The notes under the pieces: generated by a model | What the model was told of the DNA's origin: nothing | What the model saw: the letters and a program-made list of their open reading frames with translations, nothing else | Database searches by the model: none | Part shown: in pieces, positions 1 to 64,000 of the stretch | Position numbering within the stretch: the first letter of the stretch is position 1 | Layout of the letters: each line of letters begins with the position of its first letter | Translations under genes and position numbers: made by a program | DNA from: Selenomonas sp. F0473 | GTDB taxonomy: Bacteria > Bacillota > Negativicutes > Selenomonadales > Selenomonadaceae | Length of the DNA stretch: 64,000 nt | Reading direction: 5' to 3' | Assembly (NCBI RefSeq): GCF_000315545.1 | Contig: NZ_JH992902.1 | Location: 1,136,470 to 1,200,469, forward strand

Positions 1-96
1 ATAACAGAATACATCGAAGGTCAACTGAAACGAGACAGGGAATCTGATCAGTTGAGTTTATTTGACCCGAGAGACCCATTTATGGGTAGCAAGTAA
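1..96 (+). CDS. tnpA: IS200-type transposase TnpA, C-terminal fragment
   Basis: This is the C-terminal end of a HUH (Y1) single-strand transposase and begins before the window. The visible residues end in DPRDPFMGSK, identical to the C-terminus of the full-length copy at 9839-10312. The catalytic HUH motif and tyrosine would lie upstream, outside the window, so activity cannot be judged. In the family, TnpA excises and inserts single-stranded IS DNA by recognising end hairpins, and one of these follows the gene at about 180-194. Confidence 0.85.
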   Translation: MTEYIEGQLKRDRESDQLSLFDPRDPFMGSK

Positions 97-204
97 CAAA
101 CGCATGGCTGGCAGGCCAATAAAAAGCGTACTTGTACGCCGCTAGTAATATTAGGGCTATGCCCGAAAATGAAAAACCACCCGCTACGCGGGTGAGTATT
201 TATT
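1..204 (+). mobile_element. IS200/IS605-type insertion sequence, right end (truncated by window edge)
   Basis: This is the 3' part of a small IS. It holds the last 31 codons of the transposase (1-96) and then a right end with a subterminal hairpin, ACCCGC-GTA-GCGGGT on the complementary strand, near 180-194. It matches the complete copy at 9731-10440 almost base for base, with one substitution in the coding tail and a few near the tip. The boundary near 204 is inferred from where the two copies stop matching. Confidence 0.85.
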
Positions 205-226
205 ATAAAAAACCAAAAAATACCTA

Positions 227-285
227 TTGACATCCCCTTTCCCTGCCCTTATAATACAACATATGAATAGTCATTCATATGTTGT
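227..285 (+). promoter_or_regulatory. Sigma-70 promoter with a 30-bp palindromic operator, metal ATPase operon
   Basis: A consensus promoter is visible: TTGACA at 227-232, a 17-bp spacer and TATAAT at 250-255. A perfect inverted repeat follows directly at 256-285, with 13-bp arms ACAACATATGAAT / ATTCATATGTTGT and 4 bp between, so it spans the expected transcription start. A bound repressor would block initiation. A related ATATGAA...TTCATAT repeat lies at 5944-5968 in front of tetR. The regulator could be that TetR protein or an unlinked ArsR/SmtB-type metal sensor. Confidence 0.8.
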
Positions 286-309
286 GAAAAATAGAAGGGG
301 ACGATTACT

Positions 310-528
310 ATGAAGAAGGCATTTAAACTGAGCGAGCTCGACTGCGGCCACTGCGCACAGGAGATCGAGGACGCCGTGGCGAAACTCGACGGCGTGAACA
401 AGGTGCGCGTGAACTTCATGAGCCAGCGTATGACGCTCGACGCGGACGACGCGCGCTTTGACGAGATCCTCGGCGAGGTCAGGAAGATCATCAAGACGAT
501 CGAACCGGACGCCGTATTCGAGGGCTAA
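310..528 (+). CDS. Small heavy-metal-associated (HMA) domain protein
   Basis: A 72-residue single-domain protein with the HMA fold signature. Cys12-Gly-His-Cys15 forms the metal-binding CxxC loop after the first beta strand (MKKAFKLSELDC). Proteins of this size act as cytoplasmic metal chaperones or as detached N-terminal domains of P1B ATPases. Here it sits 22 bp before an ATPase gene that lacks its own N-terminal HMA domain, so the two probably replace the usual fused ZntA/CadA arrangement. It is the first gene behind the operator-controlled promoter at 227-285. Metal specificity cannot be read from CGHC alone. Start is the ATG at 310 after the purine-rich AGAAGGGGACG. Confidence 0.85.
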   Translation: MKKAFKLSELDCGHCAQEIEDAVAKLDGVNKVRVNFMSQRMTLDADDARFDEILGEVRKIIKTIEPDAVFEG

Positions 529-550
529 ACGACCCGAAAGGAGCCGCATC

Positions 551-2407
551 ATGACAAAAAAACAAAAGCGCATGCTCTGCCGCATCTGCGGCGCGGCCGC
601 GCTCTTCATCCCCGGCATGATCTTCGAGAAGACGATGCCCGGCATGGTGCTGCTCCTCGCCGCCTATGCCCTCATCGGCTGGGACATTCTGTGGCGCGCG
701 GCCGTCAACATCCGGCACGGACGCGTCTTTGACGAGAACTTCCTCATGGCGATCGCAACCGTCGGCGCGCTGCTCCTCGGCGACTACTCCGAAGGCGTCG
801 CGGTCATGCTGCTCTACCAGATCGGCGAGTGGTTCCAAGCGTACGCCGTCCAACGTTCCCGGCGCTCCATCTCCTCGCTCATGGATATCCGCCCCGACAC
901 CGCGCGCATCCTGCGGGGCGGTGCGGAGGAGGAGGTGTTCCCCGACGAGGTGGAGGTTGGCGACACGATTCTCGTCCGCCCGGGCGAGCGCGTTCCGCTC
1001 GACGGCATCATCAAGAAAGGCGAGGGACTCCTCGACACCTCTGCCCTCACGGGCGAATCCATGCCGCGCGAGGCGCATACGGGCGACGCGATCATCAGCG
1101 GGTGCATCAATCAAACGGGCGTCCTCGAAATCGAGGTTACGACGCCGTATGAGGAATCCACCGTCGAGCGCATCCTGTCGCTCGTGGAAGAGGCGACGGA
1201 CAAGAAAGCGACGACCGAAGCGTTCATCACGCGTTTTGCGCGCTGGTACACGCCGTCCGTCGTTATCGGCGCCCTGCTCCTCGCCGTCATCCCGCCGCTC
1301 GTAACGGGCGATCCCTTCGGCATGTGGATCTACCGCGCGCTGACCTTCCTCGTCATCTCGTGCCCGTGCGCGCTCGTCATCTCCGTGCCGCTCTCATTCT
1401 TTGCGGGCATCGGCGGGGCGAGCCGCGCCGGTATCCTCATCAAGGGCGGCAACTACCTCGAGGCGCTCGCGAACGCTGACACCGTCGTCTTTGACAAAAC
1501 GGGGACGCTCACAAAGGGCAGCTTCAGCGTTACGGACGTCCTGCCCGCGAACGGTTTTTCCAAAGAAGAGGTGCTCTTTTACGCGGCGAACGCCGAGCGA
1601 TATTCCACGCATCCGATCGGCGTCTCCATCGTGCGGGCCTTCACCGAGAGCGGCAAACGCGCAAACGACGCTGACGTCCACGCCCTGGAGGAGAATGCGG
1701 GGCACGGCATCTCCGCGCACATCAACGGCCACATCATCCTCCTCGGCAAACTCGAATTCCTCGCCGCGCACAAGACCGCGGCTATGCCGCCCATTCCGCA
1801 TGTCGGGGCGGTCTGTCTCGCGATCGACGGCCGCTATGCGGGCGTCGTGCACATCGCCGACGAGGTCAAGGACGATGCCAAGAGCGCCGTCCACGCGCTC
1901 AAGGAGCGCGGCATCGGCGAGACCGTCATGCTGACGGGCGATTCAAAATGGATCGGCGCGTCGGTCGGCAAGTCCCTCGGCATCGATACGATCCATGCCG
2001 AACTTCTTCCGCAGGATAAGGTCGCGGAGGTCGAGGAGCGCCTCGCCCACCGTAAGGAAGGTACGACCGTCGCCTATGTCGGCGACGGCATCAACGACGC
2101 GCCCGTGCTCGCGCGCGCGGACGTCGGCATCGCCATGGGCGCGCTCGGATCCGACGCGGCGATTGAGGCGGCGGACGTCGTCCTCATGACAGACGAGCCG
2201 AAGAAGATCGCCACCGCCATCGACATCGCGCGCAAGACCATGCGCATCGCCTGGCAGAACATCATCTTCGCCATCGGCATCAAGGCCGTCGTGCTCGTCC
2301 TGGGCGCGCTCGGCATGGCGGGGCTCTGGGCGGCCATATTCGCCGACGTCGGCGTCACCGTCCTCGCCATCCTCAACGCCATGCGCGCGCTGCATGTGAA
2401 AGAATAA
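551..2407 (+). CDS. P1B-type heavy-metal-translocating ATPase (Cd/Zn/Pb exporter type)
   Basis: A 618-residue inner-membrane metal pump. It shows the transmembrane CPC motif (Cys271-Pro-Cys273) typical of Cd/Zn/Pb/Co or Cu ATPases, the phosphorylated Asp315 in DKTGTLT, the HP dipeptide (His354-Pro355) of P1B pumps and the hinge GDGIND from residue 511. The order of membrane segments, actuator domain (TGES motif) and phosphorylation domain is normal, but there is no N-terminal HMA domain; the preceding small gene encodes one. Overall it resembles CadA/ZntA more than CopA. The start at 551 is chosen for AAAGGAG about 10 bp upstream; an in-frame extension to 458 would overlap the HMA gene and has no ribosome site. 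A terminator follows at 2417. Confidence 0.92.
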   Translation: MTKKQKRMLCRICGAAALFIPGMIFEKTMPGMVLLLAAYALIGWDILWRAAVNIRHGRVFDENFLMAIATVGALLLGDYSEGVAVMLLYQIGEWFQAYAVQRSRRSISSLMDIRPDTARILRGGAEEEVFPDEVEVGDTILVRPGERVPLDGIIKKGEGLLDTSALTGESMPREAHTGDAIISGCINQTGVLEIEVTTPYEESTVERILSLVEEATDKKATTEAFITRFARWYTPSVVIGALLLAVIPPLVTGDPFGMWIYRALTFLVISCPCALVISVPLSFFAGIGGASRAGILIKGGNYLEALANADTVVFDKTGTLTKGSFSVTDVLPANGFSKEEVLFYAANAERYSTHPIGVSIVRAFTESGKRANDADVHALEENAGHGISAHINGHIILLGKLEFLAAHKTAAMPPIPHVGAVCLAIDGRYAGVVHIADEVKDDAKSAVHALKERGIGETVMLTGDSKWIGASVGKSLGIDTIHAELLPQDKVAEVEERLAHRKEGTTVAYVGDGINDAPVLARADVGIAMGALGSDAAIEAADVVLMTDEPKKIATAIDIARKTMRIAWQNIIFAIGIKAVVLVLGALGMAGLWAAIFADVGVTVLAILNAMRALHVKE

Positions 2408-2416
2408 ATGCAAAAA

Positions 2417-2466
2417 CAAAACCGGCAGCATCGACATCGAATCGTCGATACTGTCGGTTTTTATAT
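2417..2466. terminator. Intrinsic terminator, probably bidirectional
   Basis: The imperfect stem pairs AAAACCGGCAGCATCGAC with GTCGATACTGTCGGTTTT and has an A-tract before and a T-tract after. It ends the metal ATPase operon. Read from the other strand, it could also end the nirJ operon after the repeat copies at 2507-2776. Confidence 0.8.
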
Positions 2467-2506
2467 GGTCAAAAATCCCGCGTTACGCCCCCATAGACAC
2501 CGCTAA

Positions 2507-2630
2507 GCGACACGGAAGTTTCGATGCATAGCTAGGAATTGAGGCAAACGCGAGGAAGGCGTAGCCAAAACCTATGTCGACGAAGCGTTTGCCAAAAATG
2601 ACGACGCTAGGCGCGAAAATCCCGCGCCAC
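2507..2630 (+). repeat. Dispersed 124-bp palindromic repeat, copy A
   Basis: This is a diverged member of the GTGACGCG...CGCGTCAC repeat family. It shares the landmarks GATGCATAGC, AGGAATTGAGG, a GAAGGCGTAGCC/CTATGTCGACG centre, AATGACGACGCTAGGCGC and a CCCGCGCCAC end. It lies in tandem with copy B. A partial right end (AAATCCCGCGTTACGCC) precedes it near 2473-2489. Confidence 0.8.
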
Positions 2631-2653
2631 GCCCCCTCTATAGGCAACACTAA

Positions 2654-2776
2654 GTGACGCGCAAGCTTGGATGTATAGCTAGGCATGAGGAGAATACAAG
2701 CGAAGGTGTAGTTAAGAGCTACGTCGAGCGCAGTATTCGACGAATAACGACGCTAGACGCCAAGATCGCACGTCAC
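2654..2776 (+). repeat. Dispersed 124-bp palindromic repeat, copy B
   Basis: A full-length copy running from GTGACGCGCAAGCTTGGATG to CAAGATCGCACGTCAC. The two ends are imperfect inverted repeats of each other over about 25 bp, and the middle has an inner palindrome (GTAG...CTACG). It ends 3 bp before the stop codon of the minus-strand nirJ2 gene, so it sits between that gene and the terminator at 2417-2466. Confidence 0.85.
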
Positions 2777-2779
2777 GCC

Positions 2780-3964
2780 TCACGTCTGTCCGCGGCGCCC
2801 ATGATACAGACACCACGGCTCCTCCGCCATATAATCCCCGCCGTGATAATACGCCGCGCGCGCGCGGCAGCCGCCGCACGACTTCTTATAGTTACAGGAA
2901 CCGCATCCGCCGCCGTAATCGAGCGTGCGGAGTTTTGCAAGCACCTCGTTCTTCGCCCAAATCTCGTCGAAGGGCGTTTTACGCACGTCGCCGAGCTCGC
3001 GGTTGAGGTACGCGCACGGCTGCACCTTGCCGCGCGGGCTGATGATGCAGTACGTCAGTCCCGCCAGACACCCCCGCGTGAAACGTGTCCGCGTGCCGAT
3101 CTGATCGGCGATGCGCAGGAACTGCGGCGCGCAGGTCGGCTTGAGTTCGATGTCGACGGTCTCCTGTTTCTTCATAATCCGCGTCAGGACATCCTCATAC
3201 GCCTCGGCGCGCAAAGACTCCTCCTCGATCGTCTCGGCGCGTCCCGTGGGCACGAGAAAGAAGAAGTGGTGCGCCTTCGCCCCGATCTCCACGGCAAAAT
3301 CCGTCATCGCCTCGAGCTCATGCGCGTTCCAATCCATCACCGTCGTATGGATCTGGAACGGCAGCCCGACGGCGCGACAGCTTTCCATGCCGCGCACCGC
3401 GCCCGCCCAGCCGCCCGGGAACGAACGGAACGTGTCGTGCTTTTTCGGATCGAGCGAGTCGAGCGAGATGCCCATGCCGCACGCGCCCGCATCCTTGAGC
3501 GCCTGTGCCGTCGGCAGATCGATCAGCGTGCCGTTCGTGCCGAAGACCGGGATCAGCCCAAGCCCGCGCGCATGGGAAACGAGCTCGAGGATGTCGGGAC
3601 GCGTCAGTGGCTCCCCGCCCGAAAAGATCATGATGCGGAACCCCGCCCGCGCAATCTCATCAAGGAGTTTCTTCCCCTCTGCGGTCGAGAGTTCCTCCTC
3701 CGCACGGCAGCCCGCATCGCGATAGCAGTGCGCGCAGTACATATTGCACGCGTTCGTCGTGTTCCACGAGATGATCTTCACTCCGCCGCCCGCAACGCCC
3801 GGCGGATGTCCGCCCGGTCGTCCGCCGGGATGCCCCGCTCCGTGGGGATGCCCGCCCGGATGCCCCGCGCCGTGCGGGTGTCCCGGATGTGCGCCCCCCG
3901 TGTGCGGCCGGAACGCCTCTTTGCACGCGGCGGATGCGGCACAGAACTCCTGCACGGCACTCAC
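2780..3964 (-). CDS. NirJ2-type radical SAM/SPASM protein with His/Gly-rich N-terminus
   Basis: A 394-residue radical SAM enzyme. The cluster motif is Cys73-x3-Cys77-x2-Cys80 (NACNMYCAHC), followed by FSGGEPL. A C-terminal Cys-rich SPASM-like region holds further Fe-S ligands (CIISPRGKVQPCAY, CGSCNYKKSCGGC). It resembles the NirJ2 proteins that occur with NirJ1 in Firmicutes, related to AhbC/AhbD of alternative haem synthesis and NirJ of haem d1 synthesis; the exact substrate is not established here. Start is a GTG whose GTGA overlaps the nirJ1 stop codon, after GGGAGG, so the genes are probably translationally coupled. Residues 21-53 hold nine histidines in a Gly/Pro-rich stretch with a repeated HPHGAGHPG unit, unusual for this family and a possible metal-binding segment. 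Confidence 0.82.
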   Translation of the reverse strand: MSAVQEFCAASAACKEAFRPHTGGAHPGHPHGAGHPGGHPHGAGHPGGRPGGHPPGVAGGGVKIISWNTTNACNMYCAHCYRDAGCRAEEELSTAEGKKLLDEIARAGFRIMIFSGGEPLTRPDILELVSHARGLGLIPVFGTNGTLIDLPTAQALKDAGACGMGISLDSLDPKKHDTFRSFPGGWAGAVRGMESCRAVGLPFQIHTTVMDWNAHELEAMTDFAVEIGAKAHHFFFLVPTGRAETIEEESLRAEAYEDVLTRIMKKQETVDIELKPTCAPQFLRIADQIGTRTRFTRGCLAGLTYCIISPRGKVQPCAYLNRELGDVRKTPFDEIWAKNEVLAKLRTLDYGGGCGSCNYKKSCGGCRARAAYYHGGDYMAEEPWCLYHGRRGQT

Positions 3965-5151
3965 AGCGCCGCCTCCCTGAGGCCGATCTCCTCGTCCGTC
4001 AGATAACACGAGGGATCCGACGCCCAAAAATCTCCCGTCCGCGCCTCCGCGCGCGTGCGGAAATTCCCGTTGCACCAACTGAGGTATTGGCATTTTGCAC
4101 AGCGCCCCTTGAGCAGCGGCTTTCGATCCTTCAGCCCCGCGAGAATCGGATGCGTTATATCCTGCCAGATCTCGCCGAACGGCCGCTCCCGGACATTGCC
4201 GAAGGTGTGATGCTGCGTGAACTGGTCGGGATGCACATAGCCGAGCGGATCCACCTCGCCGAACGCGATGCCCGATCGGTTGCCGCCGTTCGCGCCGATG
4301 AGCTTTCGGATCTGCGCCGCCCCCGCGTCGTTGCCCTCCGCGAGCGCCTTGATGTACATATAGACGCCGTCGCAGTGATTGTCGACGGTCAGAATCTCCT
4401 TTTTGAGCCCGCGCGCCTCGAAGTCCTTCGTCCGTGCGATGATCGTGTCCATCGCGCGGCGCGACTCCTCGGCCGTTACGTCCTCGTCCATCATCCGGCC
4501 GCCGCGCCCCGAGTAAACGAGGTGATAGAAGCAGACGCGGTTGATGCCCTTTTCCTCGATGAAGTCAAAGATCTTATCGAGCTCCATGATGTTGTGCCGG
4601 TTGATGGTAAAGCGCAGCCCCACGCGCTGCCCGACCGCGACGCAGTTCTCGATGCCCTCCATCGCGCGCCGGTACGCGCCCTCCACGCCGCGGAACATGT
4701 CGTTCACATCCGCGAGGCCGTCGAGCGAGATGCCGACGTAGCCGACGCCGAGGTCCTTGATGCGCTGCGCGACGTCGCGCGTGATGAGCGTCCCGTTCGT
4801 CGAGAGCGTCGGGCGTACCCCGCGGTCGCGTGCGTGCTCTGCCAGCTCGAAGAAATCCGGCCGAATGAGCGGCTCCCCGCCCGAAAACAGCAGTACGGGC
4901 ACGTGAAAATCGGCCAAGTCGTCGATGAACCGCTTAGCCTCCTCCGTCGTGAGCTCCCCCGCATACTTTTTCCCGTCCGACTCCATATAGCAGTGGCGGC
5001 AGCGCAGATTGCACGTGCGCGTCGAGTTCCAGACGACGACGGGTCCCATCCCTTCGGCCGCGCCGTTCCGCATGCGATGCGCGTTATGCCCGTAGCGCAG
5101 CGCGTCGCCGTAGTGCGCGTCCATAAAGAGCAGTTTGGTTACGCTGATCAT
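3961..5151 (-). CDS. NirJ1-type radical SAM/SPASM protein
   Basis: A 396-residue radical SAM protein with CxxxCxxC at Cys47, Cys51 and Cys54 (TCNLRCRHC), then FSGGEPL for SAM binding. A C-terminal SPASM-type region has the pattern C-x2-C-x5-C (CAKCQYLSWC). The N-terminus (MISVTKLL, then GPVVVWNSTRTC) is characteristic of Firmicutes NirJ1 proteins, relatives of the haem/haem d1 enzymes AhbC, AhbD and NirJ. It is encoded between tetR (44 bp upstream) and nirJ2 (4-bp overlap), which suggests a tetR-nirJ1-nirJ2 operon. A tetrapyrrole side-chain modification is likely from the family; the specific reaction is not shown by sequence. The ribosome site (GGGGA) is weak. Confidence 0.85.
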   Translation of the reverse strand: MISVTKLLFMDAHYGDALRYGHNAHRMRNGAAEGMGPVVVWNSTRTCNLRCRHCYMESDGKKYAGELTTEEAKRFIDDLADFHVPVLLFSGGEPLIRPDFFELAEHARDRGVRPTLSTNGTLITRDVAQRIKDLGVGYVGISLDGLADVNDMFRGVEGAYRRAMEGIENCVAVGQRVGLRFTINRHNIMELDKIFDFIEEKGINRVCFYHLVYSGRGGRMMDEDVTAEESRRAMDTIIARTKDFEARGLKKEILTVDNHCDGVYMYIKALAEGNDAGAAQIRKLIGANGGNRSGIAFGEVDPLGYVHPDQFTQHHTFGNVRERPFGEIWQDITHPILAGLKDRKPLLKGRCAKCQYLSWCNGNFRTRAEARTGDFWASDPSCYLTDEEIGLREAAL

Positions 5152-5195
5152 ATGGATCCCCTATCCGAAAATATCATACACAGAGTAAAAAGACT

Positions 5196-5861
5196 TTACG
5201 CCTCGTCGCGCGCGCGGATCCCGTCGAGCAGGAGCTTCGTTTTGAGCGCGATGTTCTCTTGGAACGAGAGATCGAGCCTGCTGAACGCCGCCGCCTGGTA
5301 GAGCGAGTGGAACATCTCGGCAATGAGATCCACGGGCACATCGCGGCGAATCTCTCCGTCGGCCTGTCCCTGTGCGATGATCTCCGTAAAGATCTCTTTG
5401 ATCTGCGGCGTCATGCGCCTGCCGCTCTCCGCCGTTCCGCGCGGATGCGGCGCGGTCTTTGCATCCTCCAGCGCGCCGCGAAAGGAGTCTCCCGTTTCGT
5501 GCGGGTCCTGTGGGCCCTGGCGGCGCGACGCCGCGAGGAAGAGCGGCATCACAAACCGGTTCTCATCGAGGAATTTTGCCGTCACATGCGCGCCGACCTC
5601 GAGGAGTTCGAGTGCGGTCCGCTCGGCCGCGCGCGCCTCCGCGAGCGCCATGCGGATCGCGTCTCCGAGCCGCCCCAACAGCGAGAACAGGAGGTCCTCC
5701 TTCGATGTGAAATAATTGTAGAACGTACCGATCCCGAGATCCGCGGTTTTCATAATATCCGCGACCGACGTATCCTTGTAGCCGTTCTTCGAGAACTCGC
5801 TGATCGCCGCCTCGAGAATCATCCTGCGCGACTGCATTTTCTTGCGCTCGCGCCGTCCCAT
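5196..5861 (-). CDS. TetR/AcrR-family transcriptional regulator
   Basis: A 221-residue regulator. The N-terminal TetR helix-turn-helix lies at about residues 10-57 (RRMILEAAISEFSKNGYKDT, then IGTFYNYFTSKEDLL). The ligand-binding C-terminal half is variable and does not reveal the effector. The start at 5861 follows TTGGAGG at good spacing; a longer in-frame extension would run through the promoter and tRNA gene and is rejected. It is the first gene of a likely operon with nirJ1 and nirJ2. Two inverted repeats precede it, one of which (5944-5968) resembles the operator of the metal ATPase operon, so autoregulation and control of that operon are both plausible. Neither is shown. Confidence 0.88.
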   Translation of the reverse strand: MGRRERKKMQSRRMILEAAISEFSKNGYKDTSVADIMKTADLGIGTFYNYFTSKEDLLFSLLGRLGDAIRMALAEARAAERTALELLEVGAHVTAKFLDENRFVMPLFLAASRRQGPQDPHETGDSFRGALEDAKTAPHPRGTAESGRRMTPQIKEIFTEIIAQGQADGEIRRDVPVDLIAEMFHSLYQAAAFSRLDLSFQENIALKTKLLLDGIRARDEA

Positions 5862-5912
5862 TTTCGCCTCCAACAAAACTCCACCCTTCTTTAAATAACA
5901 ACTTACGGTATC

Positions 5913-5992
5913 ATTATAGCGAAAAAATTCCCGTTTGAAAAGAAAAATATGAACGACATTCATATTTTCATTCTCAATACGCTTATTGAGAA
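5913..5992 (-). promoter_or_regulatory. tetR-nirJ promoter region with two inverted repeats
   Basis: On the minus strand, TATAAT lies at 5913-5918 with a weak -35 TTTTCA at 5936-5941 (17-bp spacer). Just upstream are two palindromes. The one at 5944-5968 has arms AAAATATGAA / TTCATATTTT with a 5-bp centre. The one at 5971-5992 has perfect arms TTCTCAATA / TATTGAGAA around 4 bp. The first shares its ATATGAA...TTCATAT core with the operator at 256-285. Confidence 0.65.
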
Positions 5993-6040
5993 CGACAAAA
6001 AAGGCGCCGACCAAAGTCGACGCCTGCGCGTTCATTGAAA

Positions 6041-6118
6041 TGGTGACCCAGGAGGGATTCGAACCCCCGACCCTTTGATTCGTAGTCAAATACTCTAATC
6101 CAGCTGAGCTACTGAGTC
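6041..6118 (-). tRNA. tRNA-Arg (anticodon ACG)
   Basis: The cloverleaf is readable. The acceptor stem pairs GACTCAG with CTGGGTC, discriminator A precedes an encoded CCA, the T-loop is TTCGAAT and the anticodon loop CTACGAA has 5-bp stems TTTGA/TCAAA. The anticodon ACG reads CGN arginine codons once A34 is converted to inosine. Confidence 0.95.
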
Positions 6119-6257
6119 ACTTCGTCTTGCGACGGTGATTATACTAACATTTTTAGGAGGTCGTGTCAAGGGGGAATTTTGGCGCGGCTTACATAACCGT
6201 CTGTGGGATCATAGGCAATCACTGCACGGTGGGGAAGATTCATATCTTTTTCTATCC

Positions 6258-7562
6258 CTAATATTCTCTTACGCGCTCTCCCCATATACCGTCGCGATAG
6301 AGGCGCGTGAGTCGCATGGGGACGAGATTGCCGCGTGTGACGGGCGCGTCCGTATAGACGCGGATATAGGTGTCCGTCAACCCGTCGGCGATGCCGTTCT
6401 CGGTCGTTTCAAAGAGGACCTCCGCCGCCGTGTCGAGCGCCGCGCGGCGGCAGTTCTCCGAGAGTTCTGCCGCAAGCGCCTGCATCCGCGCCACACGCTC
6501 CTTACGGACGGGCGCGGGGATCTGATCCGGCCGCCGCGCGGCGGGCGTTCCCCTGCGCGGCGAATACGGGAACACATGCATGCGCGCGAACCCCATCCGA
6601 CGTATGAAGTCCATCCCCTCCGCAAACTGCGCCTCCGTCTCGCCCGGGAACCCCACGATGACGTCCGTCGAAACTGCGACCCCCGGTACGGCACGACGCA
6701 CGTCCTCTATGAGCCGTGCGAACGCCGCGGTATCGTAGTGGCGGTTCATCGCCGCGAGGACGCCGTCGCTCCCCGCCTGGAGCGGCAGGTGCAGATGCGC
6801 CGCAAAGCGCGGCTCTGTACGGATCAGTTCGAGGAGATCGGCCGAGAGTTCCACCGATTCGAGCGAGCTGAGACGCAGACGGCCGAGCCCCGGCAAAGAG
6901 AGCGCCGTGCGGCAGGCATCGGCCAGCGTCGGACGCTCCGCGAGGTCGATCCCGTAGGCGCCGAGATGAATCCCCGTCAGCACGATCTCGCGGAACCCGG
7001 CCGCCACGAGCCGCTCCGTCTCACGCCGCACCGCCGGGAGCGTCCGCGACTTCACAGGACCGCGCGCATAGGGAATGATGCAGAATGTACAGAAGTTCTG
7101 GCAGCCGTCCTCAATCTTAAGAAACGCCCGCGTGCGGTGCGGCATATACGCGAGCGGGATGTCCTCGAAGGTCCGCGCCTGCATGATGTCCGTGATGCGT
7201 CCCGCAACGTGATCCTCTGCGCGCAGCGCCTCCTCCACATAGTCCACGATCTGCGCGCGTTCCTTCGTCCCGATCACCACGCGCACGCCCTCGAGCGCCC
7301 GGATCTCCTCGGGTGCCACCTGCGCGTAGCAGCCGCAGACTGCGATGCAGGCGCGCGGGTTCGTCCGTGCCGCGCGGCGGATCAGCTGACGCGACTTTCG
7401 GTCGCTGAGATGAGTCACCGAGCAGGTATTGACGACATAGACGTCCGCCCGCTCCTCGAACGGCACAACCTCATAGCCGCGCGCACGGAACAGTCCCTCC
7501 ATCGTTTCCGTTTCGAACTGATTGACCTTGCAGCCGAGCGTCATGAATGCAACCGCGCCCAA
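6258..7562 (-). CDS. mtaB: tRNA t6A37 methylthiotransferase MtaB
   Basis: A 434-residue MiaB/RimO-family radical SAM enzyme of the MtaB (YqeV) type, which adds a methylthio group to N6-threonylcarbamoyladenosine at tRNA position 37. The N-terminal UPF0004 domain has the three cluster cysteines in TLGCKVN, NTCSVT and CGCYAQ. The radical SAM core has CQNFCTFCIIPYARG, and a TRAM-like domain closes the C-terminus (TDTYIRVYTDAPV). The length is normal for the family. It stands alone on the minus strand, upstream of tRNA-Arg. The ribosome site is AGAGGAGG about 8 bp before the ATG. Confidence 0.93.
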   Translation of the reverse strand: MGAVAFMTLGCKVNQFETETMEGLFRARGYEVVPFEERADVYVVNTCSVTHLSDRKSRQLIRRAARTNPRACIAVCGCYAQVAPEEIRALEGVRVVIGTKERAQIVDYVEEALRAEDHVAGRITDIMQARTFEDIPLAYMPHRTRAFLKIEDGCQNFCTFCIIPYARGPVKSRTLPAVRRETERLVAAGFREIVLTGIHLGAYGIDLAERPTLADACRTALSLPGLGRLRLSSLESVELSADLLELIRTEPRFAAHLHLPLQAGSDGVLAAMNRHYDTAAFARLIEDVRRAVPGVAVSTDVIVGFPGETEAQFAEGMDFIRRMGFARMHVFPYSPRRGTPAARRPDQIPAPVRKERVARMQALAAELSENCRRAALDTAAEVLFETTENGIADGLTDTYIRVYTDAPVTRGNLVPMRLTRLYRDGIWGERVREY

Positions 7563-7642
7563 GACGCACCTCCTCTTCTAAAATATTTTCCATTGTACCA
7601 TAGAACCGGCCGTTCGGAACAATAAATTTTTCCGCTAAACTA

Positions 7643-7670
7643 ATGACATTTCCCAAAAATGCGATATAAT
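7643..7670 (+). promoter_or_regulatory. Predicted promoter for the motility gene pair
   Basis: ATGACA at 7643-7648 and TATAAT at 7665-7670 are separated by 16 bp, about 50 bp before the start codon at 7721. It diverges from mtaB. It looks like a housekeeping promoter, not a sigma-28 flagellar one. Confidence 0.6.
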
Positions 7671-7720
7671 AAGTACAAGGAATCGTAGCCATGCCATACA
7701 CCATGGAGGGGGGGATATTC

Positions 7721-8551
7721 ATGGCAACCATTACCCAGATGACCGGAGCCGCGCGCTCCATCTACTCGTCTCTTTACAGCGGCAATTCGCGTACGAATGC
7801 GACGGCCGCGCTTTTCGGAGGGGATACGAGCCGCGCAGGCGCGGGCACGAGTCTCTTTTCCGCGCAGTACCGCGCGCAGGACTCCAGCGCACAGGAACTG
7901 AACGCGATCTTCTCGATTGCGAATCAGGCGGCAAGTCTCCGCAAGTCCTATGCCGAAACCAGTTCGAAGTTCTACAAAGAGTACGACGCAAACATGCAGG
8001 ACCTGCGCAAATCCGCAGGCACCGTCAAGACGATGAGTTACGATCTCGACGGTTCGGACATTACGACGAATGCCGACGGCTCTAAGACCTACAGCGACCG
8101 TCTCAAAAAGGCGATCGGCAACGTCAAGGATCTCGTCGCGCAGTACAACGAGACCAACGGGTTCCTCGCCGGGAACAGAGACGCAGGCCCGGGGGTGCGC
8201 CGTCTTGCTTCGGACTTTTCAGACACGACGTACAAAGCGGACTCCTATGCCAAGATGGGCATCACCGTCAATGCGAAAACGGGACAGATGACGGTGAACG
8301 AGAGCCGCCTTGCGCGCGCGCTCACGACTTCGCCCGCACAATCCGAGGCGATCCTCGGCAAAGATGGTCTCGCGGGACGCGCGGATCGTCACGCGCAGCT
8401 TGCGCAGAGTTCGCGCAGCCGCGTTTTCCCATCGATGCAGCAATCCATCGGCAAGCAGCTGGGCTACGCCGACGGTATGCTGTCGGGCGGATCGCTCTCC
8501 GCAATGTCGCGATACTCGAGCATGCTGAACCTGTTCAGCATCTACGTCTAA
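7721..8551 (+). CDS. FliD C-terminal-domain-like protein
   Basis: A 276-residue protein. Its second half resembles the flagellar cap protein FliD C-terminal domain: a helical stretch (IGNVKDLVAQYNETNGFL), then the pattern YAKMGITVNAKTGQMTVNES and LARAL...SEAILG...GLAGR. The N-terminal FliD domain that contacts the filament is missing, and the first 70 residues are Ser/Ala-rich with no signal peptide. A structural or export-linked role at the flagellum is suggested but not proven. The start at 7721 has a very strong GGAGGGGGGG 7 bp upstream; the upstream ATG at 7691 lacks one. A YjfB-like motility gene follows after 12 bp. Confidence 0.6.
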   Translation: MATITQMTGAARSIYSSLYSGNSRTNATAALFGGDTSRAGAGTSLFSAQYRAQDSSAQELNAIFSIANQAASLRKSYAETSSKFYKEYDANMQDLRKSAGTVKTMSYDLDGSDITTNADGSKTYSDRLKKAIGNVKDLVAQYNETNGFLAGNRDAGPGVRRLASDFSDTTYKADSYAKMGITVNAKTGQMTVNESRLARALTTSPAQSEAILGKDGLAGRADRHAQLAQSSRSRVFPSMQQSIGKQLGYADGMLSGGSLSAMSRYSSMLNLFSIYV

Positions 8552-8563
8552 GGAGAATATGAA

Positions 8564-8749
8564 ATGGATCTCACAATGGATATTGCGCAGCTGTCGGTCA
8601 ATATGCATCGCCGGCAGGATATGCAGGACCTCGGCATCGCCGCCGTAAAGATGGCGATGCATGCGAACGACGACGCGCTCGAGCTCCTCGAGGAGACGAC
8701 CGCGAGCGTCGATCCGAACCTCGGAAACGGCGTCGACATCTACGCGTAA
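8564..8749 (+). CDS. YjfB-like putative motility protein
   Basis: A 61-residue protein matching the small YjfB family of putative motility proteins. It begins with MDIAQLSVNMHRRQ, has a central amphipathic helix (LGIAAVKMAMHANDDALELLEE) and ends in DPNLGNGVDIYA, very close to the family's conserved tail (NPHLG...IDI). Members occur in flagellated Firmicutes, but the molecular role is unknown. It lies 12 bp after the FliD-C-like gene with AAGGAGAATATGAA as ribosome site. A strong terminator follows, so the two genes form one transcript. An alternative start is the internal Met5 (MDIAQL). Confidence 0.8.
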   Translation: MDLTMDIAQLSVNMHRRQDMQDLGIAAVKMAMHANDDALELLEETTASVDPNLGNGVDIYA

Positions 8750-8755
8750 ACTTGA

Positions 8756-8790
8756 AAAACCTCGTCCCTTTTAAAGGGACGAGGTTTTTT
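8756..8790 (+). terminator. Intrinsic terminator of the motility pair
   Basis: A perfect 12-bp stem CCTCGTCCCTTT / AAAGGGACGAGG at 8760-8784 is followed by six Ts. An A-run precedes it, so it may also act on minus-strand transcripts. Confidence 0.9.
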
Positions 8791-8827
8791 ATTGCCGTAT
8801 TATGGACAGAGCGGGCAAGTCCCCGCT

Positions 8828-9439
8828 TCATAGATATTTAAACAGCTGAATCAATCGCTTCCCAAAAATGACATTACTCTCATCCTCGTCAAGCAGTCGC
8901 TCTCCAAAAGCCTAAAATCCATTCCGTTCATAGAACTCTAACAGCCGCGGCTTATCCTCACATTCTAAATACACAAACCTTCCGCTGGATATCCGTTGAA
9001 TCTGCATAACCTTATCACATGCAATTCGAAGGAGTTTATCCCCTTCGATCAAGCGATCGTATCCGTTTGCGTAATTCTTCGCCAACTGCCCAATGAGCAA
9101 CGCTGAGACAATATATCTGCGCAAGTCCTCGTCATAAGAAGAAAATTTATTGATTCTCCTACGCTGCGTATTGCTTAAACTATTCTTCTTCAAGTCGATA
9201 TGGAAATACTTCTGCGCAATGGAAAAATATCCCACCACGGCGTCCTCACCTCGATACTGTTTGAGGACGAGATACGTAGCTGCAATTCCCTGTTTTGAAA
9301 ATAAAACGGCTTTCTCTTTAATAAAATTCTCCACATCTTTGTTATATGGACAGGAAAACTCCGACCGTATATGATCTATTTCCTCATCTTTTCCTGCGTC
9401 TATCAAATCTCGCAAGTTAACGACGATCGTTCCTATCAT
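8828..9439 (-). pseudogene. GNAT acetyltransferase (toxin-like), interrupted by an in-frame TAG
   Basis: Translation from ATG 9439 gives 175 residues of a GNAT fold (LLIGQLAKNY for acetyl-CoA binding, FVYLECEDKPRLLEFYERNGF) and stops at TAG 8912-8914. The same frame then continues for 27 more codons (AFGERLLDEDESN, VIFGKRLIQLF) to a TGA at 8828. Those residues look like the normal last beta strand of this type of acetyltransferase, so the amber codon probably truncates a once-longer protein. Toxin relatives acetylate aminoacyl-tRNAs; that role is inferred from the adjacent antitoxin remnant. A truncated protein lacking the last strand may be inactive. Low-GC codon use differs from neighbouring genes and suggests acquired DNA. 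Confidence 0.75.
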
Positions 9440-9448
9440 TCGGAATTG

Positions 9449-9636
9449 TTACCCCCGACGATATTTACGCAGTAGCGTATCGATTTGATCCGGGTCACGA
9501 ACTTCATAATAGCTCACATGATCGGTATCCGTATTTTTTCACGTCCCCGTTCCGCTCGCTCCAAGGCTCCTACAAAAGCTTTCAGCTGTCTGCGGCCTTT
9601 AATGTTGATACTTTTTAAAAAGCTCTTGGTCGCCAT
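9449..9636 (-). pseudogene. Antitoxin of the GNAT module, frameshifted
   Basis: From ATG 9636, after AAGGGGAG, the frame reads MATKSFLKSINIKGRRQLKA, then FVGALERAERGREK, before stopping early at 9514. One extra base in the A6 run at 9534-9539 would restore a 62-residue protein ending YEVRDPDQIDTLLRKYRRG, with its stop 10 bp before the toxin ATG. That size, the basic N-terminus and the position fit the small antitoxins paired with GNAT toxins. A frameshift at a homopolymer could be a real mutation, a sequencing error or slippage. The toxin is also damaged, so decay is the simplest reading. Confidence 0.65.
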
Positions 9637-9730
9637 ATCTATCTCCCCTTAAAATCTTCATGATAAAATAGGAACTCATTGTTCCTCTATTATATGGGAG
9701 TTCACGTATATTCGCAATGGTTTCCCGACA

Positions 9731-10440
9731 AATAAATATCCACCCGCGTAGCGGGTAGTTTTTCATTTTCGGGCATAGCCCTAATATTACTAGCGGCGTA
9801 CAAGTACGCTTTTTATTGGCCTGCCAGCCATGCGTTTGTTACTTGCTACCCATAAATGGGTCTCTTGGGTCAAATAAACTCAACTGATCAGATTCCCTGT
9901 CTCGTTTCAGTTGACCTTCGATGTATTCTGTTACCGCCTTCGTGTTTTTCCCTACCGTATCCACATAGTAACCTTTACACCAAAACTCCCGGTTCCTATA
10001 TGCAAATTTCATATTCCCAAACTTCTGGAATATCATTAAGCTGCTCTTGCCTTTTAGATACCCCATAAACCCCGATACACTCATTTTCGGTGGGATACTT
10101 ATCAGCATGTGGATATGATCCGGACACACCTCTCCTTCGATTATTTCTACTCCTTTCCACTGGCATAACGTCCGCAATATCTCTCGTATTGCCGTCCGTT
10201 TCTCTGCATAAAACACTTTCCTCCGATATTTCGGGGCAAATACTATGTGGTACTTACAATTCCACCTCGTATGTGCTAAACTATGTCTGTCTGCATTTTC
10301 TTGTTTTGACATTATGTGACCTCCCTAGTACGGTTGCTCTTGCTAAGCTGGCAGGCTCGGCTCTAGCTTACCATACTAGGGTCTATTTTTTTCACCGCTT
10401 AAGCTCTTTGGAACCACGCGACTATCGCGTGGTTTTCTTT
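9731..10440 (-). mobile_element. IS200/IS605-family insertion sequence, complete copy
   Basis: The element has a single transposase gene and structured ends. The right end near 9740-9755 carries the hairpin ACCCGC-GTA-GCGGGT, as in the copy at 1-204. The left side (10313-10440) is non-coding with pairing segments, including CCACGCG...CGCGTGG at 10413-10431. There are no long terminal inverted repeats, as expected for this family. The left boundary is approximate. Confidence 0.8.
9839..10312 (-). CDS. tnpA: IS200-type transposase TnpA
   Basis: A 157-residue HUH-superfamily (Y1) transposase, full length for the family. The HUH histidines are in DHIHML at about residues 65-70, and the catalytic tyrosine lies in the C-terminal helix region (CKGYYVDTVG). 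The N-terminal HTRWNCKYHIVFAPKYRR is typical of IS200. It would cut and rejoin single-stranded IS ends during replication. It appears intact and therefore potentially active. The C-terminal 31 residues match those of the truncated copy at the window start. Confidence 0.95.
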   Translation of the reverse strand: MSKQENADRHSLAHTRWNCKYHIVFAPKYRRKVFYAEKRTAIREILRTLCQWKGVEIIEGEVCPDHIHMLISIPPKMSVSGFMGYLKGKSSLMIFQKFGNMKFAYRNREFWCKGYYVDTVGKNTKAVTEYIEGQLKRDRESDQLSLFDPRDPFMGSK

Positions 10441-10447
10441 ATACAAC

Positions 10448-10482
10448 AAAAAAATCCCCCGCCCGAAGGCGGGGGATTTTTC
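10448..10482. terminator. Intrinsic terminator downstream of ompM copy 1
   Basis: The stem ATCCCCCGCC-cgaa-GGCGGGGGAT at 10454-10476 is flanked by A- and T-tracts and works in either direction. The same hairpin type ends the third porin gene, which points to copying of whole transcription units. Confidence 0.9.
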
Positions 10483-10516
10483 ATGCGACAATGTCGCTTT
10501 TTGTGCTGAGAATCAA

Positions 10517-11872
10517 TTAGAACAGGAACTCAACGCGGCCGAAGAGTTTCTGAACCTTATTGTTCGGCTGATCGGCGATCGTCTTACCATTGAAGTACTT
10601 CGCGGAAAGGACGACATTCTTGAACAGCGTGTAGTTCGTTCCGAATTCAAGTCCCTTTGTAGCGAAGAGAGCACCGTCCTGCGTTGGGAAAGCGAGCGAT
10701 GCGCCGCCGAGGTAACGGTAGGAAGCATATGCGCCCCACGAGCCCTTATCCGCAGCGTCTGCACCCTTGTACTCATAGGTGACCTGATAGGACTTCTTGT
10801 ACTTATTGTCTGTATCAAAATCTTTATTGTGAGCATAAGCACCCGAGAGCATATTGTTCTTATCGAAACGATAGCCGAGGTTTGCCGCCCAAATGTTCAT
10901 CTTATCCTTAGCATCTTTGGTGACAAAGCGAAGAGCATCCGCACCCACACGATAGTAGCCGACGCCTGCCATCAGGTTGTTCTTATTGTACTGGAGTTCG
11001 ACGCCCTGATAGTTGGCGTGGTGATCGGACAGAAGGCTGTCTGCCTGATTCTGTGTCAACGTTCCATTGTTAACTAGGCGTTCAGCGACCCCATTAACGA
11101 CCGCGGCTCCAGCCACATCCTCAAGATTCAGGCGGCCGCCCTGCAGCTTGAGCTGGACATCCTTACCGAAGGAAACCTCCGCGCCCGAGAACTCGTCGTC
11201 GAAAACAAGGGCGCCCGGTGCGGCATAGGCCTCAGCCGTGAGAAGTTCCATCTTGCCGAGCTTCACGGTAAAGTTGTCATAGTCACCCTGTGCCCATGCA
11301 CGCTTCAGTGAAACATGACTGTCCTGGGAGTCGCCATGCGTTGCATCGTTGCCGTCTTTCATCATATCGGTCGTTGCGTCAAGACGTGCGTTCACGTGCC
11401 AGTGACTGTTCACCTCCGCAGACGGCTCGAGACGGAAAAGAAGCTGATCATCGTTAATACGACGACGGCTCTCAGGACGTACACTCGTGTAAGTATACTC
11501 GAGTTTGCCGTTCCACTTCACCATGTCGGCATTGCGCTCGAGGTTCGAGACGCGAACGCCGAGGTTGTTGAGCTCATCCGCGAACTCAGCGGCAAGGCGG
11601 TCGACGAGCGCGCGGTCCGAAGCGGACATATCGCCCTTTGCCATCGCCTTTGCAACCATCTGCGCCATCTCATAACGCGTGATGTTGCGGTCGCCGCGGA
11701 ACGTGCCGTCGCCGTAGCCCTCGATAACGCCGTCAGAGGCGAGCTGGGTCACGGCGTCGTAGGCCCAGTGATCGCGGGGCACATCGGAGAACGGGTTCGC
11801 AGCCGCGAACGTGGTGCTTGCCGCGCCGACAACGAGAGCCGTTGCCAGTGCGGATACGAGAGTCTTCTTCAT
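10517..11872 (-). CDS. OmpM-type porin with SLH domain (copy 1)
   Basis: A 451-residue outer-membrane protein. A signal peptide (about residues 1-23, cleavage near TFAAA) precedes one SLH domain at about 25-80 (FSDVPRDHWAYDAVTQL, then ITRYEMAQMV). A short coiled-coil linker (LVDRLAAEFADELNNLGVRV) follows, and then a beta-barrel ending in Phe (GRVEFLF). In Negativicutes such OmpM proteins tether the outer membrane to polyaminated peptidoglycan through the SLH domain and form the main porin. The first 130 residues are almost identical to the two upstream paralogues; the barrels diverge, especially in loops. Ribosome site AAGGAGGAG. It has its own promoter at 11989-12017. Confidence 0.92.
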   Translation of the reverse strand: MKKTLVSALATALVVGAASTTFAAANPFSDVPRDHWAYDAVTQLASDGVIEGYGDGTFRGDRNITRYEMAQMVAKAMAKGDMSASDRALVDRLAAEFADELNNLGVRVSNLERNADMVKWNGKLEYTYTSVRPESRRRINDDQLLFRLEPSAEVNSHWHVNARLDATTDMMKDGNDATHGDSQDSHVSLKRAWAQGDYDNFTVKLGKMELLTAEAYAAPGALVFDDEFSGAEVSFGKDVQLKLQGGRLNLEDVAGAAVVNGVAERLVNNGTLTQNQADSLLSDHHANYQGVELQYNKNNLMAGVGYYRVGADALRFVTKDAKDKMNIWAANLGYRFDKNNMLSGAYAHNKDFDTDNKYKKSYQVTYEYKGADAADKGSWGAYASYRYLGGASLAFPTQDGALFATKGLEFGTNYTLFKNVVLSAKYFNGKTIADQPNNKVQKLFGRVEFLF

Positions 11873-11988
11873 GAGAAACTCCTCCTTCTGATAAATAGAA
11901 CTTTATCGATTTCCAAAAGGAGCGAAATCTCGCTGAAGTATCCTTGTTTCCTTTTCGCGATAGATTCCCAACCCCTTGGAACAACTTC
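11873..11988 (-). promoter_or_regulatory. Conserved long 5' leader of ompM copy 1
   Basis: About 110 nt lie between the predicted transcription start and the ATG. The leader is nearly identical in all three ompM genes. It contains small stem-loops (AGCGA-gatt-TCGCT and GATAAA-gttcta-TTTATC), the second just upstream of the AAGGAGGAG ribosome site. A role in mRNA stability or translation control is inferred from conservation only. Confidence 0.55.
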
Positions 11989-12017
11989 ATCATAGCATGC
12001 GAATTAATAAATTGCAA
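11989..12017 (-). promoter_or_regulatory. Promoter of ompM copy 1
   Basis: Minus-strand TTGCAA (12012-12017) and TATGAT (11989-11994) are separated by 17 bp. Equivalent elements precede copies 2 and 3. Confidence 0.75.
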
Positions 12018-12040
12018 GCTTTATGAGTAAAAAATTTTAT

Positions 12041-12169
12041 ATCAGGTTGTAATTTTCATCTTATTTTCAGTGGTTTATACGCTGTTCCTTCCCTCCGGCA
12101 AAGGCGATATGCGGTACAACCCTTCTCCCCTAGAACCTTGAAAATATCTGCGGCTATTGCGACGGACAG
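12041..12169. repeat. Duplicated non-coding block upstream of ompM copy 1
   Basis: About 130 bp lie between the terminator of copy 2 and the promoter of copy 1. The block is almost identical to 13741-13870. It includes CTCCGGCAAAGGCGATATGC and TAGAACCTTGAAAATATCTG and holds no ORF. It may be a relic of tandem duplication, a regulatory region or a small RNA. Confidence 0.75.
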
Positions 12170-12205
12170 TAAAACGCCCCCTCCAAAGATGAAGGGGGCG
12201 TTGTT
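12170..12205 (-). terminator. Intrinsic terminator downstream of ompM copy 2
   Basis: The stem CGCCCCCT / AGGGGGCG at 12175-12200 is followed by TTTT on the minus strand. Confidence 0.8.
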
Positions 12206-12227
12206 CCGCGGCGGGTGCCGCAAGTAT

Positions 12228-13574
12228 TTAGAAGAAGAACTCGACGCGGCCGAAGAGTTTCTCCGCCTTGTCCTCAGCCGTCGGTCCGACATAGATCTCC
12301 TTGCCGCGGAAATATTTCGCCGAGAGCACTACGTTTTTAAAAAGCGTATAATCCGTACCGACTTCTACGCCCTTCGTATCCCACATGGCACCGTCGCTCG
12401 TCGGGAACGGGGAAGCGAATCCGCCGAGTTTGCGGTAGGCAACATAAGCGCCCCACGATCCCTTGTCCTCCGGGTCAGCCCCCTTGTACTCATAGGTGAC
12501 CTGCCAGGAACTCTTTGCATTGTCCGCCTTTGTGTTCTCTGCGTAAGCACCGGAGAGCATGCCCGCGTCGCCGAATCGGACGCCGCCGTTCACGGCCCAG
12601 ATATCCGCCTTCGTGTTTCTAAGATTCTCGGCTCTGTCGTTGAGGTACCGGACCGTATTTCTCCTGTGGAAATGCATCCCTCTGAAATAATTGGATCCCA
12701 GATGGTAGTAGCCCGCACCCAGCAGGACATTATTCTTGTCATACTGCAGTTCGACGCCCTGATAGTTCGCCACGTCTTCATCCCCCGGCAGGTTGTGTGC
12801 ACCGTGACCGCCGCCGGGCGCGCCGAAGGCGTCGTCCAGATCAATGCGGCCGGCCTGCAGTTTGAACTTCAAATCCTTGCCAAAGCTGACCTCGGCGCCC
12901 GAGAACTCATCGTCGAACACGAGAGCGCCGGGTTTCGCATACGCCTCGGCGGAGAGCAGTTCCATCTTGCCGAGTTTCACCTGGAAGTTGCCGTAGTCTC
13001 CCTGTGCATAGAGCCGTTTAAGCGTGACTTTGTCTCCGTCGTCATCTCCCGCGTCCGTTTTCAGCTTGGTCTCCGCATCAAGGCGTGCGTTCACGTGCCA
13101 GTGGCTGTTGATCTCAGCCGACGGTTCGAGGCGGAACAAGAGATTGTCATCGTTCGTCTTCGTATGATTGAACTTCTTGCGCTGACTCGTATAGGTATAC
13201 TCGAGTTTGCCGTTCCACTTCACCATGTCGGCATTGCGCTCGAGGTTGGAGACACGGACGCCTAGGTTGTTGAGCTCATCCGCGAACTCGGCGGCAAGGC
13301 GGTCGACGAGCGCGCGATCCGATGCGGACATATCGCCCTTTGCCATCGCCTTTGCGACCATCTGCGCCATCTCGTAACGCGTGATGTTGCGGTCGCCGCG
13401 GAACGTGCCGTCACCGTAGCCTTCGACAACGCCGTCGGCCGCGAGCTGCGTCACGGCGTCGTATGCCCAGTGATCGCGGGGCACATCGGAGAACGGGTTC
13501 GCAGCGGCGAACGTGGTGCTTGCCGCACCGACAACAAGAGCCGTTGCCAGCGCGGATACGAGAGTCTTCTTCAT
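12228..13574 (-). CDS. OmpM-type porin with SLH domain (copy 2)
   Basis: A 448-residue paralogue of the neighbouring porins. The signal peptide, SLH domain and coiled-coil region are nearly identical to copy 1. The barrel has its own extracellular-loop sequences, for example a Gly/His-rich stretch (DAFGAPGGGHGAHNLPGDED) and a loop with FRGMHFHRRN. It ends in GRVEFFF, with the terminal Phe recognised by BAM. The expected role is an outer-membrane pore and an envelope tether. Divergent loops in otherwise copied genes suggest antigenic or phage-receptor variation. It has its own promoter (13691-13719), leader and terminator. Confidence 0.92.
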   Translation of the reverse strand: MKKTLVSALATALVVGAASTTFAAANPFSDVPRDHWAYDAVTQLAADGVVEGYGDGTFRGDRNITRYEMAQMVAKAMAKGDMSASDRALVDRLAAEFADELNNLGVRVSNLERNADMVKWNGKLEYTYTSQRKKFNHTKTNDDNLLFRLEPSAEINSHWHVNARLDAETKLKTDAGDDDGDKVTLKRLYAQGDYGNFQVKLGKMELLSAEAYAKPGALVFDDEFSGAEVSFGKDLKFKLQAGRIDLDDAFGAPGGGHGAHNLPGDEDVANYQGVELQYDKNNVLLGAGYYHLGSNYFRGMHFHRRNTVRYLNDRAENLRNTKADIWAVNGGVRFGDAGMLSGAYAENTKADNAKSSWQVTYEYKGADPEDKGSWGAYVAYRKLGGFASPFPTSDGAMWDTKGVEVGTDYTLFKNVVLSAKYFRGKEIYVGPTAEDKAEKLFGRVEFFF

Positions 13575-13719
13575 GAGAAACTCCTCCTTCTGATAAATAA
13601 AACTTTATCGATTTCCAAAAGGAGCGAATTCTCGCTGAAGTATCCTTGTTTCCTTTTTGCGATAGATTCTCAACCTCTTGGAACGGCTTCATCATAGCAC
13701 GTACATTAGCAAAATACAA
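13575..13719 (-). promoter_or_regulatory. Promoter and conserved leader of ompM copy 2
   Basis: TATGAT at 13691-13696 and TTGTAT at 13714-13719 have a 17-bp spacer. The leader (13575-13690) is nearly identical to that of copy 1, including the stem-loop before the AAGGAGGAG ribosome site. Confidence 0.7.
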
Positions 13720-13740
13720 GCCTTATGGCGAAAAAATTTA

Positions 13741-13870
13741 TAACAGGTTATAATTTTCATCTTATTTTCAGCGTTTTATACGCTGTTCCTTCTCTCCGGC
13801 AAAGGCGATATGCGGTACAACCCTTCTCCCCTAGAACCTTGAAAATATCTGCGGCTATTGCGACGGACAG
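13741..13870. repeat. Duplicated non-coding block upstream of ompM copy 2
   Basis: This is the partner of 12041-12169 and differs at only a few positions. It contains an AGCG-tataaaa-CGCT stem on the minus strand. No ORF or recognised RNA family is visible. Confidence 0.75.
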
Positions 13871-13900
13871 CAAAAATCCCCCTCCCGAAGGAGGGGGATA
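13871..13900. terminator. Intrinsic terminator downstream of ompM copy 3
   Basis: The stem ATCCCCCTC...GAGGGGGAT at 13876-13899 has five Ts on the minus strand. Confidence 0.88.
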
Positions 13901-13936
13901 TATGTTGCGACTGCTGCCGCAGCTTGTTGGATGGGT

Positions 13937-15220
13937 TTAGAACATGAACTGAACGCGGCCGAAGAGCTTCTGCACCTTGTCGTCCGACTGTGCCTCAATG
14001 GTCTTGCCCTTGAAGTACTTCGCGGAGAACACGACGTTCTTGAACGGCGTATAGTTCGCGCCGAACTCGACGCCCTTCGAGCCGATGAGCGCACCGTCGT
14101 CCGTCGCGAAGACCGACGCGCCGCCGAGGTAACGATAGGCCGCGTATGCGCCCCACGAACCCTTATCCGCCGCATTTGCGCCCTTGTACTCGTACGCAAC
14201 CTGATAGGACTTTTTGAGCTTGCTGCCGTCGATATCGTTGTTGTTCGCATAGGCGCCCGAGAGCATGTTGTTCTGATCAAAGCGATACCCGAGGTTCGCC
14301 GCCCAGATATTCATCTTGTCCTTGCCGTTCTTCGTGACGGAAGTGAGATCGTTCGAGCCGAGACGATAGTACGCGGCGCCGGCCATGAGCCCGCCCTTGT
14401 TGTACTGGAGCTCGGCACCCTGGTAGTTCGCCGTGTCGTTGTGCGTCAGCAGGTTCGTCTTGACGCCGTCATACGCGCCGTCCAGGTTCAGGCGGCCGGC
14501 CTGCAGCTTCAGCTGAACATCCTTGCCGAAGGTGGCCTCCGCGCCCGAGAACTCCTTATCGAACACGATCGAGCCCGGCGCCGCATAGCCCTCTGCGGAG
14601 TAGAGTTCCATCTTACCGAGCTTGACGTCGAAGTTGTCATAGGCGCCCTCTGCCCATGCGCGCTTCAGCTTGACATTAGCGTCGCTGTTGCGGCCGGACG
14701 CGTCGTCCTTCATGTTCGTCGACGCATCGAGACGCGCGTTCACGTGCCAGTGATCGTTGATCTCGGCGGACGGGTCGAGACGGAACAGGAGCTGATCGTC
14801 ATTGACGCGTTTCTGGCCTTCCAGACGATTGCTCGTGTAGGTGTAGCGGAGCTGTCCTCTCCACTGGACCATGTCGGCATTGCGCTCGAGGTTCGAGACG
14901 CGGACGCCGAGGTTGTTGAGCTCATCCGCAAACTCGGCTGCGAGGCGGTCGACGAGCGCGCGGTCCGACGCGGACATGTCGCTCTTCGCCATCGCCTTTG
15001 CGACCATCTGCGCCATCTCATAACGCGTGATGTTGCGGTCACCGCGGAATGTGCCGTCGCCGTAGCCTTCGACAACGCCGTCGGCGGCGAGCTTGGTCAC
15101 GGCATCGTACGCCCAGTGATCGCGGGGCACATCGGAGAACGGGTTCGCGGCTGCGAACGTGGTGCTTGCGGCACCGACGACGAGCACCGTCGCCAGTGCG
15201 GATACGAGAGTCTTCTTCAT
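13937..15220 (-). CDS. OmpM-type porin with SLH domain (copy 3)
   Basis: A 427-residue porin and the first of the three in transcription direction. The layout is the same: signal peptide, SLH domain (about 25-80), coiled-coil linker and a beta-barrel ending GRVQFMF. Its barrel is closer to copy 1 than to copy 2; both contain matching NIWAANLGYRFD, NNMLSGAYA and WGAYA-YRYLGGAS segments. It has its own promoter at 15337-15365 and the shared leader, but the duplicated 130-bp block seen upstream of the other two is absent. Independent promoters and terminators mean the three porins can be expressed separately. Confidence 0.92.
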   Translation of the reverse strand: MKKTLVSALATVLVVGAASTTFAAANPFSDVPRDHWAYDAVTKLAADGVVEGYGDGTFRGDRNITRYEMAQMVAKAMAKSDMSASDRALVDRLAAEFADELNNLGVRVSNLERNADMVQWRGQLRYTYTSNRLEGQKRVNDDQLLFRLDPSAEINDHWHVNARLDASTNMKDDASGRNSDANVKLKRAWAEGAYDNFDVKLGKMELYSAEGYAAPGSIVFDKEFSGAEATFGKDVQLKLQAGRLNLDGAYDGVKTNLLTHNDTANYQGAELQYNKGGLMAGAAYYRLGSNDLTSVTKNGKDKMNIWAANLGYRFDQNNMLSGAYANNNDIDGSKLKKSYQVAYEYKGANAADKGSWGAYAAYRYLGGASVFATDDGALIGSKGVEFGANYTPFKNVVFSAKYFKGKTIEAQSDDKVQKLFGRVQFMF

Positions 15221-15365
15221 GATAAACTCCTCCTTTTGATAAATAGAACTTTATCGACTTCCAAAAGGAGTGCGGCGTCGCGGAAGTGTCCATGTTTCCT
15301 TTGCGCGGCATGTGCCCACCCTCTTGGATTGTCTTTATCATACCCCGCGCCGCGGCGAAATACAA
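15221..15365 (-). promoter_or_regulatory. Promoter and conserved leader of ompM copy 3
   Basis: TATGAT at 15337-15342 and TTGTAT at 15360-15365 have a 17-bp spacer. The leader shares the ATCAAAAGGAGGAGTTTATC start region and upstream motifs with the other ompM genes. AT-rich sequence without other features continues to about 15470. Confidence 0.65.
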
Positions 15366-15475
15366 TGTTAATCAGATTAAAAATTTAGTACTAGGTAATA
15401 ATTTTTCTGTTATTTTTACGCAAAAAAACTCATTCCCAACTCATAAGCGCCGCATTTCCCCTTCTCCCCCTGCAT

Positions 15476-15522
15476 CAAAAATCCTCCGCCGCACCCGGGA
15501 GCCCCTAGGTGCGGCGGAGGAT
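15476..15522 (-). terminator. Intrinsic terminator of the cobI-ABC importer operon
   Basis: A perfect 15-bp stem ATCCTCCGCCGCACC / GGTGCGGCGGAGGAT at 15481-15522 is followed by a T-run on the minus strand. It lies beyond repeat copies C1 and C2, so the repeats would be in the 3' UTR of this operon. Confidence 0.85.
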
Positions 15523-15546
15523 AAATCGGTTATGTAATGATATGCG

Positions 15547-15645
15547 GCAAGGAATAACGACGCCGCGAAGAAGACGCAGTTCCCCTCTGCTCCGGCCGCA
15601 GCGCTCGACAACATGACGAAGCTAGGCGCAAATATCGCGCATCAC
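15547..15645 (+). repeat. Dispersed palindromic repeat, degenerate copy C1
   Basis: Only the right half is well preserved: CATGACGAAGCTAGGCGC followed by a CGCGCATCAC end. The left part (CAAGGAATAACGACGCC and so on) is diverged. Confidence 0.55.
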
Positions 15646-15668
15646 GCCGTCACGATACCGTAGCCTGA

Positions 15669-15792
15669 GTGGCGCGCAAGATTTGATGCATAGCAAGGAA
15701 TGAGGAGATCGCGAAGGAAGGCGTAGTTATCCGCTACGTCGACCGCAGGATTTTTCGCAGTGACACAGCTATGCGCGAAAATCCCATGTCAT
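15669..15792 (+). repeat. Dispersed 124-bp palindromic repeat, copy C2
   Basis: A full-length 124-bp copy starting GTGGCGCGCAAGATTTGATG and ending near CCCATGTCAT. The stop codon of the minus-strand ATPase gene (TGA, 15789-15791) lies inside its terminal motif. Confidence 0.85.
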
Positions 15793-16574
15793 ACCAAAGA
15801 TACGGGGGACGGCACCCGCACCCCCAGACTGTTCGTAAATATCTCTACCCGCACGCCGAACACCGCCGCAATGCGTTCCTCTGTAAGAACGTCCGCGGGG
15901 GTGCCGGTGGCGACGATCTCCCCCTGCCGCATGAGTACGATTTCATCGGCGTACTGCATGGCGTGCGCCATGTCGTGCAGCACCATGAGGATGGTAATGC
16001 CGCTGTCCTTGTTCAGCCGCGTGATGATCTCCATGACGCGCAGCTGGTGCGCGACATCGAGGTAGGTGGTCGGCTCGTCGAGGAGGAGCAGACGCGGGCG
16101 CTGGCTCAGCGCCATCGCAAGGTAGACGCGCTGCCGCTCGCCGCCCGAGAGCGTATGCACCTCGCGCTGCGCAAACGCATCGACGCGCGCCGTCTCCATC
16201 GCCCACGCGACGGCCGCGCGGTCGTCCGCCCCGTCGCGCGCCTGAAATATCCCGCGGTGCGAAAACCGCCCATAGGAGACGAGCTGCTCCACGGTAAGTC
16301 CGTGCGCCGTGCCGCGCTCCTGCGGCAGGATGGCGCGCACACGCGCGAGTTCCTTCTCCGAATAGCGGCCGAGTTCTTTGCCGTCGAGCAATATCTCTCC
16401 GGTATAGTGCGCGTTGAGCCCCGCAAGCGCGCGCAAAAGGGTCGTTTTGCCCGCGCCGTTGGGTCCGACGATCGCCGTTCGCCGGCCCGCCGCGACGGAC
16501 ACATTCAGCCCGTGCAGGATCTCTTTCCCCGCGATGCGGACATACAGATCGCGCGCCGTTACCCCCGCGCTCAT
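15789..16574 (-). CDS. FecE/BtuD-type ABC transporter ATP-binding protein
   Basis: A 261-residue ATPase of the iron-chelate/haem/cobalamin importer family. It shows Walker A GPNGAGKTT at about residue 37, a Q-loop (LPQERG), signature LSGGERQRVYLAMAL, Walker B LLLLDEPTTYLD and the switch His (LMVLHDMAHA). It energises uptake through the permease encoded upstream, which it overlaps by 4 bp. The ligand cannot be read from the ATPase; the linked cobI gene makes a corrinoid or cobalt-linked substrate attractive. The last codons and stop fall in repeat C2. Expression comes from the promoter at 19260-19288. Confidence 0.9.
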   Translation of the reverse strand: MSAGVTARDLYVRIAGKEILHGLNVSVAAGRRTAIVGPNGAGKTTLLRALAGLNAHYTGEILLDGKELGRYSEKELARVRAILPQERGTAHGLTVEQLVSYGRFSHRGIFQARDGADDRAAVAWAMETARVDAFAQREVHTLSGGERQRVYLAMALSQRPRLLLLDEPTTYLDVAHQLRVMEIITRLNKDSGITILMVLHDMAHAMQYADEIVLMRQGEIVATGTPADVLTEERIAAVFGVRVEIFTNSLGVRVPSPVSLV

Positions 16575-17542
16575 AGCTGCCTCCGCAGGAGATAGAGGAA
16601 GAACGGCGCGCCGAGCGCCGCCATGATGATGCCGACGGGCAGCTCGAGCGGCGCGAAGAGCAGCCGCGCCGCCGTATCGCTGAGCGTCAGTACGCCGATG
16701 CCGAGCAGCGCCGCCGCCGGCAGGAGGAACCGATAGTCCGCGCCGATCATGAGCCGCGCCGCATGGGGGACGATGAGCCCGACGAAGCCGAGGAGGCCGA
16801 CGACGGAGACGGCGCTCGCGGCAAGCAGCGCCGCAATCGCGGTCAGCATAACGCGCGTCTGCTCAACGGCGAGGCCGATGCCGCGCGCCATGTCGTCGCC
16901 AAGCTGCAGGATGTTCAGCCGCTGCGCCGCCAGCATCGCGAGCAGCCCCGCGCCGAGGGTATACGGCCAGAGCATTTCCACATGCGGCCACGTCCGCGCC
17001 GAAAGCCCGCCGACCATCCACATGAGCGCCCCCTGCACGCGGTCGCTGTAGAGGATCATCATGGCGGAGATACCCGCGCCAAGGAATGTCGACACCGCAA
17101 CGCCCGCGAGGATGATCCGCGTCGGCCGAATGCCGTCGCGCCACGCGAGGATATAAATGAGGAACGCGGCGAACATCGCGCCGACAAACGCGCCCGGCGT
17201 GATGAGGAGCGCGGCGCCCGGCAGCGCGAGCATGATGAAGATGCCCGCAAGCCCCGCGCCCGACGAGATGCCGATGATGTGCGGATCGGCGAGCGGATTG
17301 CGCAGGATCGCCTGCAGGATCGCCCCCGAGAGCGAGAGATTGACGCCGACGAGCGCCGCGACGATCGTCCGCGGCAGGCGGATGTTCCAGAGAATTTGAG
17401 CGTGCACCGTATCGTGCGCGCCGCCGAGGATGGCAAAGATCTCCTCAAGGGGGATATCCGCGGATCCCTTGGCGACGGAAAGCAGCATCGCGCCTACGGC
17501 CGACGCGGCAAAGAGAACGAGCAGCGCGATTCGTTTTTTCAT
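16571..17542 (-). CDS. FecCD/BtuC-type ABC transporter permease
   Basis: A 323-residue polytopic membrane protein of the FecCD family. Ten or so membrane helices are expected. The conserved cytoplasmic-coupling and family motifs NPLADPHIIGISSGA, LLGFVGLIVPHAARLM and LPVGIIMAALGAPFFLYLL are present. It forms the channel through which the binding-protein ligand enters the cytoplasm. It overlaps both neighbours by 4 bp, so it should be translated in a coupled way with them. The ligand is probably a metal chelate or corrinoid, by family and operon context. Confidence 0.92.
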   Translation of the reverse strand: MKKRIALLVLFAASAVGAMLLSVAKGSADIPLEEIFAILGGAHDTVHAQILWNIRLPRTIVAALVGVNLSLSGAILQAILRNPLADPHIIGISSGAGLAGIFIMLALPGAALLITPGAFVGAMFAAFLIYILAWRDGIRPTRIILAGVAVSTFLGAGISAMMILYSDRVQGALMWMVGGLSARTWPHVEMLWPYTLGAGLLAMLAAQRLNILQLGDDMARGIGLAVEQTRVMLTAIAALLAASAVSVVGLLGFVGLIVPHAARLMIGADYRFLLPAAALLGIGVLTLSDTAARLLFAPLELPVGIIMAALGAPFFLYLLRRQL

Positions 17543-18477
17543 GGATAAACCAAATGCGCCATGTAGCGTACCGCCGCCGGATACTCGATGCCGGGACTGA
17601 AGAGGAAGAGATCCTGCGGCAGATAGTAGACGCGTCCTTCACGCACGGCGGAAACGCTCTGCCACGCGGGGCTCTCCGCAAACATCGCCTCCATCGAGGC
17701 GCGGATCTCGTCTTCTTTTCCCATACTCGTAACGAAGATGATGTCCGGGTTCTGCGCGACGAGAGTCTCCATGCTGTACGGCGCGGCGTCGGGGTTCTTA
17801 TCGAGCGCGGCCATCCCGCTCGCCGTGTTCTCCCAGCCGAGCATGTTCGCGATCGAGCCCGCAATGCTGCCATCCAGCTGGACGGAAAGTCCCTGCCCCG
17901 TGCTGTGGATGATCGCGACGCGCTTCTTCTCCTGCGGGATGCCCGCCTTGACCTCGGCGATTTCCTTATCCATCTTCTCGACGAGGCTCTTCGCCTTATC
18001 AGGTTCTCCCGTGAGCGTCGCAAAGGTTGTCAACGTGCGCTTCACATCGTCATAACTCTTCATATCGATCACGATGCTGGGGATGCCGTTCGCGTCGAGC
18101 GTATCGATCAGTTTCTCATTGATGCCCTTGATGATGAGCACGAGATCCGGCTTGAGGGCCGCGATTTTTTCCACATCGATCTGATAAACGGGACCGATCT
18201 CGGCGACGTTCTGCGCCTCCGGGATCACCTTCGCCTTGCTTGCCGGCCGTCCGACGACCTCGCCGCCCACCGCATACAGCGGCGCGAGATAGGACACCGA
18301 CGTCGTGACGATGCGCTGCGGCTTGTGCTCCAGCGTCACCGTACGGCCGCCGTCATCGGTAACGACGGCATACGCGCCGCTCTCCGCGGGCGCCGCGGCT
18401 TTGTCGGCGGGCGCGCCGCAGGCGGAGAAAAGAAGGGCGGAGGCGGCTAAGAATACGGCCGCACATTGTTTGATCAT
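17539..18477 (-). CDS. FepB/BtuF-type substrate-binding lipoprotein
   Basis: A 312-residue periplasmic binding protein with a lipoprotein signal (hydrophobic segment, then LLFSAC with Cys20), so it should be anchored in the inner membrane. The fold is the two-lobed helical-backbone type: VTDDGGRTVTLEHKPQRIV, then YLAPLYAVGG in lobe 1 and the LKPDLVLII motif. It captures iron-chelate, haem or corrinoid-type ligands for the downstream permease and ATPase. The gene begins 2 bp after the cobI stop codon and overlaps the permease by 4 bp. Specificity is unresolved; it is quite diverged from the two unlipidated binding proteins at 57.5 and 62 kb. Confidence 0.88.
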   Translation of the reverse strand: MIKQCAAVFLAASALLFSACGAPADKAAAPAESGAYAVVTDDGGRTVTLEHKPQRIVTTSVSYLAPLYAVGGEVVGRPASKAKVIPEAQNVAEIGPVYQIDVEKIAALKPDLVLIIKGINEKLIDTLDANGIPSIVIDMKSYDDVKRTLTTFATLTGEPDKAKSLVEKMDKEIAEVKAGIPQEKKRVAIIHSTGQGLSVQLDGSIAGSIANMLGWENTASGMAALDKNPDAAPYSMETLVAQNPDIIFVTSMGKEDEIRASMEAMFAESPAWQSVSAVREGRVYYLPQDLFLFSPGIEYPAAVRYMAHLVYP

Positions 18478-18479
18478 GA

Positions 18480-19178
18480 TTAGTTCCTCCGTGTCAAGAT
18501 GGTGGAAAGATAATTCAGCTTTTCATCCGCATGCCGCTCGAGGTTCTCGATGATCCGCTCCCCGTCCAGCCCCGCACGGCTGACGAGCACGGCCTCTTCC
18601 GCCATGTCGTTGCGGCGCAGGAGCTCGACGATCTCGGGGTAGTTGCGGTAAACCTTCATGATAACGGCGCTGGACGCCACGGCCATGACCTCCTCGATGC
18701 GTTCCTTCGGCGCGGTCGCGGGGATGATCGCGAGCACGTCGTTGCCCTCGACGATGGGACGGCCGATCCTGCTGCCGATCGCGGCAAACGCGGGAACGCC
18801 CGGGATGGTGACGATGTCGACGTCCTCGTGCGCGAGGAGGTGGAAAACATAGATATAGGTACTGAAAAACATAGGATCTCCGAGCGTCAGGAACGCGACG
18901 TTCTTGCCCGCGTTCAGGAGCGCGAGGATCTCCTCCTTGTTCGCTTCCCATGCGTCCGTGTTTTCCGCAAAGTCCTTGACCATCGGGAACACCTGATAGA
19001 CGATTTCGATCCGATCCTTGAGATAGGGCCGCGCAATCTCGAGCGCAACGCTGCCCTCCTTCTTCTCCGTTTTGGGGGCAATCAGGACGTCTACCTGCTC
19101 GATCGCCTTGATCGCCTTGACCGTTAAGAGTTCCGGATCACCGGGACCGACGCCGATACCGAAAAATGTTCCGCGCAT
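18480..19178 (-). CDS. cobI: Precorrin-2 / cobalt-precorrin-2 C20-methyltransferase
   Basis: A 232-residue tetrapyrrole methylase of the CobI/CbiL type, which transfers a methyl group from SAM to C20 of (cobalt-)precorrin-2 in corrin ring synthesis. The family features are GIGVGPGDPELLTVKAIKAI at the N-terminus, TLGDPMFFSTYIYV in the middle and IPGVPAFAAIGSRIG for the SAM site. It leads an operon with a FecBCD-type importer, an unusual partner that may tie the gene to corrinoid or cobalt supply. The start at 19178 is preceded by GAAGGAG; a longer frame to 19205 lacks a ribosome site. No cobalamin riboswitch is seen upstream. Confidence 0.88.
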   Translation of the reverse strand: MRGTFFGIGVGPGDPELLTVKAIKAIEQVDVLIAPKTEKKEGSVALEIARPYLKDRIEIVYQVFPMVKDFAENTDAWEANKEEILALLNAGKNVAFLTLGDPMFFSTYIYVFHLLAHEDVDIVTIPGVPAFAAIGSRIGRPIVEGNDVLAIIPATAPKERIEEVMAVASSAVIMKVYRNYPEIVELLRRNDMAEEAVLVSRAGLDGERIIENLERHADEKLNYLSTILTRRN

Positions 19179-19259
19179 AAATTCTCCTTCCAAAAGATAC
19201 TCCATGATGGATACTCAGCCCCACGGTGGAAGAACGTGAAAGCAAAAAATCCCCCTTTC

Positions 19260-19288
19260 ATATTAGCCGTGAAGGCGTCTTTTGTCAA
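19260..19288 (-). promoter_or_regulatory. Promoter of the cobI-ABC importer operon
   Basis: Minus-strand TTGACA at 19283-19288 and TAATAT at 19260-19265 have an exact 17-bp spacer. About 75 nt of leader follow. The rest of 19289-19460 has no recognisable element; a B12-box-like core was sought and not found. Confidence 0.8.
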
Positions 19289-19465
19289 TTGACGCGGCGC
19301 AGGATTTTCGCATAGAGGGAGCATCTTTGCGGCAAAGACGATGCGCCGCCATAAGGAGTTCAAGGGCGCAGCGGCGCGGCGCCCCTACGGAGGCGGCAAC
19401 GGCGTTACATTCTCTCTCGATGATAATTGCGCCGCATTGATGTTTCGGTTCTATAAATGCCTGCA

Positions 19466-19524
19466 TAAAAAAGGAGCCGCAGCGAAATCGTGTTTTTACA
19501 CAATTTCGCTGCGGCTCCTTGTTA
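19466..19524 (-). terminator. Intrinsic terminator of the decarboxylase subunit operon
   Basis: A long stem AAGGAGCCGCAGCGAAAT / ATTTCGCTGCGGCTCCTT around a short loop has a T-run on the minus strand. Confidence 0.9.
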
Positions 19525-19540
19525 GACAAATTATGCCGAA

Positions 19541-20668
19541 TTACATCAGCATTGCGAGCATCGTGCCCGCCGCGACGGCGGTGCCGATAACGCCGGCAAC
19601 GTTCGGTCCCATGGCGTGCATGAGGAGGTAGTTGCCCGGCTTCGCCTTGATGCCGACAATCTGACTGACGCGCGCCGCCATCGGAACGGCGGAAACGCCC
19701 GCGGAGCCGATGAGCGGGTTGACTTTCCAGCCCGTCGCGCGGCACATGATCTTGCCGAGCCAGACGCCCGCGGCCGTGCCGAAGATGAATGCGACGAGGC
19801 CGAGGCAGATGATGAGGAGCGTCTCCGTAACGAGGAAGCTCTCCGCGCTCATCGTGAGTCCCGTGCCGAGCGCGAGGAAGATCGTGACCGTGTTGATCAG
19901 CGCGTTCTGCGCCGTATCGGAAAGACGATCCGTCACGCCGCTCTCACGGAAGAGGTTGCCGAGCATGAGCATGCCGAGCAGGGCGGCGATGGACGGAAGC
20001 AGAAGGCTGATGAAGATCGTCGAAACGATCGGGAACGCGATGCGTTCGAACTTCGTGACCTCGCGCGCCTGCTCCATGACGACTTCACGCTCTTTTTTGC
20101 TCGTGAAAAGCTTCATAACGGGCGGCTGGATCAGCGGAACGAGCGCCATGTAGGTGTACGCGGCAACGGCGATCGCGCCGAGCAGTTCCGGCGCCATCTT
20201 CGAAGCGAGGTAGATGGAGGTCGGGCCGTCCGCGCCGCCGATGATGCCGATCGCGCCCGCCTGCTGTGCGGTGAAGCCGAGCATCATCGCGCCGAGCAGG
20301 GCGACGAAGACGCCGAACTGCGCTGCGGCGCCCATGAGCAGACTCGAGGGGCGGGCGATCAGCGGGCCGAAGTCCGTCATCGCGCCGACGCCGAGGAAGA
20401 TGAGCGGCGGGAAGATTTCATACTTGATGCCCATGCCGATGGCCGACATCACGCCCGGTTCTTCAAAGCCTGTGAGCGGGATGTTCGCGAGGATACAGCC
20501 GAATGCAATCGGGCTGAGCAGCAGCGGCTCGAAGTCCCTTGCAAACGCAAGATACAGGAGCACGAGCCCGACGATGATCATGATTAGATGCCCGCCGGTG
20601 AATGCCGAGAACCCGCTGCTCTCGGCGATCGCCTGCAGCGAGATAGTAAATGCGCTAATAAAATCCAT
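19541..20668 (-). CDS. Sodium-translocating decarboxylase, beta subunit
   Basis: A 375-residue polytopic membrane protein of the OadB/GcdB/MmdB family, which couples decarboxylation of a biotin-bound carboxyl group to Na+ export. The hallmarks are visible: [14 protein letters not shown] with the Asp involved in Na+ transport, [18 protein letters not shown] and the C-terminal [19 protein letters not shown]. It is close to the usual length. The gamma subunit gene lies 21 bp upstream. No carboxyltransferase or biotin-carrier gene is nearby, so the catalytic parts must be encoded elsewhere and the substrate (oxaloacetate, methylmalonyl-CoA or glutaconyl-CoA) is open. Confidence 0.93.
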
Positions 20669-20689
20669 TGTGTCACTCCCTCCCCGTCG

Positions 20690-21034
20690 TCACGAGCGCA
20701 TGCCGCTCACGCGACCGTAGCCCGTCCATGCGGGCTGCTCTGCGGGACGTATCGCCTGAATTTGAGACGCGCTGCATCCGCACGCGCTGACGGCAGCCGC
20801 GATGACGGCGACCGTCTCCGCGTTGAGTCCGCCTGTCCGGGGTGCGGAAGCGGCGGGTGCAGTAGGAGCTGCGGTACCCAGAGGCTGAGCCGCAGGCGGC
20901 TCCGCCTTCTTCTTCGTCGGATCAATCCTATGGGTGATCTCGATCAGCGCCCATACTGCGATGAGTACGGTGAAAACGATGACCATGTTGATGATCATGA
21001 TGACGAATGGGTTGTTGGTTACGGGTTGATGCAT
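20690..21034 (-). CDS. OadG-family decarboxylase gamma subunit
   Basis: A 114-residue small subunit. One N-terminal membrane helix (MIINMVIVFTVLIAVWALIE) is followed by a Pro/Ala-rich linker and a short C-terminal region, the OadG layout. The gamma subunit stabilises the decarboxylase complex and links the membrane beta subunit to the alpha subunit. The C-terminal part (ETVAVIAAAVSACGCSASQI) also resembles the tail region of related gamma-type proteins. It is the first gene of a two-gene operon with the beta subunit; GAGGTGAG precedes the start. Confidence 0.85.
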   Translation of the reverse strand: MHQPVTNNPFVIMIINMVIVFTVLIAVWALIEITHRIDPTKKKAEPPAAQPLGTAAPTAPAASAPRTGGLNAETVAVIAAAVSACGCSASQIQAIRPAEQPAWTGYGRVSGMRS

Positions 21035-21125
21035 AAACTCACCTCATCCATAGATTTTAGGAACTCTCAGATTTATTAGATAGTTCCTCCTATACATGCC
21101 CTCTCCACGGAGCAATATGGTTAAT

Positions 21126-21154
21126 ATTATGCTTTATTTCAGACGATTTTACAA
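21126..21154 (-). promoter_or_regulatory. Predicted promoter of the decarboxylase subunit operon
   Basis: Minus-strand TTGTAA at 21149-21154 and CATAAT at 21126-21131 have a 17-bp spacer, about 90 bp before the gamma-subunit start. Confidence 0.5.
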
Positions 21155-21210
21155 GGGTTTTTTCATTTTTCTTTCATGAAAAATATGCATAATTTTTATG
21201 CATAAAAGTT

Positions 21211-21498
21211 CTAACTCTTGGTTATGGCGTCAAAAGCCGCGCGTACGGCCGCATAGATCGTATCGTAGTCATCTCCCGGCTGCGCTTCGTAGCGTTTTTC
21301 CCCCGCCGCGAAGAGGCTCGGCACGTAGTAGTACATGCCCGCGTAGGGTTTCGTACGCGCGGGTTCGGCATTCTCGTCGATGTATTCGACGGGGACGTCC
21401 GCGTAGGCGCCGCCCTCGGCCTTCAGCGTCTGTATGGCGCGGCGCGCGTTCGCGCAGTACGGGCAGCCCGCCATCTCGATCATGGTCAATGTTTTCAT
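21211..21498 (-). CDS. Glutaredoxin-like thioredoxin-fold protein
   Basis: A 95-residue protein with the classic CPYC active site at residues 12-15 (MAGCPYCANARRAI) and a cis-Pro motif (YVPSLFAAGEKRYE). It should reduce disulfides or glutathionylated/low-molecular-weight thiol mixed disulfides in the cytoplasm. The sequence between the active site and cis-Pro is slightly longer than in classic glutaredoxins (AEGGAYADVPVEYIDENAEP), as in several Firmicutes glutaredoxin-like proteins. It is a monocistronic gene between the decarboxylase operon and repeat copies D1/D2. AAAGAGGTTATCT precedes the ATG. Confidence 0.88.
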   Translation of the reverse strand: MKTLTMIEMAGCPYCANARRAIQTLKAEGGAYADVPVEYIDENAEPARTKPYAGMYYYVPSLFAAGEKRYEAQPGDDYDTIYAAVRAAFDAITKS

Positions 21499-21645
21499 AG
21501 ATAACCTCTTTCTAGTGTGATAAATTTCAGCACCGTTTCAAATCCAGAGCGCCCTAAGACGCGCATATATCGCTCAGAGCACGGCAGCGCCGTGCCCCTA
21601 CAGGACGCGCATAAATCGCGGCGATTACCCACGATGAAAAAGCTA

Positions 21646-21711
21646 CTCATTGCGACGCATTCGACGAAATGACAACGCCGGGCGCGAAAATCCTGCGTCA
21701 CTGTGACGCGT
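21646..21711 (+). repeat. Dispersed palindromic repeat, right-half fragment D1
   Basis: The right half is recognisable: CATTCGACGAAATGACAACG, CCGGGCGCGAAAATCCTGCGTCAC. The left half is missing. It lies immediately before full copy D2. Sequence 21541-21645 has a short GCACGGC...GCCGTGC palindrome and no gene. Confidence 0.6.
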
Positions 21712-21712
21712 A

Positions 21713-21826
21713 AGCTTGGATGCATAGCGAGGAATTGAGACGAACGCGAGGAAGGCGTAGCCAAGACCTACGTCGACGAAGCGTTCGGCGAAAATGACAA
21801 AGCTAGGTACCAAGATCGCGCGTCAC
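21713..21826 (+). repeat. Dispersed palindromic repeat, copy D2
   Basis: A 114-bp copy from GTGACGCGTAAGCTTGGATG to CAAGATCGCGCGTCAC, the clearest example of terminal inverted repeats in the family. It lies 22 bp beyond the stop codon of minus-strand hemW. Confidence 0.88.
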
Positions 21827-21848
21827 AATCATAGCATATTTTTTTATG

Positions 21849-23012
21849 CTAATACAACAAAAATTCTGCAAACACCTCGTTGCCGAACTTCATGCCGCGC
21901 GGTGTGAGCGCGGTAAAGCCGTCCGCGCGCCGCAGGAGCCCGCGCGCGACGAGCGGCGGCAGCGCCGCGCCGTAGACGGCCTCGAACGGCGTCCCCCACG
22001 CGCGGCGAAAATCCGCCTCGTCGATGCCCGCGGCGGTGCGCAGCGCGAGGAACGCATACTCCTCCATCGCCGCCGTCTGCGTGCGCGCGCCGTCCTCGGC
22101 ACGGCGCACATCCTCGCCTGCCGTCACCCTACGGATATAGGCGGCGGCGTCGCGCTCGTTCTCCCAGCGGACGTTGTCGATATAGCCGTGCGCCCCCGCG
22201 CCGACGCCGAGGTAGGGCACGCTCCGCCAATAGCCGAGGTTGTGGCGGCTCTCATAGCCCGGGCGCGCAAAATTCGAAATCTCATAGCGCAGGTACCCGC
22301 GTGCGGGCAGTTCTGCCACGAGGTAGTCGTACATCTCCTCGGCCGTCTCCTCCGTCGGGAGCTCGAGCCGTCCCGCCGCCTCCGCCGCGGCAAAGGGCGT
22401 CCCTTCCTCGACGGTCAGCCCGTAAACCGAGATATGTTCGGGCGCAAGCGCAAGCGCCGCGCAGACGCTCTCCCGCACATCGACGAGGGTCTGCCCCGGC
22501 AGTCCGTACATAAGGTCGAGACTGATATTCGTAAAGTCCGCCGCGCGCGCCGCCCGGAATGCCGCGCGTGCCTCCGCCGCCGTATGGATGCGCCCGATGC
22601 GCCGAAGGAGCGCATCGTCAAAGCTCTGCACGCCGAGGCTGATGCGGTTCGCGCCCGCCGCGCGGAGCTGCCTAAAATACGCCTCGTCCACCGTACCGGG
22701 GTTCGCCTCGACGGTCATCTCCTCCGGGATCCCCGCCGCCTCCCGCAGCGCGGAGATGATCCCCGTAAGCAGATGCGCCGGCAGCGCTGTCGGCGTCCCC
22801 CCGCCGAAGTAGGCGGTCGCGGCGCTCCCCCACCGCGTGAAAAGCGGCGGCGCCGCATGCCGGATCTCTGCGCGCAGCGCCGCCGCATATTGTTCCTGTT
22901 CGCGCACCGTCTCCGTCCCCATAGACGCGGAGACAAAGTCGCAATACGCGCATTTTTTCACACAATAGGGAATGTGGACATAGACGCCCCACGCCCTTTT
23001 TTCATTCGTCAA
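21849..23012 (-). CDS. hemW: HemW-type radical SAM protein (haem chaperone family)
   Basis: A 387-residue HemN-related protein of the HemW group. The radical SAM motif [10 protein letters not shown] (Cys17, Cys21, Cys24) follows VYVHIPYC, and the [10 protein letters not shown] and GVQSFDD motifs come next. A C-terminal HemN_C-type domain is present. HemW proteins bind haem and are thought to deliver it, and lack true coproporphyrinogen oxidase activity. The gene overlaps the end of lepA by 11 bp, the common lepA-hemW order in Firmicutes. Translation is probably coupled because no strong ribosome site is visible outside lepA. Confidence 0.9.
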
Positions 23013-24801
23013 TTTTCAGCACCGCCATGAACGCCTCCTGCGGCAACTCCACGCTGCCGACCGCCTTCATGCGCTTTTTGCCCTCTTTCTGCTTCTCGAG
23101 CAGCTTGCGTTTGCGTGTGATGTCGCCGCCGTAACACTTTGCGAGAACGTCCTTGCGGCGTGCGCGCACGTTCTCGCGCGCGATGATCTTGCTCCCGATC
23201 GCGGCCTGGATAGGGATCTCGAACATCTGCTGCGGGATGATCTCCTTGAGCTTCACGGCGAGCTGACGGCCGCGCCCCACGGCGCGGTCGCGGTGGACGA
23301 TGGTCGAGAGCGCGTCCACGGGATCGCCGTTGAGGAGGATATCGAGCTTGACGAGGCTGCCCGTCCGATAGTCGATGAGTTCGTAATCAAGGGAGGCGTA
23401 GCCGCGTGTGGCGGACTTGAGGCGGTCGAAGTAGTCGTAAAGAATCTCGTTGAGCGGGATTTCATAGATGATCATGACGCGCGTCGCGTCGAGATAGTCC
23501 ATGGTCTTGAAGATGCCGCGCTTTTCCTGCGAAATCTCCATGACCGCGCCGACGTAGTCCTTCGGCACGATGACGGTCGCCTTGACATACGGCTCCTCGA
23601 TATGATCAATTTCAGTCTGCGGCGGCAGATCGGCGGGATTGCTGACCTCGCGTATCGTGCCGTCCGTACGGTAGACCCGGTAGACGACGGACGGCGCGGT
23701 CATGATGAGCCCGAGGTTGTACTCGCGCTCGAGCCGCTCCTGTATGACGTCCATGTGCAGGAGTCCGAGGAAGCCGCAGCGGAAGCCGAAGCCGAGCGCG
23801 ATGGAGGTCTCGGGTTCAAAGACGAGCGCGGCGTCGTTGAGCCGGAGCTTTTCGAGCGCCTCGCGGAGGTTCTCATAGTCCTTGCTGTCCTCGGGGTAAA
23901 GCCCGCAGAACACCATCGGCGTGACGCCGCGGTAGCCCGGCAATGCCTCGGCGGCGGGGCGCTCCGCGCTCGTCACGGTGTCGCCGACGCGCACGTCGCG
24001 CACGTCCTTGAGCGCCCCCGCGATAAAGCCGACCTCGCCCGTGCCGAGCGCGCCCGTATCCACGGGCTGCGGGCGGAAACAGCCGACGTCCGTCACCTCG
24101 AAGGTCCTCTCCGTCGCCATAAGTTTTAATTTCATGCCCTTTTTGATGCCGCCTTCCTTGACGCGGACATGGGCGATAACGCCCTTGTACGGGTCGAAGT
24201 AGGAATCGAAGATGAGCGCGCGCAGGGACGCGTCCGCGTCTCCCTCCGGCGGCGGGACGTAGGCGACGATGGCGTCGAGAATTTCCTTGATGCCGATGCC
24301 CGTCTTTGCCGAGGCGAACACCGCCGCGCTCGTATCGAGCCCGATGGTATCCTCGATCTCGCGGGCCACGCGCTCGGGTTCGGCGCTCGGCAGGTCGATT
24401 TTGTTGATGACGGGGAGGATTTCGAGGTCGTGTTCGAGCGCGAGGTAGACGTTCGCCAGCGTCTGCGCCTCCACGCCCTGCGCCGCATCCACGACGAGGA
24501 GCGCGCCCTCGCACGCGGCAAGGCTGCGCGAGACCTCATAGTTAAAGTCGACGTGCCCCGGGGTGTCGATGAGGTTCAGCTCGTACATCTCGCCGTCGGC
24601 GCCGCGATAGTCGAGGCGAACGGTCTGCGCCTTGATGGTGATGCCGCGCTCGCGCTCAAGATCCATGCTGTCAAGCACCTGCGCCTCCATCTCGCGCGCG
24701 CTGAGCGTGCCCGTGTACTCGATGAGGCGGTCGGCGATGGTCGATTTGCCGTGGTCGATGTGGGCGATGATGGAAAAATTGCGGATATGCGTCTGCTCCA
24801 T
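23002..24801 (-). CDS. lepA: Elongation factor 4 (back-translocating GTPase LepA)
   Basis: A 599-residue translational GTPase. G1 is AHIDHGKST near residue 12, G2 is in the [10 protein letters not shown] segment, G3 DTPGHVDF, G4 NKIDLPSA and G5 ASAKTGIG. The EF4-specific C-terminal domain ends with [25 protein letters not shown]. It acts on ribosomes under stress and in assembly. Full length, with a clear ATG and GGGGAG upstream. It leads the lepA-hemW pair. Confidence 0.96.
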
Positions 24802-24852
24802 GGGGCTCCCCTTCTCCTCTGCGATAGCTTTTCGAGATAATTTCCTATTATA

Positions 24853-25662
24853 TTATATGACGACTTGAAAGACGTCCTGCTGTCTGTTTGTGATAAAAAT
24901 CTCAATCTCTCCGCGCTCGTTCTCAAGCGCCGCGCGCAGGTGCTCCGCCAGAACGGAGACGACGGGGAACTCCGTGCCGAAATGTCCGGCGTCGACAACG
25001 TGCATGCCCAGCTCGACGGCGCGCTGGGCCTCGTGGTACTTCACATCGCCCGTGACGTAGACGTCCGCGCCGCGGATCGCCGCCTTGTCGATGAACTCCG
25101 CGCCCGCCCCGCCGCAGACGGCGACACACCGCACGGGGCGATTCGCCGCGGCGGCAAGGCGCACATGGGAAACATGGAGAGATGTTTTTACATGGCCGGC
25201 AAAGTCCTCTATGGAGACGGGTGCGGGCAGCGTGCCGATGCGCCCGAGGCTCTCCACCTCGCCGTCCGACTCCCCCGTGACGACGAATGCGGAGAGTTTT
25301 TCAAGTCCGAGGCGGGCCGCGAGGACGTCGTTGACCCCGCCGCGCGCGATGTCGAGATTCGTATGGGCGGCGGCAACGGCAATGTGATGCGTCACGAGTT
25401 TCGCAAGACGCCGCCCGAGCGGGAGGTCGGTGCGCAGTTGTTTCATGCCGTGGAAAATCGCGGGATGGTGCGCGACGATCATGTCCGCCTTGCGTTCGAT
25501 CGCTTCATCTACGACGGCATCGTCCACGTCGAGCGCGACCATGATGCGGCTCACCTTCTGCGCAAAGCTCCCGACAAGGAGTCCGGGATTGTCCCAGTCC
25601 TCGGCGAGGCTGCGCGGGGCGAGGTGGTCCAATGCGTTCATTATGACTTGACAGCTTAACAT
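24853..25662 (-). CDS. Nif3-like dinuclear metal centre protein (YqfO family)
   Basis: A 269-residue protein of the Nif3/YqfO family, which forms hexameric rings with a dinuclear metal site. Metal-ligand motifs are MIVAHHPAIFHG and AAHTNLDIA near the N-terminus and DAGHFGTEF near the C-terminus. In Firmicutes it is often next to trmK, and here too, except that repeat copy E separates them. It lacks the central PII-like insertion seen in longer YqfO proteins. The function is unsettled; GTP cyclohydrolase-type and chaperone roles have been suggested for relatives. AGGAGAG precedes the start. Confidence 0.88.
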   Translation of the reverse strand: MLSCQVIMNALDHLAPRSLAEDWDNPGLLVGSFAQKVSRIMVALDVDDAVVDEAIERKADMIVAHHPAIFHGMKQLRTDLPLGRRLAKLVTHHIAVAAAHTNLDIARGGVNDVLAARLGLEKLSAFVVTGESDGEVESLGRIGTLPAPVSIEDFAGHVKTSLHVSHVRLAAAANRPVRCVAVCGGAGAEFIDKAAIRGADVYVTGDVKYHEAQRAVELGMHVVDAGHFGTEFPVVSVLAEHLRAALENERGEIEIFITNRQQDVFQVVI

Positions 25663-25675
25663 ATTCTCTCCTTAG

Positions 25676-25799
25676 GTGGGACGAGATATTGGCGCCTCGC
25701 TGTGTCACTGCGAAAAATCCTGCGGTCGACGTAGGTCTTATCTACGCCCTCCCTTGGATTTTTCTAGTTCCTTGCGATGCATCCAATCTTTCGCCCCAC
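25676..25799 (-). repeat. Dispersed 124-bp palindromic repeat, copy E
   Basis: A full-length copy in the opposite orientation to the others. Its reverse complement starts GTGGGGCGAAAGATTGGATG, contains GGCGTAGATAAGACCTACGTCG and ends ATCTCGTCCCAC. It lies between trmK and nif3, 13 bp before the nif3 start codon. Confidence 0.82.
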
Positions 25800-25945
25800 T
25801 GATTAACGGTTTTATCAAGCGGGATTTTCGCGTCACGGGGTGATAGTCACGTTCCTAGTTACCGCGTGCCGCGCGGCGTTTGCCGCAGCGATTTTTAAGC
25901 CATGCTTTTTTCGCAAGGCAAATGCCAAGCGGCAATCATACGTCA

Positions 25946-26635
25946 CTATATTTTTAAAAGCTCCTCCAGCGCCGCGATTCGCTCCGTCACCGCGCGGTAT
26001 GCGCGGCTCGTGCGCGCCTCTTTGCTCTGCGCCATCCCCTCTGCGGCGCGGCGTAGCTTGGCAATCTTTTCGGCAATAAATGCCGCGAGCAGGGGGTCGC
26101 GTTTTTCAATAAGGTTTTCCCCGACATGGAGGAAGACGTCTGCGGGCATCTCTGCGCGCCCGGGTTCTGCGCGGATGATTTCGTAGATGCGCCCGCCTGC
26201 GCGCGCGAGCGCCTCGTCCGCCGCGTGCCAGCCGTTCTCATAGAGCCAGGCGCGCAGCCTTGCCGCGCCGTTCATCGGCTGAAGAACGAGGGCTTTCACA
26301 TGGGCAAGAACGTCCGGATTTCTCCCCAAAATCTGCGCGATCAGCGCGCCGCCCATCCCGGCGATCACAACGGCCTCCGCCTCGCCGGGCACGAGCACCG
26401 AGAGGCCGTCGCCCTGCCGCACGGCAATCCGATCCGCGAGCACATGGGCCTGTACGGTGCGCCGCGCCGCCGCGCACGCCCCCGCGCTGAGATCGCCGAC
26501 GACGCCGCGGGGCGCCCCCCCGTCCCGCACCAAGGCGGCGGCGAGATAGGCATGGTCCCCGCCGATATCCGCAAACGAGGTTCCGGGAGGGACGAACGCC
26601 GCGATCGCGGCCAGACGCGCATCAAGTTGAATCAT
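25946..26635 (-). CDS. trmK: tRNA (adenine22-N1)-methyltransferase TrmK
   Basis: A 229-residue Rossmann-fold SAM-dependent methyltransferase matching TrmK (YqfN), which makes m1A22 in some bacterial tRNAs. SAM-binding motif I is FADIGGDHAYLAAAL. The family's signature AVVIAGMGGALIAQIL and LVLQPMNGAARLRAWLYENG are present. It is encoded just upstream of nif3, a conserved Firmicutes neighbourhood. The start at 26635 is supported by AGGGAAAATG; the tRNA-Asn gene lies 67 bp further upstream. Confidence 0.92.
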   Translation of the reverse strand: MIQLDARLAAIAAFVPPGTSFADIGGDHAYLAAALVRDGGAPRGVVGDLSAGACAAARRTVQAHVLADRIAVRQGDGLSVLVPGEAEAVVIAGMGGALIAQILGRNPDVLAHVKALVLQPMNGAARLRAWLYENGWHAADEALARAGGRIYEIIRAEPGRAEMPADVFLHVGENLIEKRDPLLAAFIAEKIAKLRRAAEGMAQSKEARTSRAYRAVTERIAALEELLKI

Positions 26636-26702
26636 TTTCCCTCAATAATCACAGAATAAAAAGAAAGGGTGTAACGCTGCGTTACACCCTCGCATATACA
26701 AA

Positions 26703-26778
26703 TGGCTCCTCGAACAGGACTCGAACCTGTGACATTCTGATTAACAGTCAGACGCTCTACCGACTGAGCTATCGAGGA
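26703..26778 (-). tRNA. tRNA-Asn (anticodon GTT)
   Basis: A full cloverleaf. The acceptor stem TCCTCGA pairs with TCGAGGA, followed by discriminator G and an encoded CCA. The anticodon loop CTGTTAA has stems TCTGA/TCAGA, and the T-arm is ACAGG-TTCGAGT-CCTGT. It lies between trmK and the LDH-family gene. Confidence 0.96.
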
Positions 26779-26840
26779 ATGTGTCAGACGCGCTTATTAT
26801 AAAGGCTGTGACCCGTCCTGTCAAGGAAATATTTCCCCTC

Positions 26841-27800
26841 TTACTTTACCCTCGCCCCGTCGAGCGCGCTGCGGACGCTCTTCTGCGCGCGGCGGAGTTT
26901 CTCGATTTCCTCCTCCGACAGCCGCACCTCGAAGGAGCGGACGACGCCGTCCTGGCTGAGCATGCGCGGGATCGAGAGCGCGACGTCGTCGATGCCGTAT
27001 TCGCCCTTCATCGCGGCGGCGCACGGCAGAATCGTGTGCTCGTTGTATAGGATCGCCTTGATGAAGCGGCAGACGACCATCGCGATGCCCGTGTTCGTAT
27101 AGCCTTTGAGATTGATCACATCATAGGCGGTCTGAATCAATCCTTTCTCCACGTCCGCACGGCTGAGTTTTTCCTTCAAATGGAAATACTCGTCCAAATG
27201 ATCGATGCCAAAGCCCGCGCAGTTGACGGTCGACCATGCGACGAACGCGTCGTTGCCGTGCTCGCCGAGGACGTAGCCGTGGATGTTCTTCGGATCCATG
27301 TCGTAATGCTCGGCGAGGATATAGCGGAAGCGGTAGGTCTCGAGCATCGTGCCCGTGCCGAGGATCTTCTCGCGCGGATAGTCGAACTCGGTCGAGACGA
27401 CATAGGTCGCCACGTCGAGCGGATTCGTCACCATGATGATCATGGCTTCCTTCGTATGCTTCGTGATCTCGCTGAAGATGGAGCGCATGATCTTCGTATT
27501 CGTGCTCGCGAGCTTCAGCCGATCGGGCGTCTGCCCGGGCAGGATGGACGGCCCCGCCGTGATGACGATGAATCCCGCGTCTTTGCAGTCCTCATAGGCA
27601 CCGGGATGGATCTTGATATTCGTGCTGTACGGCGAGGACATCGCATGGCTCGTGTCGAGCGCCTCGCCGCGCGCACGGTCCATATCGAGATCGATGAGCG
27701 CAATCTCGGAGGCCAGCTGAAAATCCGCGATCTTGTTCAGCACGGCGGAGCCTACGTTGCTCGTCCCGATGATGACGATTTTCCCCTTATTGACGGCCAT
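26841..27800 (-). CDS. L-lactate/L-2-hydroxyacid dehydrogenase family protein
   Basis: A 319-residue NAD-dependent LDH/MDH-family enzyme. The Rossmann motif is IVIIGTSNVGSAV (residues 8-20) with Asp37 as NAD-ribose ligand. The catalytic His is in GEHGND, and the LDH-type KGYTNTGIA helix is present. Two features differ from classic L-LDH: the active-site loop reads GQTPDRL (Arg94) and appears about two residues longer than the usual GETRL, and GEHGND is followed by Ala, not the usual Ser/Thr pattern. Both are reminiscent of L-2-hydroxyisocaproate dehydrogenases, so larger 2-oxoacids may be accepted. AAGGGGGTA precedes the ATG. Confidence 0.8.
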   Translation of the reverse strand: MAVNKGKIVIIGTSNVGSAVLNKIADFQLASEIALIDLDMDRARGEALDTSHAMSSPYSTNIKIHPGAYEDCKDAGFIVITAGPSILPGQTPDRLKLASTNTKIMRSIFSEITKHTKEAMIIMVTNPLDVATYVVSTEFDYPREKILGTGTMLETYRFRYILAEHYDMDPKNIHGYVLGEHGNDAFVAWSTVNCAGFGIDHLDEYFHLKEKLSRADVEKGLIQTAYDVINLKGYTNTGIAMVVCRFIKAILYNEHTILPCAAAMKGEYGIDDVALSIPRMLSQDGVVRSFEVRLSEEEIEKLRRAQKSVRSALDGARVK

Positions 27801-27823
27801 AAAAATACCCCCTTAAAAACAAT

Positions 27824-27860
27824 AAAACCCGACCGCACACAGTTCATGTGGAGTCGGGTG
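27824..27860 (-). terminator. Intrinsic terminator after the rpoD genes
   Basis: A minus-strand stem CCCGAC...GTCGGG is followed by TTTTATT. It ends the dgt-dnaG-rpoD transcription unit before the LDH-family gene. Confidence 0.7.
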
Positions 27861-27977
27861 TCGTGTGAACGAAATGATAATTTTTGACAGCATCGCGCAG
27901 CACTTCTTTCGGGCAGATGCCGCAGGATTCCCTGCACGGTCATCGTAGCACTCCGGCACGCGCTTGTCAATGGGTTT

Positions 27978-29093
27978 TTATTCCAAAAAATCCCGCAGGA
28001 CTTTGCTGCGGCTCGGGTGGCGGAGTTTCCGGAGCGCCTTTGCCTCGATCTGACGGATGCGCTCGCGCGTGACGCCGAAGCTCTGTCCGACCTCTTCGAG
28101 CGTGCGCGAGCGTCCGTCCTCGAGGCCGAACCGCAGGCGCAGGACGTTCTTCTCACGATCGGTGAGGGTCTCGAGGACTTCCTCGAGCTGCTCGCGGAGC
28201 AGCATGAACGACGCCGCCTCCGCGGGGGCGGGGGCCGCCTCATCCTCGATGAAGTCGCCGAGGTGGGAGTCCTCCTCCTCGCCGATCGGCGTCTCGAGCG
28301 ATACGGGCTCCTGCGCGATCTTCATGATCTCGTGCACACGCGCAACGGTGATGTTCATCTCTTTGGCAATCTCTTCGGGCCGCGGATCGCGGCCGAGTTC
28401 CTGGAGAAGCTGGCGGGAGATGCGCACGAGTTTGTTGATCGTCTCCACCATATGCACGGGAATGCGGATCGTCCGCGCCTGGTCCGCGATCGCGCGCGTA
28501 ATCGCCTGCCGGATCCACCATGTCGCGTAGGTGCTGAATTTATAGCCTTTGCTGTAGTCGAACTTTTCGACCGCCTTGAGGAGGCCGAGGTTCCCCTCCT
28601 GGATGAGGTCGAGGAAGAGCATGCCGCGGCCGACGTAGCGTTTGGCGATGCTCACGACGAGGCGCAGGTTTGCCTCCTCGAGCCGGTGACGCGCCTCCTC
28701 GTCGCCCGCCTCCATCTGCCGGGCGAGTTCGACTTCCTCCTCGGCGGTGAGGAGGGGCACATGGCCGATTTCCTTCAGGTACATGCGGACGGGATCGTCG
28801 AGGCTCACGCCCTCGGGGATGGAGAGATCGATCTCGACCTCTTCCTCCTTCTCCGCGGGCTCCTCGGGCGCGGGTTCATCGGCGTTCGACGCCGTGTTGT
28901 CGACAATGTCGACGCCCTCGTCGTTGAAGCGTTGATACATATCGTCCATTTCATCGGGGGACATATCCTGTTTTTGCAGTGCGTCGATCAGTTCGCCGTA
29001 TGTCAGCGAACCGCCGTTTTTCTTGCCCTTGGCAAGCAGGCGTTCAATGATATCGGTGCTCGGCGCCTTTTTTTGCTCCGTCCCCTCTGCCAT
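27978..29093 (-). CDS. rpoD: RNA polymerase primary sigma factor RpoD, second tandem copy
   Basis: A 371-residue group 1 sigma-70 factor. Region 1.1 is at the N-terminus ([24 protein letters not shown]). Region 1.2/2.1 starts near [21 protein letters not shown], region 2.4 contains [14 protein letters not shown], region 3 is [19 protein letters not shown] and the region 4 helix-turn-helix is [23 protein letters not shown]. All core and promoter-contact elements are present. It is downstream (31 bp) of a second very similar sigma gene. From region 2 on, the two proteins are almost identical; they differ in region 1.1 and the acidic linker. Which is the housekeeping factor cannot be told from sequence. 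Confidence 0.94.
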
Positions 29094-29124
29094 AACGCTG
29101 TCCTCCTACTGTAAACCGGTTTCG

Positions 29125-30261
29125 TTAAAAGTCAAAATTTCCTTGTAATTTACGCAGCCGCACGGGATGCCGGAGTTTCCGGAGCGCCTTCGCCTCGATC
29201 TGACGGATGCGCTCGCGCGTCACGCCGAAACTCTGCCCGACCTCTTCGAGCGTGCGCGAGCGTCCGTCCTCGAGGCCGAACCGCAGGCGCAGCACCTCCG
29301 CCTCGCGCGGGGCGAGGGTGTTTAAGACCTCCGAGATCTGCTCTTTGAGCAGCATCATGGACGCCGCGTCCGCAGGATCCGGAGCCGCCTCGTCCTCGAT
29401 GAAATCGCCGAGGTGGGAATCCTCCTCCTCGCCGATCGGCGTCTCGAGCGATACGGGCTCCTGGGCAACCTTCATGATCTCGCGCACGCGCGCGACGCTG
29501 AGGCCCATCTCCTTGGCGATCTCTTCGGCCGTGGCGTCGCGGCCGAGTTCCTGCAGGAGCCGCCGCGAAACGCGAACGAGTTTATTGATCGTCTCCACCA
29601 TATGCACAGGGATGCGGATCGTCCGCGCCTGATCCGCGATCGCGCGCGTAATCGCCTGCCGAATCCACCATGTCGCGTAGGTGCTGAATTTATAGCCTTT
29701 GCTGTAGTCGAACTTTTCGACTGCCTTTAAAAGGCCGAGGTTCCCCTCCTGGATGAGGTCGAGGAAGAGCATGCCGCGGCCGACATAGCGTTTGGCAATG
29801 CTCACGACGAGGCGCAGATTTGCCTCCTCGAGCCGCCGCCGCGCGGTATCGTCGCCCGCCTCCATGCGCCGGGCGAGGTCAACTTCCTCCTCCGCCGTGA
29901 GAAGGGGCACGCGCCCGATCTCCTTGAGGTACATACGGACGGGATCGTCGAGGCTCACGCCCTCGGGCACGGTGAGTTCGAGGCCGGCCTCCTCGTCTTT
30001 GTCGATATCCGCATCGTCTGCGCCGTCCTCCGCCGCAAGCGCATCCATATCCGTATCGTCCACAATCTCGACGCCGAGGTCTTGGAATCGCCGGTACAGA
30101 TCGTCCATCTCATCCGGGGACATATCGCCGTTTCCCAGCGCTTCGGCCAGTTCGCTGAACGTCAGCGTACCGCCTTTTTCTGCGCCTCTCCTCAGCAGTT
30201 CGTCAACGCGCTCCGTACCGCGTTCTTCTTCGGGCGCAATCAGCGCCGCCGTTGCCTGCAT
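29125..30261 (-). CDS. rpoD: RNA polymerase primary-type sigma factor RpoD, first tandem copy
   Basis: A 378-residue sigma-70 factor with the same architecture as its neighbour: region 1.1 ([24 protein letters not shown]), an acidic linker ([19 protein letters not shown]), then regions 1.2-4 with [14 protein letters not shown] and [19 protein letters not shown]. Region 3 ([19 protein letters not shown]) and the segment before region 4 ([16 protein letters not shown]) differ slightly from copy two. It follows dnaG by 75 bp on the minus strand, as in the usual dnaG-rpoD operon. A tandem duplication of a primary sigma factor is unusual and suggests divided roles or recent duplication. GGAGGGGAC precedes the start. 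Confidence 0.93.
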
Positions 30262-30336
30262 CGTGTCCCCTCCTTTCGGTTCTCTCTAAAACAATCGGTT
30301 TCTCGTATGATGTCTATCGTCCCTTCGCTATAGTTC

Positions 30337-32115
30337 TTAAAGGGCGGAAATTTCGTCCTGGATTTTCTTCACTTCGTTTAATTCGTCAATGTATGCCGGT
30401 TTTCCTTCTTGCATCATTTCTTCCGCGCGCCGCGTGTGCCGGGCGAGCAGGGCGGCGAGATACATCCGGCGAAAGGTCTGCAGCGCGTCCCGGTAGGCCT
30501 CTTCCGTATGCCCCTCCTCCACAAGCGCGCGCGAGATCTCCGCTGCCGCGGCAGGATCCAGGCCCGCGGTAAACGCCGCGTCGAGCGTCCCCCCCGCCTC
30601 CGTATGCGCCGCCGCGCGTCGGAGAATATCGCCGAAAAGGTCGTCCGGAAATTCCGACAGCGGCACTGCGTCCGCAATCTCCGCGAGCAGGGCGGCATCG
30701 TGCCAAACGGCGGCGACAAGCTCGCGGCCCGCGCGCGCCGCGGCCTCGTTCCGGCGGCGCGCGGCGGGCGGCGCGGCGCCGGCCCGTGCCGCGGGCGCCG
30801 CGGCGGCCGCCCCGCCCCGCCGCAGGAACTGCTGCAGCGCGTCCGCAACGACTCCTTCGTCGAGGAAGAATGCGGCCGCCGCCTTACGCACATAGGCCGC
30901 GCGCGTCACGCCGTCAAGTTCGGCGAGCACGGGCAGCATCGCGCGAAGCGCCGCGCGCTGCCCGTCGACGCCCCGCGCCATGCCGCCGACAATGTGGCGC
31001 AGACGGTATTCCGGCGCGGGCACGGCGGTATCGACGACGCTGCGGAACGCCTCCGCACCGTGCGTGCGAATGTATTCGTCGGGATCCTTCCCGTCCGGGA
31101 GCAGGAGGACGCGCACCTCCGCCGCATGGCCGCGCACGGCCGCGAGCGCCCGCAGCGTCGCCTCCTGCCCCGCCGCGTCGCTGTCATAGCAGAACACAAT
31201 GCGCGGCGCGCGCCGAAGCAGCAGCGCCGCATGATCCTCGGTAAACGCCGTACCGAGGGTAGCGACCGCGTTCGCGACGCCTGCCTCCGCGACCGCAATG
31301 GCATCCATATAGCCCTCGACCACAATCGCGACGCCCTCCTGCACGATGGCGCGGTGCGCGCGGTCAAGGCCGAAGAGGAGCTTCCGCTTGTTGAACACGG
31401 GCGTCTCCGCCGTATTGAGATATTTCGGCATCGCATCGCCGAGCGCACGTCCCCCGAAGCCGACGATACGCCCGCGCTCATCCGCGATCGGGATGATCAC
31501 GCGGTTGCGGAACCGGTCGTACACGCCGCCGCTGCGCTCGCGCGCGGAGCAGAGCCCCGCTTCCACGAGGAGTTTTTCGGAAATACCGCGCTTTTGGAAC
31601 GCATCCGAAAGTTTCGACCATGCGTCGGGGGCAAAGCCGAGCGCCCAGCGTTCGATGGTCTCCTCCCCGACGCCGCGTCCCGCGAGGTATTCTTTTCCCG
31701 CCGCGCCGTAGCGCGTGCGCGTGAGGCAGTTATGAAAGAAGTCCCGGGCAAGCGCGTTCACGCGCCGCAGATCATCGAGCGCCCGCAGGCGCGCCTCGGC
31801 GCGCGCGTCGCGTTTCCGCTCGGGCATCGGAATGCCGAGCTGCTCCGCCTGCCGCTTGATTGCCTCAAACGGCGTGATATGCTCCATGAGGGATATGAAT
31901 TTGAACGCGTCGCCCCCCGCGTGACAGCCGAAACAGTAGAAGAACCCCTCGGCGGGCACGACGGAGAACGACGGCGTTTTTTCCTGATGAAAGGGACAGC
32001 AGCCCCAATAGCGTCCGCCCTTGCGCTTCAGAGGAACATAGCCCTGCACGACGGCAAGGATGTCGGTCTGCGCGCGCACCTGCTGCACGAACGCCTCCAT
32101 CCTCGGGTCTTTCAT
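30337..32115 (-). CDS. dnaG: DNA primase
   Basis: A 592-residue primase that lays RNA primers at the replication fork. The N-terminal CHC2 zinc domain has CPFHQEKTPSFSV and FYCFGCHAGGD. The catalytic core follows with the TOPRIM motifs VEGYMDAIAVAEAG and YDSDAAGQ. The C-terminal helicase-binding region is Ala/Arg-rich (a run of Ala and Pro near residues 445-475), typical of high-GC relatives. The start at 32115 follows GAGGAGT; an upstream in-frame extension runs into dgt and is rejected. The order dgt-dnaG-rpoD is the standard macromolecular-synthesis operon of Firmicutes. Confidence 0.95.
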   Translation of the reverse strand: MKDPRMEAFVQQVRAQTDILAVVQGYVPLKRKGGRYWGCCPFHQEKTPSFSVVPAEGFFYCFGCHAGGDAFKFISLMEHITPFEAIKRQAEQLGIPMPERKRDARAEARLRALDDLRRVNALARDFFHNCLTRTRYGAAGKEYLAGRGVGEETIERWALGFAPDAWSKLSDAFQKRGISEKLLVEAGLCSARERSGGVYDRFRNRVIIPIADERGRIVGFGGRALGDAMPKYLNTAETPVFNKRKLLFGLDRAHRAIVQEGVAIVVEGYMDAIAVAEAGVANAVATLGTAFTEDHAALLLRRAPRIVFCYDSDAAGQEATLRALAAVRGHAAEVRVLLLPDGKDPDEYIRTHGAEAFRSVVDTAVPAPEYRLRHIVGGMARGVDGQRAALRAMLPVLAELDGVTRAAYVRKAAAAFFLDEGVVADALQQFLRRGGAAAAAPAARAGAAPPAARRRNEAAARAGRELVAAVWHDAALLAEIADAVPLSEFPDDLFGDILRRAAAHTEAGGTLDAAFTAGLDPAAAAEISRALVEEGHTEEAYRDALQTFRRMYLAALLARHTRRAEEMMQEGKPAYIDELNEVKKIQDEISAL

Positions 32116-32126
32116 GCGGTACTCCT

Positions 32127-33134
32127 CTATATCGGTTGTATACTCATCTCGCCGACGGGCGGCACAAAGATCTCGTGAAAGAGCGCGACGGCATAGCTGT
32201 CGGTGAGCCCCGCCACATAGTCGACGACGCACTGCTGCGTCCCCCAGCGCTCCGCGCGAACGACAAACGCACGCGGCAGCGTGTCAAAATGCTTCATAAA
32301 ATGCGCGACAAGCGCCCGCAGGACAAACCCCGCCTGCGCTCTCTCGTGGGCAAGCGTCTTGGAATGGTAGATGCGCTCGAACATAAAGCTGCGAAAGATA
32401 TCCATCACGCGCTGTGTCTCGGGTGAAAACGCCGCGTCGCCGCGTTCCTCGGACGTGACGATCATATCCGAGACCATGCGCGTGATCATCGCGGACGCAT
32501 CCGCGCCGAAACACGCGATCACCTCGCGCGGCAAATCGCTCGCGTGCAGCAGCCCCGCGCGCAGGCTGTCGTCATAGTCGTGGCAAAGATATGCGATGCG
32601 GTCGGCAATGCGCACGATCCGCCCTTCAAAGGTGGAAGGCATCCCCTTGCCCGTATGGTTCAGGATGCCGTCTCGCACGGCGCCCGTGAGGTTCAGCCCG
32701 CGCCCGCCGCGCTCGAGTATCTCCACCATGCGAAGGCTCTGCTCGTTGTGGGCGAAATGTCCCGTGATCTCCGCCATCACCGCCTCGCCCGCATGGCCGA
32801 ACGGCGTGTGACCGACGTCATGTCCGAGCGCGATCGCCTCCGTGAGATCCTCGTTGAGCCTGAGCCCGCGCGCAATCGTGCGCGAGATCTGTGCGACCTC
32901 GAGGCTGTGCGTCATGCGCGTGCGGTAATGATCGCCCGCGACGATGTAGACCTGCGTCTTGTGCTTGAGGCGGCGAAACGACTTGGAATGCAGAATGCGG
33001 TCGCGGTCGCGCTGGAACTTCGTACGGAACGGACACTCCTCCATCGGCCGGCTGCGGTGCGCGTCGGCGCTGCGCGCGGCGAGCGGCGACAGCAGCTCGT
33101 CCTCCTGCGCCTCGAGGCGTTCGCGGACGGTCAT
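32127..33134 (-). CDS. dGTPase-family HD hydrolase
   Basis: A 335-residue HD-domain dNTP triphosphohydrolase-like protein. Metal-binding HD motifs are THSLEVAQIS, LGHDVGHTPFGHAGE and later RIADRIAYLCHDYDD. The N-terminal FRTKFQRDRDRILHSKSFRRL and KHKTQV are typical of dGTPase-like proteins from Gram-positives. It would hydrolyse dNTPs to nucleoside and triphosphate; the preferred nucleotide is unknown. It lies directly upstream of dnaG (11 bp), so dNTP control and replication are co-transcribed. The ribosome site is weak (AGGTGACGTT). Confidence 0.9.
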   Translation of the reverse strand: MTVRERLEAQEDELLSPLAARSADAHRSRPMEECPFRTKFQRDRDRILHSKSFRRLKHKTQVYIVAGDHYRTRMTHSLEVAQISRTIARGLRLNEDLTEAIALGHDVGHTPFGHAGEAVMAEITGHFAHNEQSLRMVEILERGGRGLNLTGAVRDGILNHTGKGMPSTFEGRIVRIADRIAYLCHDYDDSLRAGLLHASDLPREVIACFGADASAMITRMVSDMIVTSEERGDAAFSPETQRVMDIFRSFMFERIYHSKTLAHERAQAGFVLRALVAHFMKHFDTLPRAFVVRAERWGTQQCVVDYVAGLTDSYAVALFHEIFVPPVGEMSIQPI

Positions 33135-33142
33135 AACGTCAC

Positions 33143-33523
33143 CTACTTGATCACCATCACGGGAATCTTGGATTCCTCGATGACCTTTTGGCTCACGCTG
33201 CCGATCAATACGCCCTTGAGGAGGCCGAGCCCGCGGCTGCCCATGATGATGATGTCGCTGCCCTCTTCCTGCGCAACCGCAAGGATCGTCTTGGCAATAT
33301 TGCCCGTCTTGACGTGCTTGCGCGCGGCGCGTCCCGCGGGGATCTTCTCCCAGATGCGGTCAAAGACGATGTGGCTCGGAATGTCCTTGTTGATGTTGCT
33401 CGCAACATAGACGAAATCGAGCTCCGCATCGCATTTCTCCGCGAAGAACAGCGCCTCGTCCACCGCCTTGCAGCCGCTCACCGAGCCGTCGACGGGCACG
33501 AGGATCTTCTTGATCTTGCTCAT
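33143..33523 (-). CDS. Universal stress protein UspA family
   Basis: A 126-residue UspA-fold protein. It starts KILVPVDGSVSGCKAVDEAL and has the ATP-binding C-terminal motif IIMGSRGLGLLKGVLIGSVS followed by VIEESKIPVMVIK, so it should bind ATP. Such proteins support survival under stress, but targets are generally unknown. Two ATGs lie in tandem (33526 and 33523); the second has 7 bp to GGAGG and is preferred. A palindrome TGATAAA-taggg-TTTATCA lies upstream at 33557-33575. It is close to dgt (8 bp) and could be read through into that operon. Confidence 0.9.
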   Translation of the reverse strand: MSKIKKILVPVDGSVSGCKAVDEALFFAEKCDAELDFVYVASNINKDIPSHIVFDRIWEKIPAGRAARKHVKTGNIAKTILAVAQEEGSDIIIMGSRGLGLLKGVLIGSVSQKVIEESKIPVMVIK

Positions 33524-33556
33524 CATAATCCCTCCTAGTCGTTTCTTCGTCTGCAT

Positions 33557-33575
33557 TGATAAATAGGGTTTATCA
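33557..33575. promoter_or_regulatory. Palindrome upstream of the universal stress gene
   Basis: Perfect 7-bp arms TGATAAA / TTTATCA flank TAGGG, 31 bp before the ribosome site. It may be an operator or an mRNA stem; a similar GATAAA...TTTATC stem occurs in the ompM leaders. Confidence 0.4.
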
Positions 33576-33629
33576 GTATATTTCGATGATTGGATCGGGA
33601 AATCCTCTCTCCTCGAAAAAAAACCTGCG

Positions 33630-34307
33630 CTAGAGCAGATCATGCTCGGCAAAGCTGTAGTAGCCGTCGGCGCCGAGCACAATGTGGTCGATCACGGGGA
33701 TGCCGAGCAGTCTGCCCGCCTCGGCGAGCGTGCGCGTAATGCGCAGGTCTTCGGCGCTCGGCGCCGGATCCCCGCTCGGGTGGTTGTGCACGAGAATGAT
33801 ATGCGCGGCGGCGCAGCGGATCGCGGGCGTGAAGACCTCGCGCGGGTGGACGAGCGTATGGGTGAGCGTGCCCTTCGAGACCTCCGCCACCATGATGATC
33901 TCGTTCTTTGCCGTCAAAGGGAGCACGATGAAATGTTCGTGCGGCGCGCTGCGGTACTCCGGCAGGAGGAGGTCGGCGACCGCCCGCGCCTCGTCCACAC
34001 GCGGCCGCCCCTGCGCGCGGCGCTGCGCCCTGGCGCCGAGTTCGAGCGCCGCGAGCACTGTCGCGGCCTTCGTGAGACCGATCCCGTCGATGCGCGCCAG
34101 TTCCTGGGCCGGCATACGCAGGAGCTCCGAGAGGCGCCCCTCCGGCAGCCGGGCGATGATCCTGCGGGCGAGGTCCAGCACGTGCTCGCCCCGGCGCCCC
34201 GTCCGCAGAAGGATGGCGAGCAGCTCCGCGTCGGTGAGCTGCCCCGCGCCCTTTGCGATAAGGCGCTCGCGCGGGAGCTCGCCCGCGGGCAGGTCACGGA
34301 GCTGCAT
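33630..34307 (-). CDS. radC: RadC/YsxA-family JAB1/MPN-domain protein
   Basis: A 225-residue RadC protein. The N-terminal HhH-type UPF0758 region (LPRERLIAKGAGQLTDAELL, then MPAQELARIDGIGLTKAATV) precedes a JAMM/MPN metalloprotease-like domain with EVSKGTLTHTLVHPREVF and HNHPSGDPAPSAEDLRITRTL. The zinc-ligand pattern HxHxnD is intact. The family is widespread but its original link to DNA repair is not supported, so the function is open. It overlaps the end of maf by 14 bp; ATG 34307 lies inside maf, suggesting coupled translation. Confidence 0.9.
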   Translation of the reverse strand: MQLRDLPAGELPRERLIAKGAGQLTDAELLAILLRTGRRGEHVLDLARRIIARLPEGRLSELLRMPAQELARIDGIGLTKAATVLAALELGARAQRRAQGRPRVDEARAVADLLLPEYRSAPHEHFIVLPLTAKNEIIMVAEVSKGTLTHTLVHPREVFTPAIRCAAAHIILVHNHPSGDPAPSAEDLRITRTLAEAGRLLGIPVIDHIVLGADGYYSFAEHDLL

Positions 34308-34872
34308 CGTCCTCGAAAAGGCTGATCCCCGCCTCCCGCGCGAGCGCCGCGACGGCCTGCAGCGGCAGCCCGACCACGTTCGAATACGAACCATGGATCT
34401 CCTCAATGTACATCGCCGCCCTCCCTTGGATGGCATAACCGCCCGCCTTGCCCATCGGTTCTCCCGTCGCGATATAACGCGCAATCTCCGCCGCGGACAT
34501 CGGAGCAAACTGTACCGCGGTCACCGCCACATCCGTATAGGCGCGTCCGCGGTAGATCCACGCCACCCCCGTGCACACCTCGTGCCGGCGCCCGGCGAGA
34601 AGCTCAATGATGTGCCGTGCATCGGCGGGGTTCTTCGGCTTGCCGAATACGTTCCCCGCGATCACCACCGCCGTATCCGCGCCGAGCACGGCGTGTTCCG
34701 GATACGCCGCGGCGACGGCCTCGGCCTTGGCGAGCGCATTGTGTACGACCGCATCGCGCGGCGGCGCCTCCCGCAGCGACTCCTCGGCCCCGCTCGCCAC
34801 GGCGGCAAAGCGCGCGCCGATCTGGCGCAGCAGATCCCGCCTGCGCGGCGAAGCGGATGCAAGAATAAACAT
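34294..34872 (-). CDS. maf: Maf-family nucleotide pyrophosphatase
   Basis: A 192-residue Maf/YhdE-type protein that hydrolyses non-canonical or dTTP/UTP-type nucleotides, also linked to septum control. The signature N-terminus FILASASPRRRDLLRQIG is present. The catalytic Asp lies in VLGADTAVVI, and GYAIQGRAAMYIEEIHGSYSNVVGLPL is the conserved C-terminal motif. The start at 34872 follows GCAGGAGG; an N-terminal extension to 34929 lacks a ribosome site and overlaps the terminator. The maf-radC pair is the usual Firmicutes arrangement. Confidence 0.93.
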   Translation of the reverse strand: MFILASASPRRRDLLRQIGARFAAVASGAEESLREAPPRDAVVHNALAKAEAVAAAYPEHAVLGADTAVVIAGNVFGKPKNPADARHIIELLAGRRHEVCTGVAWIYRGRAYTDVAVTAVQFAPMSAAEIARYIATGEPMGKAGGYAIQGRAAMYIEEIHGSYSNVVGLPLQAVAALAREAGISLFEDDAAP

Positions 34873-34887
34873 GAGCCCCTCCTGCGT

Positions 34888-34921
34888 CGTGGAAAAAAAT
34901 AAAACCGCCGAAATTCGGCGA
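34888..34921 (-). terminator. Intrinsic terminator after the ArsB/NhaD-like permease
   Basis: The stem CGCCGAA / TTCGGCG at 34906-34920 is followed on the minus strand by TTTTATTTTTTT. It separates the permease transcript from maf. Confidence 0.85.
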
Positions 34922-34991
34922 TTTCGCAAATTTCTATATTTTCTATTCGCCCCGCGGGGACTTTTTCCTGCAAGGAATTTTGTCCCTTTTT

Positions 34992-36269
34992 TTACAGTAA
35001 ATAACGCAGGTAGATATACGCTGTCGAGAGCAGAATCGTCAGGATCATCAGGGGAAAGCCGATCTTAAAATATCTGACGAACGAGATGTGCACGCCGCGC
35101 TCCGTCGCCATGCCCGCAACGATGAGGTTCGCGGACGCGCCCACAAGCGTGCCGTTGCCGCCGAGGCACGCGCCGAGCGCGAGCGACCACCACAGCGGCT
35201 CGAGATGATCGATACCCATCGCCCCCATCCCTTGAATCAGGGGGATCATCGTTGCGACGAACGGGATATTGTCGAGCACGGAAGAAACGATCGCGCTCAT
35301 CCAGAGGATCAGCATCGAGGTGGCCGTCATATCCCCGCCCGTCGCCGAAACCGCGGTCTCGGCAAGGCGCTCGATGATGCCGACCTCAATGAGACCGCCC
35401 ACGGCGATGAAAAGGCCGATGAAGAAGAAGATTGTCGGCCACTCGACGGCATGCATCGCCTTTTCGACGAGCTGCTCGCTCCCGCCCGCCAGGAGCAGCA
35501 GAAGGAAACCGCCCGAGAGAGCGATCAGAGAGGACTCGATATGCGTGAAGGAGTGCGTAAAAAAGCCGAGAATCGTCAGCCCGAGGACGAAGAGGGAGCG
35601 CTTTAAGAGCGCATGGTCCCGGATCGCCGTCTTTTCATCCATGCGCATCAGTTTTTCCCGGCGCTCGGGCGTCGTCACGAGGTCTTTATGATAGATGCGC
35701 TCCATGATGAAGAGCACGGTGATCATACAGATGATCGCGATCGGCGCGAGATGCTCGATGAACATGACGAACGTCAGCTCCTTGACCGCGCTGCCGATCA
35801 TGATGTTCGGCGGGTCCCCGATGAGCGTCGCCGTGCCGCCGATATTCGAGGCGATAATCTGCGTCAGGAGATACGGCATCGGGTCGAGCCGCAGGATGCT
35901 TGTGATGCTGAACGTCACGGGCACCATGAGAAGCACCGTCGTCACATTGTCGAGGAACGCCGAGAACACCGCTGTGATGAGGCAGAGATAGACAAGGATG
36001 CGGCGCGGCTCCGCCTTGGCCGCCTTGGCCGCGCGGATCGCCACGTAGTCAAATAGTCCCGTCTCCTTCGTCACGCCGACGAGCACCATCATGCCGACGA
36101 GGAGCCCCAGCGTCTCAAAATCGACATGATGCAGCGCCGTTTTCTGCGAGAGGATGCCGAGCAGCATCATGAGCACCGCGCCGACCATCGCTGCGACCGT
36201 GCGGTGAATCTTCTCCGAAACGATCACCATATACATGACGACAAAAATAATTCCTGCGAGCGTATCCAT
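34992..36269 (-). CDS. ArsB/NhaD-like ion transporter (SLC13/CitM superfamily)
   Basis: A 425-residue polytopic membrane protein of the ion transporter superfamily. It has repeat motifs such as FSAFLDNVTTVLLMVPVT and SSVLDNIPFVATMIPLI and the SNIGGTATLIGDPPNIMIG substrate-site motif. The mirrored motif near the C-terminus is GNGTLVGASANLIVAG. Related proteins include arsenite exporters, Na+/H+ antiporters and the P protein, so the substrate is uncertain. There is no arsenic operon partner here. It stands alone with a terminator after it. Confidence 0.85.
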   Translation of the reverse strand: MDTLAGIIFVVMYMVIVSEKIHRTVAAMVGAVLMMLLGILSQKTALHHVDFETLGLLVGMMVLVGVTKETGLFDYVAIRAAKAAKAEPRRILVYLCLITAVFSAFLDNVTTVLLMVPVTFSITSILRLDPMPYLLTQIIASNIGGTATLIGDPPNIMIGSAVKELTFVMFIEHLAPIAIICMITVLFIMERIYHKDLVTTPERREKLMRMDEKTAIRDHALLKRSLFVLGLTILGFFTHSFTHIESSLIALSGGFLLLLLAGGSEQLVEKAMHAVEWPTIFFFIGLFIAVGGLIEVGIIERLAETAVSATGGDMTATSMLILWMSAIVSSVLDNIPFVATMIPLIQGMGAMGIDHLEPLWWSLALGACLGGNGTLVGASANLIVAGMATERGVHISFVRYFKIGFPLMILTILLSTAYIYLRYLL

Positions 36270-36532
36270 ACGGGCGCCTCCTTTTATCGGGGGTGTCGTG
36301 TGTGCGGGGGCAGCGCGGTCGCCCGAATCCGCACGCGGCTCCGTTCATTCTATCACAAGGCGCGAAGCGCTGACAAGTTTCCCAACGCATAATTTTCCGC
36401 ATTTGCACATGAAAAAAAACGCGCCGGACCGGTCCCTCCACCGTTCACACCCGCGTATTTTTCTCTCGCAATACGATTCTGTTGTTCAGAGAATGCCCTC
36501 CTCTGCCGCCGCGCCCGCAGCGCCGCCGCACG

Positions 36533-36832
36533 TTACGTGCGCAGTTCGAGCGCATACGGATCGCCGAAGATCTCACGCGACGCGTCGCTGTGAATATCAT
36601 CCTCGAGTATTCTCAGCGAGCGGGCGAGCGCTTCGATGTCGAGCTTGTAGGCATTACTGCCGATGCCGTTCAGTTCACGGATATCCTCCCGGTATGCGGG
36701 CCGCCGCCCGTACATCCCCGCAACGAGCGCGTCCTCCGTGGCGGGATTGGCCGCCGAGGCACGCACCATCGCATAGATTTGGATCCGTTTCGCCGAGTTG
36801 TCCAGCACCGATGCGTGTGATAATACCGACAT
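36533..36832 (-). CDS. Hypothetical protein, 99 residues
   Basis: No family is recognised. The protein is soluble and mostly helical by eye, without signal peptide or cysteines: MSVLSHASVLDNSAKRIQIY, then a motif GMYGRRPAYREDIRELNGIG and an acidic C-terminal helix (LARSLRILEDDIHSD). A GAGGTGG just upstream supports the ATG at 36832; an alternative GTG at 36841 adds three residues. Normal GC and codon use indicate a resident gene. It faces the ArsB-like permease region (263-bp gap, no clear feature) on the same strand. Confidence 0.55.
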   Translation of the reverse strand: MSVLSHASVLDNSAKRIQIYAMVRASAANPATEDALVAGMYGRRPAYREDIRELNGIGSNAYKLDIEALARSLRILEDDIHSDASREIFGDPYALELRT

Positions 36833-37018
36833 CACTGCCACCTCATTTCCTTATGAGTATACGGGGAGAGCGCAAAGCCCTCCGGATGAGACACTTCCCT
36901 TGTCTCATGTTTATTATAAAATGTTTTCCGGTAATTGAATATAGTTCTTTCTTCCTATTTTTAGGATATTCTCCCCATTTCGAATGAAAATTTTATGAAA
37001 ATATTTTTTGATTGGGTA

Positions 37019-37169
37019 TTGATTTTCATTATCTTAAGTGCTATAGTATATATAGGCTTTCGTTAGAAACCGTGTTCCGCGGACGGATCATGGTTTTCCA
37101 AAGCTCTCCTAAAATATAATACACAGCAAAAACACCCCGCAGCTGCTCATTGCGGGGTGTTTTTGTTGT
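37019..37169 (+). ncRNA. Candidate small RNA: promoter plus structured region plus terminator
   Basis: Plus-strand TTGATT (37019-37024), a 17-bp spacer and TATAGT (37042-37047) form a good promoter with no gene downstream. About 80 bp later an intrinsic terminator occurs (stem AACACCCCGCA...TGCGGGGTGTT, 37135-37167, then Ts). The transcript of roughly 110 nt would contain GAAACCGTG...CATGGTTTTC around TCCGCGGA, so it can fold. Only a 9-codon ORF is seen. The terminator may also serve the minus-strand hemerythrin operon. Confidence 0.45.
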
Positions 37170-37224
37170 GTGACGCGCGATCTTGACGCCGCGCAGCAAA
37201 ATCACGTGTCACGCCGTAGCCTGA

Positions 37225-37345
37225 GTGACGTGCAAGCCTGGATGTACAGCCAGGCATGAGGAGAATACAAGCGAAGGCGTAAGATCTGCGTCGAGCGCAG
37301 TAAAGGGCGTATAACGAAGCTAGACGCCAAAATCCCGCGCCCCAC
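37225..37345 (+). repeat. Dispersed palindromic repeat, copy F2
   Basis: From GTGACGTGCAAGCCTGGATG to CAAAATCCCGCGCCCCAC (121 bp), with the GAGGAGAATACAAGCGAAGG signature shared with copy B. A fragment carrying GTGACGCGCGATCTTGACGC lies just before it at about 37170-37213. Confidence 0.82.
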
Positions 37346-37358
37346 AGCCGTAACGTAA

Positions 37359-37482
37359 GTGACGCGGAAGATTTGATGCATAACAAGGAATGAGAAAAAT
37401 ATAAAGGAGTCGCAGCAGCAGCGCTGCGTCGACTGCAATATTTTTCGATATGACGCAGTTAGGCGCAAATATCCCGCGTCAC
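37359..37482 (+). repeat. Dispersed 124-bp palindromic repeat, copy F3
   Basis: From GTGACGCGGAAGATTTGATG to AAATATCCCGCGTCAC. It differs in the middle, where GTCGCAGCAGCAGCGCTGCG forms an alternative inner palindrome. Its terminal CGTCAC contains the TGA stop codon (37479-37481) of the minus-strand hemerythrin gene. Confidence 0.85.
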
Positions 37483-37874
37483 GCCTTTGGGATTCGGCAA
37501 TCCATATTCTTAATATGCCCCGTCAGCCACCGCGCCAAAAAATCCAAAATCTTCAGCAGCTCTTCCTGCTGGTTCTCGTCGATATCGTCGAGGGCGAGGC
37601 TGTCGAGTTTTTGGATGAAGCGCAGATGCTGATAGCGCTCGCTGAAGCGCTTGTCATAGTTAATCTTTTCCATATACGCTTCTTCGTTCGCGAAATGCGT
37701 CGCGGCATACGCGCGCAGCTCGTTGAGAAGCTCCACGATCTTGTCGTATTTATCCTCCGCCGCATCCTCCATGACGAGCTCGTAGCATTCGTTCGTGAGA
37801 TCGAACAGCCGCCGATGCTCGGCATCGATCGAATCAATGCCCGTCAAATAGTCGTCCGTGAATTCGTACTTCAT
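37479..37874 (-). CDS. Bacteriohemerythrin
   Basis: A 131-residue four-helix hemerythrin-domain protein that should bind O2 or sense it through a di-iron centre. Recognised ligands are His20 (DAEHRRLFD), His60 and Glu64 (HFANE), His83, His120 and Asp125 (HIKNMD). The residue four before His83, where the canonical HxxxH pair has its first His, is Glu79, so one usual His ligand appears to be replaced. The start at 37874 follows GAGAGAGGA. It is the last gene after a membrane protein gene (20 bp), and its stop codon lies in repeat F3. Confidence 0.88.
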   Translation of the reverse strand: MKYEFTDDYLTGIDSIDAEHRRLFDLTNECYELVMEDAAEDKYDKIVELLNELRAYAATHFANEEAYMEKINYDKRFSERYQHLRFIQKLDSLALDDIDENQQEELLKILDFLARWLTGHIKNMDCRIPKA

Positions 37875-37894
37875 TTTCCTCTCTCCCTTATCGA

Positions 37895-38608
37895 TTAGTT
37901 CCATCCTTGCAGCGCCCAGTAGCGTTCGACGGCGTCGACGAGCGGATAAAAACCGTGCGCGTCGGCGTCTTCGCGCACCGCGAGGCCAACAAGCCGGAAC
38001 CGCCCGTCCTCCTGCCGCCGCAGCAAAAGATAAAAATCCCCGGCCGGCAGTAGGCGCCCATATGTGCTGTCGTCGCCCGCAACGGTTGCAGTATAGGTTG
38101 CGCCGCCGCTTTCAAGCGCATCGTCACGCATATACGTCTTTGCTCGGACCGTATAGTGCTCCGCAAAGGCGCGCATCTCATCCGCCCCCCACCGCGCCGC
38201 ACCGTCCGCGCGCGTTACGGGCATGCGATGCTCGTCGAAATAAAAGTCGATCATGCGGCGCGCCGCGTCAATATCGCGCGCACGGCGTTCCTCCATATAG
38301 CGCTGCATAAACGCCGCATCATGGCGGAAGAACCAGTCGTCCGGATAGCGTTCATGCAGCGCATTCATATGCTCCGACAGCAGCCCCGCCGCATTCCTGT
38401 GCATACTGAGGAGCACGCCGTCCACATCGACAAACTCCTCAAAGAGCGCCTGATCTTTTGCCGTAAGCGCCGCCGCAATCTGTTCCAGCGCATACGCCGA
38501 CGTCCGCGCTTTCCTATACTGGCAGTATTGCCATCCCTCAAACAATCCGGCCGTAAGAGCGGCGATCAAAAGGAGCCCGGCCAGTACGCGCAGATATTTT
38601 TTCTTCAT
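37895..38608 (-). CDS. Membrane-anchored hypothetical protein
   Basis: A 237-residue protein of unknown function. One N-terminal membrane helix (about residues 5-24, VLAGLLLIAALTAGLFEGW) places the rest outside the cytoplasmic membrane. The remainder resembles a helix-rich start (ALEQIAAALTAKDQALFEEF) followed by a mixed domain ending FYPLVDAVERYWALQGWN. The pattern is loosely like DUF2939-type or other periplasmic NTF2-like proteins, but no family is assigned. It lies between the SGNH hydrolase gene (21 bp upstream) and hemerythrin, likely one operon. Confidence 0.65.
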   Translation of the reverse strand: MKKKYLRVLAGLLLIAALTAGLFEGWQYCQYRKARTSAYALEQIAAALTAKDQALFEEFVDVDGVLLSMHRNAAGLLSEHMNALHERYPDDWFFRHDAAFMQRYMEERRARDIDAARRMIDFYFDEHRMPVTRADGAARWGADEMRAFAEHYTVRAKTYMRDDALESGGATYTATVAGDDSTYGRLLPAGDFYLLLRRQEDGRFRLVGLAVREDADAHGFYPLVDAVERYWALQGWN

Positions 38609-38629
38609 GAGCCCCTCTCTTTTCCGCCC

Positions 38630-39964
38630 CTATCGCCGCGCGGCAGACGACGCGGGCCGGGACGCGCCCGCCGCATTGCGCAGCGCTTCGTAAGCGGCCC
38701 ATTCAAAATGCGTGCGCAAATAGAGGTCGACCCGCTCGCCGATGTATTTCTTGCCCATGAGGTCGGGGTGCAGGCCGTCCGTCGTGTATGCCGCCTCAAG
38801 CTGCCCGTCCGCATCCGAGAGTACGCTCGCAACGTCGAGGCAGTACTCCTGCTGCATGATCCAGTTGTTGATATAGTCCCGGTGCGCCCACCAGTCGGAC
38901 GGCGGCGGCGCGATGTCCATCCGCGCCCGTATGAGCGAGGGGCGGATGGGCGTCGCGGTGAGAAAGATCGGCGTGATGCCGTGCGCCGCGCATTTGTCCC
39001 GCAGCGCCGCGAGATTGCGCACGCTCTCCGCGCCGTAGATACCGGAGCGGTAGTCGTTCACGCCGCCCATGATGATCAGCACATGCGGCGCAAAGGGGAG
39101 CACATCGCTGTCGAACCGCGCGAGCATGTCGGCCGTCGTATCGCCGCTCCTGCCGAGGTTTTTTACGGGAACGGCGCAGTATGTCTCCCAGTCGTAGAGC
39201 GTGTAGGAGGGCGGCAGGGTGATCGCGCCGCCGCCGTGTGTGACGCTGTCGCCGAGCGCCGCAACCGTCGTCGTCCCCGTCACATCGAACGAACCGTAGC
39301 CCGACCAGTCCGAGAGCGGCGCGCCGCCCGCCGTCACGGCGCGCACGCGGAAGATATAGTGCCCCGGCGCGCGATAGGCGAGATCGTCATAGACATCGTA
39401 CTCTCCGCCGCGCAGCGTATTTACGTAGATATCGCGCGTCCCCTCGCGCCGATAGACCTCCACCTCGTGATGCTTCATGCCCGGCAGCGGGATCCACGAG
39501 TAGACGGGGTAGAGCGGCGCATACGCCATGTCGTCAAACTCTGTCGTAAGCACGGGTGCGGTCGGATTCTCCTGCTCCCATAGGATCGGCCGCGGCTCCC
39601 CCTCCCGGGCGAGCGGCGTACCGTCATAGCCGAGCGGCTGGACCGTCCAATAGAGGCCTGCCGGATCGCCATAGCCCGCGAGCGGTACGACGACGCCCGT
39701 CGTGTAGATATACGAAAACAGCGCGATCTGCTTCATGTCCGCATCCCGAACGCCGCTCTTGAGCCGCACCGCATAGCGCACCGCGCCCGGGACCGGCGCC
39801 CAGCGCAGGAGTTCCGAGGCGATCTTCCCCTCTAATCCGCCGCTCGCATGATGCGAAGTGCCGCGCGGTACCGCCTTCATCGCCGCGTCCGCCCCCGCGC
39901 CGCCGCATAGAACAAAAACGGCGAGGAGCGCACACACGCTCTGCCGCAGCATCCCAAATCCCAT
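38630..39964 (-). CDS. Secreted SGNH/GDSL-type hydrolase
   Basis: A 444-residue exported protein. The signal peptide (about 1-27, cleaved near ADA) is followed by two fibronectin-like segments (RWAPVPGAVRYAVRL and YSWIPLPGMKHHEVEVY). A C-terminal SGNH esterase domain has catalytic Ser in AALGDSVTHGG, a GGVNDYRSG block III and the catalytic Asp-x-x-His in TDGLHPDLMGKKYIG. It probably removes acyl groups from an envelope glycan or lipid. The start could be Met1 or the internal Met5 of the signal. It is encoded 0 bp after the cinA stop, in one operon with the two genes that follow. Confidence 0.85.
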   Translation of the reverse strand: MGFGMLRQSVCALLAVFVLCGGAGADAAMKAVPRGTSHHASGGLEGKIASELLRWAPVPGAVRYAVRLKSGVRDADMKQIALFSYIYTTGVVVPLAGYGDPAGLYWTVQPLGYDGTPLAREGEPRPILWEQENPTAPVLTTEFDDMAYAPLYPVYSWIPLPGMKHHEVEVYRREGTRDIYVNTLRGGEYDVYDDLAYRAPGHYIFRVRAVTAGGAPLSDWSGYGSFDVTGTTTVAALGDSVTHGGGAITLPPSYTLYDWETYCAVPVKNLGRSGDTTADMLARFDSDVLPFAPHVLIIMGGVNDYRSGIYGAESVRNLAALRDKCAAHGITPIFLTATPIRPSLIRARMDIAPPPSDWWAHRDYINNWIMQQEYCLDVASVLSDADGQLEAAYTTDGLHPDLMGKKYIGERVDLYLRTHFEWAAYEALRNAAGASRPASSAARR

Positions 39965-40753
39965 TTAATCCTCTTCCACATATTTGACGTATTCTGCGCC
40001 GATGGCATCCTTTGCGGCGGCAACGACGGGAGCAAGCAGCGCGCGCCCCTCCTCCCGTGTCGGCGCCGCGGCCGTCACGCGTACGAGCACGCCGTCCTCC
40101 TTCGCATAGGTCGCGACCGTCGGGTTCTCCCCGTCCACAAGGGCGCCGAGCCGATCGGCAACGGGCGACTCCCCAACGGGCAGGCCCTTCTCCGCCATCG
40201 TATAGAGTTTCAAATTCATCGAAACGAATACCTTATCGCTCTTTGCCCGCAGGAACCGCTCGCACGCCTCGTCGAACATCGGAATCATCTCTTTCGGCGG
40301 CCCCGGGAGCATGATGCACGCGCGGCCGTCCTTCTCGATGACGACGCCGGGCGCCGTTCCATTGTTGTTTTGGAGCACGAGCGCCCCCGCCGGCACCGTC
40401 GCCTGCTTGCGCATGCTCTCGGTGAGCGGAACGCCGCGCCGTGCGGCACGCTCCTCGAGACGCCGCAGCGCCTCGGCGTCCTCCACGGGACTGCATCCGA
40501 AATAGGAGATCAGCATCTCCTTCGTCAGATCGTCCTTCGTCGGACCGAGACCGCCCGTCGTGATCACACAGTCCCCGCGCGAGAACGCGATATCGAGCGC
40601 GGCTCTCAATCGTTCGGGGTTGTCCCCGACCACCGTCTGATAGTACGAGTCCAGCCCCATGTGCGCGAGGCGCCGCGCAATGTGCCGCGCATTCGTATTC
40701 GTAATGCTCCCCATGAGGAGCTCCGTCCCCACGCTGATGATTTCAACGACCAT
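39965..40753 (-). CDS. CinA N-terminal-type (MoCF/COG1058) protein
   Basis: A 262-residue protein covering the CinA N-terminal molybdopterin-binding-like domain: VVEIISVGTELLMGSITNTN, TTGGLGPTKDDLTKEM and MLPGPPKEMIPMFDEA. The PncC amidase C-terminal domain of classic CinA is absent. Relatives hydrolyse ADP-ribose or take part in competence. The short form may be ADP-ribose pyrophosphatase-like only. It is first in an operon with an SGNH hydrolase, a membrane protein and hemerythrin. The start at 40753 is favoured over an upstream ATG because the upstream part (TGRLGGRH) is not conserved-looking; GGGGGG precedes it. Confidence 0.85.
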   Translation of the reverse strand: MVVEIISVGTELLMGSITNTNARHIARRLAHMGLDSYYQTVVGDNPERLRAALDIAFSRGDCVITTGGLGPTKDDLTKEMLISYFGCSPVEDAEALRRLEERAARRGVPLTESMRKQATVPAGALVLQNNNGTAPGVVIEKDGRACIMLPGPPKEMIPMFDEACERFLRAKSDKVFVSMNLKLYTMAEKGLPVGESPVADRLGALVDGENPTVATYAKEDGVLVRVTAAAPTREEGRALLAPVVAAAKDAIGAEYVKYVEED

Positions 40754-40793
40754 GTGCCGCCCCCCTAATCTTCCTGTCAATTAATTCCACGTT

Positions 40794-40822
40794 ATTTTAC
40801 TATATTGGAGATACGTATACAA
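40794..40822 (-). promoter_or_regulatory. Predicted promoter of the cinA-SGNH-hemerythrin operon
   Basis: TTGTAT (40817-40822) and TAAAAT (40794-40799) lie on the minus strand with a 17-bp spacer, 41 bp before the start codon. The rest of the AT-rich gap 40823-41061 has no gene; a TATAGT at 41023 could serve the next gene but lacks a clear -35. Confidence 0.55.
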
Positions 40823-41061
40823 GCCTATTGGATGGTGCAATTAGGACAAATATGATATTTATATATCTGCAAGAAGGCGTATTTATATTTTTTCATAGGC
40901 AAAACCGCACCTCAAATTGCCGACCTGCGATATTTAGTATACCTCGCAGTGAAACGTTATTATCGTCTTTTTGCATACCTGCTTTCAAAAAGGTAAATCC
41001 CCCTTTTTCGTCGAATTTATTTTATAGTATTCTCTACTTTTGTCGCAGAAAGGACTTTCCC

Positions 41062-41664
41062 ATGAAAATAACACCGAAACGAATTTGTGCCGCCCTGCTC
41101 CCGGCGGCGTTCGTGCTCCCCGCGCTCTTCCCGCTGCATGCGGCGGAGGCCGGCATCGGCGGCGGCATCGGCATCACGTTTCCTACGGGACATCGCAGCG
41201 TGCCGTCCGCGCAGCGCGCGTCCTATGCGGGGGTGCGCGTTGGGGATGTCGCGCAGGAGCTGACGGTGGAAGAGAAGGGCGGCCGTCTGCTGCTGAAGCT
41301 CAAGGTGCACAACGACGGAGAAAGCCTCTACATGGTGGAGCACCCGACGGGGCAGGACTACGACTTCGCGCTGCTGGACGCAAAGGGCAAAGAGATTTGG
41401 CGCTGGTCGGACACGATGGCTTTTACGCAGGCGTTCCAAACGTTTTCGCTCGAGCCGGGCGCGTCGCAGGAATATACGGCGGAGATTGACCGCAAGGCGT
41501 ATCGGGAGCTCCGCGACAGGGCGGTGCTCGCCGTCGCGGGGCTGACGGATACGGGCGTCTACGTCTCGGCGGAGGTGCCGGACACGACGTCTGGGAGCGG
41601 GCGCCGCGGCCCGTGGATTCACGGCGATATCATCTTCGGCAGCGGCGGATGGACGCGCTGGTAA
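41062..41664 (+). CDS. Secreted BsuPI-domain protein (intracellular proteinase inhibitor family)
   Basis: A 200-residue exported protein. The signal peptide (about residues 1-30, MKITPKRICAALLPAAFVLP) precedes a Gly-rich segment. A BsuPI domain at about 95-150 has the typical DYDFALLDAKGKEIWRWSD and FTQAFQTFSLEPGAS. BsuPI was described as a Bacillus intracellular serine-protease inhibitor; here the protein is secreted, so a periplasmic partner is likely. The C-terminus is Gly/Ser/Arg-rich. The start follows AGAAAGGA; an in-frame extension upstream to 40828 is AT-rich and rejected. A strong terminator follows at 41703. Confidence 0.8.
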   Translation: MKITPKRICAALLPAAFVLPALFPLHAAEAGIGGGIGITFPTGHRSVPSAQRASYAGVRVGDVAQELTVEEKGGRLLLKLKVHNDGESLYMVEHPTGQDYDFALLDAKGKEIWRWSDTMAFTQAFQTFSLEPGASQEYTAEIDRKAYRELRDRAVLAVAGLTDTGVYVSAEVPDTTSGSGRRGPWIHGDIIFGSGGWTRW

Positions 41665-41699
41665 CCGCGAATCATTCGAGAAAATAGCGGGAGGAGCGA

Positions 41700-41734
41700 C
41701 ATAGAAAAAGCCGCTCCATGCGGAGCGGCTTTAA
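41700..41734. terminator. Bidirectional intrinsic terminator between BsuPI gene and hicB
   Basis: A 10-bp stem AAGCCGCTCC-atgc-GGAGCGGCTT has A- and T-tracts on either side. It separates the convergent BsuPI-domain and hicAB transcripts. Confidence 0.9.
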
Positions 41735-41742
41735 GCGGCACG

Positions 41743-42120
41743 TTAAACGACTTTAGCGACGAGCGCCTCTTGCAGGACCTTTGAGAAGTTGACGCCCCGC
41801 GCGAGCGCCCTATCGTTGAGCCACGCGGGAATGGTCAGCGTCTTCTTGACGGAGCGCGTGTTTTTCGCCAGATCCGCATCAATGCGAATCAGCGTAGGGT
41901 ACGATGTGTCGGTTGCGGGAATCGACGCCATCGGACGCGGCACGGGGAGCGTATCCCCATGCGCGAGCGATTCGACGATCTCGCATTCAAGCGCCTCTGC
42001 GGCGTCGGAGAGGAGCGCGTCAAGCGTATCGTTGAACGCTTGACAACCAGGCAGGTCGGGGAACTCGAGCCACAGGCCGTCGGGGTCTTCGTGAATAATG
42101 GCGGGGTATATGTACCGCAT
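41743..42120 (-). CDS. hicB: HicB-family antitoxin
   Basis: A 125-residue antitoxin. The N-terminal degenerate RNase H-like HicB domain has YPAIIHEDPDGLWLEFPDLP and GCQAFNDTLDALLSDAAEALE. A C-terminal ribbon-helix-helix segment (KKTLTIPAWLNDRALARGVN, FSKVLQEAL) binds DNA. It should neutralise HicA and repress the operon. The gene follows hicA by 17 bp on the minus strand, the usual hicA-hicB order. ATG at 42120 after GGAGGAAAGAG. Confidence 0.93.
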   Translation of the reverse strand: MRYIYPAIIHEDPDGLWLEFPDLPGCQAFNDTLDALLSDAAEALECEIVESLAHGDTLPVPRPMASIPATDTSYPTLIRIDADLAKNTRSVKKTLTIPAWLNDRALARGVNFSKVLQEALVAKVV

Positions 42121-42137
42121 CTCTTTCCTCCGTTTCG

Positions 42138-42314
42138 TTATTTCAGTCCCGTGCGTTTTAGAATCGCACTCAGCAGGCCGCTCGGAATATCCGCGCCGTG
42201 CACGGGGATAATCTCTGTTTGGGTTCCTTTTCGCAGTTTATGATGGCTGCCTTTGATGTGAACTTCCTGCCATCCGTTTTCCAGCAGAAGTTTCAGCAAA
42301 TCTTTATCCCGCAT
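42138..42314 (-). CDS. hicA: HicA-family mRNA interferase toxin
   Basis: A 58-residue dsRBD-like toxin that cleaves mRNA when HicB is lost. It has the family pattern MRDKDLLKLLLENGWQEV, the catalytic His in IKGSHHKLRK, and LKRTGLK at the C-terminus. The length is typical. The start at 42314 follows GAGAGGTG; an extended frame upstream covers the promoter and is rejected. First gene of the hicAB operon. Confidence 0.93.
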   Translation of the reverse strand: MRDKDLLKLLLENGWQEVHIKGSHHKLRKGTQTEIIPVHGADIPSGLLSAILKRTGLK

Positions 42315-42338
42315 TGCATACACCTCTCGTACAAGCAC

Positions 42339-42367
42339 AGTATAGCACGTATATACGTGTCTGTAAA
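42339..42367 (-). promoter_or_regulatory. hicAB promoter with operator palindrome in the spacer
   Basis: TTTACA (42362-42367) and TATACT (42339-42344) on the minus strand have a 17-bp spacer. That spacer contains the 14-bp perfect palindrome CACGTATATACGTG (42346-42359), a likely HicB operator for autorepression. Confidence 0.7.
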
Positions 42368-42423
42368 GGACACTGCTGCAATCCCCCGGGGCAAGTTCTT
42401 CTCTATCAATACTGTGGAGCGGC

Positions 42424-42452
42424 TGGACGTCGGCGGCGGTCTGCGATATAAT
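42424..42452 (+). promoter_or_regulatory. Predicted promoter of the deacetylase-GT2 operon
   Basis: TGGACG (42424-42429) and TATAAT (42447-42452) have a 17-bp spacer, about 50 bp upstream of the TTG start at 42505. Confidence 0.6.
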
Positions 42453-42504
42453 AAAGGGCAATAATTTTTTGGCAGCGCAGTAGAAACGGCAGGAGTTTTG
42501 GAAC

Positions 42505-43344
42505 TTGAAACGGATGATTGTCAACGCGGATGATTTTGGGCGGCACGCGCTCATCAACCGCGCGGTAGAATGCGGCGTACAGAGCGGCGTGCTGCGCTCG
42601 GCGACGGTGATGGCGGGCGGCGCGGCGTTTGACGATGCGGCGGAGCTCGCGCGCCGGACGCCCGCGCTCGGCGTGGGCGTTCATCTGACGCTCGTCAACG
42701 GCAATCCCGTCCTGCCGGCCGCGGAGATTCCCTCGCTCGTGACAGAGGAGGGCGTCTTCTGCGACAATCATACGCTGTTCGCCGTGCGGCTCCTGCGCGG
42801 GCAGATCAATTTGGACGAGGTGCGCGCGGAACTGGCGGCACAGCTGCGGCGCGTGGAGGCGGCGGGCATCCGGCCGACGCATGCGGACAGCCATCAGCAT
42901 ATGCATGTCCTGCCGGGTGTGATCGACGTTGTGCTCGACCTCTGCGCCGCGGCGGGTATTCCCGCGATGCGCGCGCCGCGCGCGCCGATCTTTGCGGGGC
43001 ATTTCGGCGGCATCGGGCAGCTCGTGGGGCGCGTGGGGCTTTCTGTGCTCGCCCGCCGCGCGGCGGCAAAGGCGCGGCGGTGCGGCATCCGCACGCCCGA
43101 CCGGTTTGCCGGCATCGTTGCGGGCGAGGCGGTCGATACGGCGGCACTCTGCGGAATCGCCGCATCGCTCGGGGAGGGAACGACGGAGGTTATGGTACAT
43201 CCCGGTACGGACAACGCCGTGCTGATCCCGGACTGCCGCTGGGATCATGATTTCGAGGCGGAACTGCATGCCGTCTGCGCCCCCGAGGTGCGCGCGGCGC
43301 TTGCAGACGCGGAGCCCGTAAATTTCCGCGCGCTCGGCGTTTAG
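42505..43344 (+). CDS. YdjC/ChbG/HpnK-family carbohydrate deacetylase
   Basis: A 279-residue metal-dependent deacetylase. The key motif NADDFG has the catalytic and metal-binding aspartates near residues 7-10. The His motif is HADSHQHMHVLPG and the C-terminal motif is VMVHPGT. Family members remove N-acetyl groups from sugars such as chitobiose or hopanoid glucosamine. The start is a TTG (42505), chosen because AGGAG lies 9 bp upstream; the ATG at 42514 would be 18 bp away. It leads a three-gene operon with a GT2 enzyme and a polytopic membrane protein. Confidence 0.88.
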   Translation: MKRMIVNADDFGRHALINRAVECGVQSGVLRSATVMAGGAAFDDAAELARRTPALGVGVHLTLVNGNPVLPAAEIPSLVTEEGVFCDNHTLFAVRLLRGQINLDEVRAELAAQLRRVEAAGIRPTHADSHQHMHVLPGVIDVVLDLCAAAGIPAMRAPRAPIFAGHFGGIGQLVGRVGLSVLARRAAAKARRCGIRTPDRFAGIVAGEAVDTAALCGIAASLGEGTTEVMVHPGTDNAVLIPDCRWDHDFEAELHAVCAPEVRAALADAEPVNFRALGV

Positions 43345-43352
43345 GGGGGAAC

Positions 43353-44318
43353 ATGCGGCACATTACGATCATTGTTCCCTGCTATAACGAGGCGGAGGTT
43401 CTCCCCCGCTTCTACGGCGAGGTGCGGGCGGCCGTCGAAAAAATCGAAGGCTGCGCCTTTTCATTCCTCTTCATCGACGACGGGAGCCGCGACGAGACGC
43501 TTGACGTCATTCGTACGCTTGCGCAGAGCGACGCGACGGTCCGCTATATAAGTTTTACGCGCAATTTCGGCAAGGAGGCCGCGATGATGGCGGGGCTCGA
43601 CTACGCCGAGGGCGACGCGGTCATCCTCATGGACGCGGATCTGCAGCACCCGCCTGCGCTCATCCCGGAGATGGTCGCGCACTGGCGCGCGGGTTTTGAC
43701 GATGTGTGCGCGAAGCGCATCGATCGGAACGACGAACCGCTTCTCAAGCGGACGATGGCGCGCCTCTTTTACCGCTCGATGCGGGCGGTCAGCCGATTCG
43801 GCCTGCAGCGCGACGTGGGCGATTTTCGTCTGCTGGATCGGCGCTGCGTGTCGGCGCTCCGCCTCCTGCGCGAGAATCAGCGCTTTACGAAGGGTCTGTT
43901 CACATGGGTGGGGTTCAAGAAGAAGGAACTCCCGTTTGAGGTGCGGCCGCGCGCGGCGGGGCATACGACGTGGAGTTACCTTTCCCTGCTCTCGCTCGCG
44001 GTGGAGGGAATCACTTCCTTTACGACGGCGCCCCTGCGCCTGACGACGGTGCTCGGGCTCCTCGTCTCGGCGCTCGCCCTCGGCTACATGGTGATCGTGC
44101 TCGCGGACGCGCTGGTCTACGGCGACCCGGTGGCGGGCTACCCGACGCTCATGACGGTGCTGCTCTTCCTCGGCGGGGTGCAGCTCCTCTCGCTCGGCAT
44201 CATCGGCGAGTATCTCGGCCGCGTCTTCACGGAGAGCAAGCGGCGCCCGTGCTACCTCATCGACGAGCGGGACGGGGAAAAATTTGACTACGCGCCGCGG
44301 CGCAGGGAGGCGGAGTAA
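43353..44318 (+). CDS. GT2 polyprenyl-phosphate glycosyltransferase (GtrB/ArnC/DPM1-like)
   Basis: A 321-residue family 2 glycosyltransferase. The nucleotide-sugar motifs are IIVPCYNEAEVLP, IDDGSRDET and MDADLQHPPALIPEM. Two C-terminal membrane helices (TVLGLLVSALALGYMVIVLA; LMTVLLFLGGVQLLSLGIIG) anchor it at the cytoplasmic membrane, the layout of GtrB, ArnC and DPM1. It should transfer a sugar from a nucleotide donor to undecaprenyl phosphate. It starts 8 bp after the deacetylase and its stop overlaps the next ATG (TAATG), so all three proteins are probably made together for lipid-linked sugar modification. Confidence 0.9.
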   Translation: MRHITIIVPCYNEAEVLPRFYGEVRAAVEKIEGCAFSFLFIDDGSRDETLDVIRTLAQSDATVRYISFTRNFGKEAAMMAGLDYAEGDAVILMDADLQHPPALIPEMVAHWRAGFDDVCAKRIDRNDEPLLKRTMARLFYRSMRAVSRFGLQRDVGDFRLLDRRCVSALRLLRENQRFTKGLFTWVGFKKKELPFEVRPRAAGHTTWSYLSLLSLAVEGITSFTTAPLRLTTVLGLLVSALALGYMVIVLADALVYGDPVAGYPTLMTVLLFLGGVQLLSLGIIGEYLGRVFTESKRRPCYLIDERDGEKFDYAPRRREAE

Positions 44319-45973
44319 TGCGGCGAAACGTCCTGGAGACGGTACTGATCGCATGCGGGATCTTCGGTTTTATGCTGGCGCTCAATCATCTCATGCCGAT
44401 CCACCGCGACGACTACGACTATTCGATGATATGGAAGACGGGCATCCACATCGCCTCCCTCGGCGATGTGTTTGATTCGGCGTACCGGCATTACTTCCTG
44501 CACGGCGGGCGGATGCTGACGGTATGCGCACTGATTCTCTTTCTGTGGCTTGGAAAGGGGCTTTTTGACATTGCGAACGCCCTCATGTTCCTCGCCCTCG
44601 CCGTCCTGCTCACGATGCACGCGCGGCGCGATCCTTTCTTTTGGCGGGCCCCGGGGCTCCTCGCCGCGGCGGGCATTCTGCTTTGGCTGGCGCTGCCGCA
44701 TTTCGGCGAGGTTGCGGTCTGGAAGAGCGGCTCGACGGTCTACCTGTGGTCGGCCGTGCCGGCATTTCTCTTCCTCCTGCCGTACAATCTCGGTCTGCGC
44801 GCGTGTGCCGACGGGCGCCGCCCGCGCGTTCCGGGCGGGCCGCTCTCGATGTTCCTGCTCGGCATCTGCGCGGGCTGGTCGGTTGAAAATCTCGCCGTAA
44901 CCGTGGTGCTCGCGGCGGCGGGCGTCTCCTTTTATATCAAGAAGGCGTACAAAACGCTTCCCCTATGGATGCCGGCGGGTACGCTCGGCGCGCTGGTCGG
45001 TCTCATCGGGCTCGTCGCGGCGCCCGGGAATTTCGCCCGCTACGGTGAGCAGGGAACGGGGAAAGGCATTCTGCTCCACATCGGCAATCAGCTCGCGGGA
45101 CAGGGCGAGATGGCGCTCTATCTGCTCCCCGTTCTCCTCATCCTGCTTACGGCATGGCGGCTCTATCGGCGCGCATGTGCGGGACTGCCCGCGGGAGAAA
45201 CGGTACGGCCGGGCATCGGTACGTTCGTCCTCATCGCCGCGCTCCTGCTGCTCGTCTTCTCGCATATGACCTCGGGTTTCGTCGCGCAGACGATCCGTGA
45301 CGCGATCGTATTCCATGTCATGCCGCCGCTCGGCATCGATCGCCCGAAGACGATCCGTCTCTTCACGAATGTGATGAACGGATTCGAAGAGGCGGCGATC
45401 TACTGGTGCACGCTCCTGGTCTTTTACGCGCGGATCAAGCAGACGCTCGGGCTGTCCGCCGCCTCGATTCGCGCCGCGGCGGCGCGTGTCCCCGCGGCGG
45501 AGGCGTTGTGCGCTTTCCCCGCCGCGCGTTATGCGCTCTTTCTGGCGGTTCTCGCCGTCTGCGATAATCTCGTCATGCTCGCGGCGCCGACTTTCCCCGG
45601 GCGGGCGACATTCGGCGCGGCGGCGATGTTCGTGACGGCGGCGCTCGCCGTCCTTCACGATCCTCCCGTACGGACCGCCCTGCGCGCGCCGGCTGCGCGC
45701 GCCATATGCGGGGCAGCGGCGCTGCTCCTCTTTGCCTCTACCGCGGTTCCCGCTCTCTTGATTATGAACGAAACCGCGGATGCGGACGCCGTGCGCGTCG
45801 CTCTGATCAAAGAGGCCGCCGCGCGCGGCGATGCGGTCGTCAATCTGCCGCCCATCGAGCATACGAACCGCGCGCTCCGCCATGTGTATTACGAGGACTG
45901 GTACAACGGCGTCACGCGGGACGGCGCGGAAGAGTACTACGGCGTACAGGAAATCCTTGTGGGCGGAAAATGA
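44318..45973 (+). CDS. Polytopic membrane protein, GT-C-like (DUF6056-type)
   Basis: A 551-residue protein with about ten or more membrane helices. The periplasmic first loop contains HRDDYDYSMIW with an Asp-Asp pair and later WKSGSTVYLW. It resembles DUF6056-type membrane proteins and GT-C sugar transferases that use polyprenyl-phosphate sugar donors, but no catalytic residue can be proven. The C-terminus is soluble (VNLPPIEHTNRALRHVYYED, with EDWYNGVT), probably extracytoplasmic. The TAATG overlap ties its synthesis to the GT2 enzyme. It may transfer the lipid-linked sugar to an envelope acceptor; that is inference from the operon. Confidence 0.65.
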   Translation: MRRNVLETVLIACGIFGFMLALNHLMPIHRDDYDYSMIWKTGIHIASLGDVFDSAYRHYFLHGGRMLTVCALILFLWLGKGLFDIANALMFLALAVLLTMHARRDPFFWRAPGLLAAAGILLWLALPHFGEVAVWKSGSTVYLWSAVPAFLFLLPYNLGLRACADGRRPRVPGGPLSMFLLGICAGWSVENLAVTVVLAAAGVSFYIKKAYKTLPLWMPAGTLGALVGLIGLVAAPGNFARYGEQGTGKGILLHIGNQLAGQGEMALYLLPVLLILLTAWRLYRRACAGLPAGETVRPGIGTFVLIAALLLLVFSHMTSGFVAQTIRDAIVFHVMPPLGIDRPKTIRLFTNVMNGFEEAAIYWCTLLVFYARIKQTLGLSAASIRAAAARVPAAEALCAFPAARYALFLAVLAVCDNLVMLAAPTFPGRATFGAAAMFVTAALAVLHDPPVRTALRAPAARAICGAAALLLFASTAVPALLIMNETADADAVRVALIKEAAARGDAVVNLPPIEHTNRALRHVYYEDWYNGVTRDGAEEYYGVQEILVGGK

Positions 45974-45998
45974 CATTTCCCCGCCCCTATGCTACAAT
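45970..45998 (+). promoter_or_regulatory. Predicted promoter of the CorC-type gene
   Basis: ATGACA (45970-45975) and TACAAT (45993-45998) have a 17-bp spacer. The ATG at 45989 falls inside this promoter, so it cannot be the start codon if the promoter is used. Confidence 0.6.
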
Positions 45999-46042
45999 AT
46001 ATTCGACGGTATTTCTTCTCGATCAAAGGGGTTGGTTCTCTC

Positions 46043-47377
46043 TTGGACAGTTCCGCTTCGGACCTCATATGTCTCGTCCTGCTCATCGTCTGCCTCGCGG
46101 CAAACGCCTATTTCTCGCAGATTGAAACGGCGCTGACCGCCTCGCACCGCGGCAGGCTCGAAAAACTCTCGCTCGACGGCAGTCACGATGCCGCCGCCGC
46201 GCTCGCGCTGCTCGAACATCCCGAGAAGTCCGTTGCGATGGCGCAGGCGGGCGTCACCTGCATGAGCCTCCTCATCGGACTCGGCATGGGACTTCTTGTC
46301 GCGCCCGCATTCGGCCGCTTCCTCGCCCGTCTGATGCCGGGCATGGAGGTCTTTGCCGCGGCGCTGCTGCTCAGCATCCTCGTCATGACGGCGCTGACGC
46401 TGCTTTTCGGCGATTTCCTGCCGAAGGAGATCGCCCTGCGCCGCCCCGAGGATATCCTCCTGCGCAGCCACCGGAGCATCCGCATCCTGACGCGCCTCAC
46501 GTCGCTCCCGAGCGCGGCCCTCGTCTCGGTCTCGCGCGGCCTGCTCCTCCTCTTCGGCATCAGCCCGCAGAACCGCGCCGCCGCCACGGAGGATGCGGTG
46601 AAGGATCTCATGGAGCAGGGCACGGAGGACGGCACATTCGAAAAAGCCGAGCAGGACATGGTCGACCGCATTTTCCACATGAGCGACCAGACCGCGTCCG
46701 CGCTCATGACGCCGCGCACGCGCATCGCGTGGATCGACCTCGCCGAGTCCCGCCGCGTGCAGATGCGCGTCATCCGCGAAACGTCGCACGACGTGTTCCC
46801 CGTCGCCTACGAGAACCTCGACGATTTCCGCGGGGTCATCTACGCCAAGGAGCTCCTCGACGCGGCGCTGGACGGCCGGCAGATCGAGCTGACGGACTAC
46901 ATCAAAAAGCCCCTCTTCGTGCCGCGCACGATGGAGGGGCTGCGCGTGCTCGAGAAGTTCCGCAGCGGAGACATCCACGAGGCGGTCGTGCTCGACGAGT
47001 ACGGCGGCGTGGTCGGCTTCATCACGATGGGCGACATCATGGAGGAGATCATCGGCAGCGAGGATGACGACGCGCCCACGGGGGCCCGCATGAGCGCCGA
47101 GGAGGCGACGAACTGGGTCTTTGACGGCCTCTACCCCGTCGACGAGTTCAAGGAGGAGTTCGGCATTGACGAACTGCCGGACGAGGATCACGACCATTTT
47201 CAGACCCTCGGCGGCTTTGTGACCGCGCAGATGGGGCGCATCCCGGCGGTCGGCGAGACATGCACATGGAACGGATTCACATTCGAGGTGCGGCAGATGG
47301 ACCGCGCGCGCGTCGCGCAGATTCGCATGACGCGTGCGGAGCCGGAGGAGGAGAACGACGCAAAAAGCGAGGAGTAA
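46043..47377 (+). CDS. CNNM/CorC (HlyC) family membrane protein
   Basis: A 444-residue protein of the CorC/TlyC hemolysin-like family. The N-terminal CNNM (DUF21) domain has about four membrane helices (ICLVLLIVCLAANAYFSQIE; LLLSILVMTALTLLFGDFLP with KEIALRRPE). Two CBS domains follow (ALMTPRTRIAWIDL; HEAVVLDEYGGVVGFITMGD), then a CorC_HlyC transporter-associated domain at the end (FQTLGGFVTAQMGRIPAVG). Members are linked to Mg2+ or Co2+ efflux. The start is a TTG at 46043 after AAAGGGG; upstream ATG 45989 lies within the promoter. The next gene, serC, is 38 bp downstream. Confidence 0.85.
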   Translation: MDSSASDLICLVLLIVCLAANAYFSQIETALTASHRGRLEKLSLDGSHDAAAALALLEHPEKSVAMAQAGVTCMSLLIGLGMGLLVAPAFGRFLARLMPGMEVFAAALLLSILVMTALTLLFGDFLPKEIALRRPEDILLRSHRSIRILTRLTSLPSAALVSVSRGLLLLFGISPQNRAAATEDAVKDLMEQGTEDGTFEKAEQDMVDRIFHMSDQTASALMTPRTRIAWIDLAESRRVQMRVIRETSHDVFPVAYENLDDFRGVIYAKELLDAALDGRQIELTDYIKKPLFVPRTMEGLRVLEKFRSGDIHEAVVLDEYGGVVGFITMGDIMEEIIGSEDDDAPTGARMSAEEATNWVFDGLYPVDEFKEEFGIDELPDEDHDHFQTLGGFVTAQMGRIPAVGETCTWNGFTFEVRQMDRARVAQIRMTRAEPEEENDAKSEE

Positions 47378-47415
47378 TTCACGCGCACGCGGCATACATA
47401 TGAGGAGGAAGACTT

Positions 47416-48504
47416 TTGAACGAACGCATTTATAACTTTAACCCCGGCCCCGCCGTCCTGCCCGAAGAGGTGCTGAAAGAGGTGCAGTCGGAACTGCTGA
47501 ATTTCCGCGGCACGGGCATGTCCATCCTTGAGATCAGCCACCGTGCGCCCGCCTACGAAGAGGTGCACCGCTGGGCGAAAGCGGATATCAAAGAACTGAT
47601 GGGGCTCGGCGACGACTACGACGTCGTCTTTACAGCGGGCGGGGCAAGCCAGACGTTCGCGCTGATCCCGCTGAATTTCGCCTCGGAGGAGCACCCGGGC
47701 AGCTATGCGCTCTCCGGCTCGTTCTCAGAGAAGGCCTACGCCGAGGCCGCACACCTCGGCGTCGGCACCGTCGCCGCCTCGACCAAGGAGGAGGACTACG
47801 CGCGCGTGCCCGCGCAGGAGGAACTGCACATCGCGCCGCATGCCGCCTATCTCCACATCTGCCTCAACAATACGATCTACGGCACGGAGTACGGCTATAC
47901 GCCGAAAACAAACGGCGTTCCGCTCTTCGCAGATATGTCCTCCGACATCCTCTCGCGGCCGTGGGATTTCGGCAGCTACGACTTCATCTACGCGGGCGTG
48001 CAGAAAAATCTCGGACCTGCGGGCGTCGTTCTGAACGTTGCGAAAAAATCACTGCTCGAAAAGAGCCCCGCGGAGCTCCCGACGATGCTGCGCTACAGCA
48101 CGTTCCAAAAGAACGATTCGCTCTACAACACGCCTCCCGTCTTCGCGATCTATATGGTCGGCAAGGTCGCCGCGTGGATCAAGGCGCAGGGCGGGCTTGC
48201 GGCAATGGGCAAACGCAACGCGGAGAAGGCGGCGCTCCTCTACGGCGCCGTCGACAGTTCCGACGGGTTCTACTGCGGGCATGCGGCAGAGGGCAGCCGC
48301 TCGCGCATGAACATCACGTTCCGGCTGAGGGATGCGGCGCTCGAGCAAAAATTTGTCGCCGAAGCAAAGGAACGCGGTCTCTCCGGCATCAAAGGGCACC
48401 GCAGCGTCGGCGGCATGCGCGCCTCTATCTACAACGCCATGCCCCTCGCGGGTGTGGAGAAACTCGCGGCGTTTATGGACGAATTCCGCAGGGCGAATCG
48501 GTAA
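47416..48504 (+). CDS. serC: Phosphoserine aminotransferase
   Basis: A 362-residue class V aminotransferase, the second step of serine synthesis and also used in PLP synthesis. It starts YNFNPGPAVLPEEVL and has the GTGMSILEISHRAPAYEEV and FTAGGASQTFALIP motifs. The PLP-binding Lys is in YAGVQKNLGPAGV. GIKGHRSVGGMRASIYNAM lies near the C-terminus. The length is normal. The start is a TTG (47416) preceded by GAGGAGG at 7 bp, so it is well supported. A hairpin (ATCAATATGTCG / CGACATATTGAT, 48508-48541) follows the stop codon. Confidence 0.94.
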   Translation: MNERIYNFNPGPAVLPEEVLKEVQSELLNFRGTGMSILEISHRAPAYEEVHRWAKADIKELMGLGDDYDVVFTAGGASQTFALIPLNFASEEHPGSYALSGSFSEKAYAEAAHLGVGTVAASTKEEDYARVPAQEELHIAPHAAYLHICLNNTIYGTEYGYTPKTNGVPLFADMSSDILSRPWDFGSYDFIYAGVQKNLGPAGVVLNVAKKSLLEKSPAELPTMLRYSTFQKNDSLYNTPPVFAIYMVGKVAAWIKAQGGLAAMGKRNAEKAALLYGAVDSSDGFYCGHAAEGSRSRMNITFRLRDAALEQKFVAEAKERGLSGIKGHRSVGGMRASIYNAMPLAGVEKLAAFMDEFRRANR

Positions 48505-48540
48505 GCCATCAATATGTCGATTTATTTACCGACATATTGA

Positions 48541-48597
48541 TTGATATATATCCCTTTTTCTGATAGAATATCCTTATGAAAGAAGGGATATATATGT
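48541..48597 (+). promoter_or_regulatory. Promoter and operator of the Phd/RelE-type toxin-antitoxin operon
   Basis: TTGATA (48541-48546) and TAGAAT (48564-48569) have a 17-bp spacer. Two 13-bp inverted arms, ATATATATCCCTT (48544-48556) and AAGGGATATATAT (48583-48595), flank the promoter region; the second covers the ribosome site and start codon. This fits cooperative antitoxin/toxin autorepression. Confidence 0.65.
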
Positions 48598-48914
48598 TAC
48601 AGGCGGCGCCGCTCAACAAGACTGTTCCCATCACCGCATTCAACCGCGGCAAGGCGGGGCAAATATTTTCCGAAGTCAAACAATCCGGCATGGCTGTCGT
48701 CATCAAGAACAACACCCCCGAATGCGTGCTGCTCTCTCCGGCACAATACGACGCGCTGCTTGAAGAACTGAGCGACATGCATCTGCTCAAGCTGGCTGAG
48801 GAGCGTCTGCGACATTTGTACCCGCAGGAGACAGTCCCCTTTGAAGAGGTATGTAAAAAGGCGGGCATATCGTACGATGTGCTCGACGATATGGACGAGG
48901 CAGAATTCGAATGA
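48594..48914 (+). CDS. Phd/YefM-family antitoxin
   Basis: A 106-residue antitoxin with a Phd/YefM DNA-binding N-terminus: VPITAFNRGKAGQIFSEVKQ, then GMAVVIKNNTPECVLLSPAQYDAL. The C-terminal tail (YDVLDDMDEAEFE) is acidic and should wrap the toxin. The start at 48594 follows GAAGGGA; the alternative ATG at 48576 would lie at the transcription start and lacks a ribosome site. The stop overlaps the toxin ATG by 4 bp. Confidence 0.85.
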   Translation: MLQAAPLNKTVPITAFNRGKAGQIFSEVKQSGMAVVIKNNTPECVLLSPAQYDALLEELSDMHLLKLAEERLRHLYPQETVPFEEVCKKAGISYDVLDDMDEAEFE

Positions 48915-49237
48915 TATGGGCGGTAGAGTTCCTGCCGGAGGCGGAAGACGATTTCTCACGACTAGACGGCAGCCGGCAGAGGCTTATCGCAAAGGCAATT
49001 GAAAAAGCACGCAAAAATCCTCTGCCAAGTACCGAAGGCGGCTATGGGAAACCCCTAGGAAACCATTCCGTAAGCGCGCTCGCGGAACTGCTGAAAATCA
49101 AGCTGAAACAACAGGGGCTTCGCATCGTTTATCGCCTCCAGCGCACAGATACCCGCATGCTCATCATCGTCATCGGGGTGCGGACAGACGGCGAAGTCTA
49201 TAAAGAGACGCAAAGACGTATCGATAGGCACAAATAA
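48911..49237 (+). CDS. RelE/ParE-superfamily toxin
   Basis: A 108-residue RelE/ParE-fold toxin. It begins IWAVEFLPEAEDDFSRLDGS, has a central basic helix (RQRLIAKAIEKARKNPL) and a beta core LKIKLKQQGLRIVYRLQRTD, then IVIGVRTDGEVYKETQRR. The KxRxxYR pattern fits a RelE-type mRNA interferase or a gyrase-poisoning ParE; the sequence does not decide. It forms an operon with the Phd-like antitoxin (4-bp overlap). A strong terminator follows. Confidence 0.85.
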   Translation: MIWAVEFLPEAEDDFSRLDGSRQRLIAKAIEKARKNPLPSTEGGYGKPLGNHSVSALAELLKIKLKQQGLRIVYRLQRTDTRMLIIVIGVRTDGEVYKETQRRIDRHK

Positions 49238-49239
49238 AC

Positions 49240-49277
49240 AAAACCTCCCCGCCGCATATCACGGCGGGGAGGTTTTA
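49240..49277. terminator. Intrinsic terminator between two toxin-antitoxin operons
   Basis: The stem AAACCTCCCCGCCG / CGGCGGGGAGGTTT has A- and T-tracts on both sides. It serves both convergent operons. Confidence 0.9.
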
Positions 49278-49290
49278 CATTGAGAACGGC

Positions 49291-49581
49291 CTACGCCCCG
49301 AATAAATCGCTGTGGGGTCCCGTGGGGGAGAGTGTCAGCACCAACACGTTTTCTGCGATACGATAAACGTGCAGCCAATCAGACGCGATATGGCACTCGC
49401 GGCGGCTCGCCCAACGCCCCGATAGGGCGTGGTCGCGATAATGCGGGGCGAGCGCCTCTCCGCGTGCGAGTTTTGAAATAAGCTCTTCTAAGAGCGCAAT
49501 CTCAAGCCCTCGTTTCATGGCGCGCTTGTAGTCTTTTTTGAACTGCGCGGTCGTCTTGACCGTATACTTTGCGGCCCTCAT
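49291..49581 (-). CDS. yafQ: YafQ-family toxin
   Basis: A 96-residue RelE-superfamily toxin of the YafQ type, a ribosome-dependent mRNA interferase. Its N-terminal TTAQFKKDYKRAMKRG is characteristic. Catalytic-type residues lie in HYRDHALSG and ECHIASDWLHVYRIAENVLV, with LTLSPTGPHSDLFGA at the end. The stop is followed by the shared terminator. The start overlaps the dinJ stop by 4 bp. Confidence 0.9.
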   Translation of the reverse strand: MRAAKYTVKTTAQFKKDYKRAMKRGLEIALLEELISKLARGEALAPHYRDHALSGRWASRRECHIASDWLHVYRIAENVLVLTLSPTGPHSDLFGA

Positions 49582-49850
49582 TTTTTAAGGTCTGCAAAGA
49601 GTTCGTCAAGGTCGGTATACCCTTTGACCGTCGGATCTTTTGCAATCCGCTCCGCCTCCAAGAGGGCGGCGACGGTCTCTCGATTCGGCCGAGCGGTCTT
49701 CACGGCAAAAGGAAGACCGCCCTCGCGCAGGGACTGCCGCACAAAGATATTGAACGCCGTCGTCAGATTCATGCCGAGCTCTGCAAAGAGCGCGTCCGCC
49801 TCTCTCTTGAGGTCGGTATCCATGCGGATGCTGATATTCGTGGTCGCCAT
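49578..49850 (-). CDS. dinJ: RelB/DinJ-family antitoxin
   Basis: A 90-residue antitoxin. The N-terminal ribbon-helix-helix ISIRMDTDLKREADALFAEL, then GMNLTTAFNIFVRQSLREGG binds DNA. The C-terminal part (ETVAALLEAERIAKDPT) neutralises YafQ. It leads the dinJ-yafQ operon. An operator-like palindrome GTAAAT-tgc-ATTTAC lies upstream at 49878-49892. Confidence 0.92.
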   Translation of the reverse strand: MATTNISIRMDTDLKREADALFAELGMNLTTAFNIFVRQSLREGGLPFAVKTARPNRETVAALLEAERIAKDPTVKGYTDLDELFADLKK

Positions 49851-49877
49851 GATGTCATCGCCTTTCTATACGATATG

Positions 49878-49892
49878 GTAAATTGCATTTAC
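49878..49892. promoter_or_regulatory. Operator-like palindrome upstream of dinJ-yafQ
   Basis: A 15-bp palindrome GTAAAT-tgc-ATTTAC lies 28 bp before the dinJ start. It fits a DinJ ribbon-helix-helix binding site; binding itself is inference. Confidence 0.55.
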
Positions 49893-49951
49893 ATCATATG
49901 CGTTTTGCACGATGATTGCAATACTGCGCACGAAGCTTCATCTCTAAAGTA

Positions 49952-49995
49952 TAAAAATACCCTCGCAGCGCAAAGCCTTGCGGGGGTATTTTTCG
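49952..49995 (-). terminator. Intrinsic terminator of the ATP synthase operon
   Basis: The stem AAAATACCC-CGCA...TGCG-GGGTATTTTT has a long T-tract on the minus strand just after atpC. Confidence 0.85.
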
Positions 49996-49999
49996 TTCG

Positions 50000-50437
50000 T
50001 TATGCCTTAACGGGCGTCTTGGTCGCTTGAAGGCGCGCGACGGCACGCTTGAGTGCGAGCGTGGCGCGCGCTTCGTCGATGGCGGCGCCGCCGTCCTCCG
50101 CGCCGCCTTCACGCAGGCGCTTCAGGCGCTCCTGCGCGCGGTCATAAGCGCGCTGGGCGCGGTTGATGTCGATCTCGTCCGGCTCTTCGGCAGCCGTGGC
50201 GAGGACGGTGATCTTCTCCGGGGTGACTTCCATAAAGCCGCCCGCAACCGCAAAGAGCTGCTCGGTACCGCCGTCGACATGGATCCTCATGGCATGCGGC
50301 TGAAGTCCCGTAACGAGGGGGATGTGCTTCGGCAGGATGCCGATCTCGCCGCCCGTGGAGCGGGCGATGAGCATGTCGATATCGGCGGCGTAGACCACGC
50401 GGTCGGGAGAGACAATCTCCAGCTGGATGGTCGCCAT
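50000..50437 (-). CDS. atpC: ATP synthase epsilon subunit
   Basis: A 145-residue F1 epsilon subunit. The N-terminal beta-sandwich (IQLEIVSPDRVVYAADIDML; GGEIGILPKHIPLVTGLQPH) contacts gamma and the c ring. The C-terminal helical hairpin (INRAQRAYDRAQERLKRLRE, then a second helix ending ARLQATKTPVKA) can inhibit ATP hydrolysis. It is the last gene of the operon, 3 bp after atpD, followed by a terminator. An insertion EGGAEDGGAAID between the two helices is slightly longer than usual. Confidence 0.95.
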   Translation of the reverse strand: MATIQLEIVSPDRVVYAADIDMLIARSTGGEIGILPKHIPLVTGLQPHAMRIHVDGGTEQLFAVAGGFMEVTPEKITVLATAAEEPDEIDINRAQRAYDRAQERLKRLREGGAEDGGAAIDEARATLALKRAVARLQATKTPVKA

Positions 50438-50440
50438 CGA

Positions 50441-51865
<1,425 letters not shown>

Positions 51866-51901
51866 TTACCTCCGCGGCGCAGCGTGCTGCGTGCGCGGGT
51901 G

Positions 51902-52750
51902 TCACTTGAGTGCCTCGGCGCCGCCGACGATTTCGTTGATCTCGTTCGTGATGCCCGCCTGACGTACCTTGTTATAGTACAGATCGAGCTTCCCGATGAG
52001 TTCGCCGGCGTTGTCCGTTGCGCTGCTCATCGCGTTCATGCGCGAGGAGAGTTCGCTGGCTGCCGACTGGAGGAGCGCCGCATAGACGATCGTGAAGATG
52101 TACTGCGGCAAGAGATGCCCCAGCACGGTCTCCGCGTCCGGTTCATAAATATATTGTGCACGCGGCCGGCCGTCATCCTCCGGCGCCTGAAACGGGAGGA
52201 GTTTGACTGCCTCCGGCACACAGGTGATCGCCGAGACGAACCGCGTGTAGATCATGTAGACTTCCTTGATGCCGCCGCCCGAAAACGCTGCGATCAGCTC
52301 GTCCGCGATCTTCTGCGCGTGCTGTGCGCGCGGCTTTTCGCTGATGCCGATGTGCTCGCTCACGATGTCAAAGGAGCGGTTTCTGAAGAAATCGCGCGCC
52401 TTGCGCCCGACGGTGACAATCTGCGCGTTCGCCTTGTCCTCGACGAGCGCCATGGCGGCCTTCAGCGCGTTGCTCGAGTAGGCGCCCGCAAGGCCCTTAT
52501 CCGCCGCCAGGACGAGGATGAGACGCTTGCCGCTCTCATGCCGCTCGAGCAGCGGATGGGAAACGTCGTCCGCCGCGGCCGCAACGCTCCGAATGACCGC
52601 CGCGGTCTTTTCCGCATAGGGGCGGTTCCGGTTGGCGGCCTCCTTGGCACGGCGCAGACGCGAAGTCGCGACCATGTCCATGGCGTTCGTGATCTGCTGG
52701 ATGCTCTTGACGCTTCGGATGCGACGACGAATGTCTTGTAAATTGGCCAT
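51902..52750 (-). CDS. atpG: ATP synthase gamma subunit
   Basis: A 282-residue central stalk subunit. The N-terminal helix RRIRSVKSIQQITNAMDMVA (with SRLRRAKEA) and the C-terminal helix ASELSSRMNAMSSATDNAGE (LIGKLDLYYNKVRQAGITNE) form the coiled-coil rotor shaft. The globular part has LVLAADKGLAGAYSSN. It rotates inside the alpha3-beta3 hexamer and links it to the c ring. Normal length and position between atpA and atpD. AGGGGAGAGG precedes the start. Confidence 0.96.
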   Translation of the reverse strand: MANLQDIRRRIRSVKSIQQITNAMDMVATSRLRRAKEAANRNRPYAEKTAAVIRSVAAAADDVSHPLLERHESGKRLILVLAADKGLAGAYSSNALKAAMALVEDKANAQIVTVGRKARDFFRNRSFDIVSEHIGISEKPRAQHAQKIADELIAAFSGGGIKEVYMIYTRFVSAITCVPEAVKLLPFQAPEDDGRPRAQYIYEPDAETVLGHLLPQYIFTIVYAALLQSAASELSSRMNAMSSATDNAGELIGKLDLYYNKVRQAGITNEINEIVGGAEALK

Positions 52751-52768
52751 TTCGTGTCACCTCTCCCC

Positions 52769-54286
52769 TTACGTTTCTCTGTAGGAGATAGTGTCCTTGA
52801 ACTCTCCGATCGCCTGCGTGATCTCGGCTTCGAGCGCGTCGTCCAGCTGTTTCTTCTCCATGATCGCCGCGGCAATGTTCGGATGCGACGCCCGCATGAA
52901 CTTGATGAAGTCCGTGTGGAACGCGACGACCTTGTCCACGGGGATGTCCGCCAGATGGCCGCGCACCGCGGTGAAGATGACGAGCACCTGATCCGCAACC
53001 GACAGCGGGCTGTACTGCGACTGCTTGAGCGTCTCGACCATGCGTGCGCCGCGGTCGAGCTGCGCCTTCGTCGCCTTGTCAAGATCGGAGCCGAACTGCG
53101 CGAACGCCGCGAGTTCGCGGTACTGCGCGAGGTCGAGACGCATCGTGCCCGCGACCTGCTTCATCGCCTTGATCTGTGCGGAACCGCCGACACGGGAGAC
53201 CGAGAGGCCGACGCTGATCGCCGGGCGGATGCCCGCGTAGAACGAGTCGGTATCGAGCATGATCTGACCGTCCGTGATCGAGATGACGTTCGTCGGGATA
53301 TACGCCGAAAGGTCGCCCGCGAGCGTCTCGATGATCGGCAGCGCCGTGATGGAGCCCGCGCCGAGCGCGTCGGAGAGTTTCGCCGCGCGCTCGAGAAGGC
53401 GGGAGTGTAAGTAGAAGACGTCGCCCGGGTATGCTTCGCGTCCCGGCGGACGGCGGAGCAGGAGCGACATGGCGCGATAGGCCGCCGCGTGTTTCGAGAG
53501 GTCGTCGTAGACGCAGAGCGCGTGACCGCCCTTGTACATGAAGTACTCCGCCATCGCAACGCCCGCGTAGGGGGCGAGGTATTGGAGCGGCGCGCTGTCC
53601 GCCGCCGTCGCGGCGACGACAATCGTATACTCCATGGCGCCGCCGTCCTCGAGCGTCTTGACGACGCGCGCGACGGTCGACGCCTTCTGGCCGATGGCGA
53701 CGTAGACGCAGATACAGTTCTGTCCCTTTTGGTTCAAAATCGTATCGACGGCGATCGCCGTCTTGCCCGTGCCGCGGTCGCCGATGATGAGCTCGCGCTG
53801 TCCGCGGCCGATCGGCACGAGGGCGTCGATCGCCTTGAGGCCCGTCTGGAGCGGCTCGTGGACGCTCTTGCGGTCCGCGATACCGGGCGCCGGCGACTCG
53901 ACCGGACGGAACTCCTTCGTATCGATGGGGCCCTTGCCGTCGATGGGGCGTCCGAGCGCGTCCACGACGCGGCCGATCATCGCCTCGCCGACGGGCACCT
54001 GCATGATGCGCCCCGTGCGCTTGACGGTGTCGCCTTCCTTGATGAGGGCTTCGCCGCCGAGAAGCACGGCGCCGACGCTCTCCTGCTCGAGGTTCAGAAC
54101 GAGTCCGTAGACGTCGTTGCCAAAGTCGAGCAGCTCGCCCGCCATCGCCTTGTCCAGGCCGTAGATATGGGCAATGCCGTCGCCGACCTCAAGAACGGTG
54201 CCGACATCGTTGACGTTCAGATCGACGTCGTAGTTCTTGATTCGTTCCTTGATGATGGAAGTAATTTCTTCCGGATTCATTTTCAT
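52769..54286 (-). CDS. atpA: ATP synthase alpha subunit
   Basis: A 505-residue non-catalytic nucleotide-binding subunit. The P-loop is [10 protein letters not shown] at about residue 170, with [14 protein letters not shown]. The YCIYVAIGQK-like segment reads [16 protein letters not shown], and ALVIYDDLSK is present as [28 protein letters not shown] and the C-terminal bundle are intact. Operon position between atpH and atpG, full length. Confidence 0.97.
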
Positions 54287-54303
54287 ATTTCGCTGTCACC
54301 CCG

Positions 54304-54843
54304 CTAGTTCGCCATTAACTCTGCCGTCATTGCCTCGAGACGTCCTTTGATGCTGCCGTCGATGCGGCGGTCGCCGATGCGCACCACCACACCGCCGATG
54401 AGCGAGGGGTCGCGGTGCCGGCGCAGGGATATCTGTTTGCCCGTAACCTGCTCCAGCTTTGCCCGCAGCTCGGCAAGCTGCGTCTCGTCCAGTTCCTCGG
54501 CCGCCGTGACGTCCGCCACGGCGATACCGAGTTTCTCATTCGAAAGCTGTACGAAAATGGCGCTGATGGCATCAAAGACATGCATGCGTCTTTTGTCCAC
54601 GAGCAGCAGGAGAAAGTTCAGCACATGCGGCTGGATCCCGCCCGCAAAGATCTCCTTCAGGAGAGACTTTTTATCCTCGGGCCGGAAGTTCGGGTTGCCG
54701 AGATACGACTTCAGCTCCGGGCAGTCCGTATAGAGACGCTGCACCTGCGCGATGTCCTCGCCGAACTCCTTCAGCTTATTTTCCTCACAGGCCAGTTCAA
54801 AGATCGCGCGGGCATATTTGCGTGCAAGCTCCATGTTCAGCAT
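54304..54843 (-). CDS. atpH: ATP synthase delta subunit
   Basis: A 179-residue F1 delta subunit that links the peripheral b stalk to the top of F1. It begins ARKYARAIFELACEENKLKE and has a C-terminal region typical of OSCP/delta: LRRHRDPSLIGGVVVRIGDR, then IDGSIKGRLEAM. The start overlaps the atpF stop by 7 bp; translation is coupled. Normal length. Confidence 0.95.
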   Translation of the reverse strand: MLNMELARKYARAIFELACEENKLKEFGEDIAQVQRLYTDCPELKSYLGNPNFRPEDKKSLLKEIFAGGIQPHVLNFLLLLVDKRRMHVFDAISAIFVQLSNEKLGIAVADVTAAEELDETQLAELRAKLEQVTGKQISLRRHRDPSLIGGVVVRIGDRRIDGSIKGRLEAMTAELMAN

Positions 54844-55340
54844 GTCGCATCACCGATCTTATGCGCGTCGAGTTTTGCGATGAACTCGCCGATAATGGCG
54901 TCGTTGTCGGACTTCTCCAGATTCTTCTGCACGATCTTGCCCGCGGCCGCGAGCGCCAGCGTGACAACCTCGCCCTTTAACTGTTCGACGGCGTGCGCGC
55001 GCTCGCGCTCCATCTGCTGCTCCGCCGCCTTTTTCATCTGCTCGATCTCGCGCTTCGTCGCCTGAATGCTCGCCTCATGCTCCTCGCTCGCGCGCTTCTC
55101 GGCGAGATCCATGATCTCCTGCGCTTTCGTGCGCGCCTCGGCCAGCTCCGCCTTATAGGCGTCGAGCGTCTTTGCCGCCTCGGCCGCGTCCGCATCGGCC
55201 TTGTCGATGCTGGCGGCGATTCTGTCCTCGCGCTCTTTGAGGATTTTGAGCACAGGTTTATACGCCACCGCACGCAGGAGAATAACGAGGATGAGGAAGT
55301 TCAGTATCTGAGCAAAAAAAGTCGAATTAAGCTCTATCAA
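54837..55340 (-). CDS. atpF: ATP synthase b subunit
   Basis: A 167-residue peripheral stalk subunit. One N-terminal membrane helix (ILNFLILVILLRAVAYKPVL) is followed by a long charged coiled coil (KEREDRIAASIDKADADAAE onward, with KREIEQMKKAAEQQMERERA). It holds the a subunit and delta to prevent rotation of F1. Overlaps atpH by 7 bp. AAGGAGGCAG precedes the start. Confidence 0.95.
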   Translation of the reverse strand: MIELNSTFFAQILNFLILVILLRAVAYKPVLKILKEREDRIAASIDKADADAAEAAKTLDAYKAELAEARTKAQEIMDLAEKRASEEHEASIQATKREIEQMKKAAEQQMERERAHAVEQLKGEVVTLALAAAGKIVQKNLEKSDNDAIIGEFIAKLDAHKIGDATC

Positions 55341-55375
55341 TTACGCTGCCTCCTTTGCACATATCCTCCCGCGGC

Positions 55376-55654
<279 letters not shown>

Positions 55655-55694
55655 CTAAAATGTTTAATACATCAAAGCGGGTACGAAGGACGCG

Positions 55695-56366
55695 TTAGTG
55701 TTCGTCCTCTTTGACCGCATTGGCAAGATACGCCATCGACAGCATCGTAAAGATGACCGCCTGCACGCCGCCGATGAAGATACTGAACGCGAGCCACAGA
55801 ACCGAGGGCACCGGCATCCAGATCGGCATGAGCTTCAGCAGGACGATGATGAGAATCTCGCCCGCCAGAATGTTGCCGAAAAGACGGAACGCCAGCGTAA
55901 TCGGCTTTGCGACCTCTTCGATCGCGTTGATGATCACGAACACCGGGGTCGGCTGAAAGAAGTGGGCGATGTAATGCCCGCCTTTCATATAAACGCCCAG
56001 CACATGAACCATGCAGATAACCAAAAGCGCTAAACCTAATGTGGTGTTCAAGTCGTTCGTCGGCGACGCCATCGTGGGAACGAGTCCTACCCAGTTCGAG
56101 ACAAGTAGGAACAAAAAGAGCGTGACAATGAACGGGGACAGGAACCGGCCGCGTTTCCCGAGCATCGTTTCGCTCTGCTCGCCGAGCGCCGTCACGACCA
56201 TCTCGACCACATTCTGCCAGCCGCTCGGGACGAGCTTTAGATTGCGCGTCGCGAGAACAGCGACCAGCAGAACGATCGCCATCGTGATCCACGTCATTTC
56301 GAGCGTTTCCCAGTTGAAGGTCAAACCGGCGAACTGCACTGTTTCGCGAACACCGATTTCATGCAT
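55695..56366 (-). CDS. atpB: ATP synthase a subunit
   Basis: A 223-residue polytopic membrane subunit forming the ion half-channels next to the c ring. The essential Arg is in LAFRLFGNILAGEIL. The NWVGLVPTMASPTNDLNTTL segment and the final helices (LAFSIFIGGVQAVIFTMLSM) are conserved. Full length. It lies between atpI and atpE. The same ion as the two-carboxylate c ring would pass here. Confidence 0.96.
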   Translation of the reverse strand: MHEIGVRETVQFAGLTFNWETLEMTWITMAIVLLVAVLATRNLKLVPSGWQNVVEMVVTALGEQSETMLGKRGRFLSPFIVTLFLFLLVSNWVGLVPTMASPTNDLNTTLGLALLVICMVHVLGVYMKGGHYIAHFFQPTPVFVIINAIEEVAKPITLAFRLFGNILAGEILIIVLLKLMPIWMPVPSVLWLAFSIFIGGVQAVIFTMLSMAYLANAVKEDEH

Positions 56367-56411
56367 AACCTTTACCTCCTTACTACGGCATTCCGGAAGT
56401 CCGGAGCCGCC

Positions 56412-56786
56412 TCATTTTTGACTGCCCTGCGCCGCAATGAGATGCAGCATGAAAAGCGCGTAAAAGAGGAGACATCCTCCCGCCGCCGCCCCAAAAACGA
56501 CGAGCGAAATGTGTGCGGCGACGCTCAGAATCAAGAACAGCGTCACGAGCCGTAACGCAAGCCCCCAAAGCATCTCCCGCTTCGCGCGCGCGGGCGTAAA
56601 GCCCGCACTGCGCCACACTCGGTGCGCCATGCCGAAAGTCACCGCCGCGCCCGCCGCATAGCCCGCAACCACCGCGCCGATCAGACGGATCTCGCCGCGC
56701 GCGCCGAGCATGGCGGCAAGACAGACGGTCACGATCGCAAGCGTGCGCAGGAAGCGCCGTACCACAGGCAGCAATACGTCTTTCAT
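56412..56786 (-). CDS. atpI: ATP synthase I-like protein
   Basis: A 124-residue membrane protein with four predicted helices (LAIVTVCLAAMLGA; LIGAVVAGYAAGAAVTFGMA; LWGLALRLVTLFLILSVAA; LLFYALFMLHLIAAQ). It matches the AtpI family by position and pattern; AtpI helps assemble the c ring and may handle Mg2+. The start at 56786 follows AGGAGGG; an upstream in-frame extension (RVRRCRRRD) is rejected. First gene of the ATP synthase operon, expressed from the promoter at 57029. Confidence 0.8.
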   Translation of the reverse strand: MKDVLLPVVRRFLRTLAIVTVCLAAMLGARGEIRLIGAVVAGYAAGAAVTFGMAHRVWRSAGFTPARAKREMLWGLALRLVTLFLILSVAAHISLVVFGAAAGGCLLFYALFMLHLIAAQGSQK

Positions 56787-56920
56787 ATCCCTCCTCCGAC
56801 AGCGCCGAACGCGCACAAAAAACCGCGTCCCGAGATATTTCCCGGGGCGGGGTGTGCACCGTCACCGCCATTGTTGAATATCAGTACCTTATGAACATTC
56901 GACACAAAAAAAGGAAATCC

Positions 56921-56946
56921 TTCCACAATTGTATACACGTGTGGAA
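56921..56946. promoter_or_regulatory. Inverted repeat in the ATP synthase leader
   Basis: Arms TTCCACA / TGTGGAA surround 12 bp. On the minus strand a T7 run follows about 11 nt later, so it could act as an attenuator or operator. The long leader (about 235 nt) between promoter and atpI otherwise shows no gene. Confidence 0.45.
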
Positions 56947-57028
56947 AGACCTCCCCTCCAAATCTTATCAAACGCATAAGGCGCGGCTATGTCCGCCGCT
57001 GTCATGCGGCGCATAACTCTTATGATCT

Positions 57029-57057
57029 ATTATAGGGGGTTCCGTCGTATTCTGCAA
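57029..57057 (-). promoter_or_regulatory. Promoter of the ATP synthase operon
   Basis: TTGCAG (57052-57057) and TATAAT (57029-57034) on the minus strand have an exact 17-bp spacer. It diverges from the promoter of the gene at 57213. Confidence 0.75.
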
Positions 57058-57090
57058 CTACATTTTAATCAATTCATTCAATTTAATATA

Positions 57091-57119
57091 TTGCCGCATA
57101 GGATATACTCTGCTACAAT
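57091..57119 (+). promoter_or_regulatory. Predicted promoter of the 57213 gene
   Basis: TTGCCG (57091-57096) and TACAAT (57114-57119) have a 17-bp spacer, giving a leader of about 90 nt. Confidence 0.6.
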
Positions 57120-57212
57120 AGGCGAAAATATTGGCGTTCTCCCCCTCGTCCGCCGTATTACTTCCGTCAAATCTCGGCGCCGCAGCCGCCGCACAGAGAG
57201 AGGAGCCTCATC

Positions 57213-57473
57213 ATGACCATCGAAGGCGCCGTCATCATCGAGAAAGGCGTCACATTCGCCCTGATCCACGTCGACCCGAGCGTCACGCGCTACACCGTCA
57301 AATCCACGCAGACCCGCCGCGCCCTCATGCGGTTCTTCCCCGGCATGCCCATCGTCCTCATGAGCCTCACGCCCGCGGGCGAGCCGCGCTACTACGGCCG
57401 CAAGGACATCGTCGACTTCCTCAGCGGCCTGCGCCTCGATCAGATCCCGTGGAAGAAATATCATATTGTGTAG
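57213..57473 (+). CDS. Hypothetical protein, 86 residues
   Basis: No family is recognised. A small basic protein without signal peptide or membrane helix: MTIEGAVIIEKGVTFALIHV, a central TRRALMRFFPGMPIVLMSLT and a C-terminal YYGRKDIVDFLSGLRLDQIP, WKKYHIV. Predicted beta strands dominate. It has its own promoter, GAGAGGAG ribosome site and a terminator (57493-57531), so it is a well-formed single gene. It lies between the ATP synthase operon (divergent) and the TonB/PBP locus. Confidence 0.7.
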   Translation: MTIEGAVIIEKGVTFALIHVDPSVTRYTVKSTQTRRALMRFFPGMPIVLMSLTPAGEPRYYGRKDIVDFLSGLRLDQIPWKKYHIV

Positions 57474-57492
57474 CGGGACGCATTATATACAC

Positions 57493-57531
57493 AGAAAAAG
57501 CAGCCGGTCCGCCGCGGCCGGCTGCTTTTCA
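57493..57531. terminator. Intrinsic terminator between the 57213 gene and the binding-protein gene
   Basis: The stem AAAGCAGCCGG / CCGGCTGCTTT has A- and T-tracts on both sides and serves both convergent genes. Confidence 0.9.
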
Positions 57532-57554
57532 CCCTATCTGCGTTTTTCCTTCTG

Positions 57555-58553
57555 TCACTCCGGATACATTCCTCTTTTGATTGTACGCAGCCCGTCGATC
57601 GTTTTGACCGCCGGCGTATACATATAGCCGAACGGCAGCATACGGATGCGGCCGTTCTTGACGGCGCGTAGGGAATTAAACCGAATGTCTTCGAAGAACC
57701 TCGTCGACTGCTCTTTATGTGTCGGATTGAAATATACGACGAAAATCACGTCGGGGTCATACGCGATTAGGTCCTCCGCACTGACCGATCTACCGTGTGC
57801 CGGCATATACCCGCCGAGCCGCCGTACCATATCGCCGACGATCCAGCCCTCATCATAGTTCATGATCCCGCTCTTGCTGATCTCCACGACCATTATCTTT
57901 TGCGCGGGAGATGCCGCGGTATTTGACGATATAGACGCAAGTTCCGTATGAATTTCCCGAATCAGCATATCCGATCGCTCCCGCACGTCGAAGATGCGCC
58001 CCATATCGTCGATGAATTTGCATTCGTCCTCGACGGTTCCGTATCTCAGCACGTGATTGGACGTTGCGACAATGTATGTCTTCACACCGCGCGCCTGCCA
58101 CCACGCCGTCGTTCCGTATCTCTTTGCGGTGAACGTCGACTTCCACCCCAGAATAAAATCCGGCCGGCAGGCGACGGTCTGCTCTTGGCTGAGGTCAAGA
58201 CGCGAGATGTTTTTTGCACGCGCGAACTCTTCCGGATATTCCTCTTTCAGCCTATCGTATGTGTGCTGCGAGGTGCTGAGGGACGCGGCAGCCACCCTAT
58301 CGCCAAGGCCTAGCGCGAAGAGGGTCTCCAGCGTATTGACTTCCTGCACAAACACACGCGTCGGAACACGGTCGAAGACGAGTTTTACGGGCCGCTTGTT
58401 CGAGTCATATGTGTCGATTGCAACGGGAGGATATTCGGCAGAGGATGACGTCGGTTTGTCTGCAGAACTCGTATCGAGAACAGTACCGTTTCGTATGGAT
58501 AAAAACGCGGTCAGTATAAGCAGTAGGATCAACAGCCCGAAAATATTTCTCAT
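57555..58553 (-). CDS. FecB/FepB-like substrate-binding protein, non-lipidated (copy 1)
   Basis: A 332-residue helical-backbone binding protein. The N-terminus is a hydrophobic helix (IFGLLILLLILTAFLSI) without a lipobox Cys, so it is a membrane-anchored or cleaved secretory form. The core has DTYDSNKRPVKLVFDRVPTR, LETLFALGLGDRV, a WW pair in YGTTAWWQARGVKTYIV, and DECKFIDDMGRIF. These features are shared, nearly position by position, with copy 2 at 62071-63072, so the two are paralogues. The expected ligand is a metal chelate, haem or corrinoid delivered via the TonB receptor encoded upstream; a hairpin terminator separates the two genes. Confidence 0.82.
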   Translation of the reverse strand: MRNIFGLLILLLILTAFLSIRNGTVLDTSSADKPTSSSAEYPPVAIDTYDSNKRPVKLVFDRVPTRVFVQEVNTLETLFALGLGDRVAAASLSTSQHTYDRLKEEYPEEFARAKNISRLDLSQEQTVACRPDFILGWKSTFTAKRYGTTAWWQARGVKTYIVATSNHVLRYGTVEDECKFIDDMGRIFDVRERSDMLIREIHTELASISSNTAASPAQKIMVVEISKSGIMNYDEGWIVGDMVRRLGGYMPAHGRSVSAEDLIAYDPDVIFVVYFNPTHKEQSTRFFEDIRFNSLRAVKNGRIRMLPFGYMYTPAVKTIDGLRTIKRGMYPE

Positions 58554-58566
58554 CGCAGGATACCGC

Positions 58567-58616
58567 CTAAAAATATCGGCAGGCCGATCAAAATGACGTT
58601 CTGCCGATATTTTTTC
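58567..58616. terminator. Intrinsic terminator/attenuator between TonB receptor 1 and binding protein 1
   Basis: A perfect 14-bp stem AAAAATATCGGCAG (58569-58582) / CTGCCGATATTTTT (58601-58614) lies 11 bp downstream of the receptor stop codon. It could lower expression of the downstream binding-protein gene relative to the receptor. Confidence 0.8.
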
Positions 58617-58625
58617 AATCGAGAC

Positions 58626-60959
58626 TTAGAATTTATACTTCATGCCGACCATAAAGTGCCTGCTCGGCTGCGGCCAAGCCCCCATTCCCAAATAGCTGGT
58701 GTAGACGGTTTCATAAGCTTGATTTGTCAAATTGGAGATTGCGGCATAAAGTGTCAGGTCCTTTTGTAGGGTATAATTGACGCTCAGATCCAAAATGAAC
58801 GCGCGTTTGCTCGTGTATGCCGACGTATCGCAGCCAGTATACCATGTTCCCATGAGCGCCGCATATAGTTTTCTGTTTTCATACGCAAGGTCCGCCGTAT
58901 ACGTATTGGCAGGGCGCAGCCGATTGATGACGGAGTTGACGTTGCCGTCCGCCCATTTCAGCTCGGGGTCAAACGTCATACCGTCCTTCGCCGAGAATTT
59001 GTCAAATGCATGAGAGTACCCCGCGGTCAGCGTCAGATGGGAATCGAACCGATGCTGTAGGGAGAGATTGACAGACGTCTTCTTCTCCTTTGCATTGACA
59101 AACTTGAGCTTGAAATCGTGCGCGGTGCTGTCCCAAACGCTATAACGGACGACGGCGTTGCTCATACGCGTATAGTCGTAATGTACCGATGCTGTCGTCT
59201 TATTGGAGAAGTCATGCCGCACGCCAAGCGTCCAAACGTCGCCCTTCTCGTCTTCGAGATTTGCGGGATCCGTCCCGTTCCGTGCCGTATAGTCGCTTGG
59301 CCGCAGTGGTCGGCGGACTCTGCTGTATCCGAAGTAAGCGCTCGTCTGATCGTTAAAAGCATACTGTGTGTTGAGCGACGGTGTGACGGTATTGGTCGTT
59401 TTACCGCCCGTCGAGTGAACGCCGCTTTGGGAAATCGAATGCGCGTCGCTGTAATGTGCGAGCCGCAGCGACGGAGTGATCTCCCACTTGTCTGAGAGAG
59501 AGATTTTATCTTGGATATAACCGATCACCGTATTTCGTTTGACGCTTGACTGCTTTCCCGTTCTCACCTGTATGCTGAAAGCTTTTGCGTTGTCATAGGT
59601 CCACGATGTGAGCACGTCGTGTTTGCCAAACGATTTCCCGAGCTGGAACTGGATTCCGCGGTTTTGCAGCTTATTGAACCATGAGCGGTAATTGCGCGTA
59701 GTGCGGAGCGCAACCGCCGGATTGTTCTTTTTCAGCTGCTCGAGCCACGGTCCCCATGCGGCGCTGCCGGGGAGCGGCGGGTGATCGAACTCGTCGCCCA
59801 TGCCCCACGATCCCCAGTAGCATTCGTTCTGATCGTAGACGCGAACGAAACTCTCCATGCCGTTGTCCCGGTGGAACGTATAGGTGATGTCCGTATTGTT
59901 CTTGTTATACGCGGTGTACGCGCCCACCCACATCAACCATAGATTTCTGTAGCCAGGATTTTTAATATTCCCGGTGAGGCCGTTGCCCTTATTGTACCCC
60001 GTGACGATGCGGTCCCAGTCCGTCTGATTCATATATCTGTAGTCGGGCGCCGTCAGCGGGTAATCCGCATCGCTCTGCATATGGTTGTAGGCGGCGCGCA
60101 GCGCATGTGTCTTGTCAAACGTATAGTCAAGGCGCAGGTTTGCATATTCCTCTTTATATCCGGTGTTTCCATACGTGTAGATGTTTCCGTTCAGCCCGTC
60201 CTTGTATTTGGAATCGCCGCCCATCTCACGCCCGAGCGCAAAGAAATAGTTTAATTTCCCGTCGTCCGTCGCGCCGCCGTAAGTCAGTTTATAATTGTGC
60301 CGCCCCCACGATCCTGTGGAGAGATCGAGCGTACCGGCGGGTTTTTTACCTCCTTTGCGCGTGATGATATTGATAACGCCGCCCGTCGCGTCCGAACCGT
60401 AGAAGGATGCGCCGGGGCCTTTGATAACTTCGACCTTTTCGATATTGTCTATGTTTGTAATTTGATTGATGTCTACCAGTGCTTTCGAGCGGTCCCCGGA
60501 ACGAGATGCCACCGTGCTGCCCGCAGCGTTGTCCATGCGTCGCCCATCCACCAATACGACGACGCGGTCGTCGCCGTTGATGGTTACGATATTGTGTGTC
60601 TGCGTATAGCCGAATTCGCCGCCGCGGTACCCGGGGGTCTTGATCTGAATCCCCGGGATCTGCCGCAGCGCGTCGCTGAGCTGATCATAGTGCCGTCGGT
60701 CGAGGGTTCTGCGGTCGATGATGTCGACATCTCCGCCTGTACGGTAATACGACTGCTCCGTCAACTCATTGCCGAAGTAATCTCTGGCACCCTCCCCCTC
60801 GACATTGATATCCTTTGTTACATAAGTGCGCGCTGTCGGCGTTTCTGCAGTCTCCTCGGCAGATGTCATATTTTGCGCATAGACGGTATGCTCTGCTCCG
60901 CATAATGAGAGAGACAGGAACACCCCAAGCGTCAGCCGGACTTTCTCCGTTCGATTCAT
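58626..60959 (-). CDS. TonB-dependent outer-membrane receptor (copy 1)
   Basis: A 777-residue receptor. The signal peptide (about 1-29, LTLGVFLSLSLCGAEHTVYA) precedes a plug domain from about residue 70 (LSDALRQIPGIQIKTPGYRG, VVVLVDGRRMDN, IEKVEVIKGPGASFYGSDAT with GGVINIITR). The 22-strand barrel ends in Phe (GMKYKF). It imports a ligand across the outer membrane using TonB energy. The start at 60959 follows AGGAGAAAATCAT; an upstream in-frame extension overlaps the permease end and is rejected. The gene lies 65 bp after a FecCD permease gene. No TonB/ExbBD genes are seen in the window. Confidence 0.93.
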   Translation of the reverse strand: MNRTEKVRLTLGVFLSLSLCGAEHTVYAQNMTSAEETAETPTARTYVTKDINVEGEGARDYFGNELTEQSYYRTGGDVDIIDRRTLDRRHYDQLSDALRQIPGIQIKTPGYRGGEFGYTQTHNIVTINGDDRVVVLVDGRRMDNAAGSTVASRSGDRSKALVDINQITNIDNIEKVEVIKGPGASFYGSDATGGVINIITRKGGKKPAGTLDLSTGSWGRHNYKLTYGGATDDGKLNYFFALGREMGGDSKYKDGLNGNIYTYGNTGYKEEYANLRLDYTFDKTHALRAAYNHMQSDADYPLTAPDYRYMNQTDWDRIVTGYNKGNGLTGNIKNPGYRNLWLMWVGAYTAYNKNNTDITYTFHRDNGMESFVRVYDQNECYWGSWGMGDEFDHPPLPGSAAWGPWLEQLKKNNPAVALRTTRNYRSWFNKLQNRGIQFQLGKSFGKHDVLTSWTYDNAKAFSIQVRTGKQSSVKRNTVIGYIQDKISLSDKWEITPSLRLAHYSDAHSISQSGVHSTGGKTTNTVTPSLNTQYAFNDQTSAYFGYSRVRRPLRPSDYTARNGTDPANLEDEKGDVWTLGVRHDFSNKTTASVHYDYTRMSNAVVRYSVWDSTAHDFKLKFVNAKEKKTSVNLSLQHRFDSHLTLTAGYSHAFDKFSAKDGMTFDPELKWADGNVNSVINRLRPANTYTADLAYENRKLYAALMGTWYTGCDTSAYTSKRAFILDLSVNYTLQKDLTLYAAISNLTNQAYETVYTSYLGMGAWPQPSRHFMVGMKYKF

Positions 60960-61024
60960 ATGATTTTCTCCTTTCCTTTCACTATAGACGATGGACTGCC
61001 GTATGTCTAATATAGAGGGGTATG

Positions 61025-62074
61025 TCAGCCCGCCCCGAACCCGTACGTCCGTTTCACCATCAAATAGATGAAACACGGCGCGCCGATCATCGAGATGAGG
61101 ATGCCGATGGGGAGTTCCGTCTGCGGGATGACGACGCGGCAGAGCACATCCGCCCACACGAGGAAGATCGCCCCCGAGAGCACCGCCACGGGCAGGAGTT
61201 TCCGATGGTCCGCGCCCACGAGCATACGGCTCACATGCGGCACGATGAGCCCAACGAACCCAATCATCCCCGCCGCGTACACCGCAAAGCCGACGATGAG
61301 CGCCCCCACGAGCAGATAGCCCTGCCGATAGCGATGCAGATCCACGCCGAGCGTCACCGCCGTCTCGTCGCCGAGCAGCATCAGATTAAGCATCCTGCAC
61401 TGCGTATAGAAGAATATGACGGCGAGGATCGTCAGCGGGATCATCACCGCGAGCGTCTCCCATTTAGCGCCCGCCATACTGCCCATCAGCCAGTACGTAA
61501 TGGACTGAATCCCCTCCTTATCCTCCGCGAAATAGATGATAAAGCTCGAGAACGCACCGCACACGGCGCTGAGCGCCATCCCCGCGAGGAGCAGCTTCAC
61601 CGCGTTCGCACGGCCGCCCATATTCGCGATGAAAATGACCGCGAGCGAGATGGCAAACGCGCCGGCAAATGCCGCGATACCGACAAAATTCTCTCCGAGC
61701 GCAACGCCCACATCCAGCATAATCGCGGCCGTCGCGCCGAGCGACGCCCCCGAGGAGATGCCGAGGATATAGGGGTCGGCGAGCGGGTTCTTCACAATCG
61801 CCTGCATGATGACGCCGCAGGCGGCGAGTCCCGCCCCGATGCACGCCGCAAGCAGAATGCGCGGCATGCGCAGGAGCCATACGATATCGTGCAGCGCCCC
61901 CTGCCCCGGCGCCTCGATCGGCACCCCCGAAGCAAACGTATCGGCAACCGCGCGTCCGATATCGCCTACAGAGAGTGAGATCGAGCCGAATGTCAGCGCT
62001 CCCGCCATACTGACGATGAGAATGAGGAGCAGCTCGATGATGATGATTGTTTGTTTTATGTCGATATTCCTCAT
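61025..62074 (-). CDS. FecCD-type ABC transporter permease
   Basis: A 349-residue polytopic permease with the family motifs KNPLADPYILGISSGASLGA, GMIGFVGLIVPHVSRML and ELPIGILISMIGAPCFIYLM. It should form the channel for ligands from the two neighbouring binding proteins. It overlaps binding protein 2 by 4 bp. No ATPase gene occurs in this part of the window, so the ATPase must lie elsewhere, perhaps upstream of the window end. The permease is distinct from the one at 16571-17542. Confidence 0.92.
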   Translation of the reverse strand: MRNIDIKQTIIIIELLLILIVSMAGALTFGSISLSVGDIGRAVADTFASGVPIEAPGQGALHDIVWLLRMPRILLAACIGAGLAACGVIMQAIVKNPLADPYILGISSGASLGATAAIMLDVGVALGENFVGIAAFAGAFAISLAVIFIANMGGRANAVKLLLAGMALSAVCGAFSSFIIYFAEDKEGIQSITYWLMGSMAGAKWETLAVMIPLTILAVIFFYTQCRMLNLMLLGDETAVTLGVDLHRYRQGYLLVGALIVGFAVYAAGMIGFVGLIVPHVSRMLVGADHRKLLPVAVLSGAIFLVWADVLCRVVIPQTELPIGILISMIGAPCFIYLMVKRTYGFGAG

Positions 62075-63072
62075 AAATCAGGATACAGCCCCTTTTTGAT
62101 TGTGCGCAGCCCGTCTACGGTCTTAATTGCAGACGTATACATATGGCTGAATGGAAGTAAATAAATACGGTCGTTCTTTACCGCCTTCAAAGAATTAAAT
62201 CGAATGTTTCTAAAGAACTGTTCTGCCCGCGGCCGATCCGCCGCGCCGAAGTAGGTAACAAAGATCACATCCGGATCAGCCGCAATGACTTCCTCCGGAC
62301 TTAGACGCCTGCTCTGAATCGCAATGCGCCCCCCTAACCGGCGAACCATATCCCCGACCAGATCGCGGTCGTCATAATTCACAATCGTACGATCCGTGAT
62401 TTCAACGACCATGACGTTTTGCGGGGCACGGTTCTGCGTCTCGGCCGAATCAAGACGGAGCTCGTCCTCAATCTCGCGAATGACGGCGTCCGATTTTTCC
62501 CGCGCATGGAAGATGCGCCCCATATCGTCAATGAATTTACACTCCTCATCAACCGTAACGCGTTTTGCAAAGCGATTTGAATTCCCCGCGATATACGTTT
62601 TTACGCCGCGTTCGTTCCACCAATATGTCGTCCCGTATTGCCGCGGGGCAAAGGTGGAGCCCCACCCCAAGAAGAAATTGGGCCGGCTCATGATAAGAGC
62701 CTCGCGGCTCAGCTCTTTGCCTGTCACCTCGGGGAGTTTTGCATATTCCTCGGGGTATTCCTCTGCCAGCCGCGCATGGGAGGCGCTCGACGAACTCATG
62801 GTCACGCAGACGACCTTATCCGCCTGTCCGAGCACGAGGATCGTCTCCAGCATGTTCATTTGGTGAACCAGCACGCGCTCCGGCACCCGCTCAAACGTCA
62901 TCTGCACAGGTTTCCGCATGGAGTCATACGTATCGATGACCACCGGAGCGGCCGCGGCGTCCGAAGGCCTCAACGGCATGTCTGTTTCCATGGAGACGGG
63001 GATACTGTTTTTCGCTGCAAAGAATATTGTCATACCGACGCCGATCAGGAAGAGGAACAAAATCTTCTTCAT
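62071..63072 (-). CDS. FecB/FepB-like substrate-binding protein, non-lipidated (copy 2)
   Basis: A 333-residue paralogue of copy 1. The N-terminal hydrophobic helix (KKILFLFLIGVGMTIFFAA) has no lipobox Cys. Shared features are VIDTYDSMRKPVQMTFERVP, LETILVLGQADKVV, YGTTYWWNERGVKTYIAGNS, DEECKFIDDMGRIF and RFNSLKAVKNDRIYLLPFSH. The C-terminus VDGLRTIKKGLYPDL matches copy 1 closely. The start at 63072 follows GAAGG; an upstream ATG gives a longer N-terminus without a ribosome site. Between this gene and the receptor upstream is another hairpin with a T-run (63090-63118). Confidence 0.84.
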   Translation of the reverse strand: MKKILFLFLIGVGMTIFFAAKNSIPVSMETDMPLRPSDAAAAPVVIDTYDSMRKPVQMTFERVPERVLVHQMNMLETILVLGQADKVVCVTMSSSSASHARLAEEYPEEYAKLPEVTGKELSREALIMSRPNFFLGWGSTFAPRQYGTTYWWNERGVKTYIAGNSNRFAKRVTVDEECKFIDDMGRIFHAREKSDAVIREIEDELRLDSAETQNRAPQNVMVVEITDRTIVNYDDRDLVGDMVRRLGGRIAIQSRRLSPEEVIAADPDVIFVTYFGAADRPRAEQFFRNIRFNSLKAVKNDRIYLLPFSHMYTSAIKTVDGLRTIKKGLYPDL

Positions 63073-63081
63073 AAAACCTTC

Positions 63082-63118
63082 AAAAAGAACGGCAAGCGTG
63101 TCCAAAGCCCGCCTGCCG
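63082..63118 (-). terminator. Probable attenuator between TonB receptor 2 and binding protein 2
   Basis: The imperfect minus-strand stem CGGCAGGCG...CGCTTGCCG is followed by TTCTTTTTG. It occupies the same place as the terminator between receptor 1 and binding protein 1. Confidence 0.5.
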
Positions 63119-63157
63119 CATTTCCCTTTCTATTACGCGATTCACTTGACACAGGAT

Positions 63158-64000
63158 TTAAAATTTGTATTTTGCACCAACCAGCACCGAGCGAGCGGGC
63201 ATTGCGGAAGAACCGATCCCGTTGCGCGCATTAAACGTTGTCTCATAGGCCGTATTGGTCAGGTTGCTCACAACCATATATACGTCTAGATCCTTCGTCG
63301 CCTCATAGTTGATATTCCAGTCGAGCAGGAGGAACGACCGCGCGGTAAACGCCCGCGTATTGTTCCCCGTATACCAGTTCGTGAGGAGTCCCGTATAGAG
63401 TTTTCCGTTCTCATAGGAAAGGTTCAGCGCATAGTGGTTCGCCGGGCGCAGGCGGTTCATCGCGGTATTGACATCATCTGAATCGGTATAACCCCATCGC
63501 GGATCGAGTCTCATACCCTCCTTTGCCGCCCAATGGTCTTTCATCCGATCGTACGAGAGGCTCATCGTCAGGTGCTTGTCAAAGTCATGGTCGAGCGTAA
63601 TGTTGAATGACGTCGCTTTCTGCCGCGCATTGACTGCAATCGCCGAAAAATCGTTTCTACTGGGCGACCAGATCGGCAGCGTCGCAATCGCGTTTGTCAT
63701 ATTGGTCCAGTTGTAGTGCGCGGCAAGGGTTGTTCTATCCCCAAGCTCCTTTCTGACACCAACGGTAAGAACATTGCCTCTCTCATCTCGAAGCGGCGCA
63801 GGGTATTCCGTGTTGATGATGGAATAGTCGCCTTCGCGCAGGGGCCGGAAGATACGTGTCCAGCCGAAATACATGCTCGCCGTGGGATCGAACATATACT
63901 GCGAGTTGAGCGCATAGGTAAACGCTCCCACGCTTCCCTTCCCCTGGTTGGTATCCGCGACATTCGTATTCTCAAACGAACTGTAATGGGCGTACCGCAA
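63158..64000 (-). CDS. TonB-dependent outer-membrane receptor (copy 2), C-terminal part
   Basis: This is the C-terminal 280 residues of a receptor whose start lies beyond the window. Visible features are beta-strand repeats of the barrel (MYFGWTRIFRPLREGDYSII, LTVGVRKELGDRTTLAAHYN, MNRLRPANHYALNLSYENGK, LYTGLLTNWYTGNN) and a terminal Phe (VLVGAKYKF). It is clearly paralogous to copy 1, which has the same motifs with different residues (RLRPANTYTADLAYENRKLY). The plug and signal are outside the window. It probably starts the operon with binding protein 2 and the permease. Confidence 0.92.
   Translation of the reverse strand: MRYAHYSSFENTNVADTNQGKGSVGAFTYALNSQYMFDPTASMYFGWTRIFRPLREGDYSIINTEYPAPLRDERGNVLTVGVRKELGDRTTLAAHYNWTNMTNAIATLPIWSPSRNDFSAIAVNARQKATSFNITLDHDFDKHLTMSLSYDRMKDHWAAKEGMRLDPRWGYTDSDDVNTAMNRLRPANHYALNLSYENGKLYTGLLTNWYTGNNTRAFTARSFLLLDWNINYEATKDLDVYMVVSNLTNTAYETTFNARNGIGSSAMPARSVLVGAKYKF

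What the first reader, a model, noticed from the sequence alone, without database searches (positions are those of the whole stretch)
42424..45973. Three-gene deacetylase/GT2/polytopic membrane protein operon resembling Arn or Gtr logic
A ChbG/HpnK-type deacetylase, an undecaprenyl-phosphate GT2 enzyme and a large GT-C-like membrane protein are translationally linked (8-bp gap, TAATG overlap). The order of activities parallels ArnC-ArnD-ArnT: load an N-acyl sugar on lipid, deacylate it, transfer the aminosugar outside. A deacetylase of the YdjC fold in that role, with a DUF6056-type transferase, would be a new variant of envelope aminosugar modification.
Basis: inference. Interest (0 to 1): 0.62.

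Follow-up and report, generated by a model that had tools for sequence, protein, structure and literature searches.

The report
Amino-sugar envelope-decoration operon in Selenomonas
Three neighbouring genes in a Selenomonas-type bacterium look like a small pathway that loads a sugar onto a membrane carrier, strips its acetyl group and attaches the resulting amino-sugar to the outer envelope, using an attaching enzyme from a family of unknown function, and it could explain an old, puzzling report of galactosamine in Selenomonas endotoxin.

Summary
In detail: a YdjC-type deacetylase (42505-43344), an ArnC/GtrB-like GT2 (43353-44318) and a DUF6056 protein (44318-45973) form one operon (8-bp gap, then TAATG overlap). 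Neither would-refute condition is met. (1) The DUF6056 model (pLDDT 87, pTM 0.90) is a GT-C fold: its 27 best structural matches (Z 16.7-7.8; ArnT 13.8) are GT-C proteins, the next has Z 6.3. (2) The trio is co-conserved, though not everywhere: YdjC and DUF6056 adjoin in 19 of 81 family genomes, 18 with the GT2 between, and another Negativicutes family has GT2-GtrA-YdjC beside a convergent DUF6056. What appears new is the DUF6056 transferase in LPS-bearing Bacillota. A 1997 report of galactosamine in Selenomonas lipid A, seen only as cited in PMC13339959, fits. Sugar and acceptor are inferred.

The parts
42424..42452 (+). Sigma70-like promoter site TGGACG-17-TATAAT ahead of the operon (consensus match only)
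   Evidence: 10 of 12 matches
42505..43344 (+). YdjC/HpnK/NaxD-superfamily N-acetyl-sugar deacetylase, 279 aa
   Evidence: PF04794 1.7e-70; HpnK TIGR03473 209.3 bits, below its 232.6 cut-off; solved relative 7vi8 chitooligosaccharide deacetylase 1.1e-21; D9 D10 H60 H126 D128 H130 H132 H134 H232 each kept in at least 86 of 87 relatives
43353..44318 (+). GT2 polyprenyl-phosphate sugar synthase of the ArnC/GtrB/PgfS type, 321 aa
   Evidence: PF00535 6e-34; PgfS model 315.9 bits (cut-off 500) and ArnC model 166.5 bits (cut-off 529), both below cut-off; GtrB sll0501 5ekp 1.6e-81; DxDxQ motif (D94, D96, Q98) invariant in 9 aligned proteins
44318..45973 (+). DUF6056 polytopic membrane protein, 551 aa, GT-C fold; proposed Und-P-hexosamine transferase
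   Evidence: PF19528 2.9e-107; AF2 pLDDT 87.4, pTM 0.90; top 27 structural matches GT-C; H29 R30 D31 D32 Y33 invariant in 27 sequences, the window and 26 of the 33 loci

Best explanation
The operon encodes a NaxD-like amino-sugar decoration pathway. The GT2 enzyme makes undecaprenyl-phosphate-HexNAc on the cytoplasmic side; the YdjC protein removes the acetyl group to give Und-P-hexosamine; a flippase encoded elsewhere turns it over; and DUF6056, a GT-C enzyme, transfers the hexosamine to an envelope acceptor outside, most likely lipid A or the LPS core. Supported by computation here: the families, intact motifs, GT-C fold, operon and co-conservation. Inferred: sugar identity (GalNAc to GalN favoured), deacetylation of the lipid-linked sugar, flipping, and the acceptor.
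For: Families and motifs. GT-C fold: Pmt4 Z 16.7, STT3 15.8, ArnT 13.8 (364 residues, 5.0 A); drop from 7.8 to 6.3 at the first non-GT-C row. Adjacency in 19 of 81 family genomes (the window plus 18 of 59 fetched YdjC loci), 18 of them with the GT2 in the middle. Family f11: GT2-GtrA-YdjC run convergent with DUF6056 in 3 of 3 fetched genomes (GtrA PF04138 1.4e-21); a fourth, G123, has DUF6056 and YdjC about 350 bp apart on opposite strands. Triad GT2s form one clade, f11 included. All 27 DUF6056-linked YdjC rows fall in one half of the YdjC tree. PMT_2-type protein, GT2 and YdjC stand in that order in 8 loci, which lie on both sides of that tree; PMT_2 confirmed by Pfam in the 3 of them scanned. 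A PMT_2 of this group in the window's own genome is ArnT-like by sequence (5ezm 4.9e-34). The genome has LpxC (3.3e-90) and a single Formyl_trans_C match, so no sign of ArnA. Long-form DUF6056 was found in 2 of 149 phylum genomes, both of the window's family. Precedent NaxD. Galactosamine in lipid A of a Selenomonas strain (Kumada 1997, seen only as cited in PMC13339959).
Against: Linkage is partial: of 33 named loci with DUF6056, 13 have the triad, 7 only GT2, 1 only YdjC, 12 neither, some near contig ends; 9 of 12 long-form loci fetched from the wider class sample have neither partner beside them. YdjC occurs in 86 of 100 class genomes against 27 of 100 for DUF6056, so it also serves other pathways. 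Same-genus genomes G069 and G078 keep YdjC but have no DUF6056 and no triad-type GT2. No flippase in the operon. Foldseek alone gave no E below 0.001 (best ArnT 0.048), and the VIA notes warn that helical models without relatives can reach a best Z of about 14. No PDB chain matched the DUF6056 profile by sequence. None of the eight neighbouring window proteins scanned is an LPS gene. The cited authors read the galactosamine as an unusual backbone, and its strain was not matched to any genome here.
Confidence: 0.62

Rival explanations
1. Gtr-type three-component glycosylation with an un-deacetylated sugar: GT2 plus DUF6056 attach a neutral or N-acetylated sugar, and YdjC is a neighbour serving a different step.
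For: 7 of 33 loci have GT2-DUF6056 without YdjC beside them; the GT2 resembles GtrB/PgfS more than ArnC; some short DUF6056 forms sit beside another GT2 and no YdjC (L098, L102, L105).
Against: Those 7 GT2s (one of them a fragment) nest inside the triad clade, so loss of YdjC looks secondary, and one such genome (G016) has YdjC in a PMT_2-GT2-YdjC run elsewhere (L080; its GT2-DUF6056 locus is L096). GT2-YdjC linkage recurs in three arrangements.
Confidence: 0.2
2. The same donor chemistry, but the acceptor is a surface glycoprotein (for example flagellin) or an exopolysaccharide rather than LPS.
For: PgfS, the best NCBIfam hit of the GT2, works with membrane proteins PgfM1 and PgfM2 on streptococcal surface proteins (PMC5856776 passages); the best structural matches include Pmt4 and STT3, which are protein glycosyltransferases; S. 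sputigena flagella carry O-glycans (PMC13339959).
Against: The interchangeable partner is ArnT-like; the long form was seen only in the window's family in the phylum sample; none of the eight window neighbours scanned is a flagellar or surface-layer gene.
Confidence: 0.13
3. A hopanoid or other lipid-glycoside pathway as in HpnI-HpnK: deacetylation of a glycolipid, with DUF6056 in an unrelated step.
For: HpnK is the best NCBIfam model for the YdjC protein (209.3 bits); HpnK removes the acetyl group from BHT-N-acetylglucosamine made by HpnI (PMC12583986 passages).
Against: The score is below the HpnK cut-off, and no HpnI model is in the GT2's hit list. Hopanoid genes were not searched for in the genome.
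Confidence: 0.04

Closest known systems
Francisella/Acinetobacter NaxD lipid A galactosamine pathway (the partner names FlmF2 and FlmK are recalled)
   Same: YdjC-superfamily deacetylase acting on Und-P-HexNAc before the amino-sugar goes to lipid A (PMC11279074 passages)
   Different: The transferase here is DUF6056, without sequence match to PMT/ArnT; host is an LPS-bearing Bacillota; acceptor unproven. NaxD itself was not aligned here
Arn pathway (ArnC, ArnD, ArnT)
   Same: Order of activities, ArnC-like GT2, GT-C transferase
   Different: Deacetylase is YdjC, whereas ArnD belongs to another family (recalled); no sign of ArnA; DUF6056 has no sequence match to ArnT
Gtr / GtcA three-component glycosylation
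   Same: GtrB-like GT2 plus dedicated GT-C; in family f11 also a GtrA-domain protein
   Different: A deacetylase belongs to the operon; no flippase gene in the window operon
Streptococcal Pgf machinery
   Same: GT2 closest to PgfS in NCBIfam; membrane-protein partners
   Different: Pgf has an epimerase and PMT-family membrane proteins, no deacetylase (PMC5856776 passages)

Membership tests
NaxD-type Und-P-hexosamine pathway | YdjC-superfamily deacetylase with intact conserved His/Asp motifs | tested here: met
NaxD-type Und-P-hexosamine pathway | Linked GT2 that makes Und-P-HexNAc | tested here: inconclusive
   Family and DxDxQ motif met; sugar specificity not shown
NaxD-type Und-P-hexosamine pathway | Deacetylation of Und-P-GalNAc | not testable with these tools
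   needs an enzyme assay
NaxD-type Und-P-hexosamine pathway | Amino-sugar on lipid A | not testable with these tools
   Galactosamine in lipid A of one Selenomonas strain as cited in PMC13339959; strain not tied to a genome here
NaxD itself | Closer in sequence to NaxD than to ChbG or HpnK | not tested
   No NaxD sequence was aligned
GT-C fold glycosyltransferases | GT-C fold over most of the protein | tested here: met
   27 best matches all GT-C, ArnT aligned over 364 and 374 residues; Foldseek E not significant
GT-C fold glycosyltransferases | Acidic residue(s) in the loop after the first helix | tested here: met
   D31 D32 invariant in 27 sequences; DD motif found in 55 of 59 distinct long forms; equivalence to the catalytic site not shown
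ArnT family (PMT_2/PMT) | Sequence match to PMT_2, PMT or ArnT | tested here: not met
   No PMT hit up to E 1; no PDB match for the profile up to E 5
Arn pathway | ArnA-type formyltransferase in the genome | tested here: not met
   One Formyl_trans_C match only, in a 338-aa frame, presumably Fmt
Gtr three-component system | GtrA-type flippase in the operon | tested here: not met
   None in the operon; one GtrA-domain match elsewhere in the genome; present in the f11 loci
HpnK (TIGR03473) | Score above curated cut-off | tested here: not met
   209.3 against 232.6 bits

The most novel reading that the evidence does not exclude
DUF6056 is an unrecognised family of GT-C amino-sugar transferases, and LPS-bearing Bacillota use GT2-YdjC-DUF6056 to decorate lipid A with galactosamine; the galactosamine reported in Selenomonas lipid A in 1997 and read as an odd backbone is this added sugar.
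Probability: 0.35. Interest if true: 0.72.

Novelty: new variant of a known kind. Interest (0 to 1): 0.52.

Why it matters
It gives a concrete, testable function to a family of unknown function, suggests that NaxD-like chemistry and Arn-like division of labour extend to diderm Bacillota with a swapped transferase, and offers a genetic cause for a puzzling sugar in the endotoxin of Selenomonas, a genus whose abundance rises in periodontitis (PMC13339959 Discussion). Amino-sugars on lipid A generally change its charge and peptide sensitivity (established knowledge).

Tried and rejected
Chitin-disaccharide (ChbG) catabolism: the ChbG model scores 130.5 bits against a 227 cut-off, and none of the eight window neighbours scanned is a chitin-use gene. 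Phage seroconversion cassette: 22 stretches matched a pattern in viral contigs but none was confirmed; no plasmid match; two weak partial phage hits, 29.5 and 29.8% identity. Foldseek alone was not decisive for the fold; the VIA second look was. Literature: DUF6056 occurs in 0 papers of the held library, which lacks most subscription journals; a search for GtrB/PgtC-type protein glycosylation gave 0 papers; the eLife Negativicutes paper holds none of the six terms sought; Lgm passages gave no deacetylase detail. Kumada 1997 and Llewellyn 2012 were not read. My first gene caller picks antisense frames in this GC-rich DNA, so contexts were taken from stop-to-stop frames scored against the query proteins and checked by tblastn for 11 loci. 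L003 carries only residues 157-318 of the GT2; it is counted as GT2-only. Rows left out before counts: of 61 YdjC places, 59 were fetched (not the window's own, and not the partial G029:C212); alignment A1 and the model use 26 of the 33 loci; the trees leave out short or identical rows (under 200 aa; under 280 aa, or 120 bits or less). Tree roots are midpoints, for drawing only. The flanks beyond about 36-52 kb of the window were not examined.
Full report
What is there. The window carries three + strand genes in one operon: a YdjC deacetylase (42505-43344), a GT2 (43353-44318) and a DUF6056 membrane protein (44318-45973). The first gap is 8 bases; genes 2 and 3 overlap by one base. The window lies in a 2.07-Mb single-contig genome; the nearest named loci are oral Selenomonas species (that they are oral is recalled).

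The enzymes. The YdjC protein keeps the motifs of a solved deacetylase, and D9, D10, H60, H126, D128, H130, H132, H134 and H232 are each kept in at least 86 of 87 relatives. Its nearest NCBIfam model is HpnK, below the cut-off. The GT2 is closest to GtrB sll0501 and then ArnC among solved proteins and to PgfS in NCBIfam, again below cut-off; it has the DxDxQ motif that PMC10821137 describes as a possible hallmark of polyprenyl-phosphate GT2s (passages).

DUF6056 is a GT-C protein. An AlphaFold2 model from 27 related sequences has pLDDT 87.4 and pTM 0.90. Foldseek ranked ArnT first, but not significantly (E 0.048). In the VIA second look at Foldseek's own candidates, the 27 best rows are all GT-C enzymes or GT-C-fold subunits (that PIG-U is one is recalled): Pmt4 Z 16.7, STT3 15.8, ArnT 13.8 and 13.2, AglB, AftB, DPY19, EmbA, PimE; the first unrelated row has Z 6.3. 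The tool warns that helical models without true relatives can reach a best Z of about 14; the uniform identity of the top rows and the gap below them carry the argument. HRDDY after the first helix is invariant in the alignment, and a DD motif is found in 55 of 59 distinct long forms. In ArnT the first periplasmic loop also holds residues needed for function (PMC5377068 passages). No sequence match to ArnT or PMT was found.

Co-conservation. Among 81 genomes of the family, 48 have DUF6056 and 60 have YdjC. I fetched 59 of the 61 YdjC places. DUF6056 lies beside YdjC on the same strand in 18 of these 59, 17 with the GT2 between, and in the window as well. Of 33 named loci with DUF6056, 13 have the triad, 7 GT2 only, 1 YdjC only, 12 neither. 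In another family of the class (f11), three of three fetched genomes have GT2, a GtrA-domain protein and YdjC in one run, convergent with DUF6056 (GtrA by Pfam in L127). A fourth, G123, has DUF6056 and YdjC adjacent by coordinates. The other 9 of 12 long-form loci fetched from the class sample have no GT2 or YdjC beside them.

Trees. In a tree of 87 YdjC proteins one half (34 rows, support 100/99) holds all 28 rows linked to an LPG_synthase_TM protein and/or a PMTb-type PMT_2; the other 53 rows hold all 27 DUF6056-linked ones, with f11 branching first under a midpoint root. Loci in PMT_2-GT2-YdjC order appear in both halves (3 and 5 rows; order checked in all 8). In the GT2 tree (52 rows, FastTree) triad GT2s form one clade with f11 inside; GT2s next to long-form DUF6056 without YdjC nest in it; those next to short forms do not; and GT2s next to the ArnT-like PMT_2 form a clade of their own. 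So GT2 plus YdjC is combined with two different GT-C families.

The window's own genome also has two GT2-PMT_2 pairs without YdjC beside them, one PMT_2 being ArnT-like (5ezm 4.9e-34). Same-genus genomes G069 and G078 have no DUF6056 and no triad-type GT2 but keep YdjC; in G078 a GT2-PMT_2 pair was seen. G030 has YdjC-DUF6056 without the GT2 between, and its only GT2 match is of the second type (39%). This suggests, as inference, that one deacetylase and one donor can serve both transferases.

Mechanism and acceptor. By the NaxD precedent (PMC11279074 passages) the GT2 makes Und-P-HexNAc, YdjC deacetylates it, and the GT-C transfers the amino-sugar outside. The genome has LpxC and shows no ArnA. 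In a phylum sample of 149 genomes the long DUF6056 was found in two, both of the window's family, in line with an outer-membrane acceptor, although few members of the class are listed in that sample. A 2026 paper reports that Kumada et al. (1997) found significant galactosamine besides glucosamine in lipid A of Selenomonas ATCC 33150 and took it to suggest an atypical backbone (PMC13339959: passages; part 1 of its Discussion; the 1997 paper was not seen). A GalN-transferring triad would explain it; whether that strain has the triad was not checked.

Verdict. A real, recurrent operon; the type of mechanism is well supported, the sugar and acceptor are not shown. The deacetylase part is known from NaxD. 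The DUF6056 transferase is new as far as the held library shows (0 papers with the name).

Noticed in passing
41743-42365, - strand: HicB antitoxin (PF15919 7.2e-10) and HicA toxin (PF07927 3e-15) pair, divergent from the operon.
   Followed up: partly
48576-49237 (+) and 49291-49850 (-): Two further toxin-antitoxin-like pairs; the - strand one has a YafQ toxin (3.9e-31); the + strand toxin-like frame had no Pfam hit, and the antitoxin-like frames were named by eye only.
   Followed up: partly
L136-L155 (20 class loci), e.g. L144, L145, L149; L143 without the LPG protein: A recurrent Negativicutes cluster: YdjC, often an LPG_synthase_TM protein, an epimerase (Pfam-confirmed in L143), and one or two PMT_2 proteins; looks like a second, older sugar-transfer pathway that uses YdjC.
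   Followed up: partly
L115:4546-6968 (own genome C1, about 925-927 kb): ArnT-like PMT_2 and ArnC-like GT2 pair in the window's own genome, with no YdjC beside it and no ArnA found in the genome.
   Followed up: partly
L095, L098, L102, L105, L114: A shorter DUF6056 form (about 450-510 aa), in tandem pairs in L095, L102 and L114; in L098, L102 and L105 beside a different GT2.
   Followed up: no
L019:5824-9423: Two long DUF6056 frames in tandem behind a YdjC-GT2 pair.
   Followed up: no
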